DNA from: Neisseriaceae bacterium CLB008
GTDB taxonomy: Bacteria > Pseudomonadota > Gammaproteobacteria > Burkholderiales > Neisseriaceae
Assembly: GCA_041228285.1 (NCBI GenBank)
Contig: CP166133.1
Span: 2,327,380 to 2,391,379, forward strand
Reading direction: 5' to 3'
DNA length: 64,000 nucleotides
This document shows, piece after piece, positions 1-64,000 of the stretch; within the stretch, counting starts at the first letter, position 1, and each line of letters starts with the position of its first letter. Under the pieces are notes generated by a model. The model saw only the letters and a list, made by a program, of their open reading frames with translations. It was not told where the DNA came from and did not search any database. The position numbers and the translations under genes are program-made.

Positions 1-1350
1 TGGCGCCTCATGCTTGAGCGTTCGCCACAGTGCTTTAGGCCCTACCTGCCCTGACATCCAACGGGTTAGGAACGGCTTAGCCGTAGCCCATAAATCCAGC
101 TCAGGATCTAGCTCGCGCCCTAGCCCCTCAATGTTCAACAAAGTTTTTTGCAGCAACACCAGCTGTGGTTGAATCTCAACGTCGAAACGGCGGCTGGTTT
201 CAAATAAGCGCATCAACACCAAGCCAAACGATATTTGCGCCAAAGGCTTGTTAAAAATCGGCTCACACACGGTACGCACCGCTGCGGCCAATTCTTCTGG
301 GTGCGTGTCTTTAGGTACCCAGCCCGACTCAATGTGGGCCGTGGCCACGCGATGGTAATCGCGGTTAAAGAAGGCCAAAAAGTTAATCGCCAAATAGCGC
401 TTGTCGTATTCGGTCAAGGTGCCGACAATGCCAAAATCGATGGCAATGTAACGGCCATCGTCGGCCACCATGATGTTGCCTGGATGCATATCGGCATGAA
501 AAAATCCATTTTTAAAGACTTGGGTAAAGAAGATCTCCACCCCAAAGCGCGCCAACTGCTTGAAATCGATGTTTTTGGCTCTGAGGGTCTCCACATCAGA
601 AATCGGCGTGCCGTCCATCCACTCGATGGTCAACACATTGCGCGCGCAATAGTCAAAATACACGTCGGGCACGATCAGCATGTCGCTGTCTTTAAACTGA
701 CGCCCCAATAGGCTGGCGTTGGCCGCCTCGTTCATTAGGTCTAATTCGTCATGCAGGTATTTATCGAACTCGGCCACCACTTCGCGCGGGCGCAAACGCT
801 TGCCGTCGGGTAAAAAGCGCTCGGCCAAGCGTGCGAATACGCCCAAAAGCGCCAAATCCTGCTCAATAATCGGCTTGATTTTAGGGCGCAAGACCTTCAC
901 CGCCACTTTTTGCCCTTTGCCACCGTCCTCATCATATAGATAAGCTTGATGCACCTGCGCCACTGAAGCACTGGCCACAGGCTCAACCGTAAACTCGGCA
1001 TATAGCTCAGACACAGGGCGGCCAAAGGCCGCTTCTACAATGGCCTGCGCTTCGGCCCCGGCAAACGGGGGGACTTTATCCTGCAGCAGCGCCAGCTGAT
1101 CGGCATAGTCTGGCGGTAAGAGGTCGCGCCGAGTCGACAGCACTTGGCCAAACTTCACAAAGATGGGCCCTAGGCTCTCCAGCGCCAGATGCAGCCGTTG
1201 CGGCAGCGGCATGGCCTTACGCGGAATAGGCACGCAACGGCACAGCGTACGTAGCCAAAAACGATTTTTTAACTGGGGTAATAATAATTCAATCAGGCCA
1301 AACCGATACACGGTGCGGCTGATGGTGTAAAACCGACTGATCCATTTCAT
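1..1350 (-). CDS. ubiB: UbiB, ubiquinone biosynthesis atypical kinase/ATPase (partial, C-terminus off window)
   Basis: Reading the minus strand from ATG at 1350 gives an open frame of 450 codons that leaves the window without a stop. The protein begins [18 protein letters not shown] and carries the ADCK/UbiB family signature [14 protein letters not shown] near residue 73, then VAVKVLRP (ATP-binding lysine), [11 protein letters not shown] (catalytic-loop equivalent) and AIDFG (metal-binding DFG). The family supports coenzyme Q synthesis as an ATPase on the membrane-associated Ubi complex; the usual C-terminal hydrophobic helices lie outside the window. It starts 12 bp after the stop of ubiJ, the same pairing as in E. 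coli ubiE-ubiJ-ubiB, so the two are probably co-transcribed. No inactivating lesion is visible in the part present. Confidence 0.95.
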
Positions 1351-1362
1351 GAGCTGTTCTTT

Positions 1363-1932
1363 TTATTTGGTTGGCGACGCCGTCGCGGTGAGTTTGGCTA
1401 AGCGGGCGTCCAATCTAGCCACGTCATCTTTGAGTTCATCAACGGCAGTAGACCACAGGTCGAAGTCGGCCTTCGCCACCATGGGCGCATTGGCCTCATG
1501 GGCATAGTCTTGTACTTGACCGACAAAACGTGATTTTCCCTGTAGCAGTTGCTGCTTGAGGCCATCTACGCGGCTCATGATGCTGCCGGCCAAGCCATCG
1601 CCCACCACGCGGGCTAAATCTTGCCCAGGGTAATAACGCACTTCACCTAAAATCGGCAACAGCGCCATGCCCAAACCATGATCGCCCGTGATCACCACAT
1701 CGCCCACGCTCGGGCTTTGCTGCTGGGCCACTTTGATTAAGGCACTGTCTAAAAACTGGACCGTCACTTCTGGCTCAGTCGTGGCCGCATCCACAAAGCC
1801 ATCGTGGGCAATCACAAGCGTGGCGCCCAAAAGCGGCGTATTGAGGGCAAAAACACGGCCGTGATGCACGCTCATGGCCTGCTTGAGTTCTGGATTTTGC
1901 TGTAATAAATGATTCAATAAGGCAGAGAACAT
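1363..1932 (-). CDS. ubiJ: UbiJ, ubiquinone biosynthesis accessory factor (SCP2 domain)
   Basis: This 189-residue protein has an N-terminal SCP2-like lipid-binding domain (about residues 15-115, including the stretch VGDVVITGDHGLGMALLP) followed by a helical C-terminal part that ends in a short coiled coil (ELKDDVARLDARLAKL). That arrangement and length fit UbiJ, which binds ubiquinone intermediates in the cytosolic Ubi complex. Its position directly upstream of ubiB on the same strand supports the call. The start is well supported, with GAGGTAAG lying just upstream of ATG. ubiE, the usual upstream partner, is not here; the preceding gene is an unrelated dehydrogenase-like protein. Confidence 0.88.
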   Translation of the reverse strand: MFSALLNHLLQQNPELKQAMSVHHGRVFALNTPLLGATLVIAHDGFVDAATTEPEVTVQFLDSALIKVAQQQSPSVGDVVITGDHGLGMALLPILGEVRYYPGQDLARVVGDGLAGSIMSRVDGLKQQLLQGKSRFVGQVQDYAHEANAPMVAKADFDLWSTAVDELKDDVARLDARLAKLTATASPTK

Positions 1933-1992
1933 ACGCTTACCTCAGATTAGTCAGGGCTCAATTGTACCATTAAGACCCTACGCCCTACTTCT

Positions 1993-2775
1993 TTAAATCA
2001 AATCATCCATGACTACCCCATAATCTTTTAAGTAGGCCCCGCCATCAATGATTTTACCTTCGCTGCATGCACCCGCCTCAAAAGCCAAAACCCCCAAGCC
2101 ACGTCGATCCGCTTCGCGCTGATAAAACGCCTGTTTGCTGGGATGTTGCGGATGGCACACATTGTAAAGCTGCCGCGCCGACAGTGGCTTGGCCAGCACC
2201 TGCATGATGGCCGCCACCGCATCGCTCTGGCTCACCACATTCACCGGCTGCTGCGCGCCCTTAATCTGTTGCTTGGTGGCCAATGCCGTCACCGGGTGGC
2301 GGCTGGGGCCAAAGAGGCCACCAAAACGCAGCACGCTCACCTGCGCCACCGTGCTTTGATTTACAGCAGTCTCCAACGCCACAATGGCCTGAGCCGAGGC
2401 GGTACTGGCCGCAGTGGGCGTGGCCTCGGTACACACTCTGGCCTCATCACCATAAACAGACGTACTGCTGGCCAAGACCACCTGACGCAGCCGACGGTTA
2501 GCCTGCATCCAGCCAATCAGCCGCATCACATCGGCCGCATAGTTGGCGCTGCTCGAAGGCGGCAGCAAACACACCAGCGATTCTGCCATCAACAGCGCGG
2601 GCTGCGCCGCCGCATTGGGCACATCTGCTGTCACATCGAAAGAATAAAAGCCTTCTTCAGCCTCACTCGGCGCTCGCCGACGGCTGCCGGCCACCGACCA
2701 GCCCTGCTGGCGTAAAGCGTGCGCTAACGGCTGGCCCAAAAAGCCTAGCCCAAGAACAAAAACCGCTGCTGCCAT
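1993..2775 (-). CDS. YeeZ-like NAD(P)-binding epimerase/dehydratase-family protein
   Basis: This is an extended-SDR-like protein of 260 residues. The start at 2775 places the nucleotide-binding motif GLGFLG at residues 8-13 (VFVLGLGFLGQPLAHAL), as expected for a Rossmann fold; a longer frame to 2877 would run through a clear terminator. A conserved ASSTSVYGD segment around residue 110 matches the SDR active-site serine region with the YG of the catalytic tyrosine site. The E. coli relative YeeZ has no proven substrate, so no reaction is assigned. The gene follows the LOG gene but is separated from it by a terminator, so it probably has its own promoter or relies on read-through. Confidence 0.75.
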   Translation of the reverse strand: MAAAVFVLGLGFLGQPLAHALRQQGWSVAGSRRRAPSEAEEGFYSFDVTADVPNAAAQPALLMAESLVCLLPPSSSANYAADVMRLIGWMQANRRLRQVVLASSTSVYGDEARVCTEATPTAASTASAQAIVALETAVNQSTVAQVSVLRFGGLFGPSRHPVTALATKQQIKGAQQPVNVVSQSDAVAAIMQVLAKPLSARQLYNVCHPQHPSKQAFYQREADRRGLGVLAFEAGACSEGKIIDGGAYLKDYGVVMDDLI

Positions 2776-2790
2776 ACCTTTAATACTCCC

Positions 2791-2824
2791 AAAAAAAGGC
2801 TGTCTGACGTAATGCAGACAGCCT
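2791..2824 (-). terminator. Rho-independent terminator made from paired DUS-like words
   Basis: AGGCTGTCTG at 2797-2806 and CAGACAGCCT at 2815-2824 are perfect reverse complements around an 8-nt loop. On the minus strand the hairpin is followed by seven T residues, which is a textbook terminator for the LOG gene ending at 2841. The arm resembles Neisseriaceae DNA-uptake sequences (for example AGGCTGCCTGAA or AGGCCGTCTGAA), which often sit as inverted pairs in terminators. Confidence 0.85.
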
Positions 2825-2840
2825 GTTGAACGCTTCAGCC

Positions 2841-3434
2841 TTACACGTTGGCGTGTTCGGTCGGTGGGTTTACCCATTTGGGCGCATACACCGGCGCATA
2901 GGCCGCCATCTGACGCAGCAGCTCATCGGCCTGATCGGACACGCACATCAAACTTAGGTTGGCTTCTGGCATAAAACGCTCGGCCACGGCGGTTTGAATA
3001 CACTGTAGCATCGGCTCAAAAAAACCAGCTACGTTCAATAAGCCTGTAGGCTTACTGTGTAAGCGTAGCTGCGCCGCCGACAGCACTTCAAACAGCTCTT
3101 CAAACGTCCCTAAACCACCGGGCATGGCAATGTAGCCATCGGCCAATTCCATCATTTTGACTTTACGGCTGGCCATATCCGGCGTTTCAATCAACTCGGT
3201 TAAGCCTGGATGCCCCATTTCTTTATTTTTCAAAAATGTGGGGATCACGCCGATGGCTTGGCCACCCGCGGCCAATACCGCATCAGCCACCGTGCCCATT
3301 AGGCCAATGGAGCCGCCGCCATACACCAAAGTAATGCCCTGCTTGGCCATCGCCGTACCTAAGGCTTCTGCACCTTGTTTAAACAAAGGATTATCACCGT
3401 AATTCGAACCACAATAAACTGCTAAACTTTTCAT
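2841..3434 (-). CDS. LOG family protein (cytokinin-riboside-monophosphate phosphoribohydrolase type)
   Basis: This 197-residue protein starts MKSLAVYCGS and carries the two family signatures: the nucleotide-binding GGGSIGLMG near residues 39-47 and the catalytic PGGLGTFEE near residue 105, with MASRKVKM before it. LOG enzymes cleave N6-substituted AMP or other nucleoside monophosphates to base and ribose 5-phosphate; the physiological substrate in most bacteria is unclear. The start codon overlaps the pheA stop by one base (TAATG), so it is translationally coupled to pheA and ends at the terminator at 2791-2824. Length is normal for the short type I LOG proteins. Confidence 0.88.
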   Translation of the reverse strand: MKSLAVYCGSNYGDNPLFKQGAEALGTAMAKQGITLVYGGGSIGLMGTVADAVLAAGGQAIGVIPTFLKNKEMGHPGLTELIETPDMASRKVKMMELADGYIAMPGGLGTFEELFEVLSAAQLRLHSKPTGLLNVAGFFEPMLQCIQTAVAERFMPEANLSLMCVSDQADELLRQMAAYAPVYAPKWVNPPTEHANV

Positions 3435-4510
3435 TATAAAACCGCCACGGGGTAAGACCCAATTTGTTTGATAAAGGCTGCTCGATTCGCCAACTCGGCT
3501 AAAGCAGCGCGCACGCCATTGTCTTCCTGATGGCCCTCAATGTCGATAAAGAACACGTATTCCCATAGGCCAGCGCGCGAAGGACGGCTTTCCAACTTAG
3601 TCATCGATACACCAAAATCAGCAAACGGCTGTAGCATGGTGTGGACGGCGCCAGGCTGGTTCGGCGCCGACACGATCAACGAGGTTTTGTCTAAGCCCGT
3701 GCTGTTGGTAAGCTGATGGCCCAACACCAAGAAACGGGTGGTGTTATTGGGCTCGTCTTCAATATTGGTCGCCACTTTTAATAAGTCGTAGCGTTCGGCT
3801 GCTGCCTGAGAGGCAATCGCTACCGCACTGCTTTCTTGCGCGGCCAAGCGCGCGGCTTCAGCATTACTGGACACGGAAATACGTTCCACCGTATCGGGCA
3901 GGTTTTTGCTCAGCCAGTCATGGCACTGTGCCAAGGCTTGGGCGTGGGCATACACTTTAGTCACCCCTACTAAACCCTCGGTTTGGCGCAATAACTGATG
4001 ATGAATGCGCAAAACAACTTCACCGCAGGCCTGTAGCGGCGAAGACACCAATAGATCTAGCGTACGCCCTACGGCACCTTCGGTTGAGTTTTCAATCGGC
4101 GCCACCACATAGTCGGCCTGACGCGCCTCTACCAAGCGGAAACACTCGTCAATAGTGGCACAGGCCTGGGTATGGGCTGCGTGGCCAAAATGCTTGGTCG
4201 CAGCCAATTGGCTAAAGGTGCCCTCGGGGCCTAAATAGGTAATCGTCAATGGCCGCTCAATGGCCAAGCATTCGCTCATGATTTCGCGGAACAATCGCGC
4301 CACGGCCTCATCCGGTAAAGGCCCTGGGTTAATGGCCTTAATGCGGCGCAATACTTCTGCCTCACGTTCGGGACGATACACCACGCCGCTGCCTTTTAAC
4401 ACACCGATGGCTTGGGCGTGCCCAGCACGTTCGTTCAATAATTTCACAATGGTCTGATCGATTTGATCAATCGCCGCGCGATGGGGCGCTAATTGTTCAT
4501 CCACTGACAT
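3434..4510 (-). CDS. pheA: PheA, bifunctional chorismate mutase/prephenate dehydratase (P-protein)
   Basis: Three domains are visible in 358 residues. An AroQ-type chorismate mutase occupies about residues 5-85 (DQTIVKLLNERAGHAQAIG). A prephenate dehydratase follows at 92-272 (YLGPEGTFSQLAA, NSTEGAVGRTLDLL and the catalytic NNTTRFLVLG). A regulatory ACT domain covers 283-355, with the phenylalanine-binding KLESRPSR. The enzyme converts chorismate through prephenate to phenylpyruvate in the cytoplasm and is usually feedback-inhibited by phenylalanine. It lies downstream of argD and is coupled to the LOG gene. A PheC-like periplasmic protein at 30637-31422 could give a second dehydratase. Confidence 0.96.
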   Translation of the reverse strand: MSVDEQLAPHRAAIDQIDQTIVKLLNERAGHAQAIGVLKGSGVVYRPEREAEVLRRIKAINPGPLPDEAVARLFREIMSECLAIERPLTITYLGPEGTFSQLAATKHFGHAAHTQACATIDECFRLVEARQADYVVAPIENSTEGAVGRTLDLLVSSPLQACGEVVLRIHHQLLRQTEGLVGVTKVYAHAQALAQCHDWLSKNLPDTVERISVSSNAEAARLAAQESSAVAIASQAAAERYDLLKVATNIEDEPNNTTRFLVLGHQLTNSTGLDKTSLIVSAPNQPGAVHTMLQPFADFGVSMTKLESRPSRAGLWEYVFFIDIEGHQEDNGVRAALAELANRAAFIKQIGSYPVAVL

Positions 4511-4574
4511 AGCCTATTCCTTTATCTTTATTATGAGTTGTGACGCCATCGGCGCAGGGGTAATTGATGCATGC

Positions 4575-5759
4575 TTATACCGCCAATAGTTGTTGAATCG
4601 CCGCACGCAGGCGCTTCATCGCCTCAATACGGTCTTCATCGGTTAACAATAGGCTAGGCGCCAAGCGCAGCACGTTGCTGCCGGCTTTTAACACCATCAA
4701 GCCTTGAGCCAAAGCGGCCTGGCTGATGTCGCCCAAGCGCGCCGCGTAAGCCTCACTCAACACACAGCCAATCAAAAGGCCTTGGCCACGCACTTCAGAA
4801 AACACGCCGGTATCGCTGCCGATGGCGCGTAAATCAGCCATCAAAGCCTCGCTTTGCTTGGCCACATTGGCCATGGTTGCTTGACTATTGATGATGTGAA
4901 AGGCAGCCAAGCCCACGGCACAGGCCAAAGGATTGCCGCCAAACGTCGTGCCGTGAGAGCCGGCGCTCAGGCTAGGCGCGACTTTATCGGTGGTCAACAT
5001 CGCCGCCAACGGAAAACCTGAGCCCAGCGCTTTAGCCGTGCTTAAAATATCCGGCATGATGCCATATGCTTCATAGGCATAAAGTGCGCCGGTACGGCCC
5101 ATACCGGTTTGTACTTCATCCAGCACCAATAAGGCATTGTGCTCATCGCACAGGTCACGTGCCGCCTGCATAAATGCTTGTGATGCAGGCAATACGCCAC
5201 TTTCGCCCTGAATCGGCTCAATCACGATGGCGCAGGTTTTGCTGCTGACGGCAGCCTTAAGTGCGGCCACATCGTTAAAATCAATGTGCTTAATGCCGCC
5301 AGGCAAGGGCGCAAAACCTTCTTGATACTTAGGCTGACCGCCCACGCTCACGGTGAATAGGGTGCGGCCATGAAAGCCATTCACGCAGGCAATGATCTCG
5401 TTCTTTTCCGGACCAAAATGATCAAACGCGTATTTACGCGCCAGCTTAAAGGCCGCTTCGTTGGCTTCAGCACCAGAGTTGGCAAAAAACACCTTGTCTG
5501 CAAACGTGTGCTCGACCAAGGCTTGGGCCAAAGCCTGAGCCGGTTCTGTGGTATAAATATTCGACACGTGCCAAAGCTTGTGTGCCTGAGTGGTTAAGGC
5601 TTCAATCAAAGCTGGGTGAGCATGACCTAGGGCGTTCACCGCAATGCCACCGGCCAAATCAAGATATTCTCGACCTTCGGTGTCCCAAACTCGACTGCCC
5701 ACGCCGCGATCAGGCACCATGGGGGCAAAAGAAAAATTCGGGGTCAAATAATTATTCAT
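4575..5759 (-). CDS. argD: Acetylornithine/succinyldiaminopimelate aminotransferase
   Basis: This 394-residue class-III PLP aminotransferase contains the expected landmarks: FANSGAEANEAAFKLAR (cofactor phosphate region), NGFHGRT, LLVLDEVQTGMGRTG (the Asp that contacts the pyridine nitrogen) and STAKALGSGFPLAAML with the Schiff-base lysine. It would transfer an amino group between N-acetylornithine and 2-oxoglutarate in arginine synthesis; many bacterial ArgD enzymes also act in lysine synthesis. The length is normal and the start is the first ATG after a 580-bp gap. The pheA start lies about 65 bp downstream, so joint transcription is plausible. An AstC-type catabolic role cannot be excluded by sequence alone, but no ast genes are nearby. 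Confidence 0.93.
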   Translation of the reverse strand: MNNYLTPNFSFAPMVPDRGVGSRVWDTEGREYLDLAGGIAVNALGHAHPALIEALTTQAHKLWHVSNIYTTEPAQALAQALVEHTFADKVFFANSGAEANEAAFKLARKYAFDHFGPEKNEIIACVNGFHGRTLFTVSVGGQPKYQEGFAPLPGGIKHIDFNDVAALKAAVSSKTCAIVIEPIQGESGVLPASQAFMQAARDLCDEHNALLVLDEVQTGMGRTGALYAYEAYGIMPDILSTAKALGSGFPLAAMLTTDKVAPSLSAGSHGTTFGGNPLACAVGLAAFHIINSQATMANVAKQSEALMADLRAIGSDTGVFSEVRGQGLLIGCVLSEAYAARLGDISQAALAQGLMVLKAGSNVLRLAPSLLLTDEDRIEAMKRLRAAIQQLLAV

Positions 5760-6343
5760 GCTGTTCTCTTTAGTCTATACGGTTATATTAGTCAAAATGT
5801 CCATACCACAACGCCGCTGGCGGCTGTCCTCGTCAGATGAAGGCGCGAATCAGAACCTTAAATCATACAAGAAAATCAGCACAAAAACGATCATAAAGCC
5901 ACACAAATCACACTTTATGCTTTTTATTCTTGCATAATCTCCTATATCGGCTAAGAATAAGCGTAATCCTTCGCATCTTGTGTGTGTTCCACAAAAAAAA
6001 CACACTAAGGAACCAATTCCCCAAACGGGCGTCCTTAATAAGTTGTCCCCCTTTTCTCTGGGCTAGGGGTGTAAAAAACGGTAAAATAATAGGATTATTC
6101 TAGCCAATCGCTTTTCAACCTATTAGTATGATGATGTTATGCCGGTTATTTTTAAGATGGTGATCCTTTTTCGGCATCTTAAAAATAACGCAGGGCCTGA
6201 CACCAATCGGGCCGTCATGGTTAAGCGCCGCGTCAATGCGCTTAACAACCAACCCAGGTGATGACCACCACCGCCTGCTCCTGCTGCCTTTTAACGCTGA
6301 GCAAACGTGTGTGTGGATCCCTCCTCTAACTATGGGCATACCA
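5760..6343 (+). other. 584-bp divergent intergenic region between argD and the D,D-endopeptidase gene
   Basis: No convincing gene is present; the short frames here have no family features. The region should hold the promoters for argD (minus) and the downstream plus-strand gene. Visible structure includes the spaced inverted repeat TATGC/GCATA at 5916-5936, about 160 bp upstream of argD and a possible regulator site, and two strong hairpins at 6145-6189 and 6220-6246 that are listed separately. Confidence 0.6.
6145..6189 (+). promoter_or_regulatory. Perfect 15-bp inverted repeat upstream of the D,D-endopeptidase gene
   Basis: GTTATTTTTAAGATG at 6145-6159 is exactly repeated in reverse complement at 6175-6189 around a 15-nt loop. 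No T-run follows, so it is a poor terminator. The bases GCCG (6141-6144) and CGGC (6172-6175) could form a competing pairing. A second perfect 9-bp hairpin (GTTAAGCGC / GCGCTTAAC) lies at 6220-6246. Together they suggest a structured leader or operator; the function is inferred only. Confidence 0.5.
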
Positions 6344-7309
6344 ATGACTCGATCACTTTTGCAGTACAGCACCAAAGTGTGCTCGACCTTATTACTGGGA
6401 CTAAGCCTATCTTTAAGCGTGCCGGCCTTGGCCGACACCACCGATGATGACTTAGACCTTTTGGGTCAATTTCTTGAAAAAAACTTTGAGGCCAATCCAT
6501 CAACCGATCGGATTGCGGAGCTCCTCGATCCCAATTACAGCAGCAACAGCGCCATTTCTAACCTAGCCCTGCATTCACGTGCGGCCTTGGTAATGAACAG
6601 CAAAACTGGCGAAGTGCTGTATGAAAAAAACGCCACTCAGGTGATGCCGATTGCGTCGATCTCCAAGCTGGTGACGTCTTTAGTGTTTCTGGACGCCAAA
6701 GTCGACATGAACACCCCCATCACCATTACCGACGCCGAAATTGACCGCGTCAAAGGCACCTCTAGCCGCTTGGCCATTGGCACCACCTTACCGCGCTCTG
6801 AACTCTTGCATTTGGCCTTGATGAGCAGTGAAAACCGCGCCTCACACGCCCTAGCCCGCACCACCTTTGACGGCGGCCTGCCTGAGTTCATCCAAAAAAT
6901 GAATCAAAAAGTCCGCTCTTTAGGTATGTACAACACCGTTTTCTATGATCCAACCGGCCTAGATAAACGCAACGTGTCTACGGCAGCCGATTTAGCCCTA
7001 CTGGTCAAGCACGCCTATAACTACCCCGCCATTCGCTTTAACAGCACCGACACCAAAGGCGTGGTTCAAGCCGCCAATGGCCGCACGCTGAACTACGCCA
7101 ACAGCAACGCCCTAGTGCGCGAAGGGGTGTGGAAAATCGATCTGCAAAAAACCGGCTACATCCGTGAGTCTGGCCGAGGCATGGTGTTGCACGCCAATGT
7201 CTCCAATCAGCCATTGATCATTGTATTGCTGAACTCGTCCACTTCGGCCACCCGCGTCACCGACGCCAAAGCCATTCAGTCTTGGGTCAGCCAACAAAAA
7301 AGCCTCTAG
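6344..7309 (+). CDS. pbpG: D-alanyl-D-alanine endopeptidase, PBP7/PbpG-type
   Basis: This is a serine peptidase of the penicillin-binding S11 family, about 321 residues from the ATG at 6344. A signal peptide ending near SVPALA exports it to the periplasm. The three active-site motifs are present in order: SISK (SxxK) in PIASISKLV, SEN (SxN) in MSSENRASHALA and KTG in LQKTGYIRESGRG. Such low-molecular-mass PBPs cut D-Ala-meso-DAP cross-links in peptidoglycan. The protein lacks the long C-terminal amphipathic region of DacA-type carboxypeptidases, which favours PbpG. The upstream in-frame ATG at 6332 is also possible; I prefer 6344 because the signal peptide then begins immediately (MTRSLLQYSTKVCS). 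Confidence 0.88.
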   Translation: MTRSLLQYSTKVCSTLLLGLSLSLSVPALADTTDDDLDLLGQFLEKNFEANPSTDRIAELLDPNYSSNSAISNLALHSRAALVMNSKTGEVLYEKNATQVMPIASISKLVTSLVFLDAKVDMNTPITITDAEIDRVKGTSSRLAIGTTLPRSELLHLALMSSENRASHALARTTFDGGLPEFIQKMNQKVRSLGMYNTVFYDPTGLDKRNVSTAADLALLVKHAYNYPAIRFNSTDTKGVVQAANGRTLNYANSNALVREGVWKIDLQKTGYIRESGRGMVLHANVSNQPLIIVLLNSSTSATRVTDAKAIQSWVSQQKSL

Positions 7310-7330
7310 GCCTGTGTAAGCTCACGCTTA

Positions 7331-7364
7331 AAACACCCCGCCCTCTTTGGCGGGGTGTTTTTTT
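7331..7364 (+). terminator. Rho-independent terminator after pbpG
   Basis: AACACCCCGCC and GGCGGGGTGTT pair around a CTCTTT-type loop and are followed by a run of T residues, 20 bp after the pbpG stop. Confidence 0.92.
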
Positions 7365-7495
7365 ATGCCCCTCTTGTCTTCAAGCCAATGGCATTACATG
7401 AAAATCTTGCATCTATCTCATCGAATCATTTCAAGCATAACAATCGAAAATACATTTACAATAAACTCAGACTATTAATTCATCAGGAGCCCAGC

Positions 7496-8320
7496 ATGAA
7501 CATGAACCGTCACATCCGTACCGTTTTGACCGCCCAGCCTGCCGAAGATGGCGCAGGCGTCAAACTACAGCGCGTGTTCTCCAGCCAAGCCTATGTCCAC
7601 ACCAACCCCTTCGTCATGCTAGACGAGTTTGGCTCAGACGTGGCCAACGACTACATCGCTGGTTTTCCCGCCCACCCTCACCGTGGCTTCGACACCATCA
7701 CCTTTATGCTCAACGGCAGCATGACTCATGAAGACAGCACCGGCAATAAGGGCGTGATCACCGACCATGGCGTACAGTGGATGCGCACCGGGCGCGGCAT
7801 CGTCCACAGCAAAATGCCGGCCCAAACCGAAGGCCAAATGCGCGGCATGCAGTTTTGGCTCAACGTGCCTAAAGTGGATAAAACGTTAGCACCTGACTAT
7901 GTGGGCTACACCACAGAACACACCCAAACCACAGCTGGCAACAGCGTACGCGTCATCGCCGGTGAATTCGCCGGCCAAAAAACCCCGTTTACGCCCACCC
8001 ACACACGGCCAGGCATGTATTTTGTTCAATTCGACCACGCCACCACTGAGCGTTTTACCCTGCCCGAACACGACACGGCCTTGGTTTATGTCTTGAGTGG
8101 CGAAGTACGCATCGGTGAGCACACCCTCAAGGCTCAGCGCCTGGGCGTACTCAGTAGCGGTACCGAGCTCACCCTAGAAGCCAGCCCAAATGCCGAAGTC
8201 ATGGTGTTTCACGGTGCGCGCATTGATGAACCCATGGTGCAATACGGCCCATTTGTGATGAATACCGAAGCCGAGATTTATCAAGCATTTGAAGATTTTC
8301 AAGCCGGGCGCTTCAACTAA
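7496..8320 (+). CDS. Pirin family protein (bicupin) with a substituted metal ligand
   Basis: The ATG at 7496 is preceded by AGGAG at 7484-7488, giving 274 residues. The protein is a clear pirin: HPHRGFDTITF (His60 and His62 as metal ligands), HEDSTGNKG, GRGIVHSKMP and the C-terminal signature YGPFVMNTEAEI. Pirins are double-cupin, iron-binding proteins; some bacterial members have quercetinase-like activity or bind partner enzymes. In human pirin the metal is held by two HxH histidines plus His and Glu of HxE. Here that motif reads His104-Ser-Lys106, so the Glu ligand is replaced by Lys, and metal binding or activity may be changed. It lies between two terminators and is probably transcribed alone or with the next gene. 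Confidence 0.93.
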   Translation: MNMNRHIRTVLTAQPAEDGAGVKLQRVFSSQAYVHTNPFVMLDEFGSDVANDYIAGFPAHPHRGFDTITFMLNGSMTHEDSTGNKGVITDHGVQWMRTGRGIVHSKMPAQTEGQMRGMQFWLNVPKVDKTLAPDYVGYTTEHTQTTAGNSVRVIAGEFAGQKTPFTPTHTRPGMYFVQFDHATTERFTLPEHDTALVYVLSGEVRIGEHTLKAQRLGVLSSGTELTLEASPNAEVMVFHGARIDEPMVQYGPFVMNTEAEIYQAFEDFQAGRFN

Positions 8321-8376
8321 GCGGCCACAGAGCCCGAAGCGCTTTTTCCCCACCCACATTGAAGAAAGCAGCATCC

Positions 8377-9390
8377 ATGCAGCGCATTTTAAATCGTACC
8401 CTTTTAGCCCTCTGCCTCGCCGGCAGCCTCAACGCTTACGCCCACCCCCCTAGCCCCACGCACGCCAGCGCTGGCGCTCAACAGGTTGGGGTCAGCCCCT
8501 GGGGGCCTCAGGATGAGCTGGGTCGACTCAACCTGATCACCGCCGAGTCGCGGGCCCGCATCATGAGCCAAGTCGACGCCAGAAAAGTCTATGACTTAGC
8601 CACCGATTATTATTTAGGCATGCCTAGCTGGCAGGCTGCGGGCGACCCTCACTACCAGTTTTGGATGACGCACACGCCACGCGGCACCGTGGTAGATGAC
8701 CCGATGGGTGTCGGTAGCGACATGAACCAAACCCGTAGCTACACCGGTACGGCTTTTTCCATGTACAGCCACACCGGCACCCACATCGATGCCCTCAACC
8801 ACTTTGGCATCGGCGGTAAGATTTACAATGGCTTCAGTGCTGATGAGCATTTAGGCGACCGCGGCTGGAAGGTCACCGGCATTGAAAAATTCCCGCCCTT
8901 GGTGGCGCGTGGTGTGTTGATTGACGTGGCCGCCAGCAAGGGGTTAAAGATGCTGCCCGACGAATACCGCATCACCCGTAAAGACATACAGGCGGCGCTA
9001 AAAAAACAGGGGGTTAGCCTCAAAACCGGCGACATCGTGTTGATTCGCACCGGCCGCATGAGCCTCTACGACAACCCTCAGGCCTATATGAACAAGCCTC
9101 CGGGCATGGGATTAGATGCAGCGCGCTATCTGGTTGAGGAAGGCGGTGCCATGATTTTAGGGGCAGACAACTTAAGCTTTGAAGCCTTTCCCTCGGAGAT
9201 GGCGGATGACTATGTGCCGCTGCATACTTATCTACTGGCTCAGCAAGGCGTACCCATCATCGAGCTGGTTGACCTAGACGAACTGGCCAAAGATGGCGTG
9301 TACGAATTCGCCTTCGTCGGTGGTCCACTGAAAATCCGTGGCGGCGATGCAGCACCCTTACGGCCCATCGCCATGCCCTTAAAACAATAA
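8377..9390 (+). CDS. Exported cyclase-family metal-dependent hydrolase (kynurenine formamidase-like fold)
   Basis: The ATG at 8377 follows a GAAGAAAG ribosome site and opens a signal peptide (RTLLALCLAGSLNAYA). The mature part belongs to the putative-cyclase family (PF04199), shown by the metal motif HTGTHIDALNH around residue 130 and by DIVLIRTG further on. Relatives hydrolyse N-formylkynurenine or related amides and lactones, usually with zinc or manganese. The longer, exported form (337 residues) resembles the uncharacterised cyclase-family proteins rather than KynB, and no tryptophan-degradation genes are nearby, so no substrate is assigned. It starts 56 bp after the pirin stop. Confidence 0.82.
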   Translation: MQRILNRTLLALCLAGSLNAYAHPPSPTHASAGAQQVGVSPWGPQDELGRLNLITAESRARIMSQVDARKVYDLATDYYLGMPSWQAAGDPHYQFWMTHTPRGTVVDDPMGVGSDMNQTRSYTGTAFSMYSHTGTHIDALNHFGIGGKIYNGFSADEHLGDRGWKVTGIEKFPPLVARGVLIDVAASKGLKMLPDEYRITRKDIQAALKKQGVSLKTGDIVLIRTGRMSLYDNPQAYMNKPPGMGLDAARYLVEEGGAMILGADNLSFEAFPSEMADDYVPLHTYLLAQQGVPIIELVDLDELAKDGVYEFAFVGGPLKIRGGDAAPLRPIAMPLKQ

Positions 9391-9403
9391 GCATTAACCA
9401 TTA

Positions 9404-9431
9404 AAAAAGCCACGGCATGCCGTGGCTTTTG
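9404..9431. terminator. Bidirectional terminator between the cyclase gene and purF
   Basis: The fully palindromic AAAAGCCACGGC/GCCGTGGCTTTT has A-rich and T-rich flanks on both sides and sits between two converging genes, so it can terminate both. Confidence 0.85.
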
Positions 9432-9447
9432 ACTGTTTCTAAGCTGA

Positions 9448-10965
9448 TTAACCTACGTTTAGATTATGATCCACCATGCCCACCTCAACAGGTTCTTTGC
9501 TGGCTTTTAGCTTCAACTGCTGGGCTTCAAGCTTTTGCAAATAGGCTTCGTCAATATCGCCCGTCACGTAGTGACCATCAAAGCAAGAGGTATCAAACTC
9601 TTTAATTTCAGGATTCACCAACTGTACGGCTTTAATCAAGGCGCCCAAATCTTGGAACACCACGCCGTCGGCCGAAATATTGGCGGCAATTTGTGCCACG
9701 TCACGACCGGTGGCCAATAGCTCTTGGCGGGTCGGCATGTCGATGCCATACACGTTAGGATAACGCACTTCCGGCGCAGCAGAGGCAAAATACACCTTCT
9801 TCGCGCCCGCCATACGGGCCATTTCCACGATCTCTTGACTGGTGGTGCCGCGCACAATCGAATCATCGACCAACAGCACGTTCTTACCCGCAAATTCACA
9901 CGCCACAGGGTTTAGCTTTTGGCGCACCGATTTACGACGCACGGCTTGACCGGGCATGATGAAGGTACGGCCAATGTAGCGGTTTTTAATGAAGCCTTCA
10001 CGATACGGTAGGTTCAGCGCCGCAGCTAGCTGTAAAGCACTGGCGCGACTGGTGTCGGGAATCGGCATCACCACATCGATTTCAGCTATGGGCAGCTCTT
10101 GCTTCACTTTCTCGGCCAAGGTCACGCCCATGTTCAAACGCGCTTGATACACAGAAATGCCGTCAAGCACCGAGTCTGGGCGAGCAAAATAAACGTATTC
10201 AAACAGGCAAGGCGCCATTTTGTGGTGTTCGGCACACTGTTTGGCGTGTAGCTCACCCTCAAAAGAAATGAATACCGCTTCGCCCGCGTCAACGTCGCGC
10301 AAAATGCTGTAGCCTGAGCAGTCTAGCGCCACCGATTCAGAGCTGACCACATAGCTGTCTTTGCCGTCAATTTGCTGATGGCCTAAGATCAGCGGGCGAA
10401 TCCCGTTCGGGTCGCGAAACGCCAAAATGCCGTAGCCGGCAATCATCGCCACCACGGCGTAGGCGCCGCGCACGCGCTTGTGTAGCTCAGAAACCGCGTC
10501 GAAAATATTGTCGATGGTCAGGTGTTTGCCGCTGGCCTGTTGCTCAAGCTCATGAGCAAAGACATTGAGTAAAACTTCAGAATCAGAGTGGGTGTTGATG
10601 TGACGAAGGTCACGGTGACAGATGTTTTCGTATAGCTCTTCAGTATTGGTGAGGTTGCCGTTATGGGCCAACACAATGCCAAACGGAGAGTTGACGTAAA
10701 ACGGCTGTGCTTCGGCGCTGCTTTGGGCGCTGCCGGCGGTGGGGTAGCGCACGTGGGCAATGCCCGAGTTACCCACTAGGTTACGCATATTGCGGGTGCG
10801 AAAAACATCTTGCACCATGCCGCTGCCTTTGTGCATGTGGAACGTATTGTTGTGAGTGGTCACAATACCAGCAGCGTCTTGGCCACGATGCTGTAATAAT
10901 TGCAAACCATCATACAGGGTTTGATTGACGGGACTATGACTGACAACACCTAATATACCGCACAT
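9448..10965 (-). CDS. purF: Amidophosphoribosyltransferase
   Basis: PurF catalyses the first committed step of purine synthesis, moving the amide nitrogen of glutamine onto PRPP. The 505-residue protein begins MCGILGVV, with Cys2 as the N-terminal nucleophile after Met removal, followed by the class-II glutaminase domain ([19 protein letters not shown]). The phosphoribosyltransferase domain shows the PRPP loop [14 protein letters not shown] near residue 365. The length equals that of E. coli PurF. It is the last gene of the folC-SPOR-cvpA-purF block, an order shared with many proteobacteria, and ends at a shared terminator. Confidence 0.98.
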
Positions 10966-11003
10966 TGGTTGATTCCTGTTCGCTTAAATTGAAGAATTAA
11001 AGG

Positions 11004-11492
11004 TCAATAAGGGACTTCTGCTGCTAGGGATTCTGGCAAATACGGTAGGGTTTGTTTCACCAGAAGTTCGAATGTCGGGGCCGTCAACGACGCCTGCCAT
11101 TCTGGTTGCTTGGGTAACTCAGTAAAGGCACACACGCCTACAATCACCACCATCACCAGCACCCCACGCGCAAAGCCAAAAACCAAACCCAACAGGCGGT
11201 TAATGGCTCCAAGGCCGAGGGCACTGATGGCCGAAGTCAAAAAGGAACGTAGAAAATACTGGGCAATCCAAGCCACAAAAAACAAAAGGATAAAAGACAA
11301 GGCTATGCGTAAGTTGGGTGGATCAATATTGGGCAGAGCGATTTCAGCAAACGGGACGGCAAACACCTTCCCCACCAAAAACGACACCACCCAAGTTACC
11401 AAAGAAGCCAACTCGGCGACTACGCCTCGCATCAGGGCCACCATGGTGCTCAAGCCGATGATGATCAAGGCAAAATAGTCAAATAAGGTCAT
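11004..11492 (-). CDS. cvpA: CvpA family membrane protein
   Basis: This 162-residue protein has four hydrophobic segments (about residues 5-20, 30-48, 65-82 and 103-122) and the family pattern of a short glycine- and arginine-containing loop after the last ones (NRLLGLVFGFARG). CvpA homologues are inner-membrane proteins linked to colicin V production and envelope stress tolerance; the biochemical role is unknown. It lies 38 bp upstream of purF and 3 bp downstream of the SPOR gene, as in E. coli dedD-cvpA-purF, which supports the assignment. Confidence 0.92.
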   Translation of the reverse strand: MTLFDYFALIIIGLSTMVALMRGVVAELASLVTWVVSFLVGKVFAVPFAEIALPNIDPPNLRIALSFILLFFVAWIAQYFLRSFLTSAISALGLGAINRLLGLVFGFARGVLVMVVIVGVCAFTELPKQPEWQASLTAPTFELLVKQTLPYLPESLAAEVPY

Positions 11493-11495
11493 GGA

Positions 11496-12398
11496 TTATT
11501 GGCTCACCACAAGGCCATTAAAGCCATGTTTTTTTAATTCATTCACGGCTCGATCAGCATCAGCACGGCTTTTGTAGGGGCCAAGGCGAACGCGAGAAAT
11601 ATTATTGCCGCCGCTGCTCACATAAGCTGGTAAGCCTGCTGCACTAAGGCGCTGCTTTACTTCATTGGCGCGCGCGGCATCAGACAAAGCCACCACTTGA
11701 ACCACCATATTCACCTCACCAAAATCAACCTTACCGTCCAAAATGTCTTGTGGACTAGGCTTAGCCGATCCCGCTGGCTTAGGCTGTTCTACGGGTTTGG
11801 GCTTTTCAACCGGCTTGGGCTTTTCCACCGGTTTAGGCTGCTCAACTGGCTTAGGTTTCTCCACTGGTTTAGGTTTTTCAACCGGTTTTGGCTTTTCAAT
11901 TGTCTTAGGCTGCTCAACCGGCTTAGGTTTTTCAACCGGTTTAGGCGCAGGTTTAGGTTGCTCTACCGGCTTAGGCGCCGCAGGCGTAGTGGGTTCAGGC
12001 TGCACCGGCGTCACGCTCGGCTGCGGTTGAACCGTGGCAGGGGGCGTGACGCTGCCGTCATTCGGCAGCGGCCGCTCAATCACCTGGCCGGTTTGGCCGT
12101 CTTCGCCCGCATCAGGCAAAGCCACGCCTAGGCCAGCATCATCAGGATGGGCCACGCCCTCTTCATCCACCAAGGCCTCATCGTCCACGATCGGCGCCAC
12201 CGGCGTGGTCTCCGTTGCGGGGCCCTCTGGGGTTTGAATCGCAATCACTTCCGTATCGACGCCGCTCGTCGGCGCACTGGCCAAAACACGCCAGAAAATG
12301 ACGCCGGCCACCACTACCATCACCAAAGCACCGATCAAACGACGGCGGTTTTTGCGCTTTAACGCTTCGTATTCTTCAGTCGCATTATTTTTAGCCAT
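11496..12398 (-). CDS. SPOR domain membrane protein (DedD-like) with KP-rich repeats
   Basis: The 300-residue protein has a short cytoplasmic N-terminus rich in Lys and Arg, one membrane helix at about residues 21-40 (IGALVMVVVAGVIFWRVL), an acidic linker, a proline- and lysine-rich repeat at about 142-206 built on KPVEKP/KPVEQP hexads, and a C-terminal SPOR domain (about 225-300, with VQVVALSDAARANEVKQRL and VRLGPYKSRADADR). SPOR domains bind denuded glycan strands at the division septum. The position between folC and cvpA is that of dedD, so a cell-division role is likely. The repeat probably acts as an extended periplasmic spacer. Similar architecture occurs in FtsN, but the gene order favours DedD. 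Confidence 0.88.
   Translation of the reverse strand: MAKNNATEEYEALKRKNRRRLIGALVMVVVAGVIFWRVLASAPTSGVDTEVIAIQTPEGPATETTPVAPIVDDEALVDEEGVAHPDDAGLGVALPDAGEDGQTGQVIERPLPNDGSVTPPATVQPQPSVTPVQPEPTTPAAPKPVEQPKPAPKPVEKPKPVEQPKTIEKPKPVEKPKPVEKPKPVEQPKPVEKPKPVEKPKPVEQPKPAGSAKPSPQDILDGKVDFGEVNMVVQVVALSDAARANEVKQRLSAAGLPAYVSSGGNNISRVRLGPYKSRADADRAVNELKKHGFNGLVVSQ
11782..11973 (-). repeat. Tandem 18-bp coding repeat in the SPOR protein linker
   Basis: Nine consecutive 18-bp units, each encoding a KPVEKP- or KPVEQP-type hexad, run from 11782 to 11943, then a 12-bp irregular piece and one more unit. Units differ at third positions (ggcttttcaaccggcttg against ggtttttcaaccggttta), so the array is old or under drift rather than freshly expanded. 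Length variation between strains is likely. Confidence 0.85.
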
Positions 12399-12405
12399 AT
12401 TGACA

Positions 12406-13665
12406 TCAACCTTTAATTGATAAAACTTTTGCTACGGTAAAAAATGAGCCAAACACGGTAATTCTATCATTTTCAGAGACATTTGATAAAGCAGCTTGAT
12501 AAGCCTGCCCCACGTTGGCAAACGTTTTGAGCTCAGTCACGCCATGGTCATGCAATTTTTGCACCAAAACCTCGGCGCTGGCACCTCTGGGCTCTTCGGT
12601 CAAAGACGCGACATACCATTCGTCAAATTCACCCTTACATAGTTCAATCACGCTGTCGATGTCTTTGTCTGCCAACATGGCAAACACGGCAATGCGCTTT
12701 TCAGCATAAGGCAATAAGCGCAAGCTGGTCACCAAAGCGCGGGCGGCATGCGGATTGTGGCCCACGTCCAACACCACGGTCGGCCGACCAGGCAAAACTT
12801 GGAAGCGACCAGGGTTGGTCACTTCCACCAAGCCCCGCTTGATGGCGCCAATGTCGATGGGCAGCTGAGGATGCATTAATTCAATCGCCGCTAAAGCACA
12901 GCTGGCATTCGCCAATTGATATTGCCCACGTAAAGCCGGCAGCGGTAAGGCATGGCGATGGCGCTCGCCCATGCTGAAACGCCACTGCTGCTCCATTTTG
13001 GTGTAGCCAAAATCCTGTTGATACACCGACAATGGCACGCCCAGCGAGGCCGCGTGCTTAGCCATTGATTCAGGCACTGGGTTTTGGCCACACACGGCTG
13101 GTTTACCGGCGCGGAAAATACCGGCTTTTTCAAACGCCACGGCTTCAATGGTATCGCCTAAATACGCTTGGTGATCCAAATCCACGCTGGTCACTACGGC
13201 GCAGTCCGCGTCAAACACATTGACGGCATCTAGGCGCCCGCCTAAACCAACCTCTAAGATCATGACGTCTACTTGGGCGCGATCAAACACATCCACCGCC
13301 GCCAAGGCATTCATTTCAAAATAAGTCAGCGACACATCGCCACGCGCGGCTTCAATACGCTCCAAGCTGATGACGATTTCTTCGTCGCTCACGGGTTCAG
13401 CATTCAAGGCAATGCGTTCGTTAAAGCGCAATAAATGAGGGCTGGTTAAGGTGCCTACCTTAAAACCAGCCGATGCGTATATTTTACTTAAAAAAGCACA
13501 AACAGATCCTTTACCATTGGTGCCTGAAACCGTGATCACGGGACATTTGGGCACCAACTGCATGCTTTGGCGTACCGCTTCAACGCGGCTTAAGCCCATA
13601 TCGATGGTGCTAGGGTGCACGCTTTCAAAATAGGCCAACCATTCGGCCAAGGTTTTTTGAGACAT
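12406..13665 (-). CDS. folC: Bifunctional dihydrofolate synthase/folylpolyglutamate synthase
   Basis: FolC adds glutamate to dihydropteroate and to folates. The protein shows the Mur-ligase-like ATP loop TVSGTNGKGSVCAFLSK near residue 45, the LTSPHL segment, EVGLGGRLDAVN near residue 140, HLDHQAYLG-like metal/ATP contacts (here DLDHQAYLGDT) and a C-terminal glutamate-binding domain (VVLDVGHNPHAA). Two in-frame ATGs are available. AGGAG lies about 10 nt before the one at 13665 but only 1 nt before the one at 13674, so I chose 13665 (419 residues). It heads the folC-SPOR-cvpA-purF transcript. Confidence 0.95.
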   Translation of the reverse strand: MSQKTLAEWLAYFESVHPSTIDMGLSRVEAVRQSMQLVPKCPVITVSGTNGKGSVCAFLSKIYASAGFKVGTLTSPHLLRFNERIALNAEPVSDEEIVISLERIEAARGDVSLTYFEMNALAAVDVFDRAQVDVMILEVGLGGRLDAVNVFDADCAVVTSVDLDHQAYLGDTIEAVAFEKAGIFRAGKPAVCGQNPVPESMAKHAASLGVPLSVYQQDFGYTKMEQQWRFSMGERHRHALPLPALRGQYQLANASCALAAIELMHPQLPIDIGAIKRGLVEVTNPGRFQVLPGRPTVVLDVGHNPHAARALVTSLRLLPYAEKRIAVFAMLADKDIDSVIELCKGEFDEWYVASLTEEPRGASAEVLVQKLHDHGVTELKTFANVGQAYQAALSNVSENDRITVFGSFFTVAKVLSIKG

Positions 13666-13695
13666 GTTTTTCATACTCCTACAACGGGCATTGGT

Positions 13696-14115
13696 TTATG
13701 CCTCTTCATTCATGCTGTGCCAGCGGCCCCACACCAGCAGCTGCTGATAGGCATCGGCCTCAATGCTGTCGGGCAAAAGCCACAGCACCTGTTTTTTACC
13801 TTGATTTTGTATGTACAGCACCATCACCCAACGGGCAAACACGCTGCCGTCTAACAGCGTGGCCGGACTCAAGGCTTTATCGCTAGCCTTGGCCACCGAC
13901 AGCAGCCCCTGCGGATTAATGTTCAGTTCGGTGAGCCGGCCAGACGCACGCGTCATCCGATAATGGGTGTGCACCACGCTGGCCAAGGCCAAGGCACTCC
14001 ACAACCAAGGTTGCTCAAAATACAGCCAAATCAGCGCCACCAGTGCAAAATGCACCAGGATATTAATCGCTAAGGCCCATTTTGACGGGGCAAGGTGAAC
14101 GTGAATCGGCTTCAT
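13696..14115 (-). CDS. YgfX/CptA-like membrane protein
   Basis: This 139-residue protein has two adjacent hydrophobic helices near the N-terminus (about residues 14-33 and 36-50) followed by a soluble domain with VLYIQNQGKKQVLWLLPDS. That closely follows the E. coli YgfX pattern GKRQHLWLAADS, and the topology matches the family. E. coli YgfX was reported as an inner-membrane toxin affecting FtsZ and MreB, paired with SdhE; no SdhE gene is adjacent here, so a toxin role should not be assumed. It is translationally coupled (TAATG) to the upstream small conserved gene and lies about 30 bp upstream of folC. Confidence 0.65.
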   Translation of the reverse strand: MKPIHVHLAPSKWALAINILVHFALVALIWLYFEQPWLWSALALASVVHTHYRMTRASGRLTELNINPQGLLSVAKASDKALSPATLLDGSVFARWVMVLYIQNQGKKQVLWLLPDSIEADAYQQLLVWGRWHSMNEEA

Positions 14116-14474
14116 TACATCATATTGTCCACAACGGGGATGTTGTGCATGGGCTCGTCTACCAAGTCCAACACCGTACTGTTGATTTCAACGTCAAAAA
14201 AGGCCCAGAACGCTTTTAAGCTCATGTCTTCAGGCCAATCCTTAGGGCTTTCATACCAAGCGGCCAATTCGGCCTTAAATATAGCTTCGTAATGCTCGTC
14301 CACAAAGGCAATGACGTCTTCTGGCTCATCACATTCGGGCACCATCAAGACGGTGCAATCGCTGCGCAACTGAGCCAAGGTCAGGTCTAAACCTTCTTTT
14401 TCAACCGACTTAAGCCAAGTTAAAAACAATTCCGTGGGTTTAATCACCACGGCTGCACGATCCACAAAATACAT
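14115..14474 (-). CDS. Conserved small acidic protein, function unknown
   Basis: I recognise the pattern of this 119-residue soluble acidic protein (MYFVDRAAVVIKP, LRSDCTVLMVPE, FWAFFDVEINSTVLDL) as one common in beta- and gammaproteobacteria without a proven function; some databases label it VacJ, which appears to be a mislabel because it has no lipoprotein signal or MlaA features. No catalytic motif is evident. It overlaps the YgfX-like gene by one base, suggesting a two-gene unit, and is divergent from the ABC-F gene across a short region with a perfect 11-bp inverted repeat. Confidence 0.7.
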   Translation of the reverse strand: MYFVDRAAVVIKPTELFLTWLKSVEKEGLDLTLAQLRSDCTVLMVPECDEPEDVIAFVDEHYEAIFKAELAAWYESPKDWPEDMSLKAFWAFFDVEINSTVLDLVDEPMHNIPVVDNMM

Positions 14475-14554
14475 TGATTCACCCTTTCACAAGACGCTGA
14501 CCAGACTGGCCAAGCCGCATCGCCAAAAAAGAATCATTGTATCAGTTTGCTTGA

Positions 14555-14580
14555 TTTTCATCAGAACATTCTGATGAAAA
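14555..14580. promoter_or_regulatory. Perfect 11-bp inverted repeat in a divergent promoter region
   Basis: TTTTCATCAGA (14555-14565) and TCTGATGAAAA (14570-14580) flank a 4-nt centre, midway between the divergent genes starting at 14474 and 14684. The symmetry and location suggest an operator or a small hairpin; flanking A and T runs mean that a terminator for an unseen transcript is also possible. Confidence 0.45.
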
Positions 14581-14683
14581 AATATCCGCTAAGCGCCAGC
14601 AACAAGCCCGATGACGCGGCAACAAGCAGGCACAGCAGCAGAATTTCAGGTAAAATCAACGCCATCATTCTAAGGTATAAAAC

Positions 14684-16594
14684 ATGAGTATTTTAATTGT
14701 AGAAAATGCCGCACTGGCCTCAGGCCACCTGCCGCTGTTAGACAACGCCCACTTTACCTTGCAAGAAGGTGAAACTGTCGGCCTGATTGGCCGCAACGGC
14801 GCAGGCAAATCATCTTTTTTAAAAATCTTGGCCGGCGTCAATAAACTTGACGACGGTAAAATCAGCATGAACAGCGGCCTCAAAATCGCCTACGTGGCGC
14901 AAGAGCCATTACTGAACCCTGAACACACCGTTTTCGAAGCGGTTGCCGAAGGCTTGGGTGAACTCACCGAACTACTCACCCAATACCACCAGCTCAGCGC
15001 CCTCATTGCCGAAGACGCCAGCGAAGCCAATTTACATCAGCTGCAAACCTTACAAAACGCATTAGAAGCGCAAGACGGCTGGCAAATCGACGCCCTCATC
15101 CAAACCACGATGACCCATCTAGACCTGTCTGAACACGACAAAATCAGCAATCTTTCCGGCGGCCAAAAAAAGCGCGTGGCCCTCGCCCAAGCCCTGGTGA
15201 CTAAGCCCGACGTATTGCTGCTAGACGAACCAACCAACCATTTAGACATCGACGCCATCATTTGGCTGGAAGGCTTAATCCAAAACTTCCACGGCAGCGT
15301 GATCTTGATTACCCATGACCGCCGCTTTTTGGACCACACCGCCACCCGCATCGTCGAGCTTGACCGCGGTATTTTACGCAGCTATCCGGGCAACTTCAGC
15401 GCCTATGAAGAAAAAAAGGCGCAAGAATTAGCCGTCGAAGAAGAACATAATCGCCTCTTCGATAAGTTTCACGCCCAAGAAGAGGTGTGGATTCGCAAAG
15501 GCATTGAGGCGCGCCGCACCCGCAATATGGGCCGCGTACGCCGCTTAGAATCCTTACGTAAAGAGCGCTCAGCTCGACGTGATGTACAGGGCCAGGTGAA
15601 CTTCAACCTCAACACCGGCGAAAAAAGCGGCAAAATCATTGCCGAACTTGAAGACGCCAGCTTTGCCTATCCAGATAAAAACATCATGGATCGCTTCAGC
15701 GCCATCATCCAACGGGGCGATAAAATCGGCCTCATCGGCGCCAACGGCATTGGTAAAACCACTTTTTTAAAGCTGATTTTGGGCGAGTTAAACCCCACCT
15801 TCGGCAAGATTCGCCTGGGCAGCAAACAAGAAGTGGCCTATTTTGACCAGTTCCGCAGCGCCCTCAACGACACCGACACCGTCTTTGAAACCCTAGGCCA
15901 AGGCAACGACTACGTAGAAGTCGGCGGCAAGCGCAAACACGTAATGAGCTATTTAGAAGATTTCTTGTTTAGCCCCGCCCGCGCTAACAGCCCCGTGTCT
16001 TCACTCTCTGGCGGCGAGCGCAACCGCTTATTACTGGCTAAACTGTTTACTCGCCCGGCCAATATTTTGGTCTTGGACGAACCGACCAACGACTTAGACA
16101 TCGACACCCAAGAGCTACTAGAAGAACTGTTACGCGACTTTGCCGGCACCGTCTTTTTGGTGAGCCATGACCGTGCCTTCCTCGACAACGTCATCACTCA
16201 AAGCATTGTCTTTAAAGGCGAAGGCGTGTTAAAAGAATACATCGGCGGCTATCAAGACTATGAGGATGCTGCCAAACGGGAACAGGCCCTCGCTAAAGCT
16301 CAGCAACGCCCGAGCAAAGATGCTGAAGAGGAAGCCCCGAAAAAGGCCAATAACCGTAACCGTGCCGCTAAACTCAGCTTTAACGAACAGCGTGAATTAA
16401 AGGCGCTGCCGGAAGAGATCAACCAGCTCGAAGCCGAACAGGCCGACCTCACCGAGAAGCTGCTGGATCCAGAAGCGTTTAAGAAAGACCACGAAGCGGC
16501 CACCGTGTGGCAAAACCGCATCGAAGCCATCGAACTATTGTTGCTTGAAAAACTGGAACGTTGGGCCCTCTTGGAAGAAAAAGAGCAGGGCTAA
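14684..16594 (+). CDS. uup: ABC-F family ATPase, Uup type
   Basis: Two complete ATP-binding cassettes occur in one 636-residue protein with no membrane segments. Cassette 1 has GRNGAGKSS and LSGGQKKR with LLLDEPTNHLD. Cassette 2 has GANGIGKTT and LSGGERNR with LVLDEPTNDLD. The inter-cassette linker includes RKGIEARRTRNMGRV, and a charged C-terminal coiled coil covers about 540-636. That C-terminal domain and the linker match Uup rather than EttA or YheS. Uup-type proteins act on ribosomes and also bind branched DNA and limit transposon excision. The next gene begins 18 bp later, so it probably heads a short operon. Confidence 0.9.
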   Translation: MSILIVENAALASGHLPLLDNAHFTLQEGETVGLIGRNGAGKSSFLKILAGVNKLDDGKISMNSGLKIAYVAQEPLLNPEHTVFEAVAEGLGELTELLTQYHQLSALIAEDASEANLHQLQTLQNALEAQDGWQIDALIQTTMTHLDLSEHDKISNLSGGQKKRVALAQALVTKPDVLLLDEPTNHLDIDAIIWLEGLIQNFHGSVILITHDRRFLDHTATRIVELDRGILRSYPGNFSAYEEKKAQELAVEEEHNRLFDKFHAQEEVWIRKGIEARRTRNMGRVRRLESLRKERSARRDVQGQVNFNLNTGEKSGKIIAELEDASFAYPDKNIMDRFSAIIQRGDKIGLIGANGIGKTTFLKLILGELNPTFGKIRLGSKQEVAYFDQFRSALNDTDTVFETLGQGNDYVEVGGKRKHVMSYLEDFLFSPARANSPVSSLSGGERNRLLLAKLFTRPANILVLDEPTNDLDIDTQELLEELLRDFAGTVFLVSHDRAFLDNVITQSIVFKGEGVLKEYIGGYQDYEDAAKREQALAKAQQRPSKDAEEEAPKKANNRNRAAKLSFNEQRELKALPEEINQLEAEQADLTEKLLDPEAFKKDHEAATVWQNRIEAIELLLLEKLERWALLEEKEQG

Positions 16595-16612
16595 ACCCCT
16601 AAGGAGACAAAT

Positions 16613-17185
16613 ATGCACACAGCCAGCACCTCTCGCTACGCCGACCTTCGGCGCCCTTGGCAGCGCACGCTTTTGCTGCTGAGCCTTGTTTTGCTGGCTT
16701 TGTCTGTAGCCGCCTGCGGCAGCAAAAAACCGCCTAAGCCCCGTCCTGGCATGGTCGCACAAAGCAAAAAGCCGATTCAAATCAGCCATATTTCCTCAAG
16801 CCAAGGTGGCCCAGAAATCGCCATGTACGCCATGGGCCTAATCGGCACGCCCTATCAGTACGGCGGCAACAGCACCAGCACCGGCTTTGACTGCTCAGGC
16901 TTGGTCACCTATGTCTACAACCAGGCCCTCACCGTGCCACTGCCGCGCACGGCTAAAGACTTGGCTTTTTCTAGCCGCAGCATCAAAAAAAGCCAGCTCA
17001 AAGCCGGCGATTTAGTGTTTTTTAACACTTCTGGCAACAACCCGTTCTCACACGTGGGCATTTACATCGGCAACAATCAATTTGTGCACGCCCCCTCAAG
17101 CAACGGCACCATTCGCACCGCCAGCCTAGACAACCCCTACTTCGCACCACGCTTCACCGGTGCGCGTACCTTCTTTGCCCGTTAG
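16613..17185 (+). CDS. NlpC/P60 family lipoprotein (peptidoglycan endopeptidase)
   Basis: An N-terminal hydrophobic stretch ends in a lipobox, LSVAAC, so the mature protein should be lipid-anchored at the cysteine near residue 35. The C-terminal NlpC/P60 domain (about 65-190) shows the catalytic Cys in GFDCSGLVTY, His in SHVGIYIG and the third polar residue in FVHAPSS. Such enzymes cut D-Glu-DAP bonds in murein stems. The gene is preceded by AAGGAG and is 190 residues long, the size of Spr/MepS. The downstream ribokinase follows directly; a functional link is not obvious. Confidence 0.9.
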   Translation: MHTASTSRYADLRRPWQRTLLLLSLVLLALSVAACGSKKPPKPRPGMVAQSKKPIQISHISSSQGGPEIAMYAMGLIGTPYQYGGNSTSTGFDCSGLVTYVYNQALTVPLPRTAKDLAFSSRSIKKSQLKAGDLVFFNTSGNNPFSHVGIYIGNNQFVHAPSSNGTIRTASLDNPYFAPRFTGARTFFAR

Positions 17186-17198
17186 GATGACTCACCCT

Positions 17199-18092
17199 AT
17201 GCGACACATCTTGGTCATTGGCAGCCTCAATATGGACTTAGTCACCCAGGCCGAGCGCTTTGCCGCGCCGGGTGAAACCATTTTAGGCCAGCAATTCAAC
17301 ACGTTTATGGGCGGCAAAGGCGCTAATCAGGCCGTAGCGGCAGCGCGCCTAGGCGCTCAGGTCAGCCTCATCGGCGCCGTGGGCGATGACGCCTTTGGCC
17401 AAGAACTGTGCCAAGGTCTCAGAGCCGAAGGCGTCAACACCGATGCCGTCGCCATCTTGGCGCACCAACGCACCGGCATTGCCAGCATCACCGTAGCTGA
17501 AGCCGACAACCACATCATCGTGGTGGCCGGTGCCAATCATGCGCTGACGCCCGCCCACATCGAGGCCCAGATCGAGCTGATTCACAGCGCCGACGTGGTG
17601 CTGTGCCAGCTGGAGATTCCCTTAAGCTGTGTACAGCGGGCCGCCGAACTGTGTCGACAGGCTCAAGTGCCCTTCCTACTGAACCCCGCACCCGCACAAA
17701 CCTTGCCGACCGATTTATGGCCACTGATTGACTACCTCACGCCCAACGAACACGAACTGGCGATACTCAGCCCTAACCACGCAGACTTAACCAGCCAGCT
17801 GGCTGCTTTACCCTGCACCGTCGTCATGACCCACGGCCAAGATGGCGCTTATTATTTAGACCCCACACAGCACGGCCTACGGCATCAGCCCAGCTTTACG
17901 ATCCAGGCCGTCGACAGCACCGGTGCTGGCGACACCTTTAACGCCGCGCTGGCCGTTTATCTCAACCAGGGCCTAGAACAGGCCGTGGCCAAAGCCTGCG
18001 CAGCTGGCGCCCTTGCAGTCACCCAGCTAGGCGCCCAAGCCGGCATGCCCAGTGCCGCGCAGCTGACCGAATTCATTCACTCTCAAGGTTAA
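17199..18092 (+). CDS. rbsK: Ribokinase
   Basis: This PfkB-family sugar kinase of about 297 residues would phosphorylate ribose to ribose 5-phosphate. It shows GSLNMDLV at the N-terminus, the substrate motif GGKGANQAVAAARLG near residue 38, LNPAPA, the NEHEL segment and the catalytic GAGDTFNAALAVYL signature with the base Asp. ATG codons exist at 17187 and 17199; the second has AGG at a better distance, and the frame extended to 17160 would overlap the previous gene. No ribose transporter or rbsR is nearby, so it probably salvages internal ribose. Confidence 0.9.
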   Translation: MRHILVIGSLNMDLVTQAERFAAPGETILGQQFNTFMGGKGANQAVAAARLGAQVSLIGAVGDDAFGQELCQGLRAEGVNTDAVAILAHQRTGIASITVAEADNHIIVVAGANHALTPAHIEAQIELIHSADVVLCQLEIPLSCVQRAAELCRQAQVPFLLNPAPAQTLPTDLWPLIDYLTPNEHELAILSPNHADLTSQLAALPCTVVMTHGQDGAYYLDPTQHGLRHQPSFTIQAVDSTGAGDTFNAALAVYLNQGLEQAVAKACAAGALAVTQLGAQAGMPSAAQLTEFIHSQG

Positions 18093-18107
18093 TCCAGAAA
18101 GCTTCTT

Positions 18108-19397
18108 ATGCGTGTTTCTTTTCGCCACTTAACGGCGCTGACCCTTTGCACCAGCCTGATTGGCTGCGCCCAACTAACGCCGCTGGCCCCAGACGCGAGC
18201 CCAGCCGAACGCATGACCTACGCCACCAGCAACCATTTGCTGCACGAGCACAGCTACAACTTTGACATCAACCTAAAAGTCGACGAATTGACCTTAGTCG
18301 ACGCCGAGAAAAGCGCCCATGTGCACGATGCCGAGGCCGATGCCCAATACCCTGAACTGGCCGAACTCAGCAACAGCCTAAGCCAAAAACTGATGAGCGG
18401 TAAAAAAATCATCATGGGCCTCAACATCGATGCCAGCGGCGCCGTAGACATGCGCCGCGGCAAGCTAGAGGTCATTCCGGCGGTGCGTTTTGAAATTCCC
18501 AACGCCAGCGCCAAGGCAAAGCTGCCCATGCTCCTTGATCTGAGCCAAAACAGCTTTTATATTGACCCAGCCGCCATCACCAACTCATTGCCCGAGCTCA
18601 GCTGGCTACAACCCTATCAACAGCCTGCCGGCACCTTTTATCGCATCAACTTGGCCGAACCTAAGGCCCTGGCCGATCTAAAAGCAATTGGTAAAGAAAT
18701 CCCAATCCAGCACTTCTTACAAATCTACGTCGACAGCTATGCCAAAGCCGTCGCCAATATGCCGCCTGAGCGCATTCAAATGGTGGCCGTCGACGATTGG
18801 GGTAAAAGCATTCACGCCACTCAGCAAATCAACGCCATCTTAAGCCTAGAGGAATACCTAGACTATACGAGCGTATTAGAACAACACCTGCTGGAAGGCA
18901 GCATCGCCTACTTTAAAAAATATCAAGGTAAAGCCTTACCAGCACATCTGGTCAAGGCCATTCAGGACATTGATTTAGACGCCCAGCAAGTGTCACGCGC
19001 TCTGGCAACGAGCCTACTCACCGAGCTCTTACCCAAAGACAGCCAGCTCAGCACCGACACTCAGCAGCTGGCCATCAAACAGTCGCTTTATCTAGACGGC
19101 AATAATCGCCTCGTTGGCCAAAGCGATGGTGCCAAGCTGAACCTTGATGCCTTTAAACTCGACATCAATAGCCGTACCCACTTAAGCAATTTTGGCCGCC
19201 CAACCTGGCAGATCAACACCAAAAAAGCCAAAGTGATCGACGCCGACGTCACCCTCCTCACCGATCAAGCCTGGGCGACCTTAATCAGCGCTGGTGCAGA
19301 GGCATCATCGGCTGACGATGAAGAGGAATCCCTCATTGACACCGACAGCGTAGACGCCGCCGCCTGGGCCGAACCTGCTGTAGCCGTCATCGAATAA
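18108..19397 (+). CDS. Lipoprotein of unknown function, paralogue 1 of a tandem pair
   Basis: I do not recognise a named family. The 429-residue protein has a lipoprotein signal with lipobox SLIGC (Cys20). Its mature part contains YNFDINLKVDEL near residue 50, a segment with RRGKLEVIPAVRFEIP, a DYT-type helical central region, and SNFGRPTW near residue 365 before an acidic C-terminus. The next gene aligns with it over most of its length and shares the lipobox position, the YNF motif and SNFGRPTW. The gene starts 15 bp after rbsK and ends at a terminator, so it may be the last gene of the uup operon. An envelope location is likely; the role is unknown. Confidence 0.75.
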   Translation: MRVSFRHLTALTLCTSLIGCAQLTPLAPDASPAERMTYATSNHLLHEHSYNFDINLKVDELTLVDAEKSAHVHDAEADAQYPELAELSNSLSQKLMSGKKIIMGLNIDASGAVDMRRGKLEVIPAVRFEIPNASAKAKLPMLLDLSQNSFYIDPAAITNSLPELSWLQPYQQPAGTFYRINLAEPKALADLKAIGKEIPIQHFLQIYVDSYAKAVANMPPERIQMVAVDDWGKSIHATQQINAILSLEEYLDYTSVLEQHLLEGSIAYFKKYQGKALPAHLVKAIQDIDLDAQQVSRALATSLLTELLPKDSQLSTDTQQLAIKQSLYLDGNNRLVGQSDGAKLNLDAFKLDINSRTHLSNFGRPTWQINTKKAKVIDADVTLLTDQAWATLISAGAEASSADDEEESLIDTDSVDAAAWAEPAVAVIE

Positions 19398-19421
19398 GCA
19401 CCAGCACCCTCTAAGCACCCC

Positions 19422-19461
19422 AAAAAAGCCACCGAGCGCCAAGCGCCTCGGTGGCTTTTTT
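19422..19461 (+). terminator. Rho-independent terminator after lipoprotein 1
   Basis: AAAAAAGCCACCGAG pairs perfectly with CTCGGTGGCTTTTTT around a GCGC-containing loop, about 25 bp after the stop codon. Confidence 0.92.
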
Positions 19462-19645
19462 AACCCATAAAATCACGTCAAAAAACAAAATCTTAAACCC
19501 ACCCACTTAGCCCCATTAAGCCTCATCTAATCAAGCTAAAGCCATATTTAAGGTTGTCTAAATGGCTGAAATCCCTTATTGTTCTGTCTGACAACCGTGT
19601 TTGCCTCCGTGCATGCCCATCCAACTTTAGAATAAAAGGCCTAAC

Positions 19646-20938
19646 ATGACTTTTTCATTAAAGACAGTCAGCGCGCTGGCGCTCAGCCTCAGCCTTATTG
19701 GCTGTGCCAACATGTCTTCACTCCCCCAAGACGCCACCGCGGCTGATCACCTCAGCCGCGCCTACGAGCGCTCATTCACCGTAGACAACCGCTACAACTT
19801 TGAAATTGAAGGCAAGCTCACCGCGTTTACGCCTGCGGGCCAAGTACCCGTAGCCGCAGCAACCGAAGCCGCTGATGCAGCGGAGGCGGCCGCTGAGGCC
19901 GCTGAAGAAGCCAGCGCCTATGCCATGGCTGCCGATGCAGCTGCCGCTGACGCCAAAGCCTATGCTGGCATCGATGCCACCCAAGAGGCCGCCGACATTG
20001 AAATTCAACTAGACGACGCCTATGACGTAGCCAATATTGATGCCCTCATCAGCGCCGAACAACGCGGCAACGACGATGACTATTACAGCGACTCAGCCTA
20101 TCAAAAACGTAGCCAAGCGCGTCAAGATGGCATCTTCAACACCTTAAAAAACTTCAGCTTCGTGGCCAAGGGCGCCATGGATTTACCCAATGGCCGTCTG
20201 GAGATGACCCCCAGCATCCAATATTACGGTAACAATATTGAAGCCAAAGCCTCTGTACCCATGGCGCTGAACCTAAGCAAGGGTGAAGTATTGGCCGATC
20301 CTTCAGCCATCACGTCGACCTTTGGCTGGGCCTTTGGCTTAGACGAATACGGCATTGCCGACGCCAACGGTCGATTCTTACGCTATAAATTTGATAAAGA
20401 CTTACTCAAAGACATCCCGGTCAAAGAGTTGGGCAAGGCGTATTTAGACGCCATGAAAAAAGCCTTAGCTGAAGTCAAGCCAGAACAGCTTAAGTTTGCT
20501 CCGGTCGACGCCTTCGGTAAGAAATTAGGCGCCCGCCAGCAAATCACCATGAGCCAAACCTTGCCAGAAATGATGGCCTTTTCTGCCAACACCATTGGCC
20601 ACTTTAAAACCAACGTTGACGCCTTCCTAGAAAGCTATGAAGGCAAGCCATTGCCAGAGCCGGTGCAAAGCTTCTTGGACCAGTTAGAAGTCATGCCTGA
20701 GATGATGATGATGGGCTTAGACCTAGACAAAGCCGATAGCGGCCAAATCGTGACTCAATACTATTTAGGCAGCGGCGATCGCTTCTTAGGCATGTATTTG
20801 GAAATGACGATCACCGACGAAGACATCCAATTCACCATTGGCACCAGCATGAAAAACAGCAACTTTGGCCGCCCAACCTGGACGGTCACCCCAGCTGAAG
20901 AGAATATCTACGACATCGATCCAGCGCTGTTCCATTAA
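19646..20938 (+). CDS. Lipoprotein of unknown function, paralogue 2, with Ala-rich segment
   Basis: This 430-residue protein has lipobox SLIGC with Cys20, as in the neighbour at 18108. It shares YNFEIEGKL, the segment NGRLEMTPSIQYYG (against RGKLEVIPAVRFEI), the GKPLPEPV/GKALPAHL stretch and SNFGRPTW near the C-terminus. It differs by an alanine-rich, probably helical insert at about residues 70-115 (for example AAEAAAEAAEEASAYA) and a run of four Met near residue 352. It has its own upstream gap of 248 bp and ends at a strong terminator, so it is probably transcribed separately. Function unknown; the outer membrane is the likely site. Confidence 0.75.
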   Translation: MTFSLKTVSALALSLSLIGCANMSSLPQDATAADHLSRAYERSFTVDNRYNFEIEGKLTAFTPAGQVPVAAATEAADAAEAAAEAAEEASAYAMAADAAAADAKAYAGIDATQEAADIEIQLDDAYDVANIDALISAEQRGNDDDYYSDSAYQKRSQARQDGIFNTLKNFSFVAKGAMDLPNGRLEMTPSIQYYGNNIEAKASVPMALNLSKGEVLADPSAITSTFGWAFGLDEYGIADANGRFLRYKFDKDLLKDIPVKELGKAYLDAMKKALAEVKPEQLKFAPVDAFGKKLGARQQITMSQTLPEMMAFSANTIGHFKTNVDAFLESYEGKPLPEPVQSFLDQLEVMPEMMMMGLDLDKADSGQIVTQYYLGSGDRFLGMYLEMTITDEDIQFTIGTSMKNSNFGRPTWTVTPAEENIYDIDPALFH

Positions 20939-20947
20939 GCGCTCATA

Positions 20948-20978
20948 AAAAAAGCTGCCCTAGGGCAGCTTTTTTTTG
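20948..20978. terminator. Bidirectional terminator between lipoprotein 2 and the MFS gene
   Basis: AAAAAAAGCTGCCC and GGGCAGCTTTTTTTT form a strong hairpin around a short TA centre, between converging genes. Confidence 0.92.
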
Positions 20979-21007
20979 TTCATTAAGGGCATCGCCCATA
21001 TCAAACC

Positions 21008-22276
21008 TTAGGCAATGTCTTTATCCGCAGCCTTAGCCCCGACCCATAAAAATAAAATAGCCAAGAAGACGCTGGCGCTCATCGCCCCCACCATCACCCA
21101 CTGCGGCGAATGCGAATCGACCACGCCCAGCGCTGCCTCACGCGCCTGCTGGTTTTGTAAAAACATCGACAGCAGCATCACCGCCACCGATGAAATAAAG
21201 AAGCGCAGCGTGCCCGCCAAAGACGACACCGTTCCCGACATGTGCGGGAACTGAGACAGCGTGGTCGCCATCAAATTCGAGCCAATCATCGACACACAGC
21301 CAATATAACCCGCCACGCACAACACCAAGGGAATGAAGCCTAAATCAAACACCGTCACCAGCAGCATCAACACCCCCATCGTGCCCTGAATGCTCAAGCC
21401 CAGCTTGAGCATATTCATGGTGCCCAAACGGTGCACCAAGCGCGTATTCATCGTGGTCAAACTCATCATTGTGACAATATTAAAGGCAAAGAAATAGCCA
21501 AAGTTCTGCACCGATACGCCATACAGCTTAATGTAGACCACGGTACCAAAGCTCAAGAAGCTAAATAAACCCATGCTCGAAAATGCGCCGGCCAACATAT
21601 AGCACAGCATTTTCTTGTGCCCAAACAGCGCAATAAAATGGCCAAAGGTTTTGGCCAAACTAAAGGGCACTCGGTACTCTTTGCGCAGCGTCTCCGGAAT
21701 GTAGGCTGCCACTAAGCCCAACACCACCAAAGCACAGGCCGCCAACACCCCAAACATCACCTGCCACGGATACCAAATGATGATCCAACCGCCAATAATC
21801 GGCGCCAATAGGGGCGCCACGTTCGACACTAGGGTCACAAACGACAGCGTGCGTGAGAAGTCTTCCTTATCAAACAGGTCGCGCAGCAAGGCGTTAATCA
21901 CCACCACGCACGATGCGGCTGCAAAGCCGTGCACAAAGCGCATGCCAATCAAGGCATCAATCGTCGGCGCATAGGCACAGCCAATGGTGGCCGCCATAAA
22001 TGCCAAAAGGCCAAAAATAATGATGGGCTTGCGGCCAAAGCTGTCCGAAATGGGGCCGTAGACCAATTGTCCTAGACCAAAACCGGCCAGATAGCTGCCA
22101 ATGGTCAGCGACACCATGCCATCAGTGGTGCCGTAGGTATGCGCAATCTCGGTAAAACTGGGTAAGTACAGATCAATCGACAGCGGCATCAGCATCGAGA
22201 TGCAGCCTAAAATGAAAATCAGTCGCTTTTGATTCACGCTGCTGAGTAAGGGATGAGGCGAGGAAGAGGAAATCAT
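21008..22276 (-). CDS. Bcr/CflA-type multidrug MFS transporter
   Basis: This 422-residue protein has about twelve membrane helices. Family landmarks are SIDLYLPSF in helix 1, GQLVYGPISDSFGRKP (the MFS motif A loop between helices 2 and 3) and ALLRDLFDKEDFSR after helix 4. These fit the Bcr/CflA drug:H+ antiporter group (DHA1), whose members export bicyclomycin, chloramphenicol or sulfonamides; the substrate here is unknown. It is a single gene, and the upstream 300-bp gap separates it from the tRNA genes. Confidence 0.87.
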   Translation of the reverse strand: MISSSSPHPLLSSVNQKRLIFILGCISMLMPLSIDLYLPSFTEIAHTYGTTDGMVSLTIGSYLAGFGLGQLVYGPISDSFGRKPIIIFGLLAFMAATIGCAYAPTIDALIGMRFVHGFAAASCVVVINALLRDLFDKEDFSRTLSFVTLVSNVAPLLAPIIGGWIIIWYPWQVMFGVLAACALVVLGLVAAYIPETLRKEYRVPFSLAKTFGHFIALFGHKKMLCYMLAGAFSSMGLFSFLSFGTVVYIKLYGVSVQNFGYFFAFNIVTMMSLTTMNTRLVHRLGTMNMLKLGLSIQGTMGVLMLLVTVFDLGFIPLVLCVAGYIGCVSMIGSNLMATTLSQFPHMSGTVSSLAGTLRFFISSVAVMLLSMFLQNQQAREAALGVVDSHSPQWVMVGAMSASVFLAILFLWVGAKAADKDIA

Positions 22277-22539
22277 ATATACCTAATCAATGTGTGTCGG
22301 TGTGGGGTGTCCTTTATCAAACACAACAAAAAGCCACCTTGACGGTAGCTGTGCACTTAAAGGACGACGTGGCGTTCGAGCACCACTGGATTTATGAGGT
22401 TGCCGCGCTAAGGCGTGGGCTTAAAACAGATACATCAAGCCCACCAAGAAGGCTGCCCAAAGGCGGCAGATGGCTAGATGATGCGCTAAAAAGACGGCCC
22501 TGTCCACCCATAGGGCCAATAGCCAGCCAGCGCGAACGC
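22277..22539. other. Intergenic stretch between the MFS gene and the tRNA terminator
   Basis: No gene is supported. The MFS promoter must lie here. An 8-bp inverted repeat (GTCCTTTA at 22309-22316 and TAAAGGAC at 22358-22365) brackets about 40 bp and could be a paired operator or chance. A 93-codon frame crosses the region but also runs into the terminator and has no recognisable features. Confidence 0.5.
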
Positions 22540-22573
22540 AAAAAAACCTTTGTTTTTCAACAAAGGTTTTTTT
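22540..22573 (-). terminator. Terminator of the tRNA-Val/tRNA-Asp transcript
   Basis: AAAAAAACCTTTG and CAAAGGTTTTTTT flank a TTTTTCAA-type loop just downstream (minus strand) of tRNA-Asp; the T-run is on the minus strand. Confidence 0.9.
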
Positions 22574-22579
22574 AATTCT

Positions 22580-22656
22580 TGGCGGAGTGGACGGGACTCG
22601 AACCCGCGACCCCCGGCGTGACAGGCCGGTATTCTAACCAACTGAACTACCACTCC
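22580..22656 (-). tRNA. tRNA-Asp (anticodon GTC)
   Basis: The minus-strand sequence folds as a complete 77-nt tRNA with encoded CCA. The acceptor stem pairs GGAGTGG with its complement, the T arm carries GGTTCGAGTC, and the anticodon loop CTGTCAC reads GTC, giving aspartate. It lies just downstream of tRNA-Val and both are presumably cut from one transcript. Confidence 0.97.
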
Positions 22657-22660
22657 ATTT

Positions 22661-22736
<76 letters not shown>

Positions 22737-22904
22737 CTTGTCGCCAAGAGGAGCGTATTAAACCACATCCCCCACCCCTTGGCAAGCGTTCGCTGGTTTT
22801 TTTTAATCACAAATCATTAATCAATTGATCCGACAGCGAATATAAATCAAAAAAACCTTGCTCAACTGACCGCCAGCCCAGATAATACGGGCCTCTTTGA
22901 GCCA

Positions 22905-23531
22905 TTACTTAGCCAATATATGGCCTAATTTATCAGCCTTAGTGTCCAAATAAAATGCATTGGCAGGATTACGCCCCACTTCAAGCGGCACTCGATCCAC
23001 TACATTAATCCCCAACTCTTGCAGGGTCTTCACCTTATCGGGGTTATTGGTCATCAAACGCACCGAATCCACGCCCAAAACGTGTAGCATGTCTTTGGCT
23101 AAAGCAAAATTACGCGCATCCACCGGCAGGCCTAAAGCCACGTTGGCCTCAACCGTATCCATACCCTGATCTTGCAGCTGATAGGCGCGAATCTTATTGA
23201 TTAAGCCAATGCCACGACCTTCTTGGCGTAAATACAAAATCACCCCACGGCCTAGCTCACCAACGGCCTGCATGGCCGCCTGTAGCTGCGGGCCACAGTC
23301 ACAGCGCTTTGAAAACAAGGCGTCACCGGTCAAGCACTCCGAATGCAGGCGCATCAACACCGGCTCAGCAGCATCTAGTGTGCCCATGCTCAAGGCCACA
23401 TGCTCCTGCCCCGTAGCCAATTCTTCAAAGCCATGCATGGTGAAGTCACCCCACTCAGTCGGCAGCCGACAGGCCGCAATGAAGTTCAAATGCACCGGTT
23501 GATTGTGCTGATTGTGTTCTGTGTGTTCCAT
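22905..23531 (-). CDS. ribA: GTP cyclohydrolase II
   Basis: RibA opens GTP and releases formate and pyrophosphate to start riboflavin synthesis. The 208-residue protein carries the zinc ligands in [17 protein letters not shown], the GTP-handling RQEGRGIGL near residue 100, and MTNNPDKV near residue 155. It is the stand-alone form, not fused to RibB. The GAF gene lies immediately upstream, 10 bp away, so the two probably share a transcript. Confidence 0.97.
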
Positions 23532-23541
23532 GCCTTATCCC

Positions 23542-24285
23542 CTAGCCTTGCTCATCGTCTTGATCATGATCTTCTACATGCAACCACGGCATGGCAGTGA
23601 TCACGGGCTCGGCCGCCAAGGCCAAGGCCACCAACCATGATTGCGTGGCCTCATCAAAGGCGTGCTTACGCTCACTCTCGGCATGCACCACGCCCACAAC
23701 GGCACCGGTTTCGGTACAGATGGGCAAGCACATTTCGCTTTGGGTATTGGGATCGCGCACCTGGCTTAATTCGCCCAATGACACCCAATAAGGCACATCA
23801 TCCACCACCACACCCCAGGCCGTTTTGGCCACACGACTGGCGTGATGACGCATGCTTTCTTGCTCATTCACCAGCAGCACCCCTTCGCTGGCGCGCCCCA
23901 TATTGGCCATACACACCAACTCCATCTCTCCTGGCTCTGCCATGTCTGGCAGTAAAGCGTACACGCTCACGCGCAGCAAAGGGTGTCGATCGGTAATGGA
24001 ATCCAAACAGGCGTTCAGCCCAGCCAAGCCGGCACGGATCTCAACCGCATCGTTTTTGAAATAGGGCAATAGATTTAAGCGCTCGCTGTCTAAGCGACCA
24101 GCGGCGTCATACACGCCATCGCTGCCCTGCAAAATCAGCGGCAGCGACAGCAAATCTGCCGTCGCCACATGGGTGTGCTGCATCGCCAAAATGGCGTTTA
24201 AAGTCATGTGGGCCACTTGTACTTCTTCCAAAGGCAGGTTAAACCCTTGGGTTTCGACATAATCTTTAACCAATACGTAGGACAT
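23542..24285 (-). CDS. GAF-domain protein of unknown function
   Basis: The 247-residue soluble protein has a probable GAF domain in its C-terminal half (about 115-235), with an alternating strand pattern ending in CLPICTETGAVVGVVHAES followed by an amphipathic helix. The N-terminal half (VQVAHMTLNAILAMQ) is helical and not recognised. No kinase, cyclase or DNA-binding domain is attached, so it may act as a small-molecule or redox sensor with an unknown partner; the partner cannot be named. It is squeezed between a pseudouridine synthase gene 11 bp upstream and ribA 10 bp downstream, suggesting one operon. The C-terminus is unusually acidic (EDHDQDDEQG). Confidence 0.65.
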   Translation of the reverse strand: MSYVLVKDYVETQGFNLPLEEVQVAHMTLNAILAMQHTHVATADLLSLPLILQGSDGVYDAAGRLDSERLNLLPYFKNDAVEIRAGLAGLNACLDSITDRHPLLRVSVYALLPDMAEPGEMELVCMANMGRASEGVLLVNEQESMRHHASRVAKTAWGVVVDDVPYWVSLGELSQVRDPNTQSEMCLPICTETGAVVGVVHAESERKHAFDEATQSWLVALALAAEPVITAMPWLHVEDHDQDDEQG

Positions 24286-24296
24286 TGTTTTATCTT

Positions 24297-25046
24297 TTAA
24301 AATGATTCATCTTCATGTAAATAGCGCCACTGCCCTTGCGGCAGCTGGCCCAGCTTAATCTTACCGATGCGGATGCGCTTCAGCCCCACCACGTGCAGGC
24401 CAACCAGCTCACACATACGGCGAATTTGGCGTTTTTTACCTTCTCGCAGCACAAAGCGCAGCTGGTCTTCATTTTGCCAAGTCACCTTAGCCGGTTGCAA
24501 AGGCTTCCCATCTAAGCTTAAGCCATGATTGAGCTTTTTCAAGCCCTCCTCGCTTAATGCACCTTCAACACGCACCAAATATTCTTTATCAATGTCTGAG
24601 GTCTCACCAATGATGCGCTTGGCCACACGGCCATCCTGAGTCAGCACTAAGAGCCCGGTTGAATCGATGTCTAGGCGCCCAGCCGGGGCCAAAGAATAGG
24701 CGTGATACTTGTCAAACTTGATTCGGCTTGGATCATCCGCCCAATGATTCGCGGCGGTGATCAAGCTAGCGGCCGTATCGTAGCCATGTTCAGCCTGAGC
24801 ACTGACGTAGCCCACGGGCTTATTCAGCAAGATGGTGACGCGCGACGCCTGTTTTTGGTGCACTTGGCGATCCAGATCGATGCGATCAGCCACAGTCACT
24901 TTCTGCCCCAGCACCGCTACCGCGCCGTTTACCTTAACCCAGCCTTGTTCAATATAGCCATCAGCCTCACGGCGCGAACACAGGCCTAGCTGCGCCATGC
25001 GTTTGGACAGGCGCATCGGTTCGTTTACGTCTAATAAATCTGTCAT
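24297..25046 (-). CDS. RsuA/RluB/RluF-family 23S rRNA pseudouridine synthase
   Basis: An S4 RNA-binding domain lies at about residues 11-60 ([19 protein letters not shown]). The catalytic domain contains [12 protein letters not shown], the active-site motif [14 protein letters not shown] with the nucleophilic Asp, and the family-typical [15 protein letters not shown]. The protein isomerises uridine in 23S rRNA. The 249-residue size and the KPVG and CEL-VG contexts resemble RluF (U2604) or RluB (U2605); I cannot separate these by eye, so no symbol is given. It is co-directional with the GAF gene and ribA. Confidence 0.88.
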
Positions 25047-25074
25047 AGTGTATTTCTATAGAAAAGTGAAGGCA

Positions 25075-26454
25075 TCAATCCAAGCCCAAACCAAAACCAG
25101 AAAGGTCTCGTGCCATTTGTGCGGCACTGTTGTCGGTCATGCCGCCAACAAAGTCCAGAATCTTCATGTATGCCGTGTATAAATCATCATCAGGCGCCAA
25201 AGGCTCATCCTCTAATAAATCCAGAATCATGCCGTTACGCACCCCCAGCTCACCGCCGTTGACGTAGGCAAACGCGGCCGGCACCAGGGCGCCTAAAATA
25301 GCCCCAATACAGGGGAAAGAGGCAATCTCCGTCATCAGCTTGGTGCGGTGACGATAGATTTTTTGACGAGCCAACTCCTTGGCCTGAAATAAGGCCTCTT
25401 GGATGGGCTCACTGCTGATGCTGAGTAAATCTTTGGGCACAAACGTCCCGTTCAGCAACTCTTGCTGATGCAGCATAAATTTTTGCGCCACGTCGTCAAT
25501 CGCCTTGCCGATGGCAATGCCGCGCAGCATGGCGCAGCGCTGACGCGAGCTTTGCGCCTGCCACGTGCGCTCAGTAGACGTCACTCTGGCCAAAATCTTT
25601 TCAAACTCGAGGTCTTCAATCAAACCAATTTCAACTGCATCCTCTAAATCCAACAACGCATAGCAAATATCGTCGGCCGCCTCCATCAAATACGATAGCG
25701 GATGGCGCGCCCAGCGGTTCGCTGCCAGCTCAGGCAGCCCCAAGTCGGCGGCCACGGTCCGAATAAAGCTTAATTCGGTTTGGTAAATATTAAATTTCTG
25801 GCCACGTCCGTGTGGGTCGGCACTGGTCCAGGGGTATTTCAACAATGCCCCTATCGTGGCCGCGCTCAAGCGCATGCCGCCACGGTTACGGTACATTTCG
25901 GTACTCGCTACCAGCCGTAAGCTGTTGGCGTTGCCTTCATAGGTACTGACGTCGGCACACTGATCGTCGGTCAAGCCAGTTAAATAATGTCGCTGCGCCG
26001 GGTCTCGAAACCAAGCCCGCAGAGCCTCTTCGCCCGTGTGGCCAAAAGGTGGATTGCCCAAATCGTGGGCCAAACAGGCCACTTGCACAATCGCCCCAAT
26101 GTCTGAAGCTCGATTGGCCTCAGGCAAAAAGCCGCCGGAGCGCATCATCACCCCAACCCGATTCCCCAAGCTGCGGCCTACGCTGGCCACCTCAACGCTG
26201 TGGGTCAAACGGTTATGGGTGTGATCATGTTTAGCAAACGGATGCACCTGAGTCTTACGCCCCAGCCGGCGAAACGCCCCCGAAAACACCACGCGGTCGT
26301 AATCGATGTGAAAATCAGTGCGTAAGGCGTCCACGCCTTCCAGCGTAGACGGCGTACTGGTCGGCACAATCTGCCCTTGTGGCGAGGTTTTATAACGCTG
26401 GGCGCTTAATAATTGCGCCCAACGCATACGGGTCGCGTCAGTCGTTTGGGTCAC
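25075..26454 (-). CDS. dgt: Deoxyguanosinetriphosphate triphosphohydrolase (dGTPase)
   Basis: This 459-residue HD-superfamily enzyme would cleave dGTP to deoxyguanosine and triphosphate. The metal-binding HD motif is in HDLGNPPFGHTGEEALR near residue 120, preceded by the family signature SGAFRRLGRKTQVHP and THSVEVASVGRSLGNRV. The length fits the long (type 1-like) dGTPases. It starts close to the proS stop (17 bp), so the two genes are probably co-transcribed. Confidence 0.93.
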   Translation of the reverse strand: MTQTTDATRMRWAQLLSAQRYKTSPQGQIVPTSTPSTLEGVDALRTDFHIDYDRVVFSGAFRRLGRKTQVHPFAKHDHTHNRLTHSVEVASVGRSLGNRVGVMMRSGGFLPEANRASDIGAIVQVACLAHDLGNPPFGHTGEEALRAWFRDPAQRHYLTGLTDDQCADVSTYEGNANSLRLVASTEMYRNRGGMRLSAATIGALLKYPWTSADPHGRGQKFNIYQTELSFIRTVAADLGLPELAANRWARHPLSYLMEAADDICYALLDLEDAVEIGLIEDLEFEKILARVTSTERTWQAQSSRQRCAMLRGIAIGKAIDDVAQKFMLHQQELLNGTFVPKDLLSISSEPIQEALFQAKELARQKIYRHRTKLMTEIASFPCIGAILGALVPAAFAYVNGGELGVRNGMILDLLEDEPLAPDDDLYTAYMKILDFVGGMTDNSAAQMARDLSGFGLGLD

Positions 26455-26470
26455 TCAGCCTCCTCATGGT

Positions 26471-28186
26471 TTACTTAGCGTTTAAGGCCTCAACAATGCG
26501 GGCCGCCACTGCGGTCACGGCCACGTTCTCAGAAGCCTCAGCACGGCGCTGCTTGTATTCCACTTCGCCATTGGCTAAGGCGCGATCGCCAATCACCACG
26601 CGATGGGGAATCCCCAACAGCTCAGAATCGGCCAGCAACACGCCGGCACGTTCATCTCTATCGTCCAGCAACACATCCACACCAGCCGCCACAAGCTCGG
26701 CATACAGCGCATCGGCTGCAGCCTTCACGGTTTCGCTCTTACGGTAGTTCATTGGCACAATCACGGTGCTGAACGGTGCCATGGTGTCGGTAAAAATCAT
26801 GCCCTTATCGTCAAAGCCTTGCTCAATCGCCGCCGCCACAATACGCGTTACGCCAATGCCGTAACAGCCCATTTGCATGTATTGGCTTTTACCGTTTTGA
26901 TCCAAGAACGTCGCGTTCATGGATTCAGAATATTTGGTGCCTAATTGGAACACGTGGCCGACTTCAACCCCACGCACTAGCTTCAATACGCCTTGACCAC
27001 AAGGGCTAGGGTCGCCGTCAATCACGTTACGCAAATCAGCAAACTCAGGCTCAGCCGCATCGCGGCCAAAGTTAAAGCCGGTGTAATGCTGGTCGTTTTC
27101 ATTGGCGCCCACCACGGTGTCGGCACTTAAGGCCACGGCAAAATCAGCGTACACCTTACCCTTAAAGCCTACAGGGCCCAAAGAGCCACCTGAAGCACCA
27201 AAGGCAGCCTGAATAGCGGCATCGTTGGCAAAAGTCAGCGGGCTTTTCACGCCGGCCAATTTTTCGGCCTTCACTTCATTGAGCTGATGGTCCCCGCGCA
27301 GCAACAGCAGCACTGGCTCATCGCCTTCTTCTGCCTCAACCACCACGGCCTTAACCGTCGCCTCAATGGCCACGTTCAAAAACGCCACTAGGTCAGCAAT
27401 GGTGCGTACGCCTGGCGTGTGTACTTTAGTCAACGCCGCCGCAGCCGGCGCACGTTCGCCCTGAGGCATCAAGGTCGCAGCCATTTCTAAGTTGGCCGCG
27501 TAATCTGATTCGGTGCTGTACGCAATTAAGTCTTCGCCGCTTTCAGCCAAAACTTGGAATTCATGCGAGTGGCTGCCGCCAATGGTGCCGCCGTCGGCGG
27601 CCACGGGACGGTACACCAAGCCTAGGCGATCAAAGATGCGGCAATAAGCGTCGTACATCTTTTGATAAGACACCGCCATAGCGGCTTCATCCACGTCAAA
27701 AGAATAGGCGTCTTTCATCACAAACTCACGGGCGCGCATCACGCCAAAACGCGGGCGCACTTCATCGCGAAATTTAGTTTGTACCTGATAAAAATTCAAC
27801 GGCATTTGCTTATAGCTGTTGATTTCTTTACGAGCGATGTCGGTAATCACTTCCTCATGGGTTGGGCCCACACAAAAATCGCGCTCGTGACGATCTTTCA
27901 CGCGCAGCAGTTCTTTGCCGTAAAAATCCCAGCGTCCAGACTCTTGCCACAGCTCAGCAGGCTGTACCGCCGGCATCAATAGCTCGACAGCACCGGCACG
28001 GTTCATTTCTTCACGCACCACGGCCTCAACCTTACGCATCACGCGTAGGCCCATCGGCATCCAAGAATACAAACCTGACGCAATACGTTTGACAAACCCT
28101 GCGCGCAACATCAACTGATGGCTAGGCAACTCCGCTTCTGCGGGTGCATTTTTCAAAGTAGAAATAAAAAATTGACTGGATTTCAT
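26471..28186 (-). CDS. proS: Prolyl-tRNA synthetase (with editing domain)
   Basis: The 571-residue class II synthetase starts [18 protein letters not shown]. Motif 2 is in [21 protein letters not shown], and the bacterial-type INS editing domain is inserted at about residues 225-405, giving the long form as in E. coli. The C-terminal anticodon-binding domain includes [13 protein letters not shown] longer frame back to 28243 exists, but homologues begin at this methionine. It sits at the edge of an AT-rich, repeat-bearing gap. An exact 12-mer AGGCAGCCTGAA occurs inside the gene at 27202-27213. Confidence 0.97.
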
Positions 28187-28513
28187 GAGGTTCATTTCGA
28201 AATATAAACAAGTATGCCCAATTGTACCGTAATCAGGCTCCATTACCTACCAGCCTACCCCTGTTTGCAGCCTATTTTTAAATCAAGCAATATTTTAACC
28301 AACAGGGGCTTGACAAATGGGCTTTATACACATGGACTAAGCATTGCTTATAAATCAGGCAAAGTAAGGCGCTACAAAACTACCCAAAACCCCAAAAACA
28401 CCATAACCTTATGTTTTAAAACGTATTTTAAAAAAGTTCATTTTTTAAGCAATATTAGAATATTGCTTGGTTTCATTGTCTTTTTCAGGGCTATACCCAC
28501 TTTACACACAAAC

Positions 28514-28536
28514 TTATCCACAGATATTGTGGACAA
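28514..28536. promoter_or_regulatory. Inverted pair of DnaA-box-like 9-mers
   Basis: TTATCCACA at 28514-28522 is an exact match to the DnaA-box consensus TTATNCACA. TGTGGACAA at 28528-28536 is the reverse complement of TTGTCCACA, one base from the first. A weaker third word, TAACCCACA, occurs at 28552-28560. Binding by DnaA is inferred from sequence only. Confidence 0.5.
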
Positions 28537-28716
28537 CTTAAGCCTTAAAAATAACCCACAGAAACGCAAAGCATTAGCCGAATCCATCTGATTCAGCCTT
28601 AGTTTTGGCATAAGTATTCACTCAGCGCCACAGAAAATTGAACCGATAAAGATAATGGTTTATCGTATCGCTCCCTATTCTCTATTCTCTTTTTTACGCC
28701 TACGGCGTAGGCCCTT

Positions 28717-28813
28717 AAGCGTAGGGTGGGTCGTGACCCACGCGGGTTTTAAATGTGGGCACGTGAGCACGTTAGGAGTGGTGGGTAGGCTACGCTTTAC
28801 CCACCCTACGCGA
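28717..28813 (-). repeat. TAGGGTGG-ended dispersed repeat, copy 1 (reverse orientation)
   Basis: The unit is bounded by GTAGGGTGGGT and ACCCACCCTAC and internally carries the reverse complement of AAAGCGTAGC. Read on the minus strand it aligns with copies at 28845-28935 and 31505-31594. The flank GACGGTCAATAATCC also resembles the flank of the half-copy at 32425-32463. Confidence 0.75.
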
Positions 28814-28844
28814 CGGTCAATAATCCATGGTTTGTTGGCCATTT

Positions 28845-28935
28845 ATAGGGTGGTGTAAAGCGCAGCGTGCCCACCGTTTTGATGGTAATCGATCTCTAAA
28901 ACCAAAACCCCGTGGGTTGCGACCTACCCTACGGC
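28845..28935 (+). repeat. TAGGGTGG-ended dispersed repeat, copy 2
   Basis: It starts TATAGGGTGG and continues GTAAAGCGCAGCGTGCCC, as in the copy at 31505, and ends GCGACCTACCCTACGG. It is separated from copy 1, which has opposite orientation, by only 31 bp containing CATGGTTTGTTGGCC. Confidence 0.75.
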
Positions 28936-29057
28936 CACATCTCGCGCCGCCAAAAAATCCCCCTCACGCTTAGCCTAAGCGTCTGATATCATTAAGTCAT
29001 CAAATTCATTATTTAAGATCCATCATTTAAGATTCATCACTTAGGCAGGAGGCATGC

Positions 29058-30320
29058 ATGACTCAAAAAAACATCGTCATCGCCGGCGGCGGCATTGCTG
29101 GCATAGAGCTGGCCACTCGGCTGAGCAAAACCCTACACCGCAGCGCCCATCAGATCCACCTGATCGATAAAAGCCAGCTGCACACGTGGAAGCCTATGCT
29201 GCACATGTTTGCCGCCGGCTCAACCACGCCGCAAGAGCAAGGCATCTCCTTTGTTAATCACGCTAAAAGCCATCGCCTCCAATATCATCCAGGCGAAGTC
29301 AGCCACATTGATCGGCCCAATAAAACCCTCACCCTCAGCCCTTATGACAGCCCGCTGGGGATGAGAATCTTACCCGAACGTACCCTCACCTACGATTATT
29401 TGATTTTGTGTTTGGGCAGCTGTGCCAATGACTACGGCACCCCCGGCATCAAAGAACACGCCCACACCATAGACGACTTAAAGCAGGCCACCGATTTTTT
29501 TGAAAAACTCACCGCCATCACCATTAAAGCCGCCACTAATAAGCAAAAATACCCCATCGTGGTGGTCGGTGCAGGCCCGACCGGCGTCGAGCTGTGCGGC
29601 GAAATGATGCGTTTTTTAGAAAATGCTTCGGCCTACACCGACGAACCGCTCACCCGCTACATTGACATCACCTTGATTCAGGGCGACAGCCGCATCCTGC
29701 CGACGTTTACCGAAGACGTCAGCCATCACGCCCAGTTAGCGCTGGAAAAAGTCGGCGTGCGCGTCATCCTCAACCAAAACGTCACGTCGGTGGCCGCCGA
29801 CAGCCTCACCTTGTCCAACGGTGAGCGCATTGACGCCCACCAAACCGTTTGGACCGCCGGCGTGAAGGCCCCTGCTCTAATGCACAGCTTAGAAGGCGTC
29901 GAGCTGACCCGCACGCAGCAGCTGGTGGTGACCGACCACTTTCAAGCCACCACCGACCCAACCTTGTTTGCCATCGGCGACTGCAGCAGCATCAAAAGCA
30001 ATCCTTTGCCGCCTACGGCTCAGGTCGCTCGCCAGCAGGCCATTTACCTCAGCACCTATTTCTTGGACATCATCCTCGGCCAAACGCCGAAAAAACCATT
30101 TGTCTACCATGACAATGGCTCCTTAGTCACCATCGGGCGCTACGCTTCATTTGGCGTGTTTGGCGGCACCAGCCGCCTCAAAGGCCGCTCATTTAAAGGC
30201 CTCGCGGCCAGCATTGCCCACATTGGCCTCTATCGCCTGCACCAAATGACGGTTTTGGGCTTTTGGCGCTCAGCCGCCGCATGGAGCTCTGAAAAGCTTA
30301 ACCAGCTGGCAAAACGTTAA
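29058..30320 (+). CDS. ndh: Type II NADH dehydrogenase (NDH-2)
   Basis: The strong AGGAGG at about 29047 fixes the start. The 420-residue flavoprotein has two dinucleotide-binding motifs: GGGIAGIELATRL near residue 10 for FAD and VVGAGPTGVELCGEM near residue 170 for NADH. It also has LFAIGDCSS near residue 308, the second FAD contact. The C-terminal part with several amphipathic stretches (HIGLYRLHQMTVLG) fits membrane attachment. NDH-2 oxidises NADH and reduces quinone without proton pumping, linking to the quinone made with UbiB and UbiJ. A sulfide:quinone oxidoreductase is less likely because the paired redox cysteines are absent. Confidence 0.88.
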   Translation: MTQKNIVIAGGGIAGIELATRLSKTLHRSAHQIHLIDKSQLHTWKPMLHMFAAGSTTPQEQGISFVNHAKSHRLQYHPGEVSHIDRPNKTLTLSPYDSPLGMRILPERTLTYDYLILCLGSCANDYGTPGIKEHAHTIDDLKQATDFFEKLTAITIKAATNKQKYPIVVVGAGPTGVELCGEMMRFLENASAYTDEPLTRYIDITLIQGDSRILPTFTEDVSHHAQLALEKVGVRVILNQNVTSVAADSLTLSNGERIDAHQTVWTAGVKAPALMHSLEGVELTRTQQLVVTDHFQATTDPTLFAIGDCSSIKSNPLPPTAQVARQQAIYLSTYFLDIILGQTPKKPFVYHDNGSLVTIGRYASFGVFGGTSRLKGRSFKGLAASIAHIGLYRLHQMTVLGFWRSAAAWSSEKLNQLAKR

Positions 30321-30636
30321 GCTAATGAGTTAGCCACAGCCACCCGCTGCCTATTAATGTGGGTGGCTGTGGCAGCCTGTCGCCGAATGCGGCCAGAAAG
30401 CCACACTTAGGCAGCCTTTCTAAGCGCCTAAGCATTAGACAAGAATCATGCCGTTTACTCTGGCCATTGGCAGCATCCTGAGCCGATCTGCCTACGAGCA
30501 GCCAGATCTGGGCCAAAACGGCAAAGCCCACAGTAGAAGTTTTTGTCTTCAGCCGTTTTCTGCATCCACCCCCATGCGGCATACCGGCCTAAAAGCTTTA
30601 CCATAGTGGTTTACTGAACACTCTAAAGGCAACCAC
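30321..30636 (+). other. 316-bp intergenic region with a strong hairpin
   Basis: A perfect 13-bp stem (GCCACAGCCACCC at 30333-30345, GGGTGGCTGTGGC at 30361-30373) starts 12 bp after the ndh stop but lacks a T-run, so it may be a 3'-end stabiliser or a weak terminator. The remaining 260 bp show no gene or repeat that I recognise; the promoter for the next gene is expected near the 3' end. Confidence 0.55.
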
Positions 30637-31422
30637 ATGACTCCTTACTCCATCCTGCGCACCTGGCTATGCCTGCTGATTCTGCTGCTGAGCGGCCTCT
30701 CCAGCACGGCGTATGCCGGCGCCCGCCTAGACACCATCTTGGCGCAAAAAACCCTACGCGTGGGCACGCCTGGCGACTACCGGCCTTTTGCCATACTGCA
30801 AGACGGCCAATACAGCGGCCTAGACATTGATTTAATTCAGCTCATGGCGGCCGAACTTGGCGTTAAGGTTGAATTTGTGCCGACCAGCTGGCCTAAGCTG
30901 ATGGCCGATTTTGAGGCCGATCAATTTGACGTTGCCGTCGGCGGCATCAGCCGCAACGTCCACCGCGTCACCAAAAGTGCGTTTTTACCAGGCTATGCCC
31001 CCTTTGGCAAAGTGGCGCTGATTCGCGCCGCCGACAAGGCCAAATACACCAGCGTCGAACGCCTCAACCAGCCCGATGTGCGCGTGATTAAAAACCCAGG
31101 CGGCACCAACGAACAGTTTGTCTTGGCTCATTTGGACAAAGCACGCATCAGCACCCACGCCTTAAACGCCGAAATCCCCAACCTAATCGCCACTGGCGTG
31201 GGCGACGTGATGATTACCGAAACCTATGAAGCGCTGCTGTACGCCAAGAAAGAGCCGCGCCTATACGCCGCCTTCGTCGACCAGCCCCTTACCAAGGTCA
31301 ACACGCTGGGCTTTATGCTGCAAAAAGACGATGCTGATTTTGTACGCACCATGACCTTCATTTGGTCGCTGTTAGACAGCCAAGGCACCTTAAAAGAAAC
31401 CAGCGACCGCTGGCTCAAATAA
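30637..31422 (+). CDS. Periplasmic PheC-like cyclohexadienyl dehydratase / amino-acid-binding protein
   Basis: A signal peptide (LILLLSGLSSTAYA) precedes a type-II periplasmic-binding fold of about 235 residues. The sequence follows the Pseudomonas PheC pattern closely: GDYRPFA, VPTSWPKLMADF, FDVAVGGIS, NPGGTNEQF and DVMITETYEALL, where PheC has the catalytic Glu in a corresponding IEA segment. PheC makes phenylpyruvate from prephenate, or phenylalanine from arogenate, in the periplasm. No ABC permease or ATPase gene is adjacent, which also argues against a transport role. The alternative is an orphan amino-acid-binding protein. The gene is alone and ends at a clear terminator. Confidence 0.7.
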   Translation: MTPYSILRTWLCLLILLLSGLSSTAYAGARLDTILAQKTLRVGTPGDYRPFAILQDGQYSGLDIDLIQLMAAELGVKVEFVPTSWPKLMADFEADQFDVAVGGISRNVHRVTKSAFLPGYAPFGKVALIRAADKAKYTSVERLNQPDVRVIKNPGGTNEQFVLAHLDKARISTHALNAEIPNLIATGVGDVMITETYEALLYAKKEPRLYAAFVDQPLTKVNTLGFMLQKDDADFVRTMTFIWSLLDSQGTLKETSDRWLK

Positions 31423-31441
31423 CCTCAATAAAGCAATGTTT

Positions 31442-31476
31442 AAGCCCCTAGTCATTTTGGATGACTAGGGGCTTTT
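31442..31476 (+). terminator. Terminator after the PheC-like gene
   Basis: A 14-bp perfect stem (AAGCCCCTAGTCAT / ATGACTAGGGGCTT) with a 5-nt loop is followed by TTC, about 20 bp after the stop. Confidence 0.85.
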
Positions 31477-31504
31477 CACTTTTTCGCATGGTTTATCGCC
31501 ATCG

Positions 31505-31594
31505 TGTAGGGTGGCCAAAGCGCAGCGTGCCCACCGCCGTCAACGTGATCGTCCGCTAAAACCCAATCCCGCGTGAGTCGCGACCCACCCTACG
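31505..31594 (+). repeat. TAGGGTGG-ended dispersed repeat, copy 3
   Basis: TGTAGGGTGGCCAAAGCGCA at the left and CGCGACCCACCCTACGC at the right define the unit, which aligns with copy 2 across its length. CATGGTTTATCGCC immediately upstream is also found, with small changes, next to the other copies. Confidence 0.75.
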
Positions 31595-31645
31595 CCTAAG
31601 GGCCAACACGGTAGCCGTAAAATAGGTTGAACAACGGCACAATAA

Positions 31646-32477
31646 ATCATGGTTTATTGGCCAATAAGGTATTCCTTCCAATGTTGGAACGACGCTAATG
31701 CTTCGGTTATATCGCTATTGATTAAAGGTTGCCTTTCGCCTGTAGGCGACATACTTTCTTTTGCGTGGCCAAAAGAAAGTACGCAAAGAAAAGGCCACCC
31801 CTGCTTATTCGCCCCCTTCTTTGAAGGGGGTTCCCTCGGCGGAACCTATTGGCCCAGCGCGTGCAAAAGTGGCGCCCTCCTATAAAAGCGCGGTCGGCCG
31901 CCACAAGCGTCTTGCCCGCTTCATCTGGTCCAATAGAACCCGTCTCGGCGACTAAAAGGGGACGGGTACTTCACTGAGGGGCTGAGGTGGTGAGATGAAA
32001 TTAATATTAGTAAATCCACACACTTTAAACTCAAACCTAAAGGGTTATTTTTAGATAATTAAACATGACATTTTTTATCTTTTTCTTTGTGAAAGCTGAA
32101 ACATCACTCACCTAACTCTAAGCTCACCGCGTATCCTTTTAAGTGAAGTACCGTCCCCTTTTTAGCCGCCGAGGCGGTTCGTGCAGGGCCGGGGCGGTTA
32201 AGGCAAGCATGTTTGAGTATTTGGCCGAAGGCTCAAATATGAGTTCTTGCCGCCGGCAATGCGCGGGCCAACGAGGGCACCCGCGTAGCGGGCGGATAAA
32301 GTGGGGTGTTTTTTCTTTGCTTCGTTTCTTTTGGACATCCAAAAGAAATGACGTCGCCCAAGGGGCGAAACAAAACGACTAATCAATAGCGAAATAGCCG
32401 AAGCATTATGAAACAAATGATTCAAAACGGTGGACACGCTACGCTTTACCCACCCTACGCGACGGTCAATAAACCAT
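31646..32477. repeat. 830-bp composite inverted repeat
   Basis: Inner arms at 31696-31975 and 32142-32409 (about 280 and 268 bp) are imperfect reverse complements. Shared blocks are ATGCTTCGGTTATATCGCTA against ATGCTTCGGCTATTTCGCTA, TTTCTTTTG-N-CCAAAAGAAA with GCAAAGAAAA, a CGCCC-rich middle, and CGGCG-CTAAAAGGGGACGG-TACTTCACT at the inner ends. The outer edges carry pieces of the TAGGGTGG repeat family facing inward (CATGGTTTATTGGCC at 31648, and a half-copy at 32425-32463). The 166-bp centre (31976-32141) is AT-rich and non-coding. No transposase frame is visible. Confidence 0.7.
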
Positions 32478-32742
32478 CCTTAGATACAAGCCTCAACACG
32501 CCTTAATTATAGACGTCTTTACGTCCATAATAACCAAAACTTTGGCGTATATAACTAAAAGGCCTGTAGATAAGCCTAATCAATCTTTTACAAACCAAGC
32601 GCTTATCCCTTAGAGTCATCCCCATCAATGATCCCATAAAACATAAGGAAACCAATCCATGGTGACCCACACCCATCACGTCTGTTGCCCGCGCTAAACC
32701 ATTCAGCACATCTGTGAATTTTTTAGTCAATAAGGACCCATC

Positions 32743-33744
32743 ATGAGCTTAGCCACCCTCCCCCTATTAGATTTCAGCCAATACCGCGCCGGCGGCAGCG
32801 AACGCGAACGCTTTTTAACCGACTTACGCACCGCCGCCCACGAAGTAGGCTTTTTTTACCTCAGCGGCCACGGCATAGCACCACAGCTGGTGCAGCAAGT
32901 CTACGACATGACCCAAGCCTTTTTCAACCTGCCTTTAGCTGACCGCTTGGCCGTGCGTATGGTGTACTCGCCTCACTTTCGCGGCTACACTAATCTGCAA
33001 GGCGAGCTGACCCGCGGTAAACCTGACAGTCGCGAACAATTTGACATCATGTCTGAAGACATTGCCCTCAACACGCTGTCGCCCCAAACCCCGTGGCTAC
33101 AGCTACAGGGGCCAAACCAGTGGCCTAGCCAGTTGCCCGACATGGCCGATATCTTACTGACTTGGCAACGCCGCCAAACCGAGCTGTCTTTAGAATTGCT
33201 GCAAGCGTTTGCACTGGCTTTAGCCCAGCCCAAAGACGTGTTTCAAGACACCGTGGCGCCACAGCCTTTTGTGCATTCTAAAATCATTCACTATCCGGGT
33301 ATGGCCAATAGCGAACAAGGCGTAGGCGCCCACAAAGACGCAGGCTATCTGACCTTTGTGCAGCAATACGATCAAGCCGGCCTAGAAGTCTTGATGGGCG
33401 ATGAGTGGGTGTTGGCCAAACCCATTCCTAACACCTTCGTCGTCAACATTGGTGAACTATTAGAATTAGCCTCGAATGGTTACTTAAAGGCCACCATGCA
33501 CCGCGTGGTCAGCCCCGAACCGGGCCGCAATCGCTTTTCCTCAGCCTATTTTATGAGCGCCCGTCTTGACGCTACCGTGCCGCTATTGAAGCTGCCACAG
33601 CATTTAGCCGCAGCCGCCACGGGCCCCAGCAGCGACCCCAATAATCCGCTGTTCTACCAAGTTGGCCAAAACACCTTAAAAGGCCGCCTACGCTCTCATC
33701 CCGACGTCGCGCAAAAACATTATGCACACGTCTTGTCGATGTGA
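32743..33744 (+). CDS. Isopenicillin-N-synthase-like 2-oxoglutarate/Fe(II) oxygenase
   Basis: This 333-residue protein has the non-haem oxygenase N-terminal region (FYLSGHGI, AFFNLPLADRLAV) and the C-terminal double-stranded beta-helix core. The iron ligands are read as His and Asp in GAHKDAGYLT (near residue 197) and His in ATMHRVVSPE (near residue 252). The 2-oxoglutarate-binding Arg and Ser are in RNRFSSAYF. This group includes many uncharacterised bacterial oxygenases distantly like ethylene-forming enzyme; the substrate is not predictable. A PLP enzyme gene follows 60 bp downstream on the same strand and may be co-transcribed. Confidence 0.85.
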   Translation: MSLATLPLLDFSQYRAGGSERERFLTDLRTAAHEVGFFYLSGHGIAPQLVQQVYDMTQAFFNLPLADRLAVRMVYSPHFRGYTNLQGELTRGKPDSREQFDIMSEDIALNTLSPQTPWLQLQGPNQWPSQLPDMADILLTWQRRQTELSLELLQAFALALAQPKDVFQDTVAPQPFVHSKIIHYPGMANSEQGVGAHKDAGYLTFVQQYDQAGLEVLMGDEWVLAKPIPNTFVVNIGELLELASNGYLKATMHRVVSPEPGRNRFSSAYFMSARLDATVPLLKLPQHLAAAATGPSSDPNNPLFYQVGQNTLKGRLRSHPDVAQKHYAHVLSM

Positions 33745-33804
33745 TAGATTCAAAGAGATTTAAGTAAAAATAAAACAACACCAAACCCGACAGAAAGCTT
33801 CCCA

Positions 33805-34977
33805 ATGAAATTCAGAACCATGGTCATCCACGCGGGGCGCGTGGCCGACACGACCAACACGCCGTTAAACACGCCCTTGTATTTAAGCAGCACTTTTAGC
33901 TATCCCAGCACTGAAGCCGGCAAAGCCCGCTTCTCTGGTCAAGAGCCTGGCTATTTTTACAGCCGCATGGGCAATCCCACCGTGACCGACCTTGAAGTGA
34001 AGCTGGCCGCCCTAGAGGGCGCCGACAGCGCCATGGCCGTTTCCAGCGGCATGGCCGCCACCAGCAGCACGCTATACGCCCTCACCAACCACGGTGATGA
34101 GGTCGCTTTTGTGGCACCGCTATACGGCGGCACCGATGCTTTTTTACAGCAAACCCTGACCCGCGCCGGCGTCACCCTCACCAGCTACGCCAGCGACGAT
34201 GACTTATTGGCCAACATCAAGCCCAATACCAAAGTCATTCTGTTCGAACCGTTGACGAATCCCACTCTCAAAGTGGTGGACACGCGCAAAGTCGTGGCCG
34301 CGGCCAAGAAAGTCGGTGCCCTCACCGTTTGCGACAACACCTTTTATACCCCCTACCTTTTCCGCCCATTGGCTTTAGGCGTAGACGTGGTGGTGCACAG
34401 TGCAACCAAGTATCTATGCGGCCACGGTGACGTGATCGCTGGGGTCATCGCCGGTGGTGAGACCTTAATGCAAAAAATCCGCACGGTGGCGGCCAAACAC
34501 ATTGGCTCCACCATCAGCCCTAGCGATGCTTATTTACTGCTGCGCGGCCTAAAAACGCTGCCGCTACGAATGGATGCCCACATCGCAGGCGCCGCCAAGG
34601 TCGCCGACTATTTAAGCCAGCAAGCTGGCATTAAGACAGTCTATTTTCCTGGCCTAAGCGATCACCCAGGCCATGCCGTGGTCAGCGACACCGTCGGCCA
34701 CTATGGCGCCATGATCAGCTTCGAGCTAGAGGGTGGCTTTGTGGCCGTAGCCAAGCTGTTGGATCAGCTTAAGCTCTTCACCCAGGCCGTAAGCCTAGGC
34801 GACCTAGAAAGCTTGATCTGCCACCCAGCCAGCACCACCCACGCCATCATGAGTGAAGCCGATCGCTTAGCCTCCGGCGTCACCGAGGGTTTAGTGCGCG
34901 TCAGCATTGGGGTTGAAGATGCAGACGACTTGATCGACGATTTCAAACAGGCCTTCGCCCAGGCCTTAGGCGCCTAA
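33805..34977 (+). CDS. Trans-sulfuration PLP enzyme (Cys/Met metabolism family)
   Basis: The 390-residue protein has YSRMGNPTVTDLE (tetramer-partner PLP phosphate contact), SSGMAATSS, the Asp of VCDNTFYTPYL and the Schiff-base lysine in HSATKYLCGHGD. This family covers cystathionine gamma-synthase, beta/gamma-lyases, O-succinylhomoserine sulfhydrylase and methionine gamma-lyase. The position that is Cys in typical methionine gamma-lyases (YGC) is Gly here (LYGGTDAFL), which argues against a classical MGL. A MetZ-type sulfhydrylase or cystathionine gamma-lyase is plausible, so I give no symbol. It ends at a terminator. Confidence 0.85.
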   Translation: MKFRTMVIHAGRVADTTNTPLNTPLYLSSTFSYPSTEAGKARFSGQEPGYFYSRMGNPTVTDLEVKLAALEGADSAMAVSSGMAATSSTLYALTNHGDEVAFVAPLYGGTDAFLQQTLTRAGVTLTSYASDDDLLANIKPNTKVILFEPLTNPTLKVVDTRKVVAAAKKVGALTVCDNTFYTPYLFRPLALGVDVVVHSATKYLCGHGDVIAGVIAGGETLMQKIRTVAAKHIGSTISPSDAYLLLRGLKTLPLRMDAHIAGAAKVADYLSQQAGIKTVYFPGLSDHPGHAVVSDTVGHYGAMISFELEGGFVAVAKLLDQLKLFTQAVSLGDLESLICHPASTTHAIMSEADRLASGVTEGLVRVSIGVEDADDLIDDFKQAFAQALGA

Positions 34978-34987
34978 ACTCAGACAC

Positions 34988-35011
34988 AACAGGCCTTTAG
35001 GCCTGTTTTTT
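34988..35011 (+). terminator. Terminator after the PLP enzyme gene
   Basis: AACAGGCC-TTTA-GGCCTGTT followed by TTTT, 10 bp after the stop. Confidence 0.9.
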
Positions 35012-35101
35012 GTAAGCCACAATGCAGCCACATGACGCCACCGTTAGTCAAAATGATTAATAAGGGTTATCATGTTCTTTTACCTAATGAGAATCAATCG
35101 T

Positions 35102-35530
35102 ATGAGCTCCTGGTTAGTCTACGCCCTACTGTCTGCCTTTACCGCCTCATTGGTGGCTATTTTTGGCAAAATTGGCCTTCAAAATTTAGACGCCAACACC
35201 GCCACCGCCGTGCGCTCAGTCATCATGGCGTTGTTCTTAGTCGGCGTCGTCATCGCCCAAGGGAAGTTCAATATGGTGTCGGAAGTGCTGGCCGATAAAA
35301 AAGCGCTGAGCTTCATTGTCATGAGCGGCATTGCTGGCGCCCTGTCATGGCTGTTTTACTTCATGGCGCTTAAAAATGGTCAGGTGTCTCAGGTAGCTCC
35401 CATCGACAAACTCAGCGTGGTGTTTTCAGTCATTTTGGCCTTTGTGCTGTTTGGTGAAACCCTCAGCCTCGTGGCCGGCGTGGGCGTGGGCATGATCGCC
35501 ATCGGTGCCTTGCTGGTGGCCATAGGTTAA
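35102..35530 (+). CDS. Half-size EamA/DMT-family membrane protein
   Basis: About 142 residues with four to five hydrophobic helices and a single EamA unit (AIFGKIGLQNLDANTATAVRS, and APIDKLSVVFSVILAFVLFGE near the end). Full-size DMT carriers have two such units, so this probably works as a dimer; single-unit relatives are common. I use ATG 35102 because the helical part begins directly after it, but in-frame ATGs at 35087 and 35072 exist. The substrate is unknown. Confidence 0.82.
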   Translation: MSSWLVYALLSAFTASLVAIFGKIGLQNLDANTATAVRSVIMALFLVGVVIAQGKFNMVSEVLADKKALSFIVMSGIAGALSWLFYFMALKNGQVSQVAPIDKLSVVFSVILAFVLFGETLSLVAGVGVGMIAIGALLVAIG

Positions 35531-35546
35531 GGCCTCTTTATTGCAG

Positions 35547-35573
35547 AAAACGGCGCCTAAGCGCCGTTTTTTT
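35547..35573 (+). terminator. Terminator after the EamA gene
   Basis: AAAACGGCGC-CTAA-GCGCCGTTTT followed by TTT between converging genes; the A-run on the left may let it serve the minus-strand gene as well. Confidence 0.9.
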
Positions 35574-35584
35574 ATGCCCCAAAA

Positions 35585-36700
35585 TCATGCCCTGAGGCCG
35601 GCATAGAGTGGGCCCATATGGCCGTGTAGATAAGCATGAAAATAAGCCATACCCGCCTCCAACGGTTGCTGATAAGGGCCACCATCCTCTTCTTGGCGCC
35701 GATACAGGGCTTTTCGACCAGCCTGCATCCGTAAGCCAATCACATCGTCTTCAGCCGCCGTTTCTAAATAGGCCTTCATGCTCTGCTCGCGCCAATGCTC
35801 GCCCTCAGGATGCGCCGCTAAATCAGCAAGGTGATAAAACGCCATGATGTTGGTGGACGCCGCCACGCCCTGTGGATAGACCGTCGAAACCACCACCATC
35901 ATCGGATACCATTCCACCATCACATTTGGATAAATCAACAGCCACATCGCCGCGGCCTCGGGCAGCTGGCCTTGGTAATAAGTCTGCATGCCGACAAACC
36001 AATCGTAGTAGGCTTGGCTATGGCGCGCTTCGGGCACCTTCGGCGTAAATCCAACCACTTGTAAGCTCCAGTCATGCCCAAAAGACCAGTCAATGGCCTC
36101 ACAGGAGACAAAGTGGCCCAAACCAGGATGAAACGGCACTACATGATAGTCTTCTAAATAAACCTCAATAAACGCTTTCCAGTTGTAGCCTGCACTGCTG
36201 TGAACCTCACGGGTAAACGTATAGTCATCCAAGGCAAAACGCGACGCCAACGCGCTCGGTAACGACAGCGGCGCCACACCCGGCGGTAGGCGCCACTGTA
36301 GACCCGCCCAATCGTAGAGCGTATGCTCAGCCAAATGTAATAAGGGGTTAGTGGGAAAGTGTGGCGCCAGCAGCAGGCGCCCATCGTGGCGATAAGTCCA
36401 GCGGTGTAATGGGCAAGTGAAGGTACGGGCATGACCACGACCCTCTAAAATCAATGCTTGACGGTGGCGACACACGTTCGAGAGCAGCCTAAGCCCCGCT
36501 GCCGTGTGCACTAAAACCAAACCAGGATCGTGGGCTAAAACGTGGTAGTCATGGCACTCAGGCACCATCCGTTCGTGGCCTGCATACTGGGGAGACTGAC
36601 CAAACAGGCGCTGCTGTTCTGCGGCAAACACCGCCTCATCAAAATACGCCGCAATCGGCACCGATGCCACAGCCTGAGGCTGTCTGAATGTTGCGTGCAT
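35585..36700 (-). CDS. Rieske non-haem iron oxygenase, alpha subunit type
   Basis: This 371-residue protein has a Rieske [2Fe-2S] domain with CRHRQAL (Cys-x-His) and FTCPLHRWTY (Cys-x2-His) near residues 77 and 97, and a catalytic domain with NWKAFIEVYLEDYHVVPFHP (the two His iron ligands and the bridging Asp). A later acidic pair, EDDVIGLRMQ, probably supplies the carboxylate ligand. Such proteins hydroxylate or demethylate aromatic or quaternary-ammonium substrates with a separate reductase; none is next to it, so the partner must be elsewhere. The first codons contain the DUS-like 12-mer TTCAGACAGCCT (36671-36682 region). Confidence 0.85.
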   Translation of the reverse strand: MHATFRQPQAVASVPIAAYFDEAVFAAEQQRLFGQSPQYAGHERMVPECHDYHVLAHDPGLVLVHTAAGLRLLSNVCRHRQALILEGRGHARTFTCPLHRWTYRHDGRLLLAPHFPTNPLLHLAEHTLYDWAGLQWRLPPGVAPLSLPSALASRFALDDYTFTREVHSSAGYNWKAFIEVYLEDYHVVPFHPGLGHFVSCEAIDWSFGHDWSLQVVGFTPKVPEARHSQAYYDWFVGMQTYYQGQLPEAAAMWLLIYPNVMVEWYPMMVVVSTVYPQGVAASTNIMAFYHLADLAAHPEGEHWREQSMKAYLETAAEDDVIGLRMQAGRKALYRRQEEDGGPYQQPLEAGMAYFHAYLHGHMGPLYAGLRA

Positions 36701-36860
36701 GCCGCCCTCCTAACGCCGAATCAACCACCTCCCCACCTGGCACTCGCCAGATACTCTGCCCACTATCCCACCATTAAAATGCCAAAACAATATTTAATTA
36801 ACCCCAACGTCATTTTGATCGGTTTGCGTTGTCAATGCGCCACAGCTATGTCGTGGCCAT

Positions 36861-36888
36861 AAAAAAACGAGCCCCTAGCGGGCTCGTT
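36861..36888 (-). terminator. Terminator after tldD
   Basis: On the minus strand AACGAGCCC and GGGCTCGTT pair around a short loop and are followed by a T-run, about 25 bp after the tldD stop. Confidence 0.9.
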
Positions 36889-36912
36889 AGCGTTAATCGT
36901 TCATCAACCTAT

Positions 36913-38358
36913 TTAGCTCAGGTCGCTGCCACCCACGGTGAGGCCAGCATCAATACGCATGGTAGGCTGGCCCACGCCAACCGGCACGCTTTGGCCTTCT
37001 TTACCGCACACGCCCACGCCGCTGTCCAACGCCATGTCGTTGCCGATCATGCTGACATGATTCATGACTTCAGGGCCATTGCCCACAATGGTGGCGCCCT
37101 TAACCGGATGAGTCAGGCGACCATTTTCAATACGCCAAGCTTCTGAGGCGCTGAACACAAACTTACCGCTGGTGATGTCGACCTGCCCGCCACCAAAGTT
37201 CACCGCATAAATGCCGTTTTGTACTGACGCGATGATTTCATCTGGCTCATACTCGCCAGACTGCATATAGGTATTGGTCATGCGGGGCATGGGAATAGAT
37301 GCATAGCTTTCACGACGACCATTGCCCGTAATCGACTGGCCCATCAAACGTGCATTCATTTCATCTTGCATATAGCCAACCAGCACACCGTCTTCGATCA
37401 GTGTGGTGGCCTGAGTCATATTGCCCTCATCGTCCATATTCAAAGAACCACGGCGCTCAGACAAGGTGCCGTCATCCAAAATGGTGACGCCCTTGGCGGC
37501 CACCTGCTGGCCCATTTTGTCGCTGAAGGCGCTGGTGCCCTTACGGTTAAAGTCACCCTCTAAGCCATGGCCTACGGCCTCATGCAGCAATACGCCTGGC
37601 CAGCCGCTGCCCAACACCACAGTCATCTCTCCCGCAGGCGCAGGCTTGGCGTCTAGGTTGGTCACTGCCTGAGTCACGGCATTGTGGACGTATTCGGCCA
37701 GTTTTTCATCGCTGAAATAGGCTAAATCAAAACGACCACCGCCACCGCTGCTGGCCTGCTCTTTGCGGCCATTTTGCGACACAATCACCATCACGGACAC
37801 CCGTACCAAAGGTCGAATGTCGGCGTTTTGTTTGCCATCCAAACGCGCCAACAACACCGTGTCGTATTCACACGAGAGGCTGGCCATCACCTGAGTGACG
37901 CGAGGATCCGCCGCACGAGCCATTTGATCAACACGAGTCAACAAGGCTACTTTTTGGGCGGCCGCCAAAGATAAAATTGGATTATTCGGTGCATACAGCT
38001 GACGACTGTCTTGTCGCGTGGCCACCGCCACCGTTTGCGTCTGCCCTGCTTGGGCAATGGCACGTACCGCTAAGGCTGCCTGCTGTAGGCTGTCTTCGTT
38101 AATCGCATCAGCATAGGCGAAAGCGGTTTTGTCGCCGCTCACCGCGCGCACGCCCACGCCTTGATCGATATTGAAGCTACCTGCCTTCACGATGCCTTCT
38201 TCTAACTGCCAGCTCTCATTAATCGTGTGTTGAAAATAAAGGTCGGCATAGTCGACCTGATGCGCACCAATCAAGCCTAGGGCCGAAGCCAAATGGGCTG
38301 ATGAAAGTTGATTTTGAGCCAGTAATTGCGTCGATGCCAAATCAAAAGAAGACGACAT
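36913..38358 (-). CDS. tldD: TldD metalloprotease
   Basis: The 481-residue protein is a clear TldD: HEAVGHGLEGDFNRKG near residue 262 supplies the HExxxH zinc site, and the C-terminus has the family segment GTVxGNGP-like TIVGNGPEVMNH and SGVGVCGKEGQ. TldD works with TldE/PmbA to degrade unfolded peptides such as CcdA and to mature some microcins; no pmbA is within the window. The length matches E. coli TldD (481). It is followed closely downstream by its own terminator and lies 75 bp from the Nit gene upstream, so they may be co-transcribed. Confidence 0.96.
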   Translation of the reverse strand: MSSSFDLASTQLLAQNQLSSAHLASALGLIGAHQVDYADLYFQHTINESWQLEEGIVKAGSFNIDQGVGVRAVSGDKTAFAYADAINEDSLQQAALAVRAIAQAGQTQTVAVATRQDSRQLYAPNNPILSLAAAQKVALLTRVDQMARAADPRVTQVMASLSCEYDTVLLARLDGKQNADIRPLVRVSVMVIVSQNGRKEQASSGGGGRFDLAYFSDEKLAEYVHNAVTQAVTNLDAKPAPAGEMTVVLGSGWPGVLLHEAVGHGLEGDFNRKGTSAFSDKMGQQVAAKGVTILDDGTLSERRGSLNMDDEGNMTQATTLIEDGVLVGYMQDEMNARLMGQSITGNGRRESYASIPMPRMTNTYMQSGEYEPDEIIASVQNGIYAVNFGGGQVDITSGKFVFSASEAWRIENGRLTHPVKGATIVGNGPEVMNHVSMIGNDMALDSGVGVCGKEGQSVPVGVGQPTMRIDAGLTVGGSDLS

Positions 38359-38432
38359 GAAAAGCCTTTTAAATAATAAAAACGTAAGCCCTAATCATAA
38401 AGCCCCACACTGATAAAAGCCACTCCTTTACG

Positions 38433-39260
38433 CTATTTCAATGAGGCCAACGAAATGGTTTGATGCGCCAAGGCCGGCAAACGGGTTCGAATCGACTGTA
38501 ACTGCTTCATGCTCACCGTGCCCATTACCAAGCCCTCACCTTCAGCCAACACATCGACGATGTCGCCCCAAGGATCGATCAACATAGAATGACCAAAAGT
38601 ACGGCGGCCATTTGAATGAGTACCGCCTTGAGCACTGGCCAATACATAGCATTGATTCTCAATGGCGCGGGCGCGCAGTAAAATTTCCCAGTGTGCTTTG
38701 CCGGTGGTATAGGTAAAGGCCGCAGGCAAGACCAATAGATCAAACGGCGCCTGCACGCGGAAAAATTCAGGGAAGCGTAAGTCATAGCAAATGCCTTGGG
38801 CGATGCTTAACTGACCATCCAACACGCTCAGCTCAGGGGTTTTGGTGCCAGGCAAGATGGTGTCTGCCTCATCGTAACGCTCACCCAAACCGCTGAAACC
38901 GAACAGATGGACTTTGTCATAACGCCCCACCAAAGCGCCGCTGGCATCGTAGGTTAGTAAGGTATTGAGTACGTGGGCCGAGCTTTTGCTTTGCAGCGGA
39001 ATGCTCCCCGCCATCAGCACAATCTCCAGCCGCTGGGCCAGCTGGCTTAAGGCCGACTGAATCGGGCCGGAGCCAAAAGGTTCAGCCAAGGCCAGCTTGT
39101 CCTGATCGGTGTGGCCAAAAATAGGCCAATATTCAGGCAACACCACCAGCTGAGCGCCCTTAGCCGCAGCCTCTTCCACCAAGGACTGCATCCGCGCCCA
39201 ATTGCTGGGATAGTCGTGCCCAGAGACCATTTGCACCGCCGCTACTTTGATTTTATCCAT
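38433..39260 (-). CDS. Carbon-nitrogen hydrolase, Nit1/deaminated-glutathione amidase type
   Basis: The 275-residue nitrilase-superfamily protein shows the catalytic Glu in VVLPEYWPIFG, Lys in YDKVHLFGF and Cys in IAQGICYDLRFPEFF. The VHLF and CYDLRFPE contexts are those of Nit1-type enzymes, which hydrolyse deaminated glutathione, a metabolite-repair reaction; the exact substrate is inferred. Length and motifs are complete. Confidence 0.88.
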   Translation of the reverse strand: MDKIKVAAVQMVSGHDYPSNWARMQSLVEEAAAKGAQLVVLPEYWPIFGHTDQDKLALAEPFGSGPIQSALSQLAQRLEIVLMAGSIPLQSKSSAHVLNTLLTYDASGALVGRYDKVHLFGFSGLGERYDEADTILPGTKTPELSVLDGQLSIAQGICYDLRFPEFFRVQAPFDLLVLPAAFTYTTGKAHWEILLRARAIENQCYVLASAQGGTHSNGRRTFGHSMLIDPWGDIVDVLAEGEGLVMGTVSMKQLQSIRTRLPALAHQTISLASLK

Positions 39261-39383
39261 TGCTCTATTTCCTTTTTTGTTTAATGATGTTGCTGTGATT
39301 CATCACGCCATCACCTTTGTGCTGCTGATGGTCTTTTTCATCCTGTCTTTCATTTTATTTTGTTTTCAAAAATAGGCAACCTT

Positions 39384-42077
39384 ATGTCCGTAACCCCTGC
39401 TCAGGCCGTCACCCAGGCCGCTGATTTTTCCCATTATCTAAGCCGCTTAATCGACAGCGGGCGTTTGGACATGAATGCGCTCCAACAACACCTAGGCGGT
39501 CCGCTACGGCCAGCATTTTTTGACGCCTATGCCCCATGGGCCGAACTGTGTGAACGCGAAGATGAGGGCGAGCTAAAAAAACAGCTGCGGCGGCTACGAC
39601 AACACGTGTTGGCCCACCTACTGATCCGTGACTTAGCGCACTGGGCGCCACTGGATGAGGTGACCCAAACCATTACTGCTCTGGCTGAGTTCGCCCTCAA
39701 TACAGGACTACAGTTTGCCCATCAGCAGCAGGCCCGTACTTATGGCGAACCCATTGGTCAATACACCCAAACGCCGCAACAGCTCAGCGTCATTGCCATG
39801 GGTAAAATGGGCGGCTACGAGCTAAATGTTTCTTCCGACATCGATTTGATTTTCACCTATCCAGAGGCCGGCGACACCACCGGCCCTAAAGTCAAAAGTA
39901 ACCAAGAATTCTTCACCAAAGTTGGCCAAAAATTAATCACCCTCTTACACGACATCACCGAAGAAGGCCAAGTGTTTCGCGTTGACATGCGCCTACGCCC
40001 AAATGGCGACTCCGGCGCACTGGTACTGAGCGAAACCGCCCTAGAAAAATACTTGATTACCCAAGGCCGCGAATGGGAGCGTTATGCCTGGATTAAGGCA
40101 CGCGTCGTTACCCCTGGGCACAACAGCATCAAAAGCTTGGTGCGCCCGTTCGTGTACCGCAAATACCTCGACTTTGACACTTACGCCGCCATGCGTTCAC
40201 TGCATCAACAAATTCGCACCGAAGTGGCCCGTAAAGACAAGCTCGACAACATCAAGCTCGGCGCTGGCGGCATTCGCGAAGTAGAATTCATTGTGCAAAT
40301 CTTCCAAATGATTCGCGGCGGCAAGGTTCGCTCCTTGCAGATTCGCGGCACTCAAGCCGCCCTCATGGCGCTGGCTGAACACCAAATGATTGATGAGCCC
40401 ACCAAACAAGGGTTGTTGGCTGCCTATCGCTTTTTACGCCACCTCGAGCATCGTCTCCAATACGTAGACGATCAGCAGGTGCAAAACCTACCAGAAGACC
40501 CTGCCGCTCAGGCCAATATTGCACACAGCATGGGCTTTACTCACTACGACGCCATGTTGGCCGTTCTAAACCAGCACCGCCAGTTTGTCAGCCATATTTT
40601 TAACGACCTTTTGGACACGCCAGAACAAGGCCAAAAGAGCCAGCATCCGCTGGCCTTATTGTGGCAGCCCAAAGCGGAAGAAGAAGCCCAAACCATACTG
40701 TTAGAAGCCCATGGCTTTGATCCCGAAGTCATTTTAAATCGGCTCAAAGCCTTACGCCAAGGCCACAAATACCAGCACCTCAGCGCCAGAGCCCAGCCAC
40801 GCTTTGATGCGCTGGTGCCCTTACTCTTAAACGCTGCCAGCCAGACGCAGCAGCCGACCATCTGCGCCATTCGCTTGTTCGACTTTTTGGAAAGCATTGG
40901 CCGACGCTCATCCTATATTGCATTTTTGCACGAGCATCCAGAAACCTTGGCGCCGTTAGCCAGAGTCATGTCACACAGTATGTGGATGGCCCAATACATG
41001 ATGCAACACCCCATTCTCCTAGATGAGCTATTGAATGCTAATATCATAAAAGAGAAATACGATTGGGGCAAGCTCAAAGAAACCCTCTTACACGCACTTG
41101 ATGCCTGCGGCAGCGACGTCGAGGCCAAAATGGACACCTTACGCCATTTCAAACACGCCCAGGTGTTCCGATTGGCGGTACAGGATTTGGCCAACGTCTG
41201 GTCCATCGAAAGCCTTTCTGACGAACTGACGCTGCTGGCCGATATTATTTTAGAGGCCACGGTACACCATGTGTGGCAAACCTTGGTGAAAAAACACCGC
41301 CCCGAGCCTTGCTTTGCCCTGATTGGCTACGGCAAACTCGGTGGCAAAGAGCTGAGCTACACCTCAGATTTAGACTTGGTCTTCGTGTATCAAGACGACC
41401 ACCCCGACGCCTTAGAAATTTATTCACGGGCGGTACAGCGCATCACCAACTGGCTATCCAGCACCACCGGCGCCGGCACGCTGTATCAAGTAGACTTGCG
41501 CCTACGCCCTAACGGCGACGCTGGCCTGCCTTGCGTGACGGCCGATGCGTTTATTCGTTATCAAGAGCAAGACGCCTGGACTTGGGAACATCAGGCCTTA
41601 ACGCGCGCGCGATTTGTCTGCGGCGACCCGCAGGTAGGCCAGACAGTGGAGCAACTGCGCCATGACATCTTGACCCGACCACGCGACATTCAGGCGCTGC
41701 GCCGCGAGATCATCGACATGCGCGAAAAAATGTTTGCCACCCACCCACCGCTCTTGGCCAACGTGAAGTACGCCCGCGGCGGCGTAGTAGACGTTGAGTT
41801 TTTGGTGCAGTATTTGATTTTGGAACACGCCCATCAACACCCCCACCTAACCCGCAACTATGGCAACATTGCCCTCTTGGCGATGGCTGCCGACGCTGTC
41901 CTCATCGATCCACAAATGGCCACCGCAGCACGGCTGGCCTATCGCTACTATCGCAGCGTCCAGCACGACAGCCATTTACGCGATCAGCCCCTAGCCGAGG
42001 TAGATGAGGTGTTATTGGGCCATTACGAAGCGGTAAAACGCCTATGGCTGGCCGTATTTGAGCAAGCCCTAGCCTAG
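39384..42077 (+). CDS. glnE: Bifunctional glutamine-synthetase adenylyltransferase/deadenylase
   Basis: GlnE switches glutamine synthetase activity by adding or removing AMP under PII control. This 897-residue protein has two nucleotidyltransferase domains: MGKMGGYELNVSSDIDLIF near residue 145 (the deadenylating half) and YGKLGGKELSYTSDLDLVFV near residue 650 (the adenylating half). Each is followed by RLRPNGD and a helical part, with GGIREVEF / GGVVDVEF repeats. ATG at 39384 is chosen over the upstream TTG at 39360 because no ribosome site supports the latter. No truncation is visible. Confidence 0.96.
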   Translation: MSVTPAQAVTQAADFSHYLSRLIDSGRLDMNALQQHLGGPLRPAFFDAYAPWAELCEREDEGELKKQLRRLRQHVLAHLLIRDLAHWAPLDEVTQTITALAEFALNTGLQFAHQQQARTYGEPIGQYTQTPQQLSVIAMGKMGGYELNVSSDIDLIFTYPEAGDTTGPKVKSNQEFFTKVGQKLITLLHDITEEGQVFRVDMRLRPNGDSGALVLSETALEKYLITQGREWERYAWIKARVVTPGHNSIKSLVRPFVYRKYLDFDTYAAMRSLHQQIRTEVARKDKLDNIKLGAGGIREVEFIVQIFQMIRGGKVRSLQIRGTQAALMALAEHQMIDEPTKQGLLAAYRFLRHLEHRLQYVDDQQVQNLPEDPAAQANIAHSMGFTHYDAMLAVLNQHRQFVSHIFNDLLDTPEQGQKSQHPLALLWQPKAEEEAQTILLEAHGFDPEVILNRLKALRQGHKYQHLSARAQPRFDALVPLLLNAASQTQQPTICAIRLFDFLESIGRRSSYIAFLHEHPETLAPLARVMSHSMWMAQYMMQHPILLDELLNANIIKEKYDWGKLKETLLHALDACGSDVEAKMDTLRHFKHAQVFRLAVQDLANVWSIESLSDELTLLADIILEATVHHVWQTLVKKHRPEPCFALIGYGKLGGKELSYTSDLDLVFVYQDDHPDALEIYSRAVQRITNWLSSTTGAGTLYQVDLRLRPNGDAGLPCVTADAFIRYQEQDAWTWEHQALTRARFVCGDPQVGQTVEQLRHDILTRPRDIQALRREIIDMREKMFATHPPLLANVKYARGGVVDVEFLVQYLILEHAHQHPHLTRNYGNIALLAMAADAVLIDPQMATAARLAYRYYRSVQHDSHLRDQPLAEVDEVLLGHYEAVKRLWLAVFEQALA

Positions 42078-42153
42078 CCGTGATCGACAGCCAGAGACAC
42101 AGGCCGTCTCAAATTCAGAAGGCGGCCTAGGCCAGCGGGCTAAGCTTGCGTAA

Positions 42154-42195
42154 ACACACGCTAAAGCCCACCATTAGGTGGGCTTTAGCGTGTGT
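42154..42195. terminator. 19-bp perfect hairpin between converging genes
   Basis: ACACACGCTAAAGCCCACC (42154-42172) and its exact complement (42177-42195) flank ATTA. A short inner stem GCCCACC/GGTGGGC followed by TTT could terminate glnE transcription; the extended outer stem and the lack of a long T-run make it atypical. An additional imperfect repeat (AGGCCGTCT ... AGAAGGCGGCCT) lies at 42105-42128. Confidence 0.6.
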
Positions 42196-42248
42196 GTGGC
42201 CTATTCATGCTGATCAGACCTCAATCCAATAGGCCGATCAGATCACCC

Positions 42249-42800
42249 TCAATGCGCATGAGCGTGGTCATGGTCATGGCCAGCATGATCATGGTCGTGG
42301 CCATGATCATGATCATGATGGTCATGCTCATCTACCACATCGGCCATAGCGTCTGCGCTGACGTTAAAGCTGGGCACAGGAAAAGCCGACTTTGCGGCCT
42401 CATCGTGCCAGTACAGCTCTTCGCCATTCACGCACAGCTGGCGCACCGCCATCGCCACAGCTCCCGACTGCATGGGCGCCACTAAGCCAAACGTAAACTC
42501 AGCCTTTTCATTGCTGGGCAGTTGATTGCCCGACCAGCTCACTTCGCTAACGCGCCCAGCGGTTTTGAGCTCGTTCACCTGCCAACCCTGTTTAGGCATA
42601 GACGTCACGCTCACTCCTTGAGGCACATACAGCGTCACCCGTTCAGTGGCTTGACCACTACAGCCGTGGCCAATCTGAATCGACATCGGCCCAACGTAGC
42701 CTGGTGCCACATGGCTGGGGTTAAAATGGGCGTGTGCCCAAGTTTGGCTGGCCGCCATTAAAGCCAAAACGGCCACGAGGGTAGAGCGCATCTGCATCAT
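42249..42800 (-). CDS. Exported DUF1775 (YcnI-like) protein with His/Asp-rich metal-binding tail
   Basis: A signal peptide ends at ASQTWA, so the mature protein would begin with His23 (HAHFNPSH), as in YcnI/DUF1775 proteins where the N-terminal His helps bind copper. The DUF1775 core covers about residues 23-150. The last 25 residues are almost only His, Asp, Gly and Ala (for example HDHHDHDHGHDHDH), a strong metal-chelating tail. DUF1775 proteins are linked to periplasmic copper handling, but a Zur-box-like palindrome lies 29-45 bp upstream of the start (42829-42845), which instead points to zinc control. GAAGGA before the ATG supports the start. No partner transporter is adjacent. Confidence 0.82.
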   Translation of the reverse strand: MMQMRSTLVAVLALMAASQTWAHAHFNPSHVAPGYVGPMSIQIGHGCSGQATERVTLYVPQGVSVTSMPKQGWQVNELKTAGRVSEVSWSGNQLPSNEKAEFTFGLVAPMQSGAVAMAVRQLCVNGEELYWHDEAAKSAFPVPSFNVSADAMADVVDEHDHHDHDHGHDHDHAGHDHDHAHAH

Positions 42801-42828
42801 GAGGGGATTCCTTCAAGAGGTGATAAAA

Positions 42829-42845
42829 GTGTTACAATATAACAT
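42829..42845 (-). promoter_or_regulatory. Candidate Zur operator upstream of the DUF1775 gene
   Basis: GTGTTACAATATAACAT contains GTTACAATATAAC (42831-42843), a 13-bp palindrome with one mismatch. It agrees at 12 of 13 positions with the proteobacterial Zur core GTTATANTATAAC. The position, overlapping the expected promoter, suits repression. Assignment is by consensus only. Confidence 0.6.
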
Positions 42846-42907
42846 ATCCAATTTTCACCTGTACAGAAAAAACCACAGACTATTAGCTTAAGCCCTGATT
42901 CAAAACG

Positions 42908-42935
42908 AAAAAAAGCAGCCCACCGGGCTGCTTTT
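42908..42935 (-). terminator. Terminator after rho
   Basis: AAAAGCAGCCC-ACC-GGGCTGCTTTT reads on the minus strand as hairpin plus T-run, 17 bp after the rho stop. Confidence 0.92.
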
Positions 42936-42951
42936 CATGCATCAATCCAAC

Positions 42952-44208
42952 TTAACGTCTCATTGAATCAAAGAAGTCTGCATTATTTTTAGATGATTTT
43001 AATTTATCGTGCAGGAATTCCATTGCCTCAATGTCGTCCATTGGGTGTAGGAATTTACGCAACAGCCACATTTTTTGCAGCTGATCGTTCGGCACCAACA
43101 GCTCTTCACGACGCGTGCTAGAGCGGTTAATGTTGATGGCTGGGAACATGCGTTTTTCTGCCATGCGGCGATCCAAATGCAGCTCCATATTGCCCGTGCC
43201 TTTAAACTCTTCGTAAATCACATCGTCCATACGGCTGCCGGTTTCTACCAAAGCCGTCGCGATGATGGTTAAAGAACCACCCTCTTCCACGTTACGGGCC
43301 GCGCCAAAGAAGCGCTTAGGACGGTGCAGCGCATTCGCATCCACACCACCGGTCAAGATCTTACCTGAAGCCGGCACCACGGTATTGTAAGCACGCGCTA
43401 AACGGGTAATCGAATCCAGTAAAATCACCACATCACGACCATGCTCCACTAGGCGCTTGGCTTTTTCCAACACCATTTCTGCCACCTGTACGTGACGCTG
43501 TGCCGGTTCGTCAAAGGTTGACGACACCACTTCACCGCGTACCGAACGGGTCATCTCAGTCACTTCCTCTGGGCGCTCATCGATCAACAACACGATGAGT
43601 TCAACTTCAGGGTAGTTGGCCGTAATGGCGTGGGCAATGTTTTGCAACATCACGGTTTTACCCGTTTTAGGCGGCGCCACCACAAGGGCACGCTGACCAC
43701 GGCCAATCGGGGCGATCAAATCAATGGCGCGACTGGTGATGTTTTCTTCAGCGCGAATGTCGCGCTCTAGGCAAAACTGTTTGGTGGGAAATAAAGGCGT
43801 GAGGTTTTCGAACAGAATTTTGTGCTTGCAGACGTCAGGGTTGTCACCGTTGATTTTATCTAACTTCACCAAGGCAAAGTAACGTTCGCCGTCTTTAGGA
43901 GTACGTACGCCCCCTTCGATGGTGTCGCCCGTATGCAGGTTAAAGCGTCTAATTTGGCTAGGGCTCACGTAAATGTCGTCAGGGCCAGCCAAGTAAGAAG
44001 TGTCAGGACTACGCAAAAAACCGAAGCCGTCAGGCAAGATTTCTAAAGTGCCGTTACCGGTAAAACTTTCGCCTTGTTTGGCTAGGTGTTTCACAATGGC
44101 AAAGACCAAGTCTTGTTTGCGTAAGCGATTGGCGTTTTCGATGCCATACTCGGCCGCCATTTCTAATAGTTTAGAAACATGTTTGTGTTGGAGTTCTGAT
44201 ACGTGCAT
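42952..44208 (-). CDS. rho: Transcription termination factor Rho
   Basis: The start [18 protein letters not shown] fits the family and gives 418 residues, the size of E. coli Rho; the longer frame to 44259 is not needed. It has an N-terminal helical bundle, the cold-shock-like RNA-binding domain ([13 protein letters not shown]), Walker A in APPKTGKT, Walker B in [12 protein letters not shown] and the R-finger region. Rho is the hexameric RNA helicase that ends untranslated transcripts. The 255-bp gap to trxA may contain leader-based autoregulation, but I cannot define a motif. Confidence 0.97.
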
Positions 44209-44463
44209 AGAGGTATGATGTAGATACAATATAATGAGTCTGCCTGCCGAAGCACGCAAACGCGATAAAAAATGTCGGGATGATTTCTGACGCTGAGTGT
44301 GAACTGAATTTAGGTTCTAGATAAGATTGAGCATCTTGGTTTGGTTGAACCGAAACATAACTTAGTTTATGCCATGAATTTTTAACTGTCAAGACAATAC
44401 ATAAAGCGCAAGCTTCAGGGATTGAAACTTGCGCCTTGAAAGTCTGATGACATAATGGGCGAT

Positions 44464-44790
44464 TTAAAGCGCGCCGTCAATAAAGGCAATCAGCTGGCCT
44501 TTAGCCAATGCGCCCACTTTAGTGGCGGCATTTTGGCCGTCTTTGAAAATCATCAAGGTAGGAATACCGCGCACGCCAAACTGAGCAGGCGTTTGTTCGT
44601 TCTCATCAATGTTGATTTTCACAATTTTCAACTTACCTTCGTAGTCTTTTGCCACGTCGTCTAGGATTGGGGCAATCATTTTACAAGGACCACACCAAGG
44701 TGCCCAGAAGTCTACCAACACAGGGCCTTCAGCTTTAAGTACGTCGTTTTCAAATGCGCTGTCGCTGGTGTGAATGATTAAGTCGCTCAT
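44464..44790 (-). CDS. trxA: Thioredoxin
   Basis: A 108-residue protein with the active site WCGPCK (Cys33, Cys36), the conserved Asp27 and the cis-proline of GIPTLMIF. It is a cytoplasmic disulfide reductase supplying ribonucleotide reductase and other enzymes. trxA directly upstream of rho is a widely conserved arrangement. An imperfect stem at 44404-44437 (GCGCAAG/CTTGCGC) may act as a weak terminator between them. Confidence 0.97.
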
Positions 44791-44961
44791 GGTTTTGTCC
44801 TTTAAATATCCATAATGGGGAAAGCAATATTAAGTTAATACGATACGGGGTAATGGCAAAAAGTTCAAGCCAAAATCCAGCCCCATAGTTTTTCAGTATG
44901 GCTATATTAGCCGTTCCTACGGCCGCTGGCGATGGCCATTTCCCTTCAGACCCTCATCTCG

Positions 44962-45168
44962 TTATTTTGTCAAAAGAAAAAATTCCACGATGACGTTCTT
45001 CAAGATAAAGCCTAAGACGCCTAAGCCTAAAACCAAAAACAGCATGAACATGCCTAAACGGCCCGCCTTTGATTTTTTACCCAAGTCCCAAATAATAAAG
45101 CCTAAAAAGATCACTAAACCCGTTAAACAAACCGGTAAAGCAATCGCGGCAAACTCTGCTTCCGTCAT
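44962..45168 (-). CDS. DUF2788 small membrane protein
   Basis: A 68-residue protein with two hydrophobic helices (about residues 8-28 and 38-60) separated by WDLGKKSKAGRLG. This matches the DUF2788 pattern common in Neisseriales and some gammaproteobacteria. The function is unknown. The start follows GAGGATGC and a short gap; it is flanked by trxA and, divergently, rnk. Confidence 0.78.
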   Translation of the reverse strand: MTEAEFAAIALPVCLTGLVIFLGFIIWDLGKKSKAGRLGMFMLFLVLGLGVLGFILKNVIVEFFLLTK

Positions 45169-45367
45169 GATGCATCCTCAATTATACTTGTGTGTGTGGT
45201 TATTTTACGCCAAAAATTGGCCACCTCCAACTAGGCTGAAAATGGCTGGATCAGCACCGCATCATTATTTACTTGCTAATTGAACACGCTTCAGCTAACT
45301 TAAGCGCTGATGCCGTGGCTTAATGATGATTGAGTTGCGGTTGTTTCGTTTTTTTGGAGCGTATGCT

Positions 45368-45775
45368 ATGTCAGACCTGCCACAAATCACTGTTTCTAGC
45401 CTGGATCACGATCGTTTAACCACGCTGTTAGACCAAACCGACTTTGACCAATTCCCCGCCGCCGAATTGCTACAGCAAGAGCTCGACCGCGCCGATGTGT
45501 TAGAGCCAGACGAGATGCCTGCGAACGTACTCACCATGAACAGTACCGCCACCGTTCAAACCGACGGCGGCCAAGAGCGCTTACTGACCTTGGTCTACCC
45601 CAAAGACGCCGACTTCGGCAACGGCAAAATCAGCATTTTAGCCGGCGTGGGCGCCGCCATGCTAGGCCTGTCTATTGGCCAGTCCATCGAATGGACCCAA
45701 GAAGGCAAAACCACTCACCTTACCTTAGTCGCACTGAGCTATCAGCCTGAAGCCTCGGGCGAGCTGTTCCGCTAA
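45368..45775 (+). CDS. rnk: Rnk, regulator of nucleoside diphosphate kinase (GreA/B C-terminal fold)
   Basis: The 135-residue protein pairs a short N-terminal coiled coil (DHDRLTTLLDQ ... AAELLQQELDRAD) with the FKBP-like GreA/B C-terminal domain. Its conserved part VTMNSTATV is here VLTMNSTATVQ, followed by LVYPKDADFGNGKISILAGVGAAMLGLSIG. Rnk binds RNA polymerase without the Gre cleavage activity because the coiled coil is short and lacks the catalytic acidic tip. The start ATG at 45368 has GGAG about 10 nt upstream. Confidence 0.9.
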   Translation: MSDLPQITVSSLDHDRLTTLLDQTDFDQFPAAELLQQELDRADVLEPDEMPANVLTMNSTATVQTDGGQERLLTLVYPKDADFGNGKISILAGVGAAMLGLSIGQSIEWTQEGKTTHLTLVALSYQPEASGELFR

Positions 45776-45777
45776 GC

Positions 45778-45818
45778 CATTAAAAAATGCACCCACTGTC
45801 TGGGTGCATTTTTTAATG
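45778..45818. terminator. Bidirectional terminator between rnk and recR
   Basis: CATTAAAAAATGCACCCA and TGGGTGCATTTTTTAATG are perfect complements around CTGTC, between converging genes. Confidence 0.93.
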
Positions 45819-45830
45819 GCTTAGTATGAA

Positions 45831-46478
45831 CTAATCAGGATCAGAAGCTGCCGACTCAGCCGTCGTCGATGCCGCACCGTCCTTCAAAATACGCCGCTCA
45901 TACACGGCTTGGGCCAAAGTGCCCGCATCAATGTAGTCTAGTTCACCGCCCAAGGGCATCCCGCGCGCCAAACGGCTCACTTTATAGGGCAAAGATTTAA
46001 ACAGCTCGCTCAACACATAGGCCGTGGCGTCGCCTTCGGCGGTAAAGTTGGTGGCGATGATGATCTCATTAATGTCGCTGTTTTTCAGCCGCTCTGTCAG
46101 CTTAGGTAAATCAATACTGTTTAAATCCAACTGCTGGGTTGGGCTGACCTGCCCCATCAACACAAAATACAGGCCATCATGACATTTTGCCTCTTCTAGG
46201 CTGGCGACATCGGCCGGCATGTGCACCACCATCAAACTTTTGTGATGGCGGCTTTCATCGGCACACAGGCTACAAATATCGGTTTCGCTAAACGTATTAC
46301 ACAACCGACAATGCTGAATGTGGCTTAAGGCATGCTGCAATGCCGCCACCAGCTGTTCGGCCCCTTTACGGTCTTGCTGCAATAAATGATAGGCCATGCG
46401 CTGGGCCGATTTAGGCCCGATAGAGGGCAATACCCGCAATGCCTGCGTCAACCGCTCTAAAGCCAATGGATTCTTCAT
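45831..46478 (-). CDS. recR: Recombination protein RecR
   Basis: The 215-residue protein has the N-terminal helix-hairpin-helix (ALRVLPSIGPKSAQRMAYHL), the zinc motif CRLCNTFSETDICSLC, and a Toprim domain (EIIIATNFTAEGDATA). RecR forms a clamp with RecO/RecF and loads RecA at gaps. It is the last gene of the conserved dnaX-ybaB-recR block. The C-terminal tail (GAASTTAESAASDPD) is slightly longer than usual. Confidence 0.97.
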   Translation of the reverse strand: MKNPLALERLTQALRVLPSIGPKSAQRMAYHLLQQDRKGAEQLVAALQHALSHIQHCRLCNTFSETDICSLCADESRHHKSLMVVHMPADVASLEEAKCHDGLYFVLMGQVSPTQQLDLNSIDLPKLTERLKNSDINEIIIATNFTAEGDATAYVLSELFKSLPYKVSRLARGMPLGGELDYIDAGTLAQAVYERRILKDGAASTTAESAASDPD

Positions 46479-46557
46479 GCCTTCTCCTTAACCACAAACA
46501 AACACCACCCGCTAATGACTCAACAGGTGGTGTAGGCCATGCCCGACGGCTGCATGC

Positions 46558-46899
46558 TTATTTAAAGAAATCACCCATGCCTGCTGGCAGGTTCATGCCT
46601 TGGGTAAACTGACCCATGCGTTCTTGAGTGGTGGTTTCAACCTTACGCACGGCATCGTTGACGGCAGCAGCAATCAGGTCTTCCAACATTTCTTTGTCGT
46701 CTGCATCGGCAGACATCAAGCTTGGATCGATGATGACGCGATTCACGCCATGGTGACAGGTCATCACCACTTTCACCAAGCCCGCACCGGCTTCGCCTTC
46801 AACCTCAACGCTGCCTAACTGTGCTTGAGCTTCTTTCATTTTATCCTGCATTTTTTGCGCTTGTTTCATCAAGCCTGAAATACCTGCTTTACCGAACAT
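46558..46899 (-). CDS. ybaB: YbaB/EbfC nucleoid-associated protein
   Basis: Starting [20 protein letters not shown], the 113-residue protein matches the YbaB family: an N-terminal helix that forms the dimer tweezers and the core [22 protein letters not shown]. It binds DNA as a homodimer. The gene lies 17 bp after dnaX and precedes recR, the conserved order. An upstream in-frame start at 46938 would overlap dnaX and is not favoured. Confidence 0.95.
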
Positions 46900-46915
46900 A
46901 GGGAGTACTCCTTCT

Positions 46916-48796
46916 TTAAATAGGTTTAATCGAGCCATCTATCCAGGTGGCGTCAAATAATTGGTGCAAGGCCTGAGCCTTATCGTCTTGGGCCAGGTCG
47001 GCTTCAGCTTGCGCCATCCGCTCATCCTGTTCCCGCTGTTTTTGCATGGTCGGTGTTTCCTGACCATCGGTTAAATGCTCGGTGTCCACTTCATACGGCT
47101 CACCGTACGCTTCGGTCAACACTTGCGCTAAGCGTTGCAGCATGTCATCGCTCAATAGCTTACGCGCCTGATCGGTCAAACCCAACACCACCTTACCCGC
47201 CACCACGCGCAGCAAGACGGCATTATTGGCAATCATTTGCGAAGCGCCTAGCTGATGCGACAGCTGGCCCAGTATTTCGCGCCAATGCGTGGGTTTAAGC
47301 TCTGGCAATAGGGTATTCAACATCGGGGCAGATGACTCAGTTTCAAGCATCACTTCTGAAACATCTAACGGAGCACTGACCATCGGTACAGGCTCGGCCT
47401 CAAGCACGGGCGCAGCAGGCTCGATCGGCTCAGCTTCAAGAGGGGCTGCCTCTGCCTCATCCTCTTCCCAAGGCAAAACAGCCTTAGGGGCTTCTGGCTG
47501 AGGAGTAGGCTCTGGCTCGGCCTCTGGCTCTGGCGTGAACACAGGTTCTGGCGCCGCTTCCACCTCAGGCTGTGCGACAGGCGCTTTGGGGGGCGGCGGT
47601 ACCGATGCCGTCACGGCGGGTGTGGCTTGAGCCACGGCAGCAGGCGCAGCAGCTGACTGCTGCAAGGCCGTGCCTTTAATCTTAAGATTAAGCGGCGTAG
47701 CCTTAGCGCTGAGGGGCTGAAACGCCAACATCCGCAGTAAAGTCATGTTAAAACCGGCGGCCTCATCTGGCGCCAAAGGTAAATCTCTTTTGCCATGAAT
47801 CGCGCATTGATAATATAGCTGTAGCTGCTCAGCACTTAAGGCCTCAGCCAAGGCCAATAAGGTTTCAGCCTCAGGGTCGTCATGACGCAATAGGCTAGGT
47901 ACGGCCTGAATCAGCGCCAGCTGTTGGCACAGCGCCGCCAGCTCCGCTAACGCACTATCAAAGCCCACTGCGCGCGCACTCATGTCTTGTGCCTGCTGCA
48001 TCAAAGCCGGGCCATCTTGATTCACCACATGCTGCAATAAGGCAAAGAGATACTGGCGATCAACCGCGCCCAGCATATGCCGAACGTCGGCTTCACTGAC
48101 TTGGCCGGAGCCTAAGGCAATGGCTTGATCCAATAGACTCAGCGCATCGCGCATCGAGCCCATAGCAGCACGGCCCAATAGATTCAAGGCAGCCTCTTCG
48201 GCCGGCACGCCCTCAACCGTCAGCACATGAGCCAAACGTTCGGTCACCTGCTGCGGCGTTAGGTTGCGCAGCACAAACTGTAAACAGCGGCTCAAAACCG
48301 TAATCGGCACTTTTTGCGGATCGGTGGTGGCCAGAATGAATTTAACGTGACTAGGCGGCTCTTCCAAGGTCTTCAACATGGCGTTAAAGGCACTCTTGGA
48401 CAGCATGTGCACCTCATCGATGATGTACACTTTATATTGGCCAGCAGTCGGCGCGTATTGAGCGTTTTCTAAGACTTCCCGAATATTGTCGATGCCCGTA
48501 TTGGATGCCGCGTCAATTTCTAAAAGGTCGACGTAGCGGCCCGCATCAATCTGCGTACAGCTGGCGCAGCTGCCGCACGGCTCTCCGTCAACGCTTTGGG
48601 TGCAGTTCAGGCTTTTGGCCAAAATGCGCGCAATGGTGGTTTTACCCACGCCGCGCGTACCGGTCAACAAATAAGCGTGATGCAGCCGCCCTTTCGCCAA
48701 GGCGTTTTGTAAGGCCTTGACCACATGCTCTTGCCCCACCAAATCGTCAAACCGCTTGGGCCGCCACTTGCGGGCCAATACTTGATATGCCGCCAT
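46916..48796 (-). CDS. dnaX: DNA polymerase III subunit tau/gamma
   Basis: The 626-residue clamp-loader subunit begins [19 protein letters not shown] and has Walker [10 protein letters not shown] near residue 45, the zinc cluster with CGSCASC, the [12 protein letters not shown] Walker B (DEXX) and sensor residues. A proline/glutamate-rich linker (about 385-490) and a tau-specific C-terminal domain follow. I see no obvious A-AAA-AAG slippage signal, so a separate gamma form is not predicted from sequence. Confidence 0.97.
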
Positions 48797-48798
48797 AT

Positions 48799-49812
48799 TT
48801 ATCCTACTGAACTTTGCGCCAAATAACCGGCTTTGATTAAGTCTGCCAACTCTTGCACTGCCTTCACGTACAGGCGGCTATGGTTGTAATGCCAGACCGT
48901 ATAGAAGTTGTTCAGGCCAATATAATATTCAAACACGCCTGGCGCCACTTCTAGGTTAAACAGCATGGCCTTCACCGAATCCTTAACGGGATAATCGGGC
49001 ACAATGCCAATCTTTTTCATCTCAGCCACAGTGTGGTTCAGCGCCGTTTTCTCTTCCGCCATAGCGGCCACGGCAGCAATGTCAGGATTCTCGCTCAAAT
49101 GTACGGGCACCACCATCACTTGGTTTTCCGCCCAACCGTGTTTTTTCAAATAATTGGCCACAGAAGCGATGGTGTCGCCTGGGTTTTGCCAAATGTCGCG
49201 ATGCTTGTCGCCATCGTAATCGACCGCCCACTGGCGATAGCTTGACGGCATAAACTGCGGCATCCCCATGGCGCCAGCGTAGCTGCCTTTAAAGGAAAAG
49301 GGATCATCGCCCTCTTCTTTAGCCAGGGTTAAAAACTGATCTAATTCTTGCTGGAAGAATTCACCACGACGCGGGTAGTTAAAGGCTAAGGTGGTTAAGG
49401 AATCGGCCAGACGAAACGAGCCCATCACAGTGCCGTAATTGGTTTCGATGCCCAAAATGGCAACGATGGTTTCTGGAGCCACCTGATATTTTTTGGCAAT
49501 ATCGGTCAATAAGGCTGAATTGCGCTGCCAAAACCGTACCCCTTCTTGAATTTTTTTCGGGCCTAAGTTGTTTTTCTTGAACTCATACCAAGGCCGAGAA
49601 GTGCCTGGTCGATCCATGGCGGCGATGATGCTGGGCTTATGTACCGCTTGGGTAAAAAAGCTTTCTAATTCTGCACGGGTGTATTCTTTACTGTTTACTT
49701 TTTTATCGATAAAGCTCTGTACTTCAGGCTTGTCTAACAGCGTGGCATCGGCCCAAGCCGATGTGCTTAAGAGAGCGGCCATGGCCACTGTCCATAATGA
49801 ATTTAATTTCAT
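48799..49812 (-). CDS. mltB: Membrane-associated lytic murein transglycosylase B
   Basis: MKLNSLWTVAMAALLSTSAWA is a signal peptide, giving 337 residues; the longer frame to 49863 precedes it without need. The catalytic Glu lies in AILGIETNYG, and the family motifs GAMGMPQFMPSSYRQWA and DYDGDKHRDIW are present. The enzyme cleaves the glycan strand with anhydromuramyl formation. No lipobox is visible, so it may be the soluble periplasmic form rather than an anchored lipoprotein. It abuts the dnaX start (3 bp). Confidence 0.93.
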   Translation of the reverse strand: MKLNSLWTVAMAALLSTSAWADATLLDKPEVQSFIDKKVNSKEYTRAELESFFTQAVHKPSIIAAMDRPGTSRPWYEFKKNNLGPKKIQEGVRFWQRNSALLTDIAKKYQVAPETIVAILGIETNYGTVMGSFRLADSLTTLAFNYPRRGEFFQQELDQFLTLAKEEGDDPFSFKGSYAGAMGMPQFMPSSYRQWAVDYDGDKHRDIWQNPGDTIASVANYLKKHGWAENQVMVVPVHLSENPDIAAVAAMAEEKTALNHTVAEMKKIGIVPDYPVKDSVKAMLFNLEVAPGVFEYYIGLNNFYTVWHYNHSRLYVKAVQELADLIKAGYLAQSSVG

Positions 49813-49922
49813 AGAATCCCCCGGATGAATGCCTGACAGTTTAACAAAGAAATGCGGCATCACAAAATCCCTTTTCGCCTATTCTCCCTCTAGGCAAGAT
49901 TTAAACGCCATTTTAAACGCCC

Positions 49923-49959
49923 AAAAAACAAAACCCGTTTACACGCGGTAAACGGGTTT
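49923..49959 (-). terminator. Terminator of the ribosomal-protein operon
   Basis: AAACCCGTTTAC and GTAAACGGGTTT pair around ACGCG, and on the minus strand a T-rich run follows, 29 bp past the rplI stop. Confidence 0.92.
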
Positions 49960-49987
49960 CGTCAACAGATGAATCTGTGGGTGTGAC

Positions 49988-50440
49988 TTACTCAGCAGCA
50001 GGCACAACGTTTACTTTAACGTTGGCTACAGCGTCGTGGTGTAAAGCAATTTCAAGTTCGTATTCGCCAACGGCTTTCAAAGGACCGTTAGGCAAGCGTA
50101 CGTCTGAACGTTTAGCTTCAACACCAAAAGCGATGATCGCATCAGCAATGTCAGCATTGGTTACAGAACCGAACAAGCGGCCATCCACACCGGCTTTTTG
50201 AGCCACGGTGATTTCAGCGCCTTCTAGTTTTGCTTGACGCACTTGTGCATCAGCCAAAATAGCAGCTTGTTTGGCTTCTAACTCAGCGCGACGAGCTTCG
50301 AACTCAGCCAAGTTAGCTTCGGTAGCACGACGTGCTTTACCTTGAGGGATCAAGAAGTTACGTGCAAAACCATTTTTCACGTTAACCACTTCGCCTAAGT
50401 CACCTAAGTTAGCAACTCTTTCAAGCAGAATAATTTGCAT
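49988..50440 (-). CDS. rplI: Ribosomal protein L9
   Basis: The 150-residue protein begins [19 protein letters not shown], the standard L9 N-terminus, followed by the long connecting helix ([18 protein letters not shown]) and the C-terminal rRNA-binding domain. Last gene of the rpsF-priB-rpsR-rplI operon, 15 bp after rpsR. Confidence 0.98.
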
Positions 50441-50455
50441 TTTTTAGCTCCTAGG

Positions 50456-50686
50456 TTACTTGTGTTGGTCGGTGTATGGCAACAAAGCCAAGAAACGAGC
50501 ACGTTTAACCGCGGTAGACAACTGACGTTGGTAGCCAGCTTTAGTACCGGTGATGCGTGCAGGAATGATTTTACCGTTTTCAGCGATGAAATCTTTTAGT
50601 AAATCTACTGATTTGTAGTCTACTACTTTAATGCCTTCTGCTGAAAAACGGCAGAATTTTTTACGTTTAAATGAATGACGAGCCAT
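50456..50686 (-). CDS. rpsR: Ribosomal protein S18
   Basis: A 76-residue basic protein containing [19 protein letters not shown] and the C-terminal [17 protein letters not shown] typical of S18. It pairs with S6 on the 30S platform. It lies 5 bp after priB. Confidence 0.98.
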
Positions 50687-50691
50687 TGTCG

Positions 50692-50988
50692 TTAACCTTT
50701 GTGTAATTCGATTGTTTGTATGTGCAGCACCAGCCTGGGGTTACGTAAGCTTTTATGAGTTAAAAAGCCAGTGACGTTGACCACGCTGTCTTGGGCGTAT
50801 TGCCAATCTTTCGCTGCATCTCCAAATAACTTTGCTTGGACTTCACAGTTTACCGCTCGATCCTGCCCGGCTTCTTGCTGATACGATTGATGTTTTAACA
50901 ACATCTCCAATACCGGCAAACCTGCTGGGGTATAACGTAGCGATTCAAGCTGTGAGATTTGCGCGCAAAGCGTAAGTTGATTGATCAA
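50692..50988 (-). CDS. priB: Primosomal replication protein PriB
   Basis: This 98-residue single OB-fold protein has strand patterns like SSB ([31 protein letters not shown]). It binds PriA and ssDNA at restarted forks. Its position between rpsF and rpsR is diagnostic. It starts 2 bp after the rpsF stop. Confidence 0.93.
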
Positions 50989-50990
50989 GC

Positions 50991-51368
50991 TTACGCTTCA
51001 ACCTTTGCTTCTTCAGCAACAGGCGCGTTGTCTAGCAAGTTTTTCGCTTTTTCTTCCTTCATCATAGGAGAAGCTTCAGTGATCGCGTGTTTCATTTTCA
51101 CGGTCAAGTAGCGCAAAACGGCATCGTTAAATTTAAATGCAGTTTCGATTTCTTCCACAACGGCAGAATCACACTCAATGTTCATCAACACATAGTGTGC
51201 TTTATGAATTTTGTCGATTGGGTAAGCCAATTGACGACGGCCCCAATCTTCTAAACGATGAATAACGCCGTTGGCGTCAGTCACCATAGCTTTGTAACGT
51301 TCTACCATTGCTAACACTTGTTCGCTTTGGTCCGGGTGAACGATAAATACGATCTCATAATGACGCAT
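50991..51368 (-). CDS. rpsF: Ribosomal protein S6
   Basis: The 125-residue protein starts [18 protein letters not shown] and contains [21 protein letters not shown], the S6 hallmark. The C-terminus is an acidic tail ([11 protein letters not shown]). First gene of the operon, preceded by AAGGAG and by a possible regulatory hairpin at 51393-51419. Confidence 0.98.
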
Positions 51369-51392
51369 GTTGTCTCCTTGTGGCTAATAAAT

Positions 51393-51419
51393 CCTTTTGC
51401 CATGCGCTTTTGCAAAAGG
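51393..51419 (-). promoter_or_regulatory. Leader hairpin upstream of rpsF (possible S6:S18 autoregulation site)
   Basis: CCTTTTGC (51393-51400) and GCAAAAGG (51412-51419) are perfect complements around an 11-nt loop, about 25-50 bp upstream of the rpsF start. rpsF leaders in many bacteria bind the S6:S18 complex, but the hallmark CCG bulge was not confirmed here. Confidence 0.4.
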
Positions 51420-51745
51420 CAAGGGTTTAGAAAGGTGCGAATTATACGCACATTTAATGGTTCTAGCAAGGCAGAACCTTGGTTTATTTACTTTTAATAC
51501 TATTAAGGGGTTAGGGAATTTTTTTTGCCCTAGCCTGTCCTAGTATAGATACGGTCGAGAACCGGCTCATAAGCAGCAACAACCGACAAACAACTGAATC
51601 CACAAGCATAATACTTGAATTTTAGCCGTTTGGCACCAATTAAAGCGCATTGTGCACTCATACCGCAGCCAGGCGGGTCTTTTTTGACAAGCGTGCCGTT
51701 TGCGCCCATGCTTGCTGTTTTGACCCATCCTACTTTGAGTGCTTT

Positions 51746-52225
51746 ATGAGTAAACCGAACAAACAGCCCATTTCTGTACTGGTCGTCATCCACACGGCCC
51801 AGGCAGAAGTCTTACTCATCGAGCGCAAAGACAAACCTGGCTTTTGGCAATCGGTTACCGGCAGCAAGGAAGGCCAAGAGGCCTTAATCGATACGGCCAA
51901 GCGTGAGGTTATGGAAGAAACGGGCATCGACACCAGCGTGTATCTGCCCCAAGATTGGCAGCACCAGAACGTGTATGAAATTTATCCACACTGGCGCCAT
52001 CGCTATGCACCGGGCGTGACCGAAAACACGGAGCACGTTTTTTCACTGTGCGTCCCCAAAAGCGTACCCATCACGCTGGCGCCAGCAGAACATTTACAGT
52101 ATCAATGGTTGGCCATAGAAGACGCCGCCGAACGGGTTTTTTCCCCTTCTAACCGCGAGGCCATACTCATGTTAAAACATAAGGGACAACATGACTCAAC
52201 AACCGATTACGATTGCAACCTATAA
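51746..52225 (+). CDS. nudB: Dihydroneopterin triphosphate diphosphatase (NudB-type Nudix hydrolase)
   Basis: The 159-residue protein has a perfect Nudix box, GSKEGQEALIDTAKREVMEE followed by TGI (near residues 40-62), and the NudB-like flanks ISVLVVIHT, FWQSVTGS and YEIYPHWRHRYAPG. NudB removes pyrophosphate from dihydroneopterin triphosphate in folate synthesis. The last codons overlap the start of the next gene by about 35 bp. ATG at 51746 is chosen because the family begins just before the KPISVLV-type strand; the frame upstream to 51650 has no support. Confidence 0.9.
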   Translation: MSKPNKQPISVLVVIHTAQAEVLLIERKDKPGFWQSVTGSKEGQEALIDTAKREVMEETGIDTSVYLPQDWQHQNVYEIYPHWRHRYAPGVTENTEHVFSLCVPKSVPITLAPAEHLQYQWLAIEDAAERVFSPSNREAILMLKHKGQHDSTTDYDCNL

Positions 52226-52949
52226 TATTCACAAAGGCATGTCGGCCTTGAATCGACAAATGCAGGTACAGCAAATCGCCAGCGCTTTAGAGACGCTGTC
52301 GCCCGACCTTTTGTTTTTACAGGAGGTGCAAGGCGCCAACCTCAAACGGGCGCAAAAATTCAACTATTTTCCCGAGCTGTCGCAATACGATTATTTCGCC
52401 CGCGAAATGGGCCTGAATGCATCTTATGGCCTCAATGCCCACTACCACACCCATAAGCACCACGGTAATGCGCTGCTGAGCCGCTACAAAATCAAAGAAA
52501 AAACCAACCTCAACATTACCCTACACAAGCACGAGCAGCGTGGCGTTTTACACTGCGAGGTTCTGCCGCAGGGCTGGGATCGCCCCATCGTGGCCTTATG
52601 CGCCCACTTTAACCTGCGCCAAAAAGACCGGGCGGTACAGTATGCCGTATTGAGCGACTACATTAAACACAAGGTCGATCCTCAATTGCCGCTTATTTTG
52701 GCCGGTGACTTTAACGACTGGCGCCATCAGGCGAGTGAACAGCTGATGCCGTTATTGGACTTAGAAGAAGCCTTTATGACTAAGCACGGCGCCTACCCCA
52801 AAAGCTTTCCCGCGCGTGCGCCCATGCTGAGCTTGGATCGGATTTACATTCGCAACTTACAAATCGTTGACGCTCAGGTCCATAAGGGTCTGCCGTGGCA
52901 ACGGCTATCCGACCACCTACCGCTCAGCGCCACCGTGCTGCCGGCCTAG
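52191..52949 (+). CDS. Endonuclease/exonuclease/phosphatase (EEP) family protein
   Basis: This 252-residue protein has the EEP fold signatures: ATYNIHKGM (metal-site Asn), FLQEV (catalytic Glu), HGNALLSR, LAGDFNDWR (the Asp and Asn pair) and a final LSDHLPLSA with the catalytic His. Members cleave phosphodiester or phosphomonoester bonds; the substrate here is unknown. Translational overlap with nudB implies co-expression. Confidence 0.85.
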   Translation: MTQQPITIATYNIHKGMSALNRQMQVQQIASALETLSPDLLFLQEVQGANLKRAQKFNYFPELSQYDYFAREMGLNASYGLNAHYHTHKHHGNALLSRYKIKEKTNLNITLHKHEQRGVLHCEVLPQGWDRPIVALCAHFNLRQKDRAVQYAVLSDYIKHKVDPQLPLILAGDFNDWRHQASEQLMPLLDLEEAFMTKHGAYPKSFPARAPMLSLDRIYIRNLQIVDAQVHKGLPWQRLSDHLPLSATVLPA

Positions 52950-52962
52950 GCCTTGTATACCT

Positions 52963-52998
52963 AAAAAAGCGCCTGAAGCTCTGCTTCAGGCGCTTTTT
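52963..52998. terminator. Bidirectional terminator between the EEP and UspA genes
   Basis: AAAAAAGCGCCTGAAG and CTTCAGGCGCTTTTTT are complements around CTCTG between converging genes. Confidence 0.94.
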
Positions 52999-53006
52999 TT
53001 AATCAC

Positions 53007-53438
53007 TTAAACGTGAGCATTAAATCCATCGATTAACACCGGACACGTCGCGGTTTTAATCACCTGGATGCACACCGATGGATCAAATAAACGGCTCAGC
53101 GGCGACAGCTGCCTGTGCCCCATCACAATTAAAGACGCCCCAATGTTTTGCGCTTGGGCCACAATCAACGCCGCTGGATCACCGCCCACCACATGGCCTT
53201 TCGCATTCAAGCCCAGCGCATTCGCTGCCGCCAACACCTCGTTCAACAAGCGCACCGCAGCGCCTTGTTCTGTGGTGGCGGCACTGTTATCAACTGCCTC
53301 TAGCGTCAGCGTATAGGCCGCATCGCTAACGTATAGAATGTGCGTCTGCGTCTCTGGCCGAGCCAGTTTACGGGCTAAAACCAATAAGGCATGGGTATCA
53401 GGGGTACCGTCAATGGCTATCAAAATAGACGTCAACAT
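53007..53438 (-). CDS. Universal stress protein (UspA-like) lacking the ATP motif
   Basis: The 143-residue protein follows the Usp fold: SILIAIDGTPD at the start, a central GGDPAALIVAQAQ helix and ASLIVMGHRQ near residue 107. ATP-binding Usps carry G-x2-G-x9-G(S/T) at this point; here the segment is GHRQLSPLSRLFDPSV, so the second and third glycines are missing and ATP binding is doubtful. It is convergent with the EEP gene and divergent from the LysR gene. Confidence 0.85.
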   Translation of the reverse strand: MLTSILIAIDGTPDTHALLVLARKLARPETQTHILYVSDAAYTLTLEAVDNSAATTEQGAAVRLLNEVLAAANALGLNAKGHVVGGDPAALIVAQAQNIGASLIVMGHRQLSPLSRLFDPSVCIQVIKTATCPVLIDGFNAHV

Positions 53439-53508
53439 GAGCGTGTCCTTTCAAAGGTATAATGACTCATGATGCCCGATAAACTGGGCCCAAGACATGC
53501 CTTGAAAC

Positions 53509-53523
53509 GCATTAATATAATGC
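53509..53523. promoter_or_regulatory. Inverted repeat GCATTA-ATA-TAATGC before the LysR gene
   Basis: A perfect 6-bp arm pair around 3 nt, about 29 bp upstream of the LysR start and between it and the divergent Usp gene. It overlaps an AT-rich promoter-like stretch and could be the LysR autoregulatory site; a role is inferred. Confidence 0.4.
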
Positions 53524-53551
53524 ATTAAATACACCTGACAACGGTAGCCAT

Positions 53552-54469
53552 ATGAAACACCCAGACCTCAACCTAATGATCGCCCTAGACATTTTGCTAG
53601 AAGAAGGCAGCGTCAGCAAAGCCGCCCAGCGCATGCACTTAAGCGCGCCAGCCATGAGCCGCACCCTCACCCGCATTCGCACCGCCTTTAATGACCCGAT
53701 CTTGGTACGTGCTGGCCGCACCCTGGTGCCCACGCCTCGCGCCCTATCGATTCAGGCCCAGCTACACACTCTGGTGCATGAGTCGATTAATTTATTCGAC
53801 GCCAATCGACCGCTAGAACTCAAACAGCTCAATAAAACCTTTACCCTCAGGGCCAACGAAAGCTTTTTAGGTGCTTTTGAAACCGACATTTTGGCCCAAA
53901 TTCAGGCAGTGGCGCCTCTGGTTCAGCTGCGTTTCGTGGCCGAAAGCGACGTCGACGATGCAGCCTTAAGAGAGGGTCGCATCGAGTTATTTATTGGCGC
54001 ACGACAGGCCTTCGACCCAGAAATTAAAGTCCAGCGCCTGTTCGACTCCCACCAAATAGGCTTAGCCCGTAGTGACCACCCGATTTTCGATCAAGCCATC
54101 ACCCCTGAGCGCTACGCCGCCTACGATCACATCAGCATTTCACGCCGTGGCCGCGCCCATGGGCCCATCGACATGGCCCTCGAAGAACTGGGCCTGACGC
54201 GACGCATCCCCTTAATCAAGCCTAATTTTTTATCCGCAGCCTTTTCTTTACGCCACAGCGATTTTCTGATGACCTGCCCAGAAGAGCTACTGCCGCTCTT
54301 ACGCGCCACGCTGCCGCTACGCAGCTTTCCCATCCCGCTGCCGCTCAAGCCAGTACAGGTAACCCAAGCATGGCATCCTCGTTTTGACAATGTGCCCGCC
54401 CACCAGTGGTTCAGGCAAATGATCAAAACGCTGTGCATCCAATTTGAACAACAACCGCCATCATGCTAA
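53552..54469 (+). CDS. LysR-family transcriptional regulator
   Basis: The 305-residue protein has the N-terminal winged HTH (about residues 5-62: LLEEGSVSKAAQRMHLSAPAMSRTL, then FNDPILVRAGRTLVPTPRA) and the periplasmic-binding-like effector domain from about 90. The RAGRTLVPTPRA segment is close to the NodD/SyrM-like subgroup. It lies 104 bp upstream of a tripartite efflux operon on the same strand, and probably controls it; the perfect palindrome TTGATTTAAATCAA at 54547-54560 is a candidate site. Confidence 0.9.
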   Translation: MKHPDLNLMIALDILLEEGSVSKAAQRMHLSAPAMSRTLTRIRTAFNDPILVRAGRTLVPTPRALSIQAQLHTLVHESINLFDANRPLELKQLNKTFTLRANESFLGAFETDILAQIQAVAPLVQLRFVAESDVDDAALREGRIELFIGARQAFDPEIKVQRLFDSHQIGLARSDHPIFDQAITPERYAAYDHISISRRGRAHGPIDMALEELGLTRRIPLIKPNFLSAAFSLRHSDFLMTCPEELLPLLRATLPLRSFPIPLPLKPVQVTQAWHPRFDNVPAHQWFRQMIKTLCIQFEQQPPSC

Positions 54470-54546
54470 CGGCAAATGCGTTTGCTGCATTGATAAGTTG
54501 TCTATAAGTCAGTTTTTCTCCTCAGGACGACCGCCTACACTTCGGT

Positions 54547-54560
54547 TTGATTTAAATCAA
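54547..54560. promoter_or_regulatory. 14-bp perfect palindrome before the efflux operon
   Basis: TTGATTTAAATCAA lies 14-27 bp upstream of the MFS start, just before AGAGGT. It could be an operator for the adjacent LysR protein or another regulator. It does not follow the T-N11-A spacing exactly. Confidence 0.5.
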
Positions 54561-54573
54561 CCAAAGAGGTCGT

Positions 54574-56106
54574 ATGAGTACTTTATCTGTCTCCACTGCG
54601 CCGCCACTAAAACCCACTGCGCCAGCCAACCCGTTTAGCGGACGCCTCATCTGTGGCTTAGTAGGGGTTTTATTGGCGGTGTTGATGGCCAGCATCAACG
54701 AGAGCGTCACCAAGATTGCCATGCCCGACATTCAGGGGGCATTATTCATCACGCCGGATGAGGCCACTTGGCTGACCACGCTGTACACGGCTATGTCGGT
54801 CTCGGCCATGGCCTTCACACCCTGGTTTGCCAACACCTTCTCCATTCGCCTGTTCGCGTCGTGGGCCATCGGCCTATTCATGCTGTTTGGCCTATTAAGC
54901 CCCTTCGCACCCAACTACGAAACCCTATTGGCACTGCGCATGCTGCAAGGCCTAACCGGTGGTAGCTTACCGCCCTTATTGATGACCTGCGCCCTGCGTT
55001 TTTTGCCGCCGAACATCAAGCTATACGGCTTAGGCTGCTACGCCTTAACCGCCACCTTTGGCCCAACCATCGCCACGCCGTTGGCTGCCTTTTGGCTAGA
55101 GTCGTTTGGCTGGGCCTGGTCGTTCTGGCAGGCCATCCCCTTCAGTTTTTTAGCCCTGGTGTTCGTGGCCTACGGCCTACCACAAGACCCGCTTCGTTTA
55201 GAGCGTTTCCAGCAATTTAACTGGCTGGGCATGCTCTTAGGGCTACCGGCCATCAGCATGCTGTGCACGGGGCTATTGCAAGGGGAGCGCTTAGACTGGT
55301 TTCACAGCCCTTTAATCACCTTCTTATTGTTGGGCAGCGCCCTATTGATGGTGCTGTTTTTAATCAACGAATGGTTTCACCCCCTGCCGTTTTTTAAAAT
55401 TCAGCTCTTGAAAAACCGCAACCTCACCTTTGCCTTAATCAGCTTAGGAGGCGTGTTGTTCGTGCTATTGGCCGCCAGCAGCATCCCTGCCAGCTATCTG
55501 GGCCACATTCAAGGCTACCGTGCCTTACAAACTGCGCCAATGATGCTGGTGGTGTCTTTGCCACAGCTGATCGCCCTGCCCTTAGTGGCTGCGCTTTGCA
55601 ACATCCCCCGCGTCGATTGCCGCTGGGTATTGGCCTTAGGCTTCATCATGCTGGCCTACAGCTGCTACTTGGGTAGCCAGCTGACGTCGGAATGGATTAA
55701 CCGCGACTTTTATTGGCTCCAGGCGGTGCAAATTTTTGCCCAGCCGATGGCGGTGATCCCCCTACTCATGCTTTCGACCGGCAAACTGCAACCCATCGAT
55801 GGCCCTTTTGCCTCTGCCTGGTTTAACACCGTTAAAGGCTTCTCCACCGTTTTGGCTACGGCCGTCCTCGGGGTATTGGCACGTACCCGCCTGCATCACC
55901 ATTCCACTAGCTTGGTCGATCAGGTTGGACAAGCCCAAACCACCGAACACAGCGCCCTTTTGGCCCAAAAGATTCACGTTCAAGCCAGCGTTTTAAGCTC
56001 AGCCGACCTATATTGGTTGGTGGCCTTAGTGGCGCTGGCGTTTATTTTATTAATTGTGATCATGCCCACACGCATTTATCCCCCTAGAGCTGTCCCACAG
56101 CCATAG
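54574..56106 (+). CDS. EmrB/QacA-type MFS drug exporter (14-TM)
   Basis: A 510-residue protein with about fourteen hydrophobic helices, GRLICGLVGVLLAVLMASIN as helix 1 and the DHA2 motif C-like region in GCYALTATFGPTIATPLAAF. The size and neighbours match EmrB, which pumps drugs through a HlyD adaptor and an outer-membrane channel. The HlyD gene follows 17 bp later. The substrate is unknown. Confidence 0.9.
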   Translation: MSTLSVSTAPPLKPTAPANPFSGRLICGLVGVLLAVLMASINESVTKIAMPDIQGALFITPDEATWLTTLYTAMSVSAMAFTPWFANTFSIRLFASWAIGLFMLFGLLSPFAPNYETLLALRMLQGLTGGSLPPLLMTCALRFLPPNIKLYGLGCYALTATFGPTIATPLAAFWLESFGWAWSFWQAIPFSFLALVFVAYGLPQDPLRLERFQQFNWLGMLLGLPAISMLCTGLLQGERLDWFHSPLITFLLLGSALLMVLFLINEWFHPLPFFKIQLLKNRNLTFALISLGGVLFVLLAASSIPASYLGHIQGYRALQTAPMMLVVSLPQLIALPLVAALCNIPRVDCRWVLALGFIMLAYSCYLGSQLTSEWINRDFYWLQAVQIFAQPMAVIPLLMLSTGKLQPIDGPFASAWFNTVKGFSTVLATAVLGVLARTRLHHHSTSLVDQVGQAQTTEHSALLAQKIHVQASVLSSADLYWLVALVALAFILLIVIMPTRIYPPRAVPQP

Positions 56107-56123
56107 GACAAGAAGAGGTTATC

Positions 56124-57173
56124 ATGTCAGAAACAGTACAAAACCGCAGTCGATTCATTATTCTAGCCATTTTGGTGGCGGCCATCCTAGCCTATGGCCT
56201 GTACGCCTTAGTATTCACCAACAGCGCCAGACAAAGCACCAACAATGCCTACGTGAAAGCCGACTTCACCCATATTGCGCCCAAAGTCGCAGGCTTCATC
56301 AACAAAGTGTTGGTCGAAGACAACCAAAGCGTTAAAGCCGGTGATTTAATTGCCCAAATCGACGACCACGACTTTCAGGTCGCCCTCCAAGCTGCTACGG
56401 CCAACTTGACCGTAGCTGAAGCGCAGGCAGCACAAAGCCTGGCTCAGCTTACCGAGCAAAAATCCATCATCCAACAGGCCCATGCCGCCGTACAGGTAGC
56501 TCAGGCCGAACAGGCTTTTGCCCAGCAAGAGCTCAAGCGACATCAGCACTTGGCTGACGAAGGCGCAGGTTCGAGACAAGATGCCCAACAGGCTCAAGCG
56601 CAGATCCAAATCAGTCAGGCCAATCTATTGAAGGCCCAAGCTGTACTGGCCGCCGCTAAAAATCAAGTTGAAGTTTTAAACGCGAAAGTCACTGCCGCTC
56701 AAGGCGCCAAGCTACAGGCCGAAGCCCAAGTGGCGCGCGCCCAGCTGGACCTGTCCTACACCCAAATCATCAGCCCCATTGATGGCGTGATCGGCCACCG
56801 TACCGCCCGCATTGGCAACTACGTCAGCGCCGGCACCCAGCTGATGGCCATTGTGCCCACTAACGGCCTTTATGTGGTGGCCAATTTTCAGGAAACCCAG
56901 CTAGCCAAAGTACAGCCCCACCAAAAAGTGATTCTCAAAGTAGACACTTTCGATCAAGACCTTTACGGCGAAGTCGACAGCATCTCGCCCGCCACCGGCG
57001 TGACCTTTGCCGCCATTGCGCCTGAAAACGCCACCGGCAACTTCACTAAAATCACCCAGCGCATTCCGGTCAAGATCCGCCTTAATCCTGACCAACCCTT
57101 GCTATTGGCTTTACGTGCTGGCATGTCGGTCGAAGCCAAGATCGACACCAGCAGTCGCCAGGAGGCCAAATAA
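56124..57173 (+). CDS. HlyD/EmrA-type membrane-fusion protein
   Basis: The 349-residue adaptor has one N-terminal membrane helix (about residues 12-33), a lipoyl-like half (about 45-85: HIAPKVAGFINKVLVEDNQ) and a long coiled coil with Gln/Ala-rich heptads at about 90-215. The second lipoyl half (YTQIISPIDGVIGHRTARIG) and beta-barrel domain follow. It bridges the MFS pump and the outer-membrane factor; its stop overlaps the next start (TAATG). Confidence 0.94.
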   Translation: MSETVQNRSRFIILAILVAAILAYGLYALVFTNSARQSTNNAYVKADFTHIAPKVAGFINKVLVEDNQSVKAGDLIAQIDDHDFQVALQAATANLTVAEAQAAQSLAQLTEQKSIIQQAHAAVQVAQAEQAFAQQELKRHQHLADEGAGSRQDAQQAQAQIQISQANLLKAQAVLAAAKNQVEVLNAKVTAAQGAKLQAEAQVARAQLDLSYTQIISPIDGVIGHRTARIGNYVSAGTQLMAIVPTNGLYVVANFQETQLAKVQPHQKVILKVDTFDQDLYGEVDSISPATGVTFAAIAPENATGNFTKITQRIPVKIRLNPDQPLLLALRAGMSVEAKIDTSSRQEAK

Positions 57174-58618
57174 TGACGCCACTACGCACCACCCTATACA
57201 CGCTGCTGTGCTGCGCCACCTCCGCCTGTACCGTGGGGCCGGACTTCAGCAAGCCGACGTTTGACCTCAGCGCCCAAGAGTGGCGAGCACAGCCACAAGA
57301 CGTCACTAGCCGCGGCGTGCCCGCCTCGTTTGAACACGATTGGTGGCGTTTATTTAACGACCCCTTAATGAACCAGCTGATTCAAGAAGCCATCGACCAC
57401 AATCTGGATCTCAAGATCGCCGCCAGCCGCTTGGCCCAAAGCATGATTTCGGGCCAAGTCGTCGGCAGCGCCCGCCTACCCAATCTTGGCCTCAATGCTG
57501 GCTATGACCGCAAGCGCAACACTCAAGAAGGGCTGAGCGATCCTTCAGGAAACCAGGGCAAAGCCGCTTACGATCTTTGGCAATCCGGCCTCAGCGCCTC
57601 TTGGGAGCTGGATTTATGGGGTAAAATTCGACGTCAGGTTGAAGTGGCTGACGCCCAGATCGACATGGCCGAACACGATCGTCACGCCGTCCAGCTGGCC
57701 ATCATCACCACCACCGCCGAACAGTATCTACGCTTGCGGGGCACTCAGGCCACGCTGGCCATCACCGAGCAAAACCTAGTCAGCGCCCGCGAAGCCTTGC
57801 GCCTCACCCAGATTCGTCTTCAGGCTGGCGCCGCCACTCGTCTGGCCGTGGCTCAGGCCCAGACGCACGTGGCCAGCACCGAAGCGCAGCTGCCCGCGCT
57901 TCAGGCGCAACAAACGGCGTTGATCAACGATTTAAGCCTGCTTTTGGCCAAGCAGCCTTATGAGCTGGCTAACCTATTACAGGTGCGGCGAGCCATACCC
58001 ACACCGCCGGCACAGATTCCGACCGGCCTACCTTCCGAGCTGGCCGAGCGTCGGCCCGACATTCAGCACGCCAGCGCGGCGCTGCATGCTGCCACCGCCA
58101 GTATTGGCGTGGCCAAGGCCAATTTTTATCCCAGCATTAACCTTACCGGCAACATCGGCCTCCAGAGCCTCAACTTCAATCAGCTGGGCAGCTGGGACGC
58201 GCGCCATTTCTCGGTAGGCCCCAGTCTGTACTTACCACTGTTTCAAGGCGGTGCCTTAACCGGCACCCTCAAACTGCGTCAAGAACAGCAGCAAGAAGCC
58301 GCCATTCACTATCAGCGTACGGTATTGCAAGCCTGGCATGAGGTCGAAAACAGCCTGGTACAGCTATATGCCAGCCAAAAGCAGCATGACGCGCTCTCTC
58401 AAGCCGTTCAGCACAGCCAGCAAGCCTTAGGCTACGCCACCCAACAGTACAAACAAGGCATGGTAGATTACTTAAACGTATTGAACGCACAGCAAAGCGT
58501 TCTAGCCAGCCAGCGCCAGCAGGTGGCCAGCACCACAGCTACGTCTCTGGCCGTGATCAGCCTATACAAATCGCTAGGCGGCGGTTGGCAGGTCGAGGCC
58601 ACGCCCACTAAACCATAG
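57173..58618 (+). CDS. NodT-family outer-membrane efflux lipoprotein
   Basis: The 481-residue protein has a lipoprotein signal ending SAC (about Cys19, then TVGPDF, typical of the RND/OMF outer-membrane lipoproteins), followed by the two internally related OEP repeats (each with long helices and DWWRLFNDPLMNQLIQEAI-type starts; later RRPDIQHASAALHAATASIG). It forms the trimeric outer-membrane channel of this tripartite pump. It is coupled to the HlyD gene. Confidence 0.93.
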   Translation: MTPLRTTLYTLLCCATSACTVGPDFSKPTFDLSAQEWRAQPQDVTSRGVPASFEHDWWRLFNDPLMNQLIQEAIDHNLDLKIAASRLAQSMISGQVVGSARLPNLGLNAGYDRKRNTQEGLSDPSGNQGKAAYDLWQSGLSASWELDLWGKIRRQVEVADAQIDMAEHDRHAVQLAIITTTAEQYLRLRGTQATLAITEQNLVSAREALRLTQIRLQAGAATRLAVAQAQTHVASTEAQLPALQAQQTALINDLSLLLAKQPYELANLLQVRRAIPTPPAQIPTGLPSELAERRPDIQHASAALHAATASIGVAKANFYPSINLTGNIGLQSLNFNQLGSWDARHFSVGPSLYLPLFQGGALTGTLKLRQEQQQEAAIHYQRTVLQAWHEVENSLVQLYASQKQHDALSQAVQHSQQALGYATQQYKQGMVDYLNVLNAQQSVLASQRQQVASTTATSLAVISLYKSLGGGWQVEATPTKP

Positions 58619-58628
58619 TCCTTTAGCC

Positions 58629-58673
58629 CACGCAAAAGCGGCAGCATGATGACCATGCTGCCGCTTTTGCGTG
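58629..58673. terminator. 20-bp perfect hairpin between the efflux operon and mdfA
   Basis: CACGCAAAAGCGGCAGCATG and its exact complement (58654-58673) flank ATGAC. An inner GCGGCAGCATG/CATGCTGCCGC stem followed by TTTT gives a plausible terminator on both strands, but the outer stem extends through the T-run. Confidence 0.75.
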
Positions 58674-58682
58674 ACTGACTGT

Positions 58683-59912
58683 TTACTGCCCCGCTTCGGC
58701 ACGCTCCTGCATGACGCGCTTCACCGTGACACGCGGAAAGGTAAAGAACACCGCCATCAACACCACGCACACCAAGCCAAACGCCAGGCTACCAAAATGC
58801 ACAAACAGCATTTTGACGACTTCGATGATGCCCGCGTACAGCAGCATCACCATGATGCCCATGGCCGCGGCCACCGTCCCCTTAGACACGTCTGAAGACA
58901 TCAACGCAAAACGATACAGCACCGCAAAACAAAGGCCTTCGCCAAAGGCAACCAAACTCATCCCCGTCAGCATAAACCATAGAATATACGGTTTAGCAAC
59001 AAAGCCCAGCAGCACAATCAAAGCACCGATCAGCATGATGGGCGTACCGATCTGAATGGTGCGCCCTAAAGGCAGCCGATCAACCCAACGCATCACGCAA
59101 ATATTGCCTAAGATCAAACCAAAAAACACCGGCAGCTGGCTCAAGCCATAGTCCATGCTGCTCAAGCCCAAGTCCGTTACCAGCATCACCGGCGACAGCG
59201 CCACCCACAGCATCAGCGGCAGGCCAATAATGGGCCCCGTCATGGCTAAGGCCAAAAAGCGACGATTGCTGTACACCCGCCCATAGTCTTTCACGATGGC
59301 CCACAGTGCAGTAGGGTTTTTATTGGGCAGATCAACCGTCTCTGGCATGTATTTTTTCAGGCCAAAAAAGGCCACAAACGCCAGCGCCGCAATGCCGACA
59401 AAACCCCAATGCCATGAAATGTGTTCAATCATGAAAGCGCCCAAAATCGGGCCCAAGAGCGGCGCCAACAGCGACACATTCGCCATTAAAGCCATCACCT
59501 TGACGGCAATACGCTCTTCAAATGCCTCTTGAATGGTGGCATAGCCCACCGCCGTGATCACGGTTAAACCGGTGCCCTGTAAAAAGCGCATGAAAATAAA
59601 GCTTTCAATCGTTTGGGTCAGCAAAATCCCCAGACAGGTGACGACAAAAAACACCACGCCGATTAAAAACACCCGCCGCCGACCCACGCGATCAGAGAGC
59701 GGCCCCAGCAGCCAAGCCACCGCCGCACCACCTAATAGATAAGCTGACATAGATGAAGGCGCCCACGACGCATCCACACCAAAGTCACGCGTTACCGACA
59801 GCATCGCCGGCTGTACTAAGTCATTACCAATATAAACCGCAAATTCAAACAACACTAAAGCCAAAGGAAACATCAACGCGGCGCGCGTCAGCGCCATGTG
59901 CTTATTACTCAT
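58683..59912 (-). CDS. mdfA: MdfA-family multidrug MFS transporter
   Basis: The 409-residue, roughly twelve-helix protein begins like E. coli MdfA: LVLFEFAVYIGNDLVQPAML matches EFSTYIGNDMIQP, keeping the acidic residues equivalent to Glu26 and Asp34 used in proton and cation handling. WLLGPLSDRVGRRRV is the motif A loop, and YATIQEAFEERIAVKVMALM matches the MdfA helix 4-5 region. It probably exports cationic and neutral drugs by proton antiport. It is convergent with the tripartite efflux operon, making two exporters side by side. Confidence 0.88.
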   Translation of the reverse strand: MSNKHMALTRAALMFPLALVLFEFAVYIGNDLVQPAMLSVTRDFGVDASWAPSSMSAYLLGGAAVAWLLGPLSDRVGRRRVFLIGVVFFVVTCLGILLTQTIESFIFMRFLQGTGLTVITAVGYATIQEAFEERIAVKVMALMANVSLLAPLLGPILGAFMIEHISWHWGFVGIAALAFVAFFGLKKYMPETVDLPNKNPTALWAIVKDYGRVYSNRRFLALAMTGPIIGLPLMLWVALSPVMLVTDLGLSSMDYGLSQLPVFFGLILGNICVMRWVDRLPLGRTIQIGTPIMLIGALIVLLGFVAKPYILWFMLTGMSLVAFGEGLCFAVLYRFALMSSDVSKGTVAAAMGIMVMLLYAGIIEVVKMLFVHFGSLAFGLVCVVLMAVFFTFPRVTVKRVMQERAEAGQ

Positions 59913-59964
59913 ATACCACCTAGTTTATTATTAAGGACAGCGTCAGAACGGCGCTGCCTGTGCC

Positions 59965-60651
59965 TTACTGCTCATCAAAAAAACCGGTTTCTGAACGCCG
60001 TTTTAAATACGCCTCATCATCAAACGTATGCACATGTTGTGGGGCGAACGTCACCAAAATCGCGCTTAAGAGGCCGGTTAAAAACGCCTCCGCCCAAGCG
60101 ATCAGAAAATACACGGGGAAGGCTTCACTCCACAAGTAGCGCTCAGAATACTCAGGGCGCGTGGCCAACAGCCCCACCACCATCACCCCAACCACCATCA
60201 TGCTTAAGGCACCAGCCAAAAAACCATTGCCCAAAATAAACACAAAGATGTGTTTGGGCAGCCATTTTTGCGCCGCCCACAATAAGCCATAGCTCACCAC
60301 CACGCTCGGCAATGCGGTACTGCTAAAGCTAAGGCCCAAGGCCCAAAAATCCTCGGGGCTTAAAAACAGGCCGGTGTACAGCACGCTGGCAATGGCCATC
60401 AGCCACAGCGCCACCGCTGGCCCCAAAGTTAAAGTCAACAAGGTGCCGCCCAAAAGATGGTAGGTGACCCCCGCCTTCACGCCTGCGTGCAGGCTCCACA
60501 ATAGACACAGCCACAGCAGCCCCACACCCAGCGGCAATAAGCGCTGTTCGCTTTGGCGCAGCCGCCAGCCCGATGCCAGCAACACCAGCACCATCACCGC
60601 CCAACCTAAAAGCAGCTGGGGTTCGGAGAAATTTACCTTCAAAAAATTCAT
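59965..60651 (-). CDS. CbiM-like (COG3235) membrane protein
   Basis: A 228-residue protein with about six to seven helices. THYHLLGGTLLTL-type motif (here YHLLGGTLLTLTLGPAVALW) resembles the CbiM/NikM metal-uptake S component of energy-coupling-factor transporters, yet the CbiM N-terminal metal-site histidine motif (HIPDG) is absent. No CbiQ/CbiO partners lie nearby. I use MNFLKVNFSEPQ as the start; the 13 extra residues upstream are not typical. The transported metal, if any, is unknown. Confidence 0.7.
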   Translation of the reverse strand: MNFLKVNFSEPQLLLGWAVMVLVLLASGWRLRQSEQRLLPLGVGLLWLCLLWSLHAGVKAGVTYHLLGGTLLTLTLGPAVALWLMAIASVLYTGLFLSPEDFWALGLSFSSTALPSVVVSYGLLWAAQKWLPKHIFVFILGNGFLAGALSMMVVGVMVVGLLATRPEYSERYLWSEAFPVYFLIAWAEAFLTGLLSAILVTFAPQHVHTFDDEAYLKRRSETGFFDEQ

Positions 60652-60697
60652 GTCACCTTCACCATTAATCAATACAGACCAACACCACAATCAGCGG

Positions 60698-61312
60698 TTA
60701 AATCAATCCGACAGATAGCCGCTGATGCAACCACGCCAAGCGATACAAAATGCTGGCCGTCGCACCCCAAACGTCATAGCCGTTATATGGCAAAGCCAAA
60801 ACGTTAAACGAGCCTCTTGGACGATGAATCATGCGGTGTTGATAATGAGTGCGATCCAGCATCCACGCCAAAGGAATGGTAAACACGTCGTCCACCTCTT
60901 CATTGGCACGCCAGGTTTGCGTCGGTTCCAACAATCCCAAAACAGGCGTCACGTCGTAGCCGGTTAGGGTTTGAAATATGGGCATACTGCCAATTACGCT
61001 GACGGCCGAGGGCGCAATGTGCAACTCTTCTTCGGTTTCACGCAGGGCGGTGTTGATTAAGTCTTGATCGCTTAAATCGCGCTTACCACCAGGCAGGCAC
61101 ACTTCCCCAGCGTGGCTTTTTAATAAGGTACTGCGCACCGTTAACAAGACATGCCAGCCATCTTCCTTGGGCACAAAGGGCATCAAGACCGCCGAATCAA
61201 TCGGCGCCAGACTCGGATCGAGGCGATTGTGACGAATGTCTTGGTCGGGATAGTTCGGCTCGGCACACGCTTCGCGCAAAAACTGCCGCAACTGTTGTTC
61301 ACTCATGCTCAT
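60698..61312 (-). CDS. CoA pyrophosphatase/NudL-type Nudix hydrolase
   Basis: The 204-residue protein has the NudL signature LLTVRSTLLKSHAGEVCLPG leading into the Nudix box with ALRETEEELHI (near residue 95), and the C-terminal PRGSFNVLALPYNGYDVWG segment. NudL family members hydrolyse CoA or acyl-CoA to 4'-phosphopantetheine and ADP. The gene lies 46 bp upstream of the CbiM-like gene on the same strand. Confidence 0.85.
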   Translation of the reverse strand: MSMSEQQLRQFLREACAEPNYPDQDIRHNRLDPSLAPIDSAVLMPFVPKEDGWHVLLTVRSTLLKSHAGEVCLPGGKRDLSDQDLINTALRETEEELHIAPSAVSVIGSMPIFQTLTGYDVTPVLGLLEPTQTWRANEEVDDVFTIPLAWMLDRTHYQHRMIHRPRGSFNVLALPYNGYDVWGATASILYRLAWLHQRLSVGLI

Positions 61313-61367
61313 GGATTCCTTTCATGACCATTCATCAAAATTAATCATTCTGACAACAGTATAGCAA

Positions 61368-61394
61368 GCTTAAGCGCCCTCATTGCGCTTAAGC
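61368..61394. promoter_or_regulatory. Perfect 10-bp hairpin in the nudL-phaC divergent region
   Basis: GCTTAAGCGC (61368-61377) and GCGCTTAAGC (61385-61394) flank a 7-nt loop, about 90 bp before phaC. The core TTAAGCGC also forms the hairpin at 6220-6246 in front of the pbpG leader. The role is unknown. Confidence 0.4.
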
Positions 61395-61465
61395 CGGATG
61401 GACTACTTGAAGCCTATCCCTAAACAGGGCAAACTGCCTATACTTTCAGAACCAGCAACGTAAGG

Positions 61466-63202
61466 ATGTTTCAGGTGGCGCAAGACGATGGCTATGCACA
61501 CAACGACCTACTTTTGGCATGGCACCAATGGCTAGACCAGCGAACCGATGAATGGCAAAGCCATTTAACCAACCAAACCGCCCAGCATTTACCAGACTGG
61601 CCAACCTTGGCGCAGCAATATGAAGACTTTTGGCGCCAGAATCTGGCCCACTTAAGCCCCAACAGCGCGCCCACAGTAGACACTCACGCGACCGTATCCC
61701 CGCATTTTAACGCACCCGAATGGGGGACTCACCCTTATTTTGCCCAAATCAAAGCGTTTTACACCCAAACCCATGATTTTGTGGTGCAACACGCACAGTC
61801 TATGGCCACAGCGCTTGACTTACGCCCAGAACAAGCGGCTCAGCTAGAGCTGTTAAACCAGCACTTTTTGGCCGCCCTACACCCGGCTAATCATTTACTG
61901 CACAATCCAGAGGCTTTAAAACTGGCCTGCGACAGCCACGGTGACAGCCTAAAAAAAGGCCTCGACAACCTCAAACATGACCTCAAGAAAGGCCGCATCA
62001 GCTTGGCCAATGACAAAGCCTTTCAGGTCGGCCACAACATCGCCACCAGCGCGGGCAGCGTGGTGTTTAAAAACCATTTAATTGAGCTCATCCACTACCA
62101 GCCCACCCAAGGGCAAACGCACACCACGCCAGTATTGTTGATTCCACCTTGTGTGAATAAATTTTACATCATGGATTTGGAAGACAAAAAATCCATGGTG
62201 CGCTATTTGCTGGATCAAGGCCTGTCGGTGTTTTTAATTTCATGGAAAAATGCCGACGACACGCTCAAACACGCCAGCTGGGACAACTACGTGGACGACG
62301 GCGTGATTCAGGCCATCCGCGTGTGCCAAGACATCAGCCAAGAGCCCCAGATCAACACCCTAGGCTTCTGCATTGGCGGCGTTTTACTCAGCACGGCGCT
62401 GTGCGTCCTCAAGGCGCGTGGCCACGACTGGGTACAGCACACCGTCTTCATGGCCTCGATGACCGACCACAGCGACACGGGCCCCATTCAGCCCTTCATT
62501 ACCGAATCCTTGGTGCAAAAGCGTGAAGAGCAAGCCCTCAACGGCGGCCTCATCAGCGGCCTAGCGCTCAATGCGGCCTTTTCAGCCTTACGCCCAAGCG
62601 AGTTAATCTGGCGCTACGTGCAATACAATTACCTGAAAGGCCACACGCCTAAATCCTTTGACCTGCTGTTTTGGAACGGCGATCCAGCCGATCTGCCCTT
62701 GCCGATGCACACCTTCTTCTTGCGCCATTGCTACCGTAATAATGCCCTCGCTCAGCCAAGCAGCATGCAGGTGTGCGGCGTGCCTATAGATTTAGGGACG
62801 CTGACCCAGCCCATGTACATCATGGCCGCTAAGGAGGACCACATCGCGCCCTGGACCTCTATTTATCAAGGTCTGAGACTGTTTCGCAGCAGTCCCAACA
62901 TCCGCTTCGTCTTGGGTGCCGCAGGCCACATTGCCGGCACCATTAACCCGACCATCGACAACCGACGTCAATTTTGGCACGGCGAAACTTTGCCACAGTC
63001 GGCGCAAACATGGTTTAATCAAGCAAAGAGTGAACAAGGCAGCTGGTGGCAAGATTTAAGTATTTGGCTAACCGCCCGCTCAGGCCCCTTACGGCCCGCC
63101 CCAACGGCGTTGGGCAGCCGCATCTGGCCGCCTTTGTATCCGGCACCAGGACAATACGTCCACGAGAAAGCCAATCCTTTATTGCTGTACCAAAATACTT
63201 AA
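61466..63202 (+). CDS. phaC: Class I polyhydroxyalkanoate synthase
   Basis: PhaC joins 3-hydroxyacyl-CoA units into storage polyester. The 578-residue protein has the PhaC N-terminal helical region and the alpha/beta-hydrolase core with the nucleophile Cys302 in GFCIGG, the Asp of KEDHIAPW and the His of GAAGHIAG. The ATG at 61466 has only AAGG directly before it. A GTG at 61475 is 9 nt after AAGG and may be the real start; both are possible. A thiolase gene follows, as in phaCA-type operons. Confidence 0.93.
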   Translation: MFQVAQDDGYAHNDLLLAWHQWLDQRTDEWQSHLTNQTAQHLPDWPTLAQQYEDFWRQNLAHLSPNSAPTVDTHATVSPHFNAPEWGTHPYFAQIKAFYTQTHDFVVQHAQSMATALDLRPEQAAQLELLNQHFLAALHPANHLLHNPEALKLACDSHGDSLKKGLDNLKHDLKKGRISLANDKAFQVGHNIATSAGSVVFKNHLIELIHYQPTQGQTHTTPVLLIPPCVNKFYIMDLEDKKSMVRYLLDQGLSVFLISWKNADDTLKHASWDNYVDDGVIQAIRVCQDISQEPQINTLGFCIGGVLLSTALCVLKARGHDWVQHTVFMASMTDHSDTGPIQPFITESLVQKREEQALNGGLISGLALNAAFSALRPSELIWRYVQYNYLKGHTPKSFDLLFWNGDPADLPLPMHTFFLRHCYRNNALAQPSSMQVCGVPIDLGTLTQPMYIMAAKEDHIAPWTSIYQGLRLFRSSPNIRFVLGAAGHIAGTINPTIDNRRQFWHGETLPQSAQTWFNQAKSEQGSWWQDLSIWLTARSGPLRPAPTALGSRIWPPLYPAPGQYVHEKANPLLLYQNT

Positions 63203-63263
63203 GCAAACGCCGTACAGCAGCACCTCAAACCCAATGCAGTCCGTCATCGTCTTAGGAGAAAAC

Positions 63264-64000
63264 ATGAACGAAGTGGTTATTGTGGCCGCCAAACGCACCG
63301 CGGTTGGCCAATTTTCCGGCAGCCTTGCCAATATCCCCGCTACCGATTTAGGGGCAGAAGTCATCAAAGCCTTGCTGGCAGACAGCAAGGTTGCGCCAGC
63401 CGATGTCGATGAAGTCATCATCGGCCAAGTGCTGACCGCCGGCGTGGGCCAAAACCCCGCCCGCCAAACCATTTTAAAAGCAGGCCTCGGCATCGACACC
63501 CCTGCTTTAACCATTAACCAAGTGTGCGGCTCTGGCCTCAAAACCACCCACCTTGCGGCCCAGGCCATTGCCTGCGGCGACGCCGACATCGTGATTGCCG
63601 GCGGCCAAGAGTCTATGTCGCTCAGCCCCCACTTGATCCCCAAGATGCGCACAGGCCAACGCGTAGGCGACGCCCAAATCATCGACAGCATGATGTTTGA
63701 CGGCCTCACCGACGCCTACGCCCACTATCCGATGGGCATCACGGCTGAAAACATTGCTGAAAAATACCAAATCAGCCGCGAAGCACAAGATGCTTTTGCG
63801 CTGGCTTCGCAGCAAAAAGCCTCGGCCGCCCAAAAGGCAGGCAAATTTAGCGACGAAATTGTGCCCATCAACATCCCACAACGCAAAGGCGACCCGATTG
63901 TGTTTGACGCCGATGAATTCATCCGCCACGACGCCAGCGCCGAATCCATTGCCAAAGCCCGCCCTGCCTTCAAAAAAGACGGCAGCGTCACCGCAGCAAG
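63264..64000 (+). CDS. phaA: Acetyl-CoA acetyltransferase (PhaA/AtoB type), partial
   Basis: A strong AGGAG precedes ATG 63264 and the frame stays open to the window end (245 codons). It is a thiolase: [17 protein letters not shown] at the start, the acyl-accepting Cys88 in [25 protein letters not shown], and [14 protein letters not shown]. It condenses two acetyl-CoA to acetoacetyl-CoA; next to phaC this supplies PHA precursors. The C-terminal catalytic His and Cys are outside the window, as would be any phaB reductase. Confidence 0.95.

Follow-up and report, generated by a model that had tools for sequence, protein, structure and literature searches.

What do two adjacent and divergent lipoprotein genes do in the cell envelope of a member of the Neisseriaceae, and do their products act together? 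The genes lie in the window, the whole 64,000-nucleotide stretch of DNA from Neisseriaceae bacterium CLB008 that was analysed. The original prediction had described them as tandem paralogues of unknown family that serve a two-component envelope function.

Two paralogous genes and their locus

Neighbouring open reading frames of 429 and 430 codons are present as predicted (Table 1), and both translations carry the SLIGC lipobox with Cys20, the motif YNF at residues 50 to 52, and SNFGRPTW near the end. The outcome named in advance as counting against paralogy was similarity that stops at the signal peptide. Instead, the BLASTP alignment of the two proteins begins at residue 53 of the first and spans 342 residues with 25% identity (E 3e-31), and a second, N-terminal segment of 62 residues shows 35% identity. 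The mature parts alone reach an alignment score of 295, compared with a mean of 40 (sd 5.7) and a maximum of 68 in 500 shuffles. Because the similarity extends far past the signal peptide, the two lipoproteins are true paralogues.

Table 1. Features of the lipoprotein gene pair, in window coordinates
Feature	Position	Strand	Basis
Lipoprotein 1, 429 aa, without long loop, acidic C-terminal tail	18108..19397	+	ORF, translation, paralogy, AF2 model
Signal peptide and lipobox SLIG/C (Cys20), Ala at +2, lipoprotein 1	18108..18167	+	Translation; family Cys alignment
Terminator-like hairpin and T run between the genes	19422..19461	+	RNA fold -28.1 kcal/mol, z -7.6, 0/200 shuffles as good
Lipoprotein 2, 430 aa, with long Ala-rich loop	19646..20938	+	ORF, translation, AF2 model
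Signal peptide and lipobox SLIG/C (Cys20), Ala at +2, lipoprotein 2	19646..19705	+	Translation; family Cys alignment
Ala-rich part of strand 1-strand 2 loop, lipoprotein 2, about residues 69-115	19850..19990	+	Translation; loop comparison, 44 members; pLDDT
Terminator-like hairpin after lipoprotein 2	20947..20976	+	Pattern scan; RNA fold z -4.0, 1/200 shuffles as good

A Pfam scan of eight window neighbours places an ABC-F-type ATPase gene (presumably uup), an NlpC/P60 protein gene, and a PfkB kinase gene upstream of the pair. Gene 1, which had been proposed to be attached to this unit, begins 15 bp after the end of the kinase ORF. The second gene had been credited with its own promoter region. 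It is indeed separated from the first by a 248-bp gap with a strong terminator-like hairpin; a sigma-70 scan of positions 17800 to 21300 gave two promoter-like sites (2.4 expected by chance), none of them in the gap, so a promoter for gene 2 can only be presumed. The intergenic hairpin is missing from the list of a terminator pattern scan, which returned 11 such sites against 5.5 expected, probably because of a one-base bulge. Downstream of gene 2, beyond the second hairpin, an MFS transporter gene (21008-22276) is convergent with the pair.

The same gene order is found in G002, a genome of the same genus. Between the window genome (G000) and G002, where synonymous distances are near saturation (about 1.0 to 1.2), pN/pS is 0.31 for gene 1 and 0.25 for gene 2, against 0.06 for uup, 0.17 for the NlpC gene, and 0.22 for the kinase gene. 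Both lipoprotein genes thus evolve faster than these neighbours yet are constrained.

Reach and history of the family

The description "unknown family" stands, since neither protein matches a Pfam or NCBIfam model at cut-off. Below the cut-off, Pfam gave one model for each (E 0.023 and 0.13) and NCBIfam a best E value of 0.072; there were zero matches at E <= 1 in PHROGs and PADLOC, and gene 1 had zero relatives among viral contigs. The 44 family members that we collected gave scattered weak matches to Pfam (best E 0.0015, among the best 25 of 40 families) and two single matches to NCBIfam (E 0.004). Against PDB sequences, gene 2 alone drew one chance-level match, to ribosomal L10E (E 0.6), and a 44-row family profile found no LppX and no LolA. 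The matches that the profile did find, to "8fje E8" (E 0.0004, 47 positions) and DHT03 (E 0.005), were set aside as helix-like chance matches. In the open-licence literature on the fold, its members, and the lipoproteins of Neisseriaceae or Snodgrassella, we recognised no paper that treats the family.

Used as a single query, each gene matched 17 of 61 genomes; a fourth match in the pair's own genome (E 0.56), to an ORF that reads as amidase-like, was dropped before the counts. A 25-row profile was positive in 38 of 83 genomes of the window's family, including all 14 genomes of the genus that contains Snodgrassella and 16 of 46 genomes of genus g10, the latter with one match each. The Snodgrassella genus as used here includes Snodgrassella alvi, S. 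gandavensis, and Snodgrassella sp. CFCC 13594; Stenoxybacter acetivorans (G013) belongs to another genus, g12. Farther out, 8 genomes were positive in an order-level sample of 200, five of them in the related family f28 and one in f22, and the 44-row profile was positive in 36 of 61 f28 genomes. A class-level sample of 369 genomes returned the window genome, one 44-residue N-terminal match (E 4e-4), and nothing else. With almost no matches at that level, the lipoprotein family seems, within this sampling, to be confined to the Neisseriaceae and relatives.

In the 44-row tree, the window proteins and their two counterparts in G002 form one clade (support 100/99), apart from other tandem copies, and this clade splits into two pairs (100/100 and 100/99). 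Three of the four genomes searched in the genus have both genes, among them G232, of the same species; neither gene was found in G001, a genome that is 81% complete. On the simplest reading of the tree, the gene was duplicated within the lineage of the genus and the copies then diverged strongly. Since the clade has long inner branches (0.9 to 1.3 changes per column), long-branch attraction may have a part in this grouping. Neighbouring copies also form sister sets in L117 (99/97), L114 (three copies, 100/100), and L074 (two of three copies, 100/100), a pattern on the tree that indicates recurrent tandem duplication in the family.

The tandem copies differ most visibly in one loop. The original prediction had assigned a 45-residue Ala-rich insert to the second protein only, and the Ala-rich part does come to about 45 residues by reading, within a size difference of about 65 (the segment from YNF to GA(V/M)D has 59 residues in gene 1 and 124 in gene 2). 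What did not hold is its restriction to one gene. Across the 44 members, the loop ranges from 33 to 138 residues (median, 81.5), and its mean pairwise identity is 11%, against 25% for the core. The gene 2 loop is 29% Ala; that of L104, from another genus, is 36% Ala. Loop comparison therefore describes the "insert" as a family-wide hypervariable loop and not as something peculiar to gene 2. In the gene 2 model, the blocks covering residues 61 to 120 have pLDDT values of 38 to 61.

Predicted fold and membrane anchor

AlphaFold2 modelled the mature gene 1 product with a pLDDT of 83 and a pTM of 0.80 (44 alignment rows) and the gene 2 product with a pLDDT of 77 and a pTM of 0.71 (25 alignment rows); with most of their alignment rows in common, the models are not independent. 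Foldseek matched neither model to a PDB entry at E <= 0.001, and the 50 matches listed contain no LppX, LprG, or LprF. The matches that follow come from a second-look structural aligner, whose best Z score is typically 7 to 8 for a model with no clear match in Foldseek. LppX came first for both models, with a Z score of 10.8 for gene 2 (rmsd 3.7, 158 of 183 residues) and 10.2 for gene 1 (rmsd 4.8, 163 of 183 residues). The first six rows were the same in both lists, namely LppX, LprG (four entries), and LprF, at Z scores of 10.4 to 10.8 for gene 2 and 9.3 to 10.2 for gene 1, with 158 to 175 of 183 to 210 target residues covered and 6 to 13% identity. RseB (best Z 7.7 and 8.1 across the two models), LolA (up to 8.0), and EPDR1 came next, at about 7 to 8. 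For gene 1, rows 1 to 29 hold only the LppX group, these three proteins, and Staphylococcus aureus SAOUHSC_02783, which we take to be a DUF576 protein, and the first row with any other protein is DUF1849 at Z 6.0. In the gene 2 list, OmpG (Z 7.6) and the FimD usher (7.5) score level with LolA and RseB below the LppX group.

The arrangement of the strands can be compared with that of the superfamily. DSSP assigns 13 strands to the gene 1 model. Without 157-162 and 356-360, 11 remain, and by our reading six of them precede a helical region and five follow it, with further helices inserted behind strands 1 and 8. According to passages of PMC6363788, the LolA superfamily has an 11-stranded antiparallel sheet built as six strands, a lid, and five strands, and its members share an apolar pocket, which has helical lids in LprG and LolB; the same passages give VioE as evidence that a protein can have the fold without binding lipid. 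On family averages, 10 of the 11 strands have one side more apolar than the other, with 0 to 7.5% of non-strand windows as extreme; this count excludes strands 157-162 and 356-360. The remaining strand, 204-207, is not amphipathic (53% of non-strand windows as extreme). An amphipathic sheet is also compatible with other folds.

From the models, we consider it likely that both proteins have the "beta-clam" fold of the LolA/LppX lipid and lipoprotein carriers. A comparison of the family profile with a LolA profile, a weak test built on 12 close LolA rows, was null (Prob 0.7%, E 0.086), as was Foldseek, so the fold claim rests on structure prediction. If the pair were instead unrelated beta-rich lipoproteins with a structural role, likeness to LppX would reflect a common arrangement, and the nonsignificant Foldseek E values, the low identity, and the OmpG match of gene 2 would fit. 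However, the same LppX-group entries head both lists, about 2 to 3 Z units or more above unrelated rows, and we regard this alternative as unlikely.

The lipobox Cys is aligned in all 44 family members, and none has Asp at +2. By the sorting rule, lipoproteins without Asp at +2 go to the outer membrane, and this location is therefore predicted for the family. The anchors of the three L114 copies look more like transmembrane segments.

Candidate roles of the pair

On balance, we lean towards reading both proteins as clam proteins that are anchored in the outer membrane and bind lipid or lipoprotein; active lipid transfer by the pair is the less probable part of the picture. In such a protein, a curved antiparallel sheet of six strands, a helical lid, and five strands would form a half-barrel, and its apolar concave face would hold acyl chains. 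The mature protein would owe its size, about twice that of LppX, to helical insertions in the strand 1-strand 2 and strand 8-strand 9 connections. The N-terminal Cys would anchor the protein, and a lipid or acylated protein would probably be taken up, held, or handed over on the periplasmic side of the outer membrane. The duplicates have probably diverged towards different ligands or conditions.

The closest named systems resemble the pair only in part. Like the window proteins, the mycobacterial lipid carriers LppX, LprG, and LprF are lipoproteins, with an N-terminal helix followed by a half-barrel, and they are the best fold matches. However, the pair has about 410 mature residues and extra helical insertions, whereas the PDB chains of the LppX group have 183 to 210 residues. 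At E <= 10, neither window protein matches PF07161, PF03548, or PF03550, in contrast to what plain membership in the LppX group, LolA, or LolB, respectively, would suggest; PF07161 also had no match genome-wide, in a search where none of 14 controls matched either. LolA resembles the pair in fold and is soluble and not lipidated, whereas both window proteins have the lipobox Cys. LolB, like the pair, is an outer-membrane lipoprotein, and it is about half the size of the window lipoproteins; its place in the same superfamily is given in passages of PMC6363788.

In a vesicle assay presented in passages of PMC4709180, LprG carried triacylglyceride from one membrane to another, and LprG-Rv1410 is described there as an operon with an MFS transporter, which is not a feature of LppX itself. 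The window differs, in that its MFS gene is convergent and does not form an operon with the pair. We rejected an MFS partner on the LprG-Rv1410 model, as the cluster of the window MFS gene is absent from the clusters present in at least three loci. Another cluster that reads as MFS-like (c8) lies some genes away in eight loci of the Snodgrassella genus. A partner common to the window's family was likewise rejected: the top neighbours, tgt (13 of 40 loci) and argH (11 of 40), in a count that includes six genomes twice, are housekeeping genes and lineage limited. Their occurrence at these loci is restricted to G004 and the Snodgrassella genus, with Stenoxybacter added in the case of tgt.

The neighbourhood in f28 looks different. 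We fetched 30 loci from the 36 positive genomes and checked them for lolA, which lies downstream on the same strand in 23, at a distance of -37 to 264 bp by the chosen starts. These 23 are all the loci of genera g72, g87, and g120, whereas lolA adjoins the family gene in none of the seven loci of g39. In the same 23 loci nadE is upstream, so that the family gene sits between nadE and lolA. Among 81 neighbours searched against Pfam (of 127 listed), two match LolA and three match NAD synthase, as many as were included. Since nadE is as conserved as lolA, the link to lolA in f28 may be plain shared synteny and not function. In the window's family, none of 33 loci (12 to 17 kb each) has lolA. The genome has its own LolA (C1:1235492-1235974, E 5e-47) and LolB (C1:298444-298866, E 1e-22), both far from the pair, and the window lipoprotein genes are therefore extra to the Lol pathway. 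A more specific version of the preferred reading would make the family a Gram-negative counterpart of LppX and LprG at the outer membrane, beside lolA in some genera, that carries lipid or acylated cargo outside the ordinary Lol pathway, with lineage duplications for different cargoes. We offer this version tentatively, and consider it doubtful as a whole.

Binding could also serve defence. By analogy with the S. aureus DUF576 lipoproteins (Csa, Lpl, and TilA), the family could consist of immunity or shield proteins that bind and neutralise a lipase or another toxin arriving at the envelope. This would account for the repeated tandem copies in several lineages and for the hypervariable loop. 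The DUF576 lipoproteins are tandem paralogues in passages of PMC10730906, which also describe TilA as a partner that inhibits the lipase toxin TslA. Their structures match weakly, at Z scores of 6.0 to 7.3, with SAOUHSC_02783 as 4eg9 in both lists and 4egd in one, and Csa1B (4big) in one; 4eg9 is also the third Foldseek row for gene 1 (E 0.028). However, DUF576 is Gram positive, the pair has no DUF576 Pfam match, and no lipase was found by Pfam among the eight window neighbours, nor in 25 of 108 families listed for the 81 neighbours elsewhere. Single-copy members are common as well, and an immunity role seems to us quite improbable. By eye, L122 has a patatin-like gene at the third position downstream.

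The predicted two-component function, which would make the pair an obligate heterodimer, fares no better. Both copies are kept in three of four genomes of the genus, the fourth being the incomplete one, and both are constrained between G000 and G002. Against this, single-copy relatives are common (all 16 positive g10 genomes have one match), the other tandem sets group by lineage on the tree, and a terminator-like hairpin separates the two genes. We consider obligate pairing very doubtful and the two-component proposal unsupported, although the two proteins may still associate physically.

Genes for RseB and MucB neighbour sigma and anti-sigma genes, and no such family was found by Pfam among the eight window neighbours. 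An envelope-stress sensor of this kind, in which the clam would bind mislocalised LPS or lipoprotein and signal through a partner, could draw on the RseB matches of both models and on the lipid signals bound by MucB, of the same fold (passages of PMC7400510), but the window proteins have a lipobox and the gene 1 model shows no second domain such as the separate C-terminal domain of RseB (passages of PMC6363788), and we judge this reading quite improbable too.

This leaves the outer-membrane clam reading as the one we prefer. For the members of the family, the models provide a predicted structural interpretation where none existed. The delivery of non-LPS lipids to the Gram-negative outer membrane is still under investigation. 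With a predicted fold like that of lipid carriers, no library model at cut-off for the window pair, and members in every one of the 14 Snodgrassella-genus genomes, these lipoproteins make a testable candidate family.

Gene order around the family

The order nadE, family gene, lolA is kept in 23 loci (among L136-L163, from other genomes), which span three genera of a bacterial family related to that of the window. Downstream of gene 2, the second of the paralogous lipoprotein genes, lies a convergent MFS transporter gene, and the counterpart of gene 2 in a genome of the same genus (G002) likewise has a convergent MFS gene.

Coordinates of the features discussed
Feature	Location	Positions	Strand
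MFS transporter gene	window	21008-22276	-
CptA-like homologue	window	13696-14474	-
Counterpart region, other genus	L113	11255-13437	
Three tandem family members	L114	6376-10816	
Family member with Ala-rich loop	L104	6951-8360	

The CptA-like region

In the Pfam scan, PF07254 matched another window gene (E 8.9e-12), which thus codes for a CptA-like membrane toxin homologue; beside it lie a FolC-like gene and an unnamed 119-aa ORF. Both neighbors have relatives in L113, with an ORF of similar size to the homologue between them; protein clustering of the loci placed this ORF and the homologue in no common cluster.

Copies and loop in other genomes

The N-termini of the tandem L114 copies look like transmembrane anchors rather than lipoprotein signals, given their long hydrophobic stretch and poor lipobox. 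In L104, whose genome has one family match in total, the hypervariable loop reaches 123 residues and 36% Ala, richer in Ala than gene 2 at the equivalent position.
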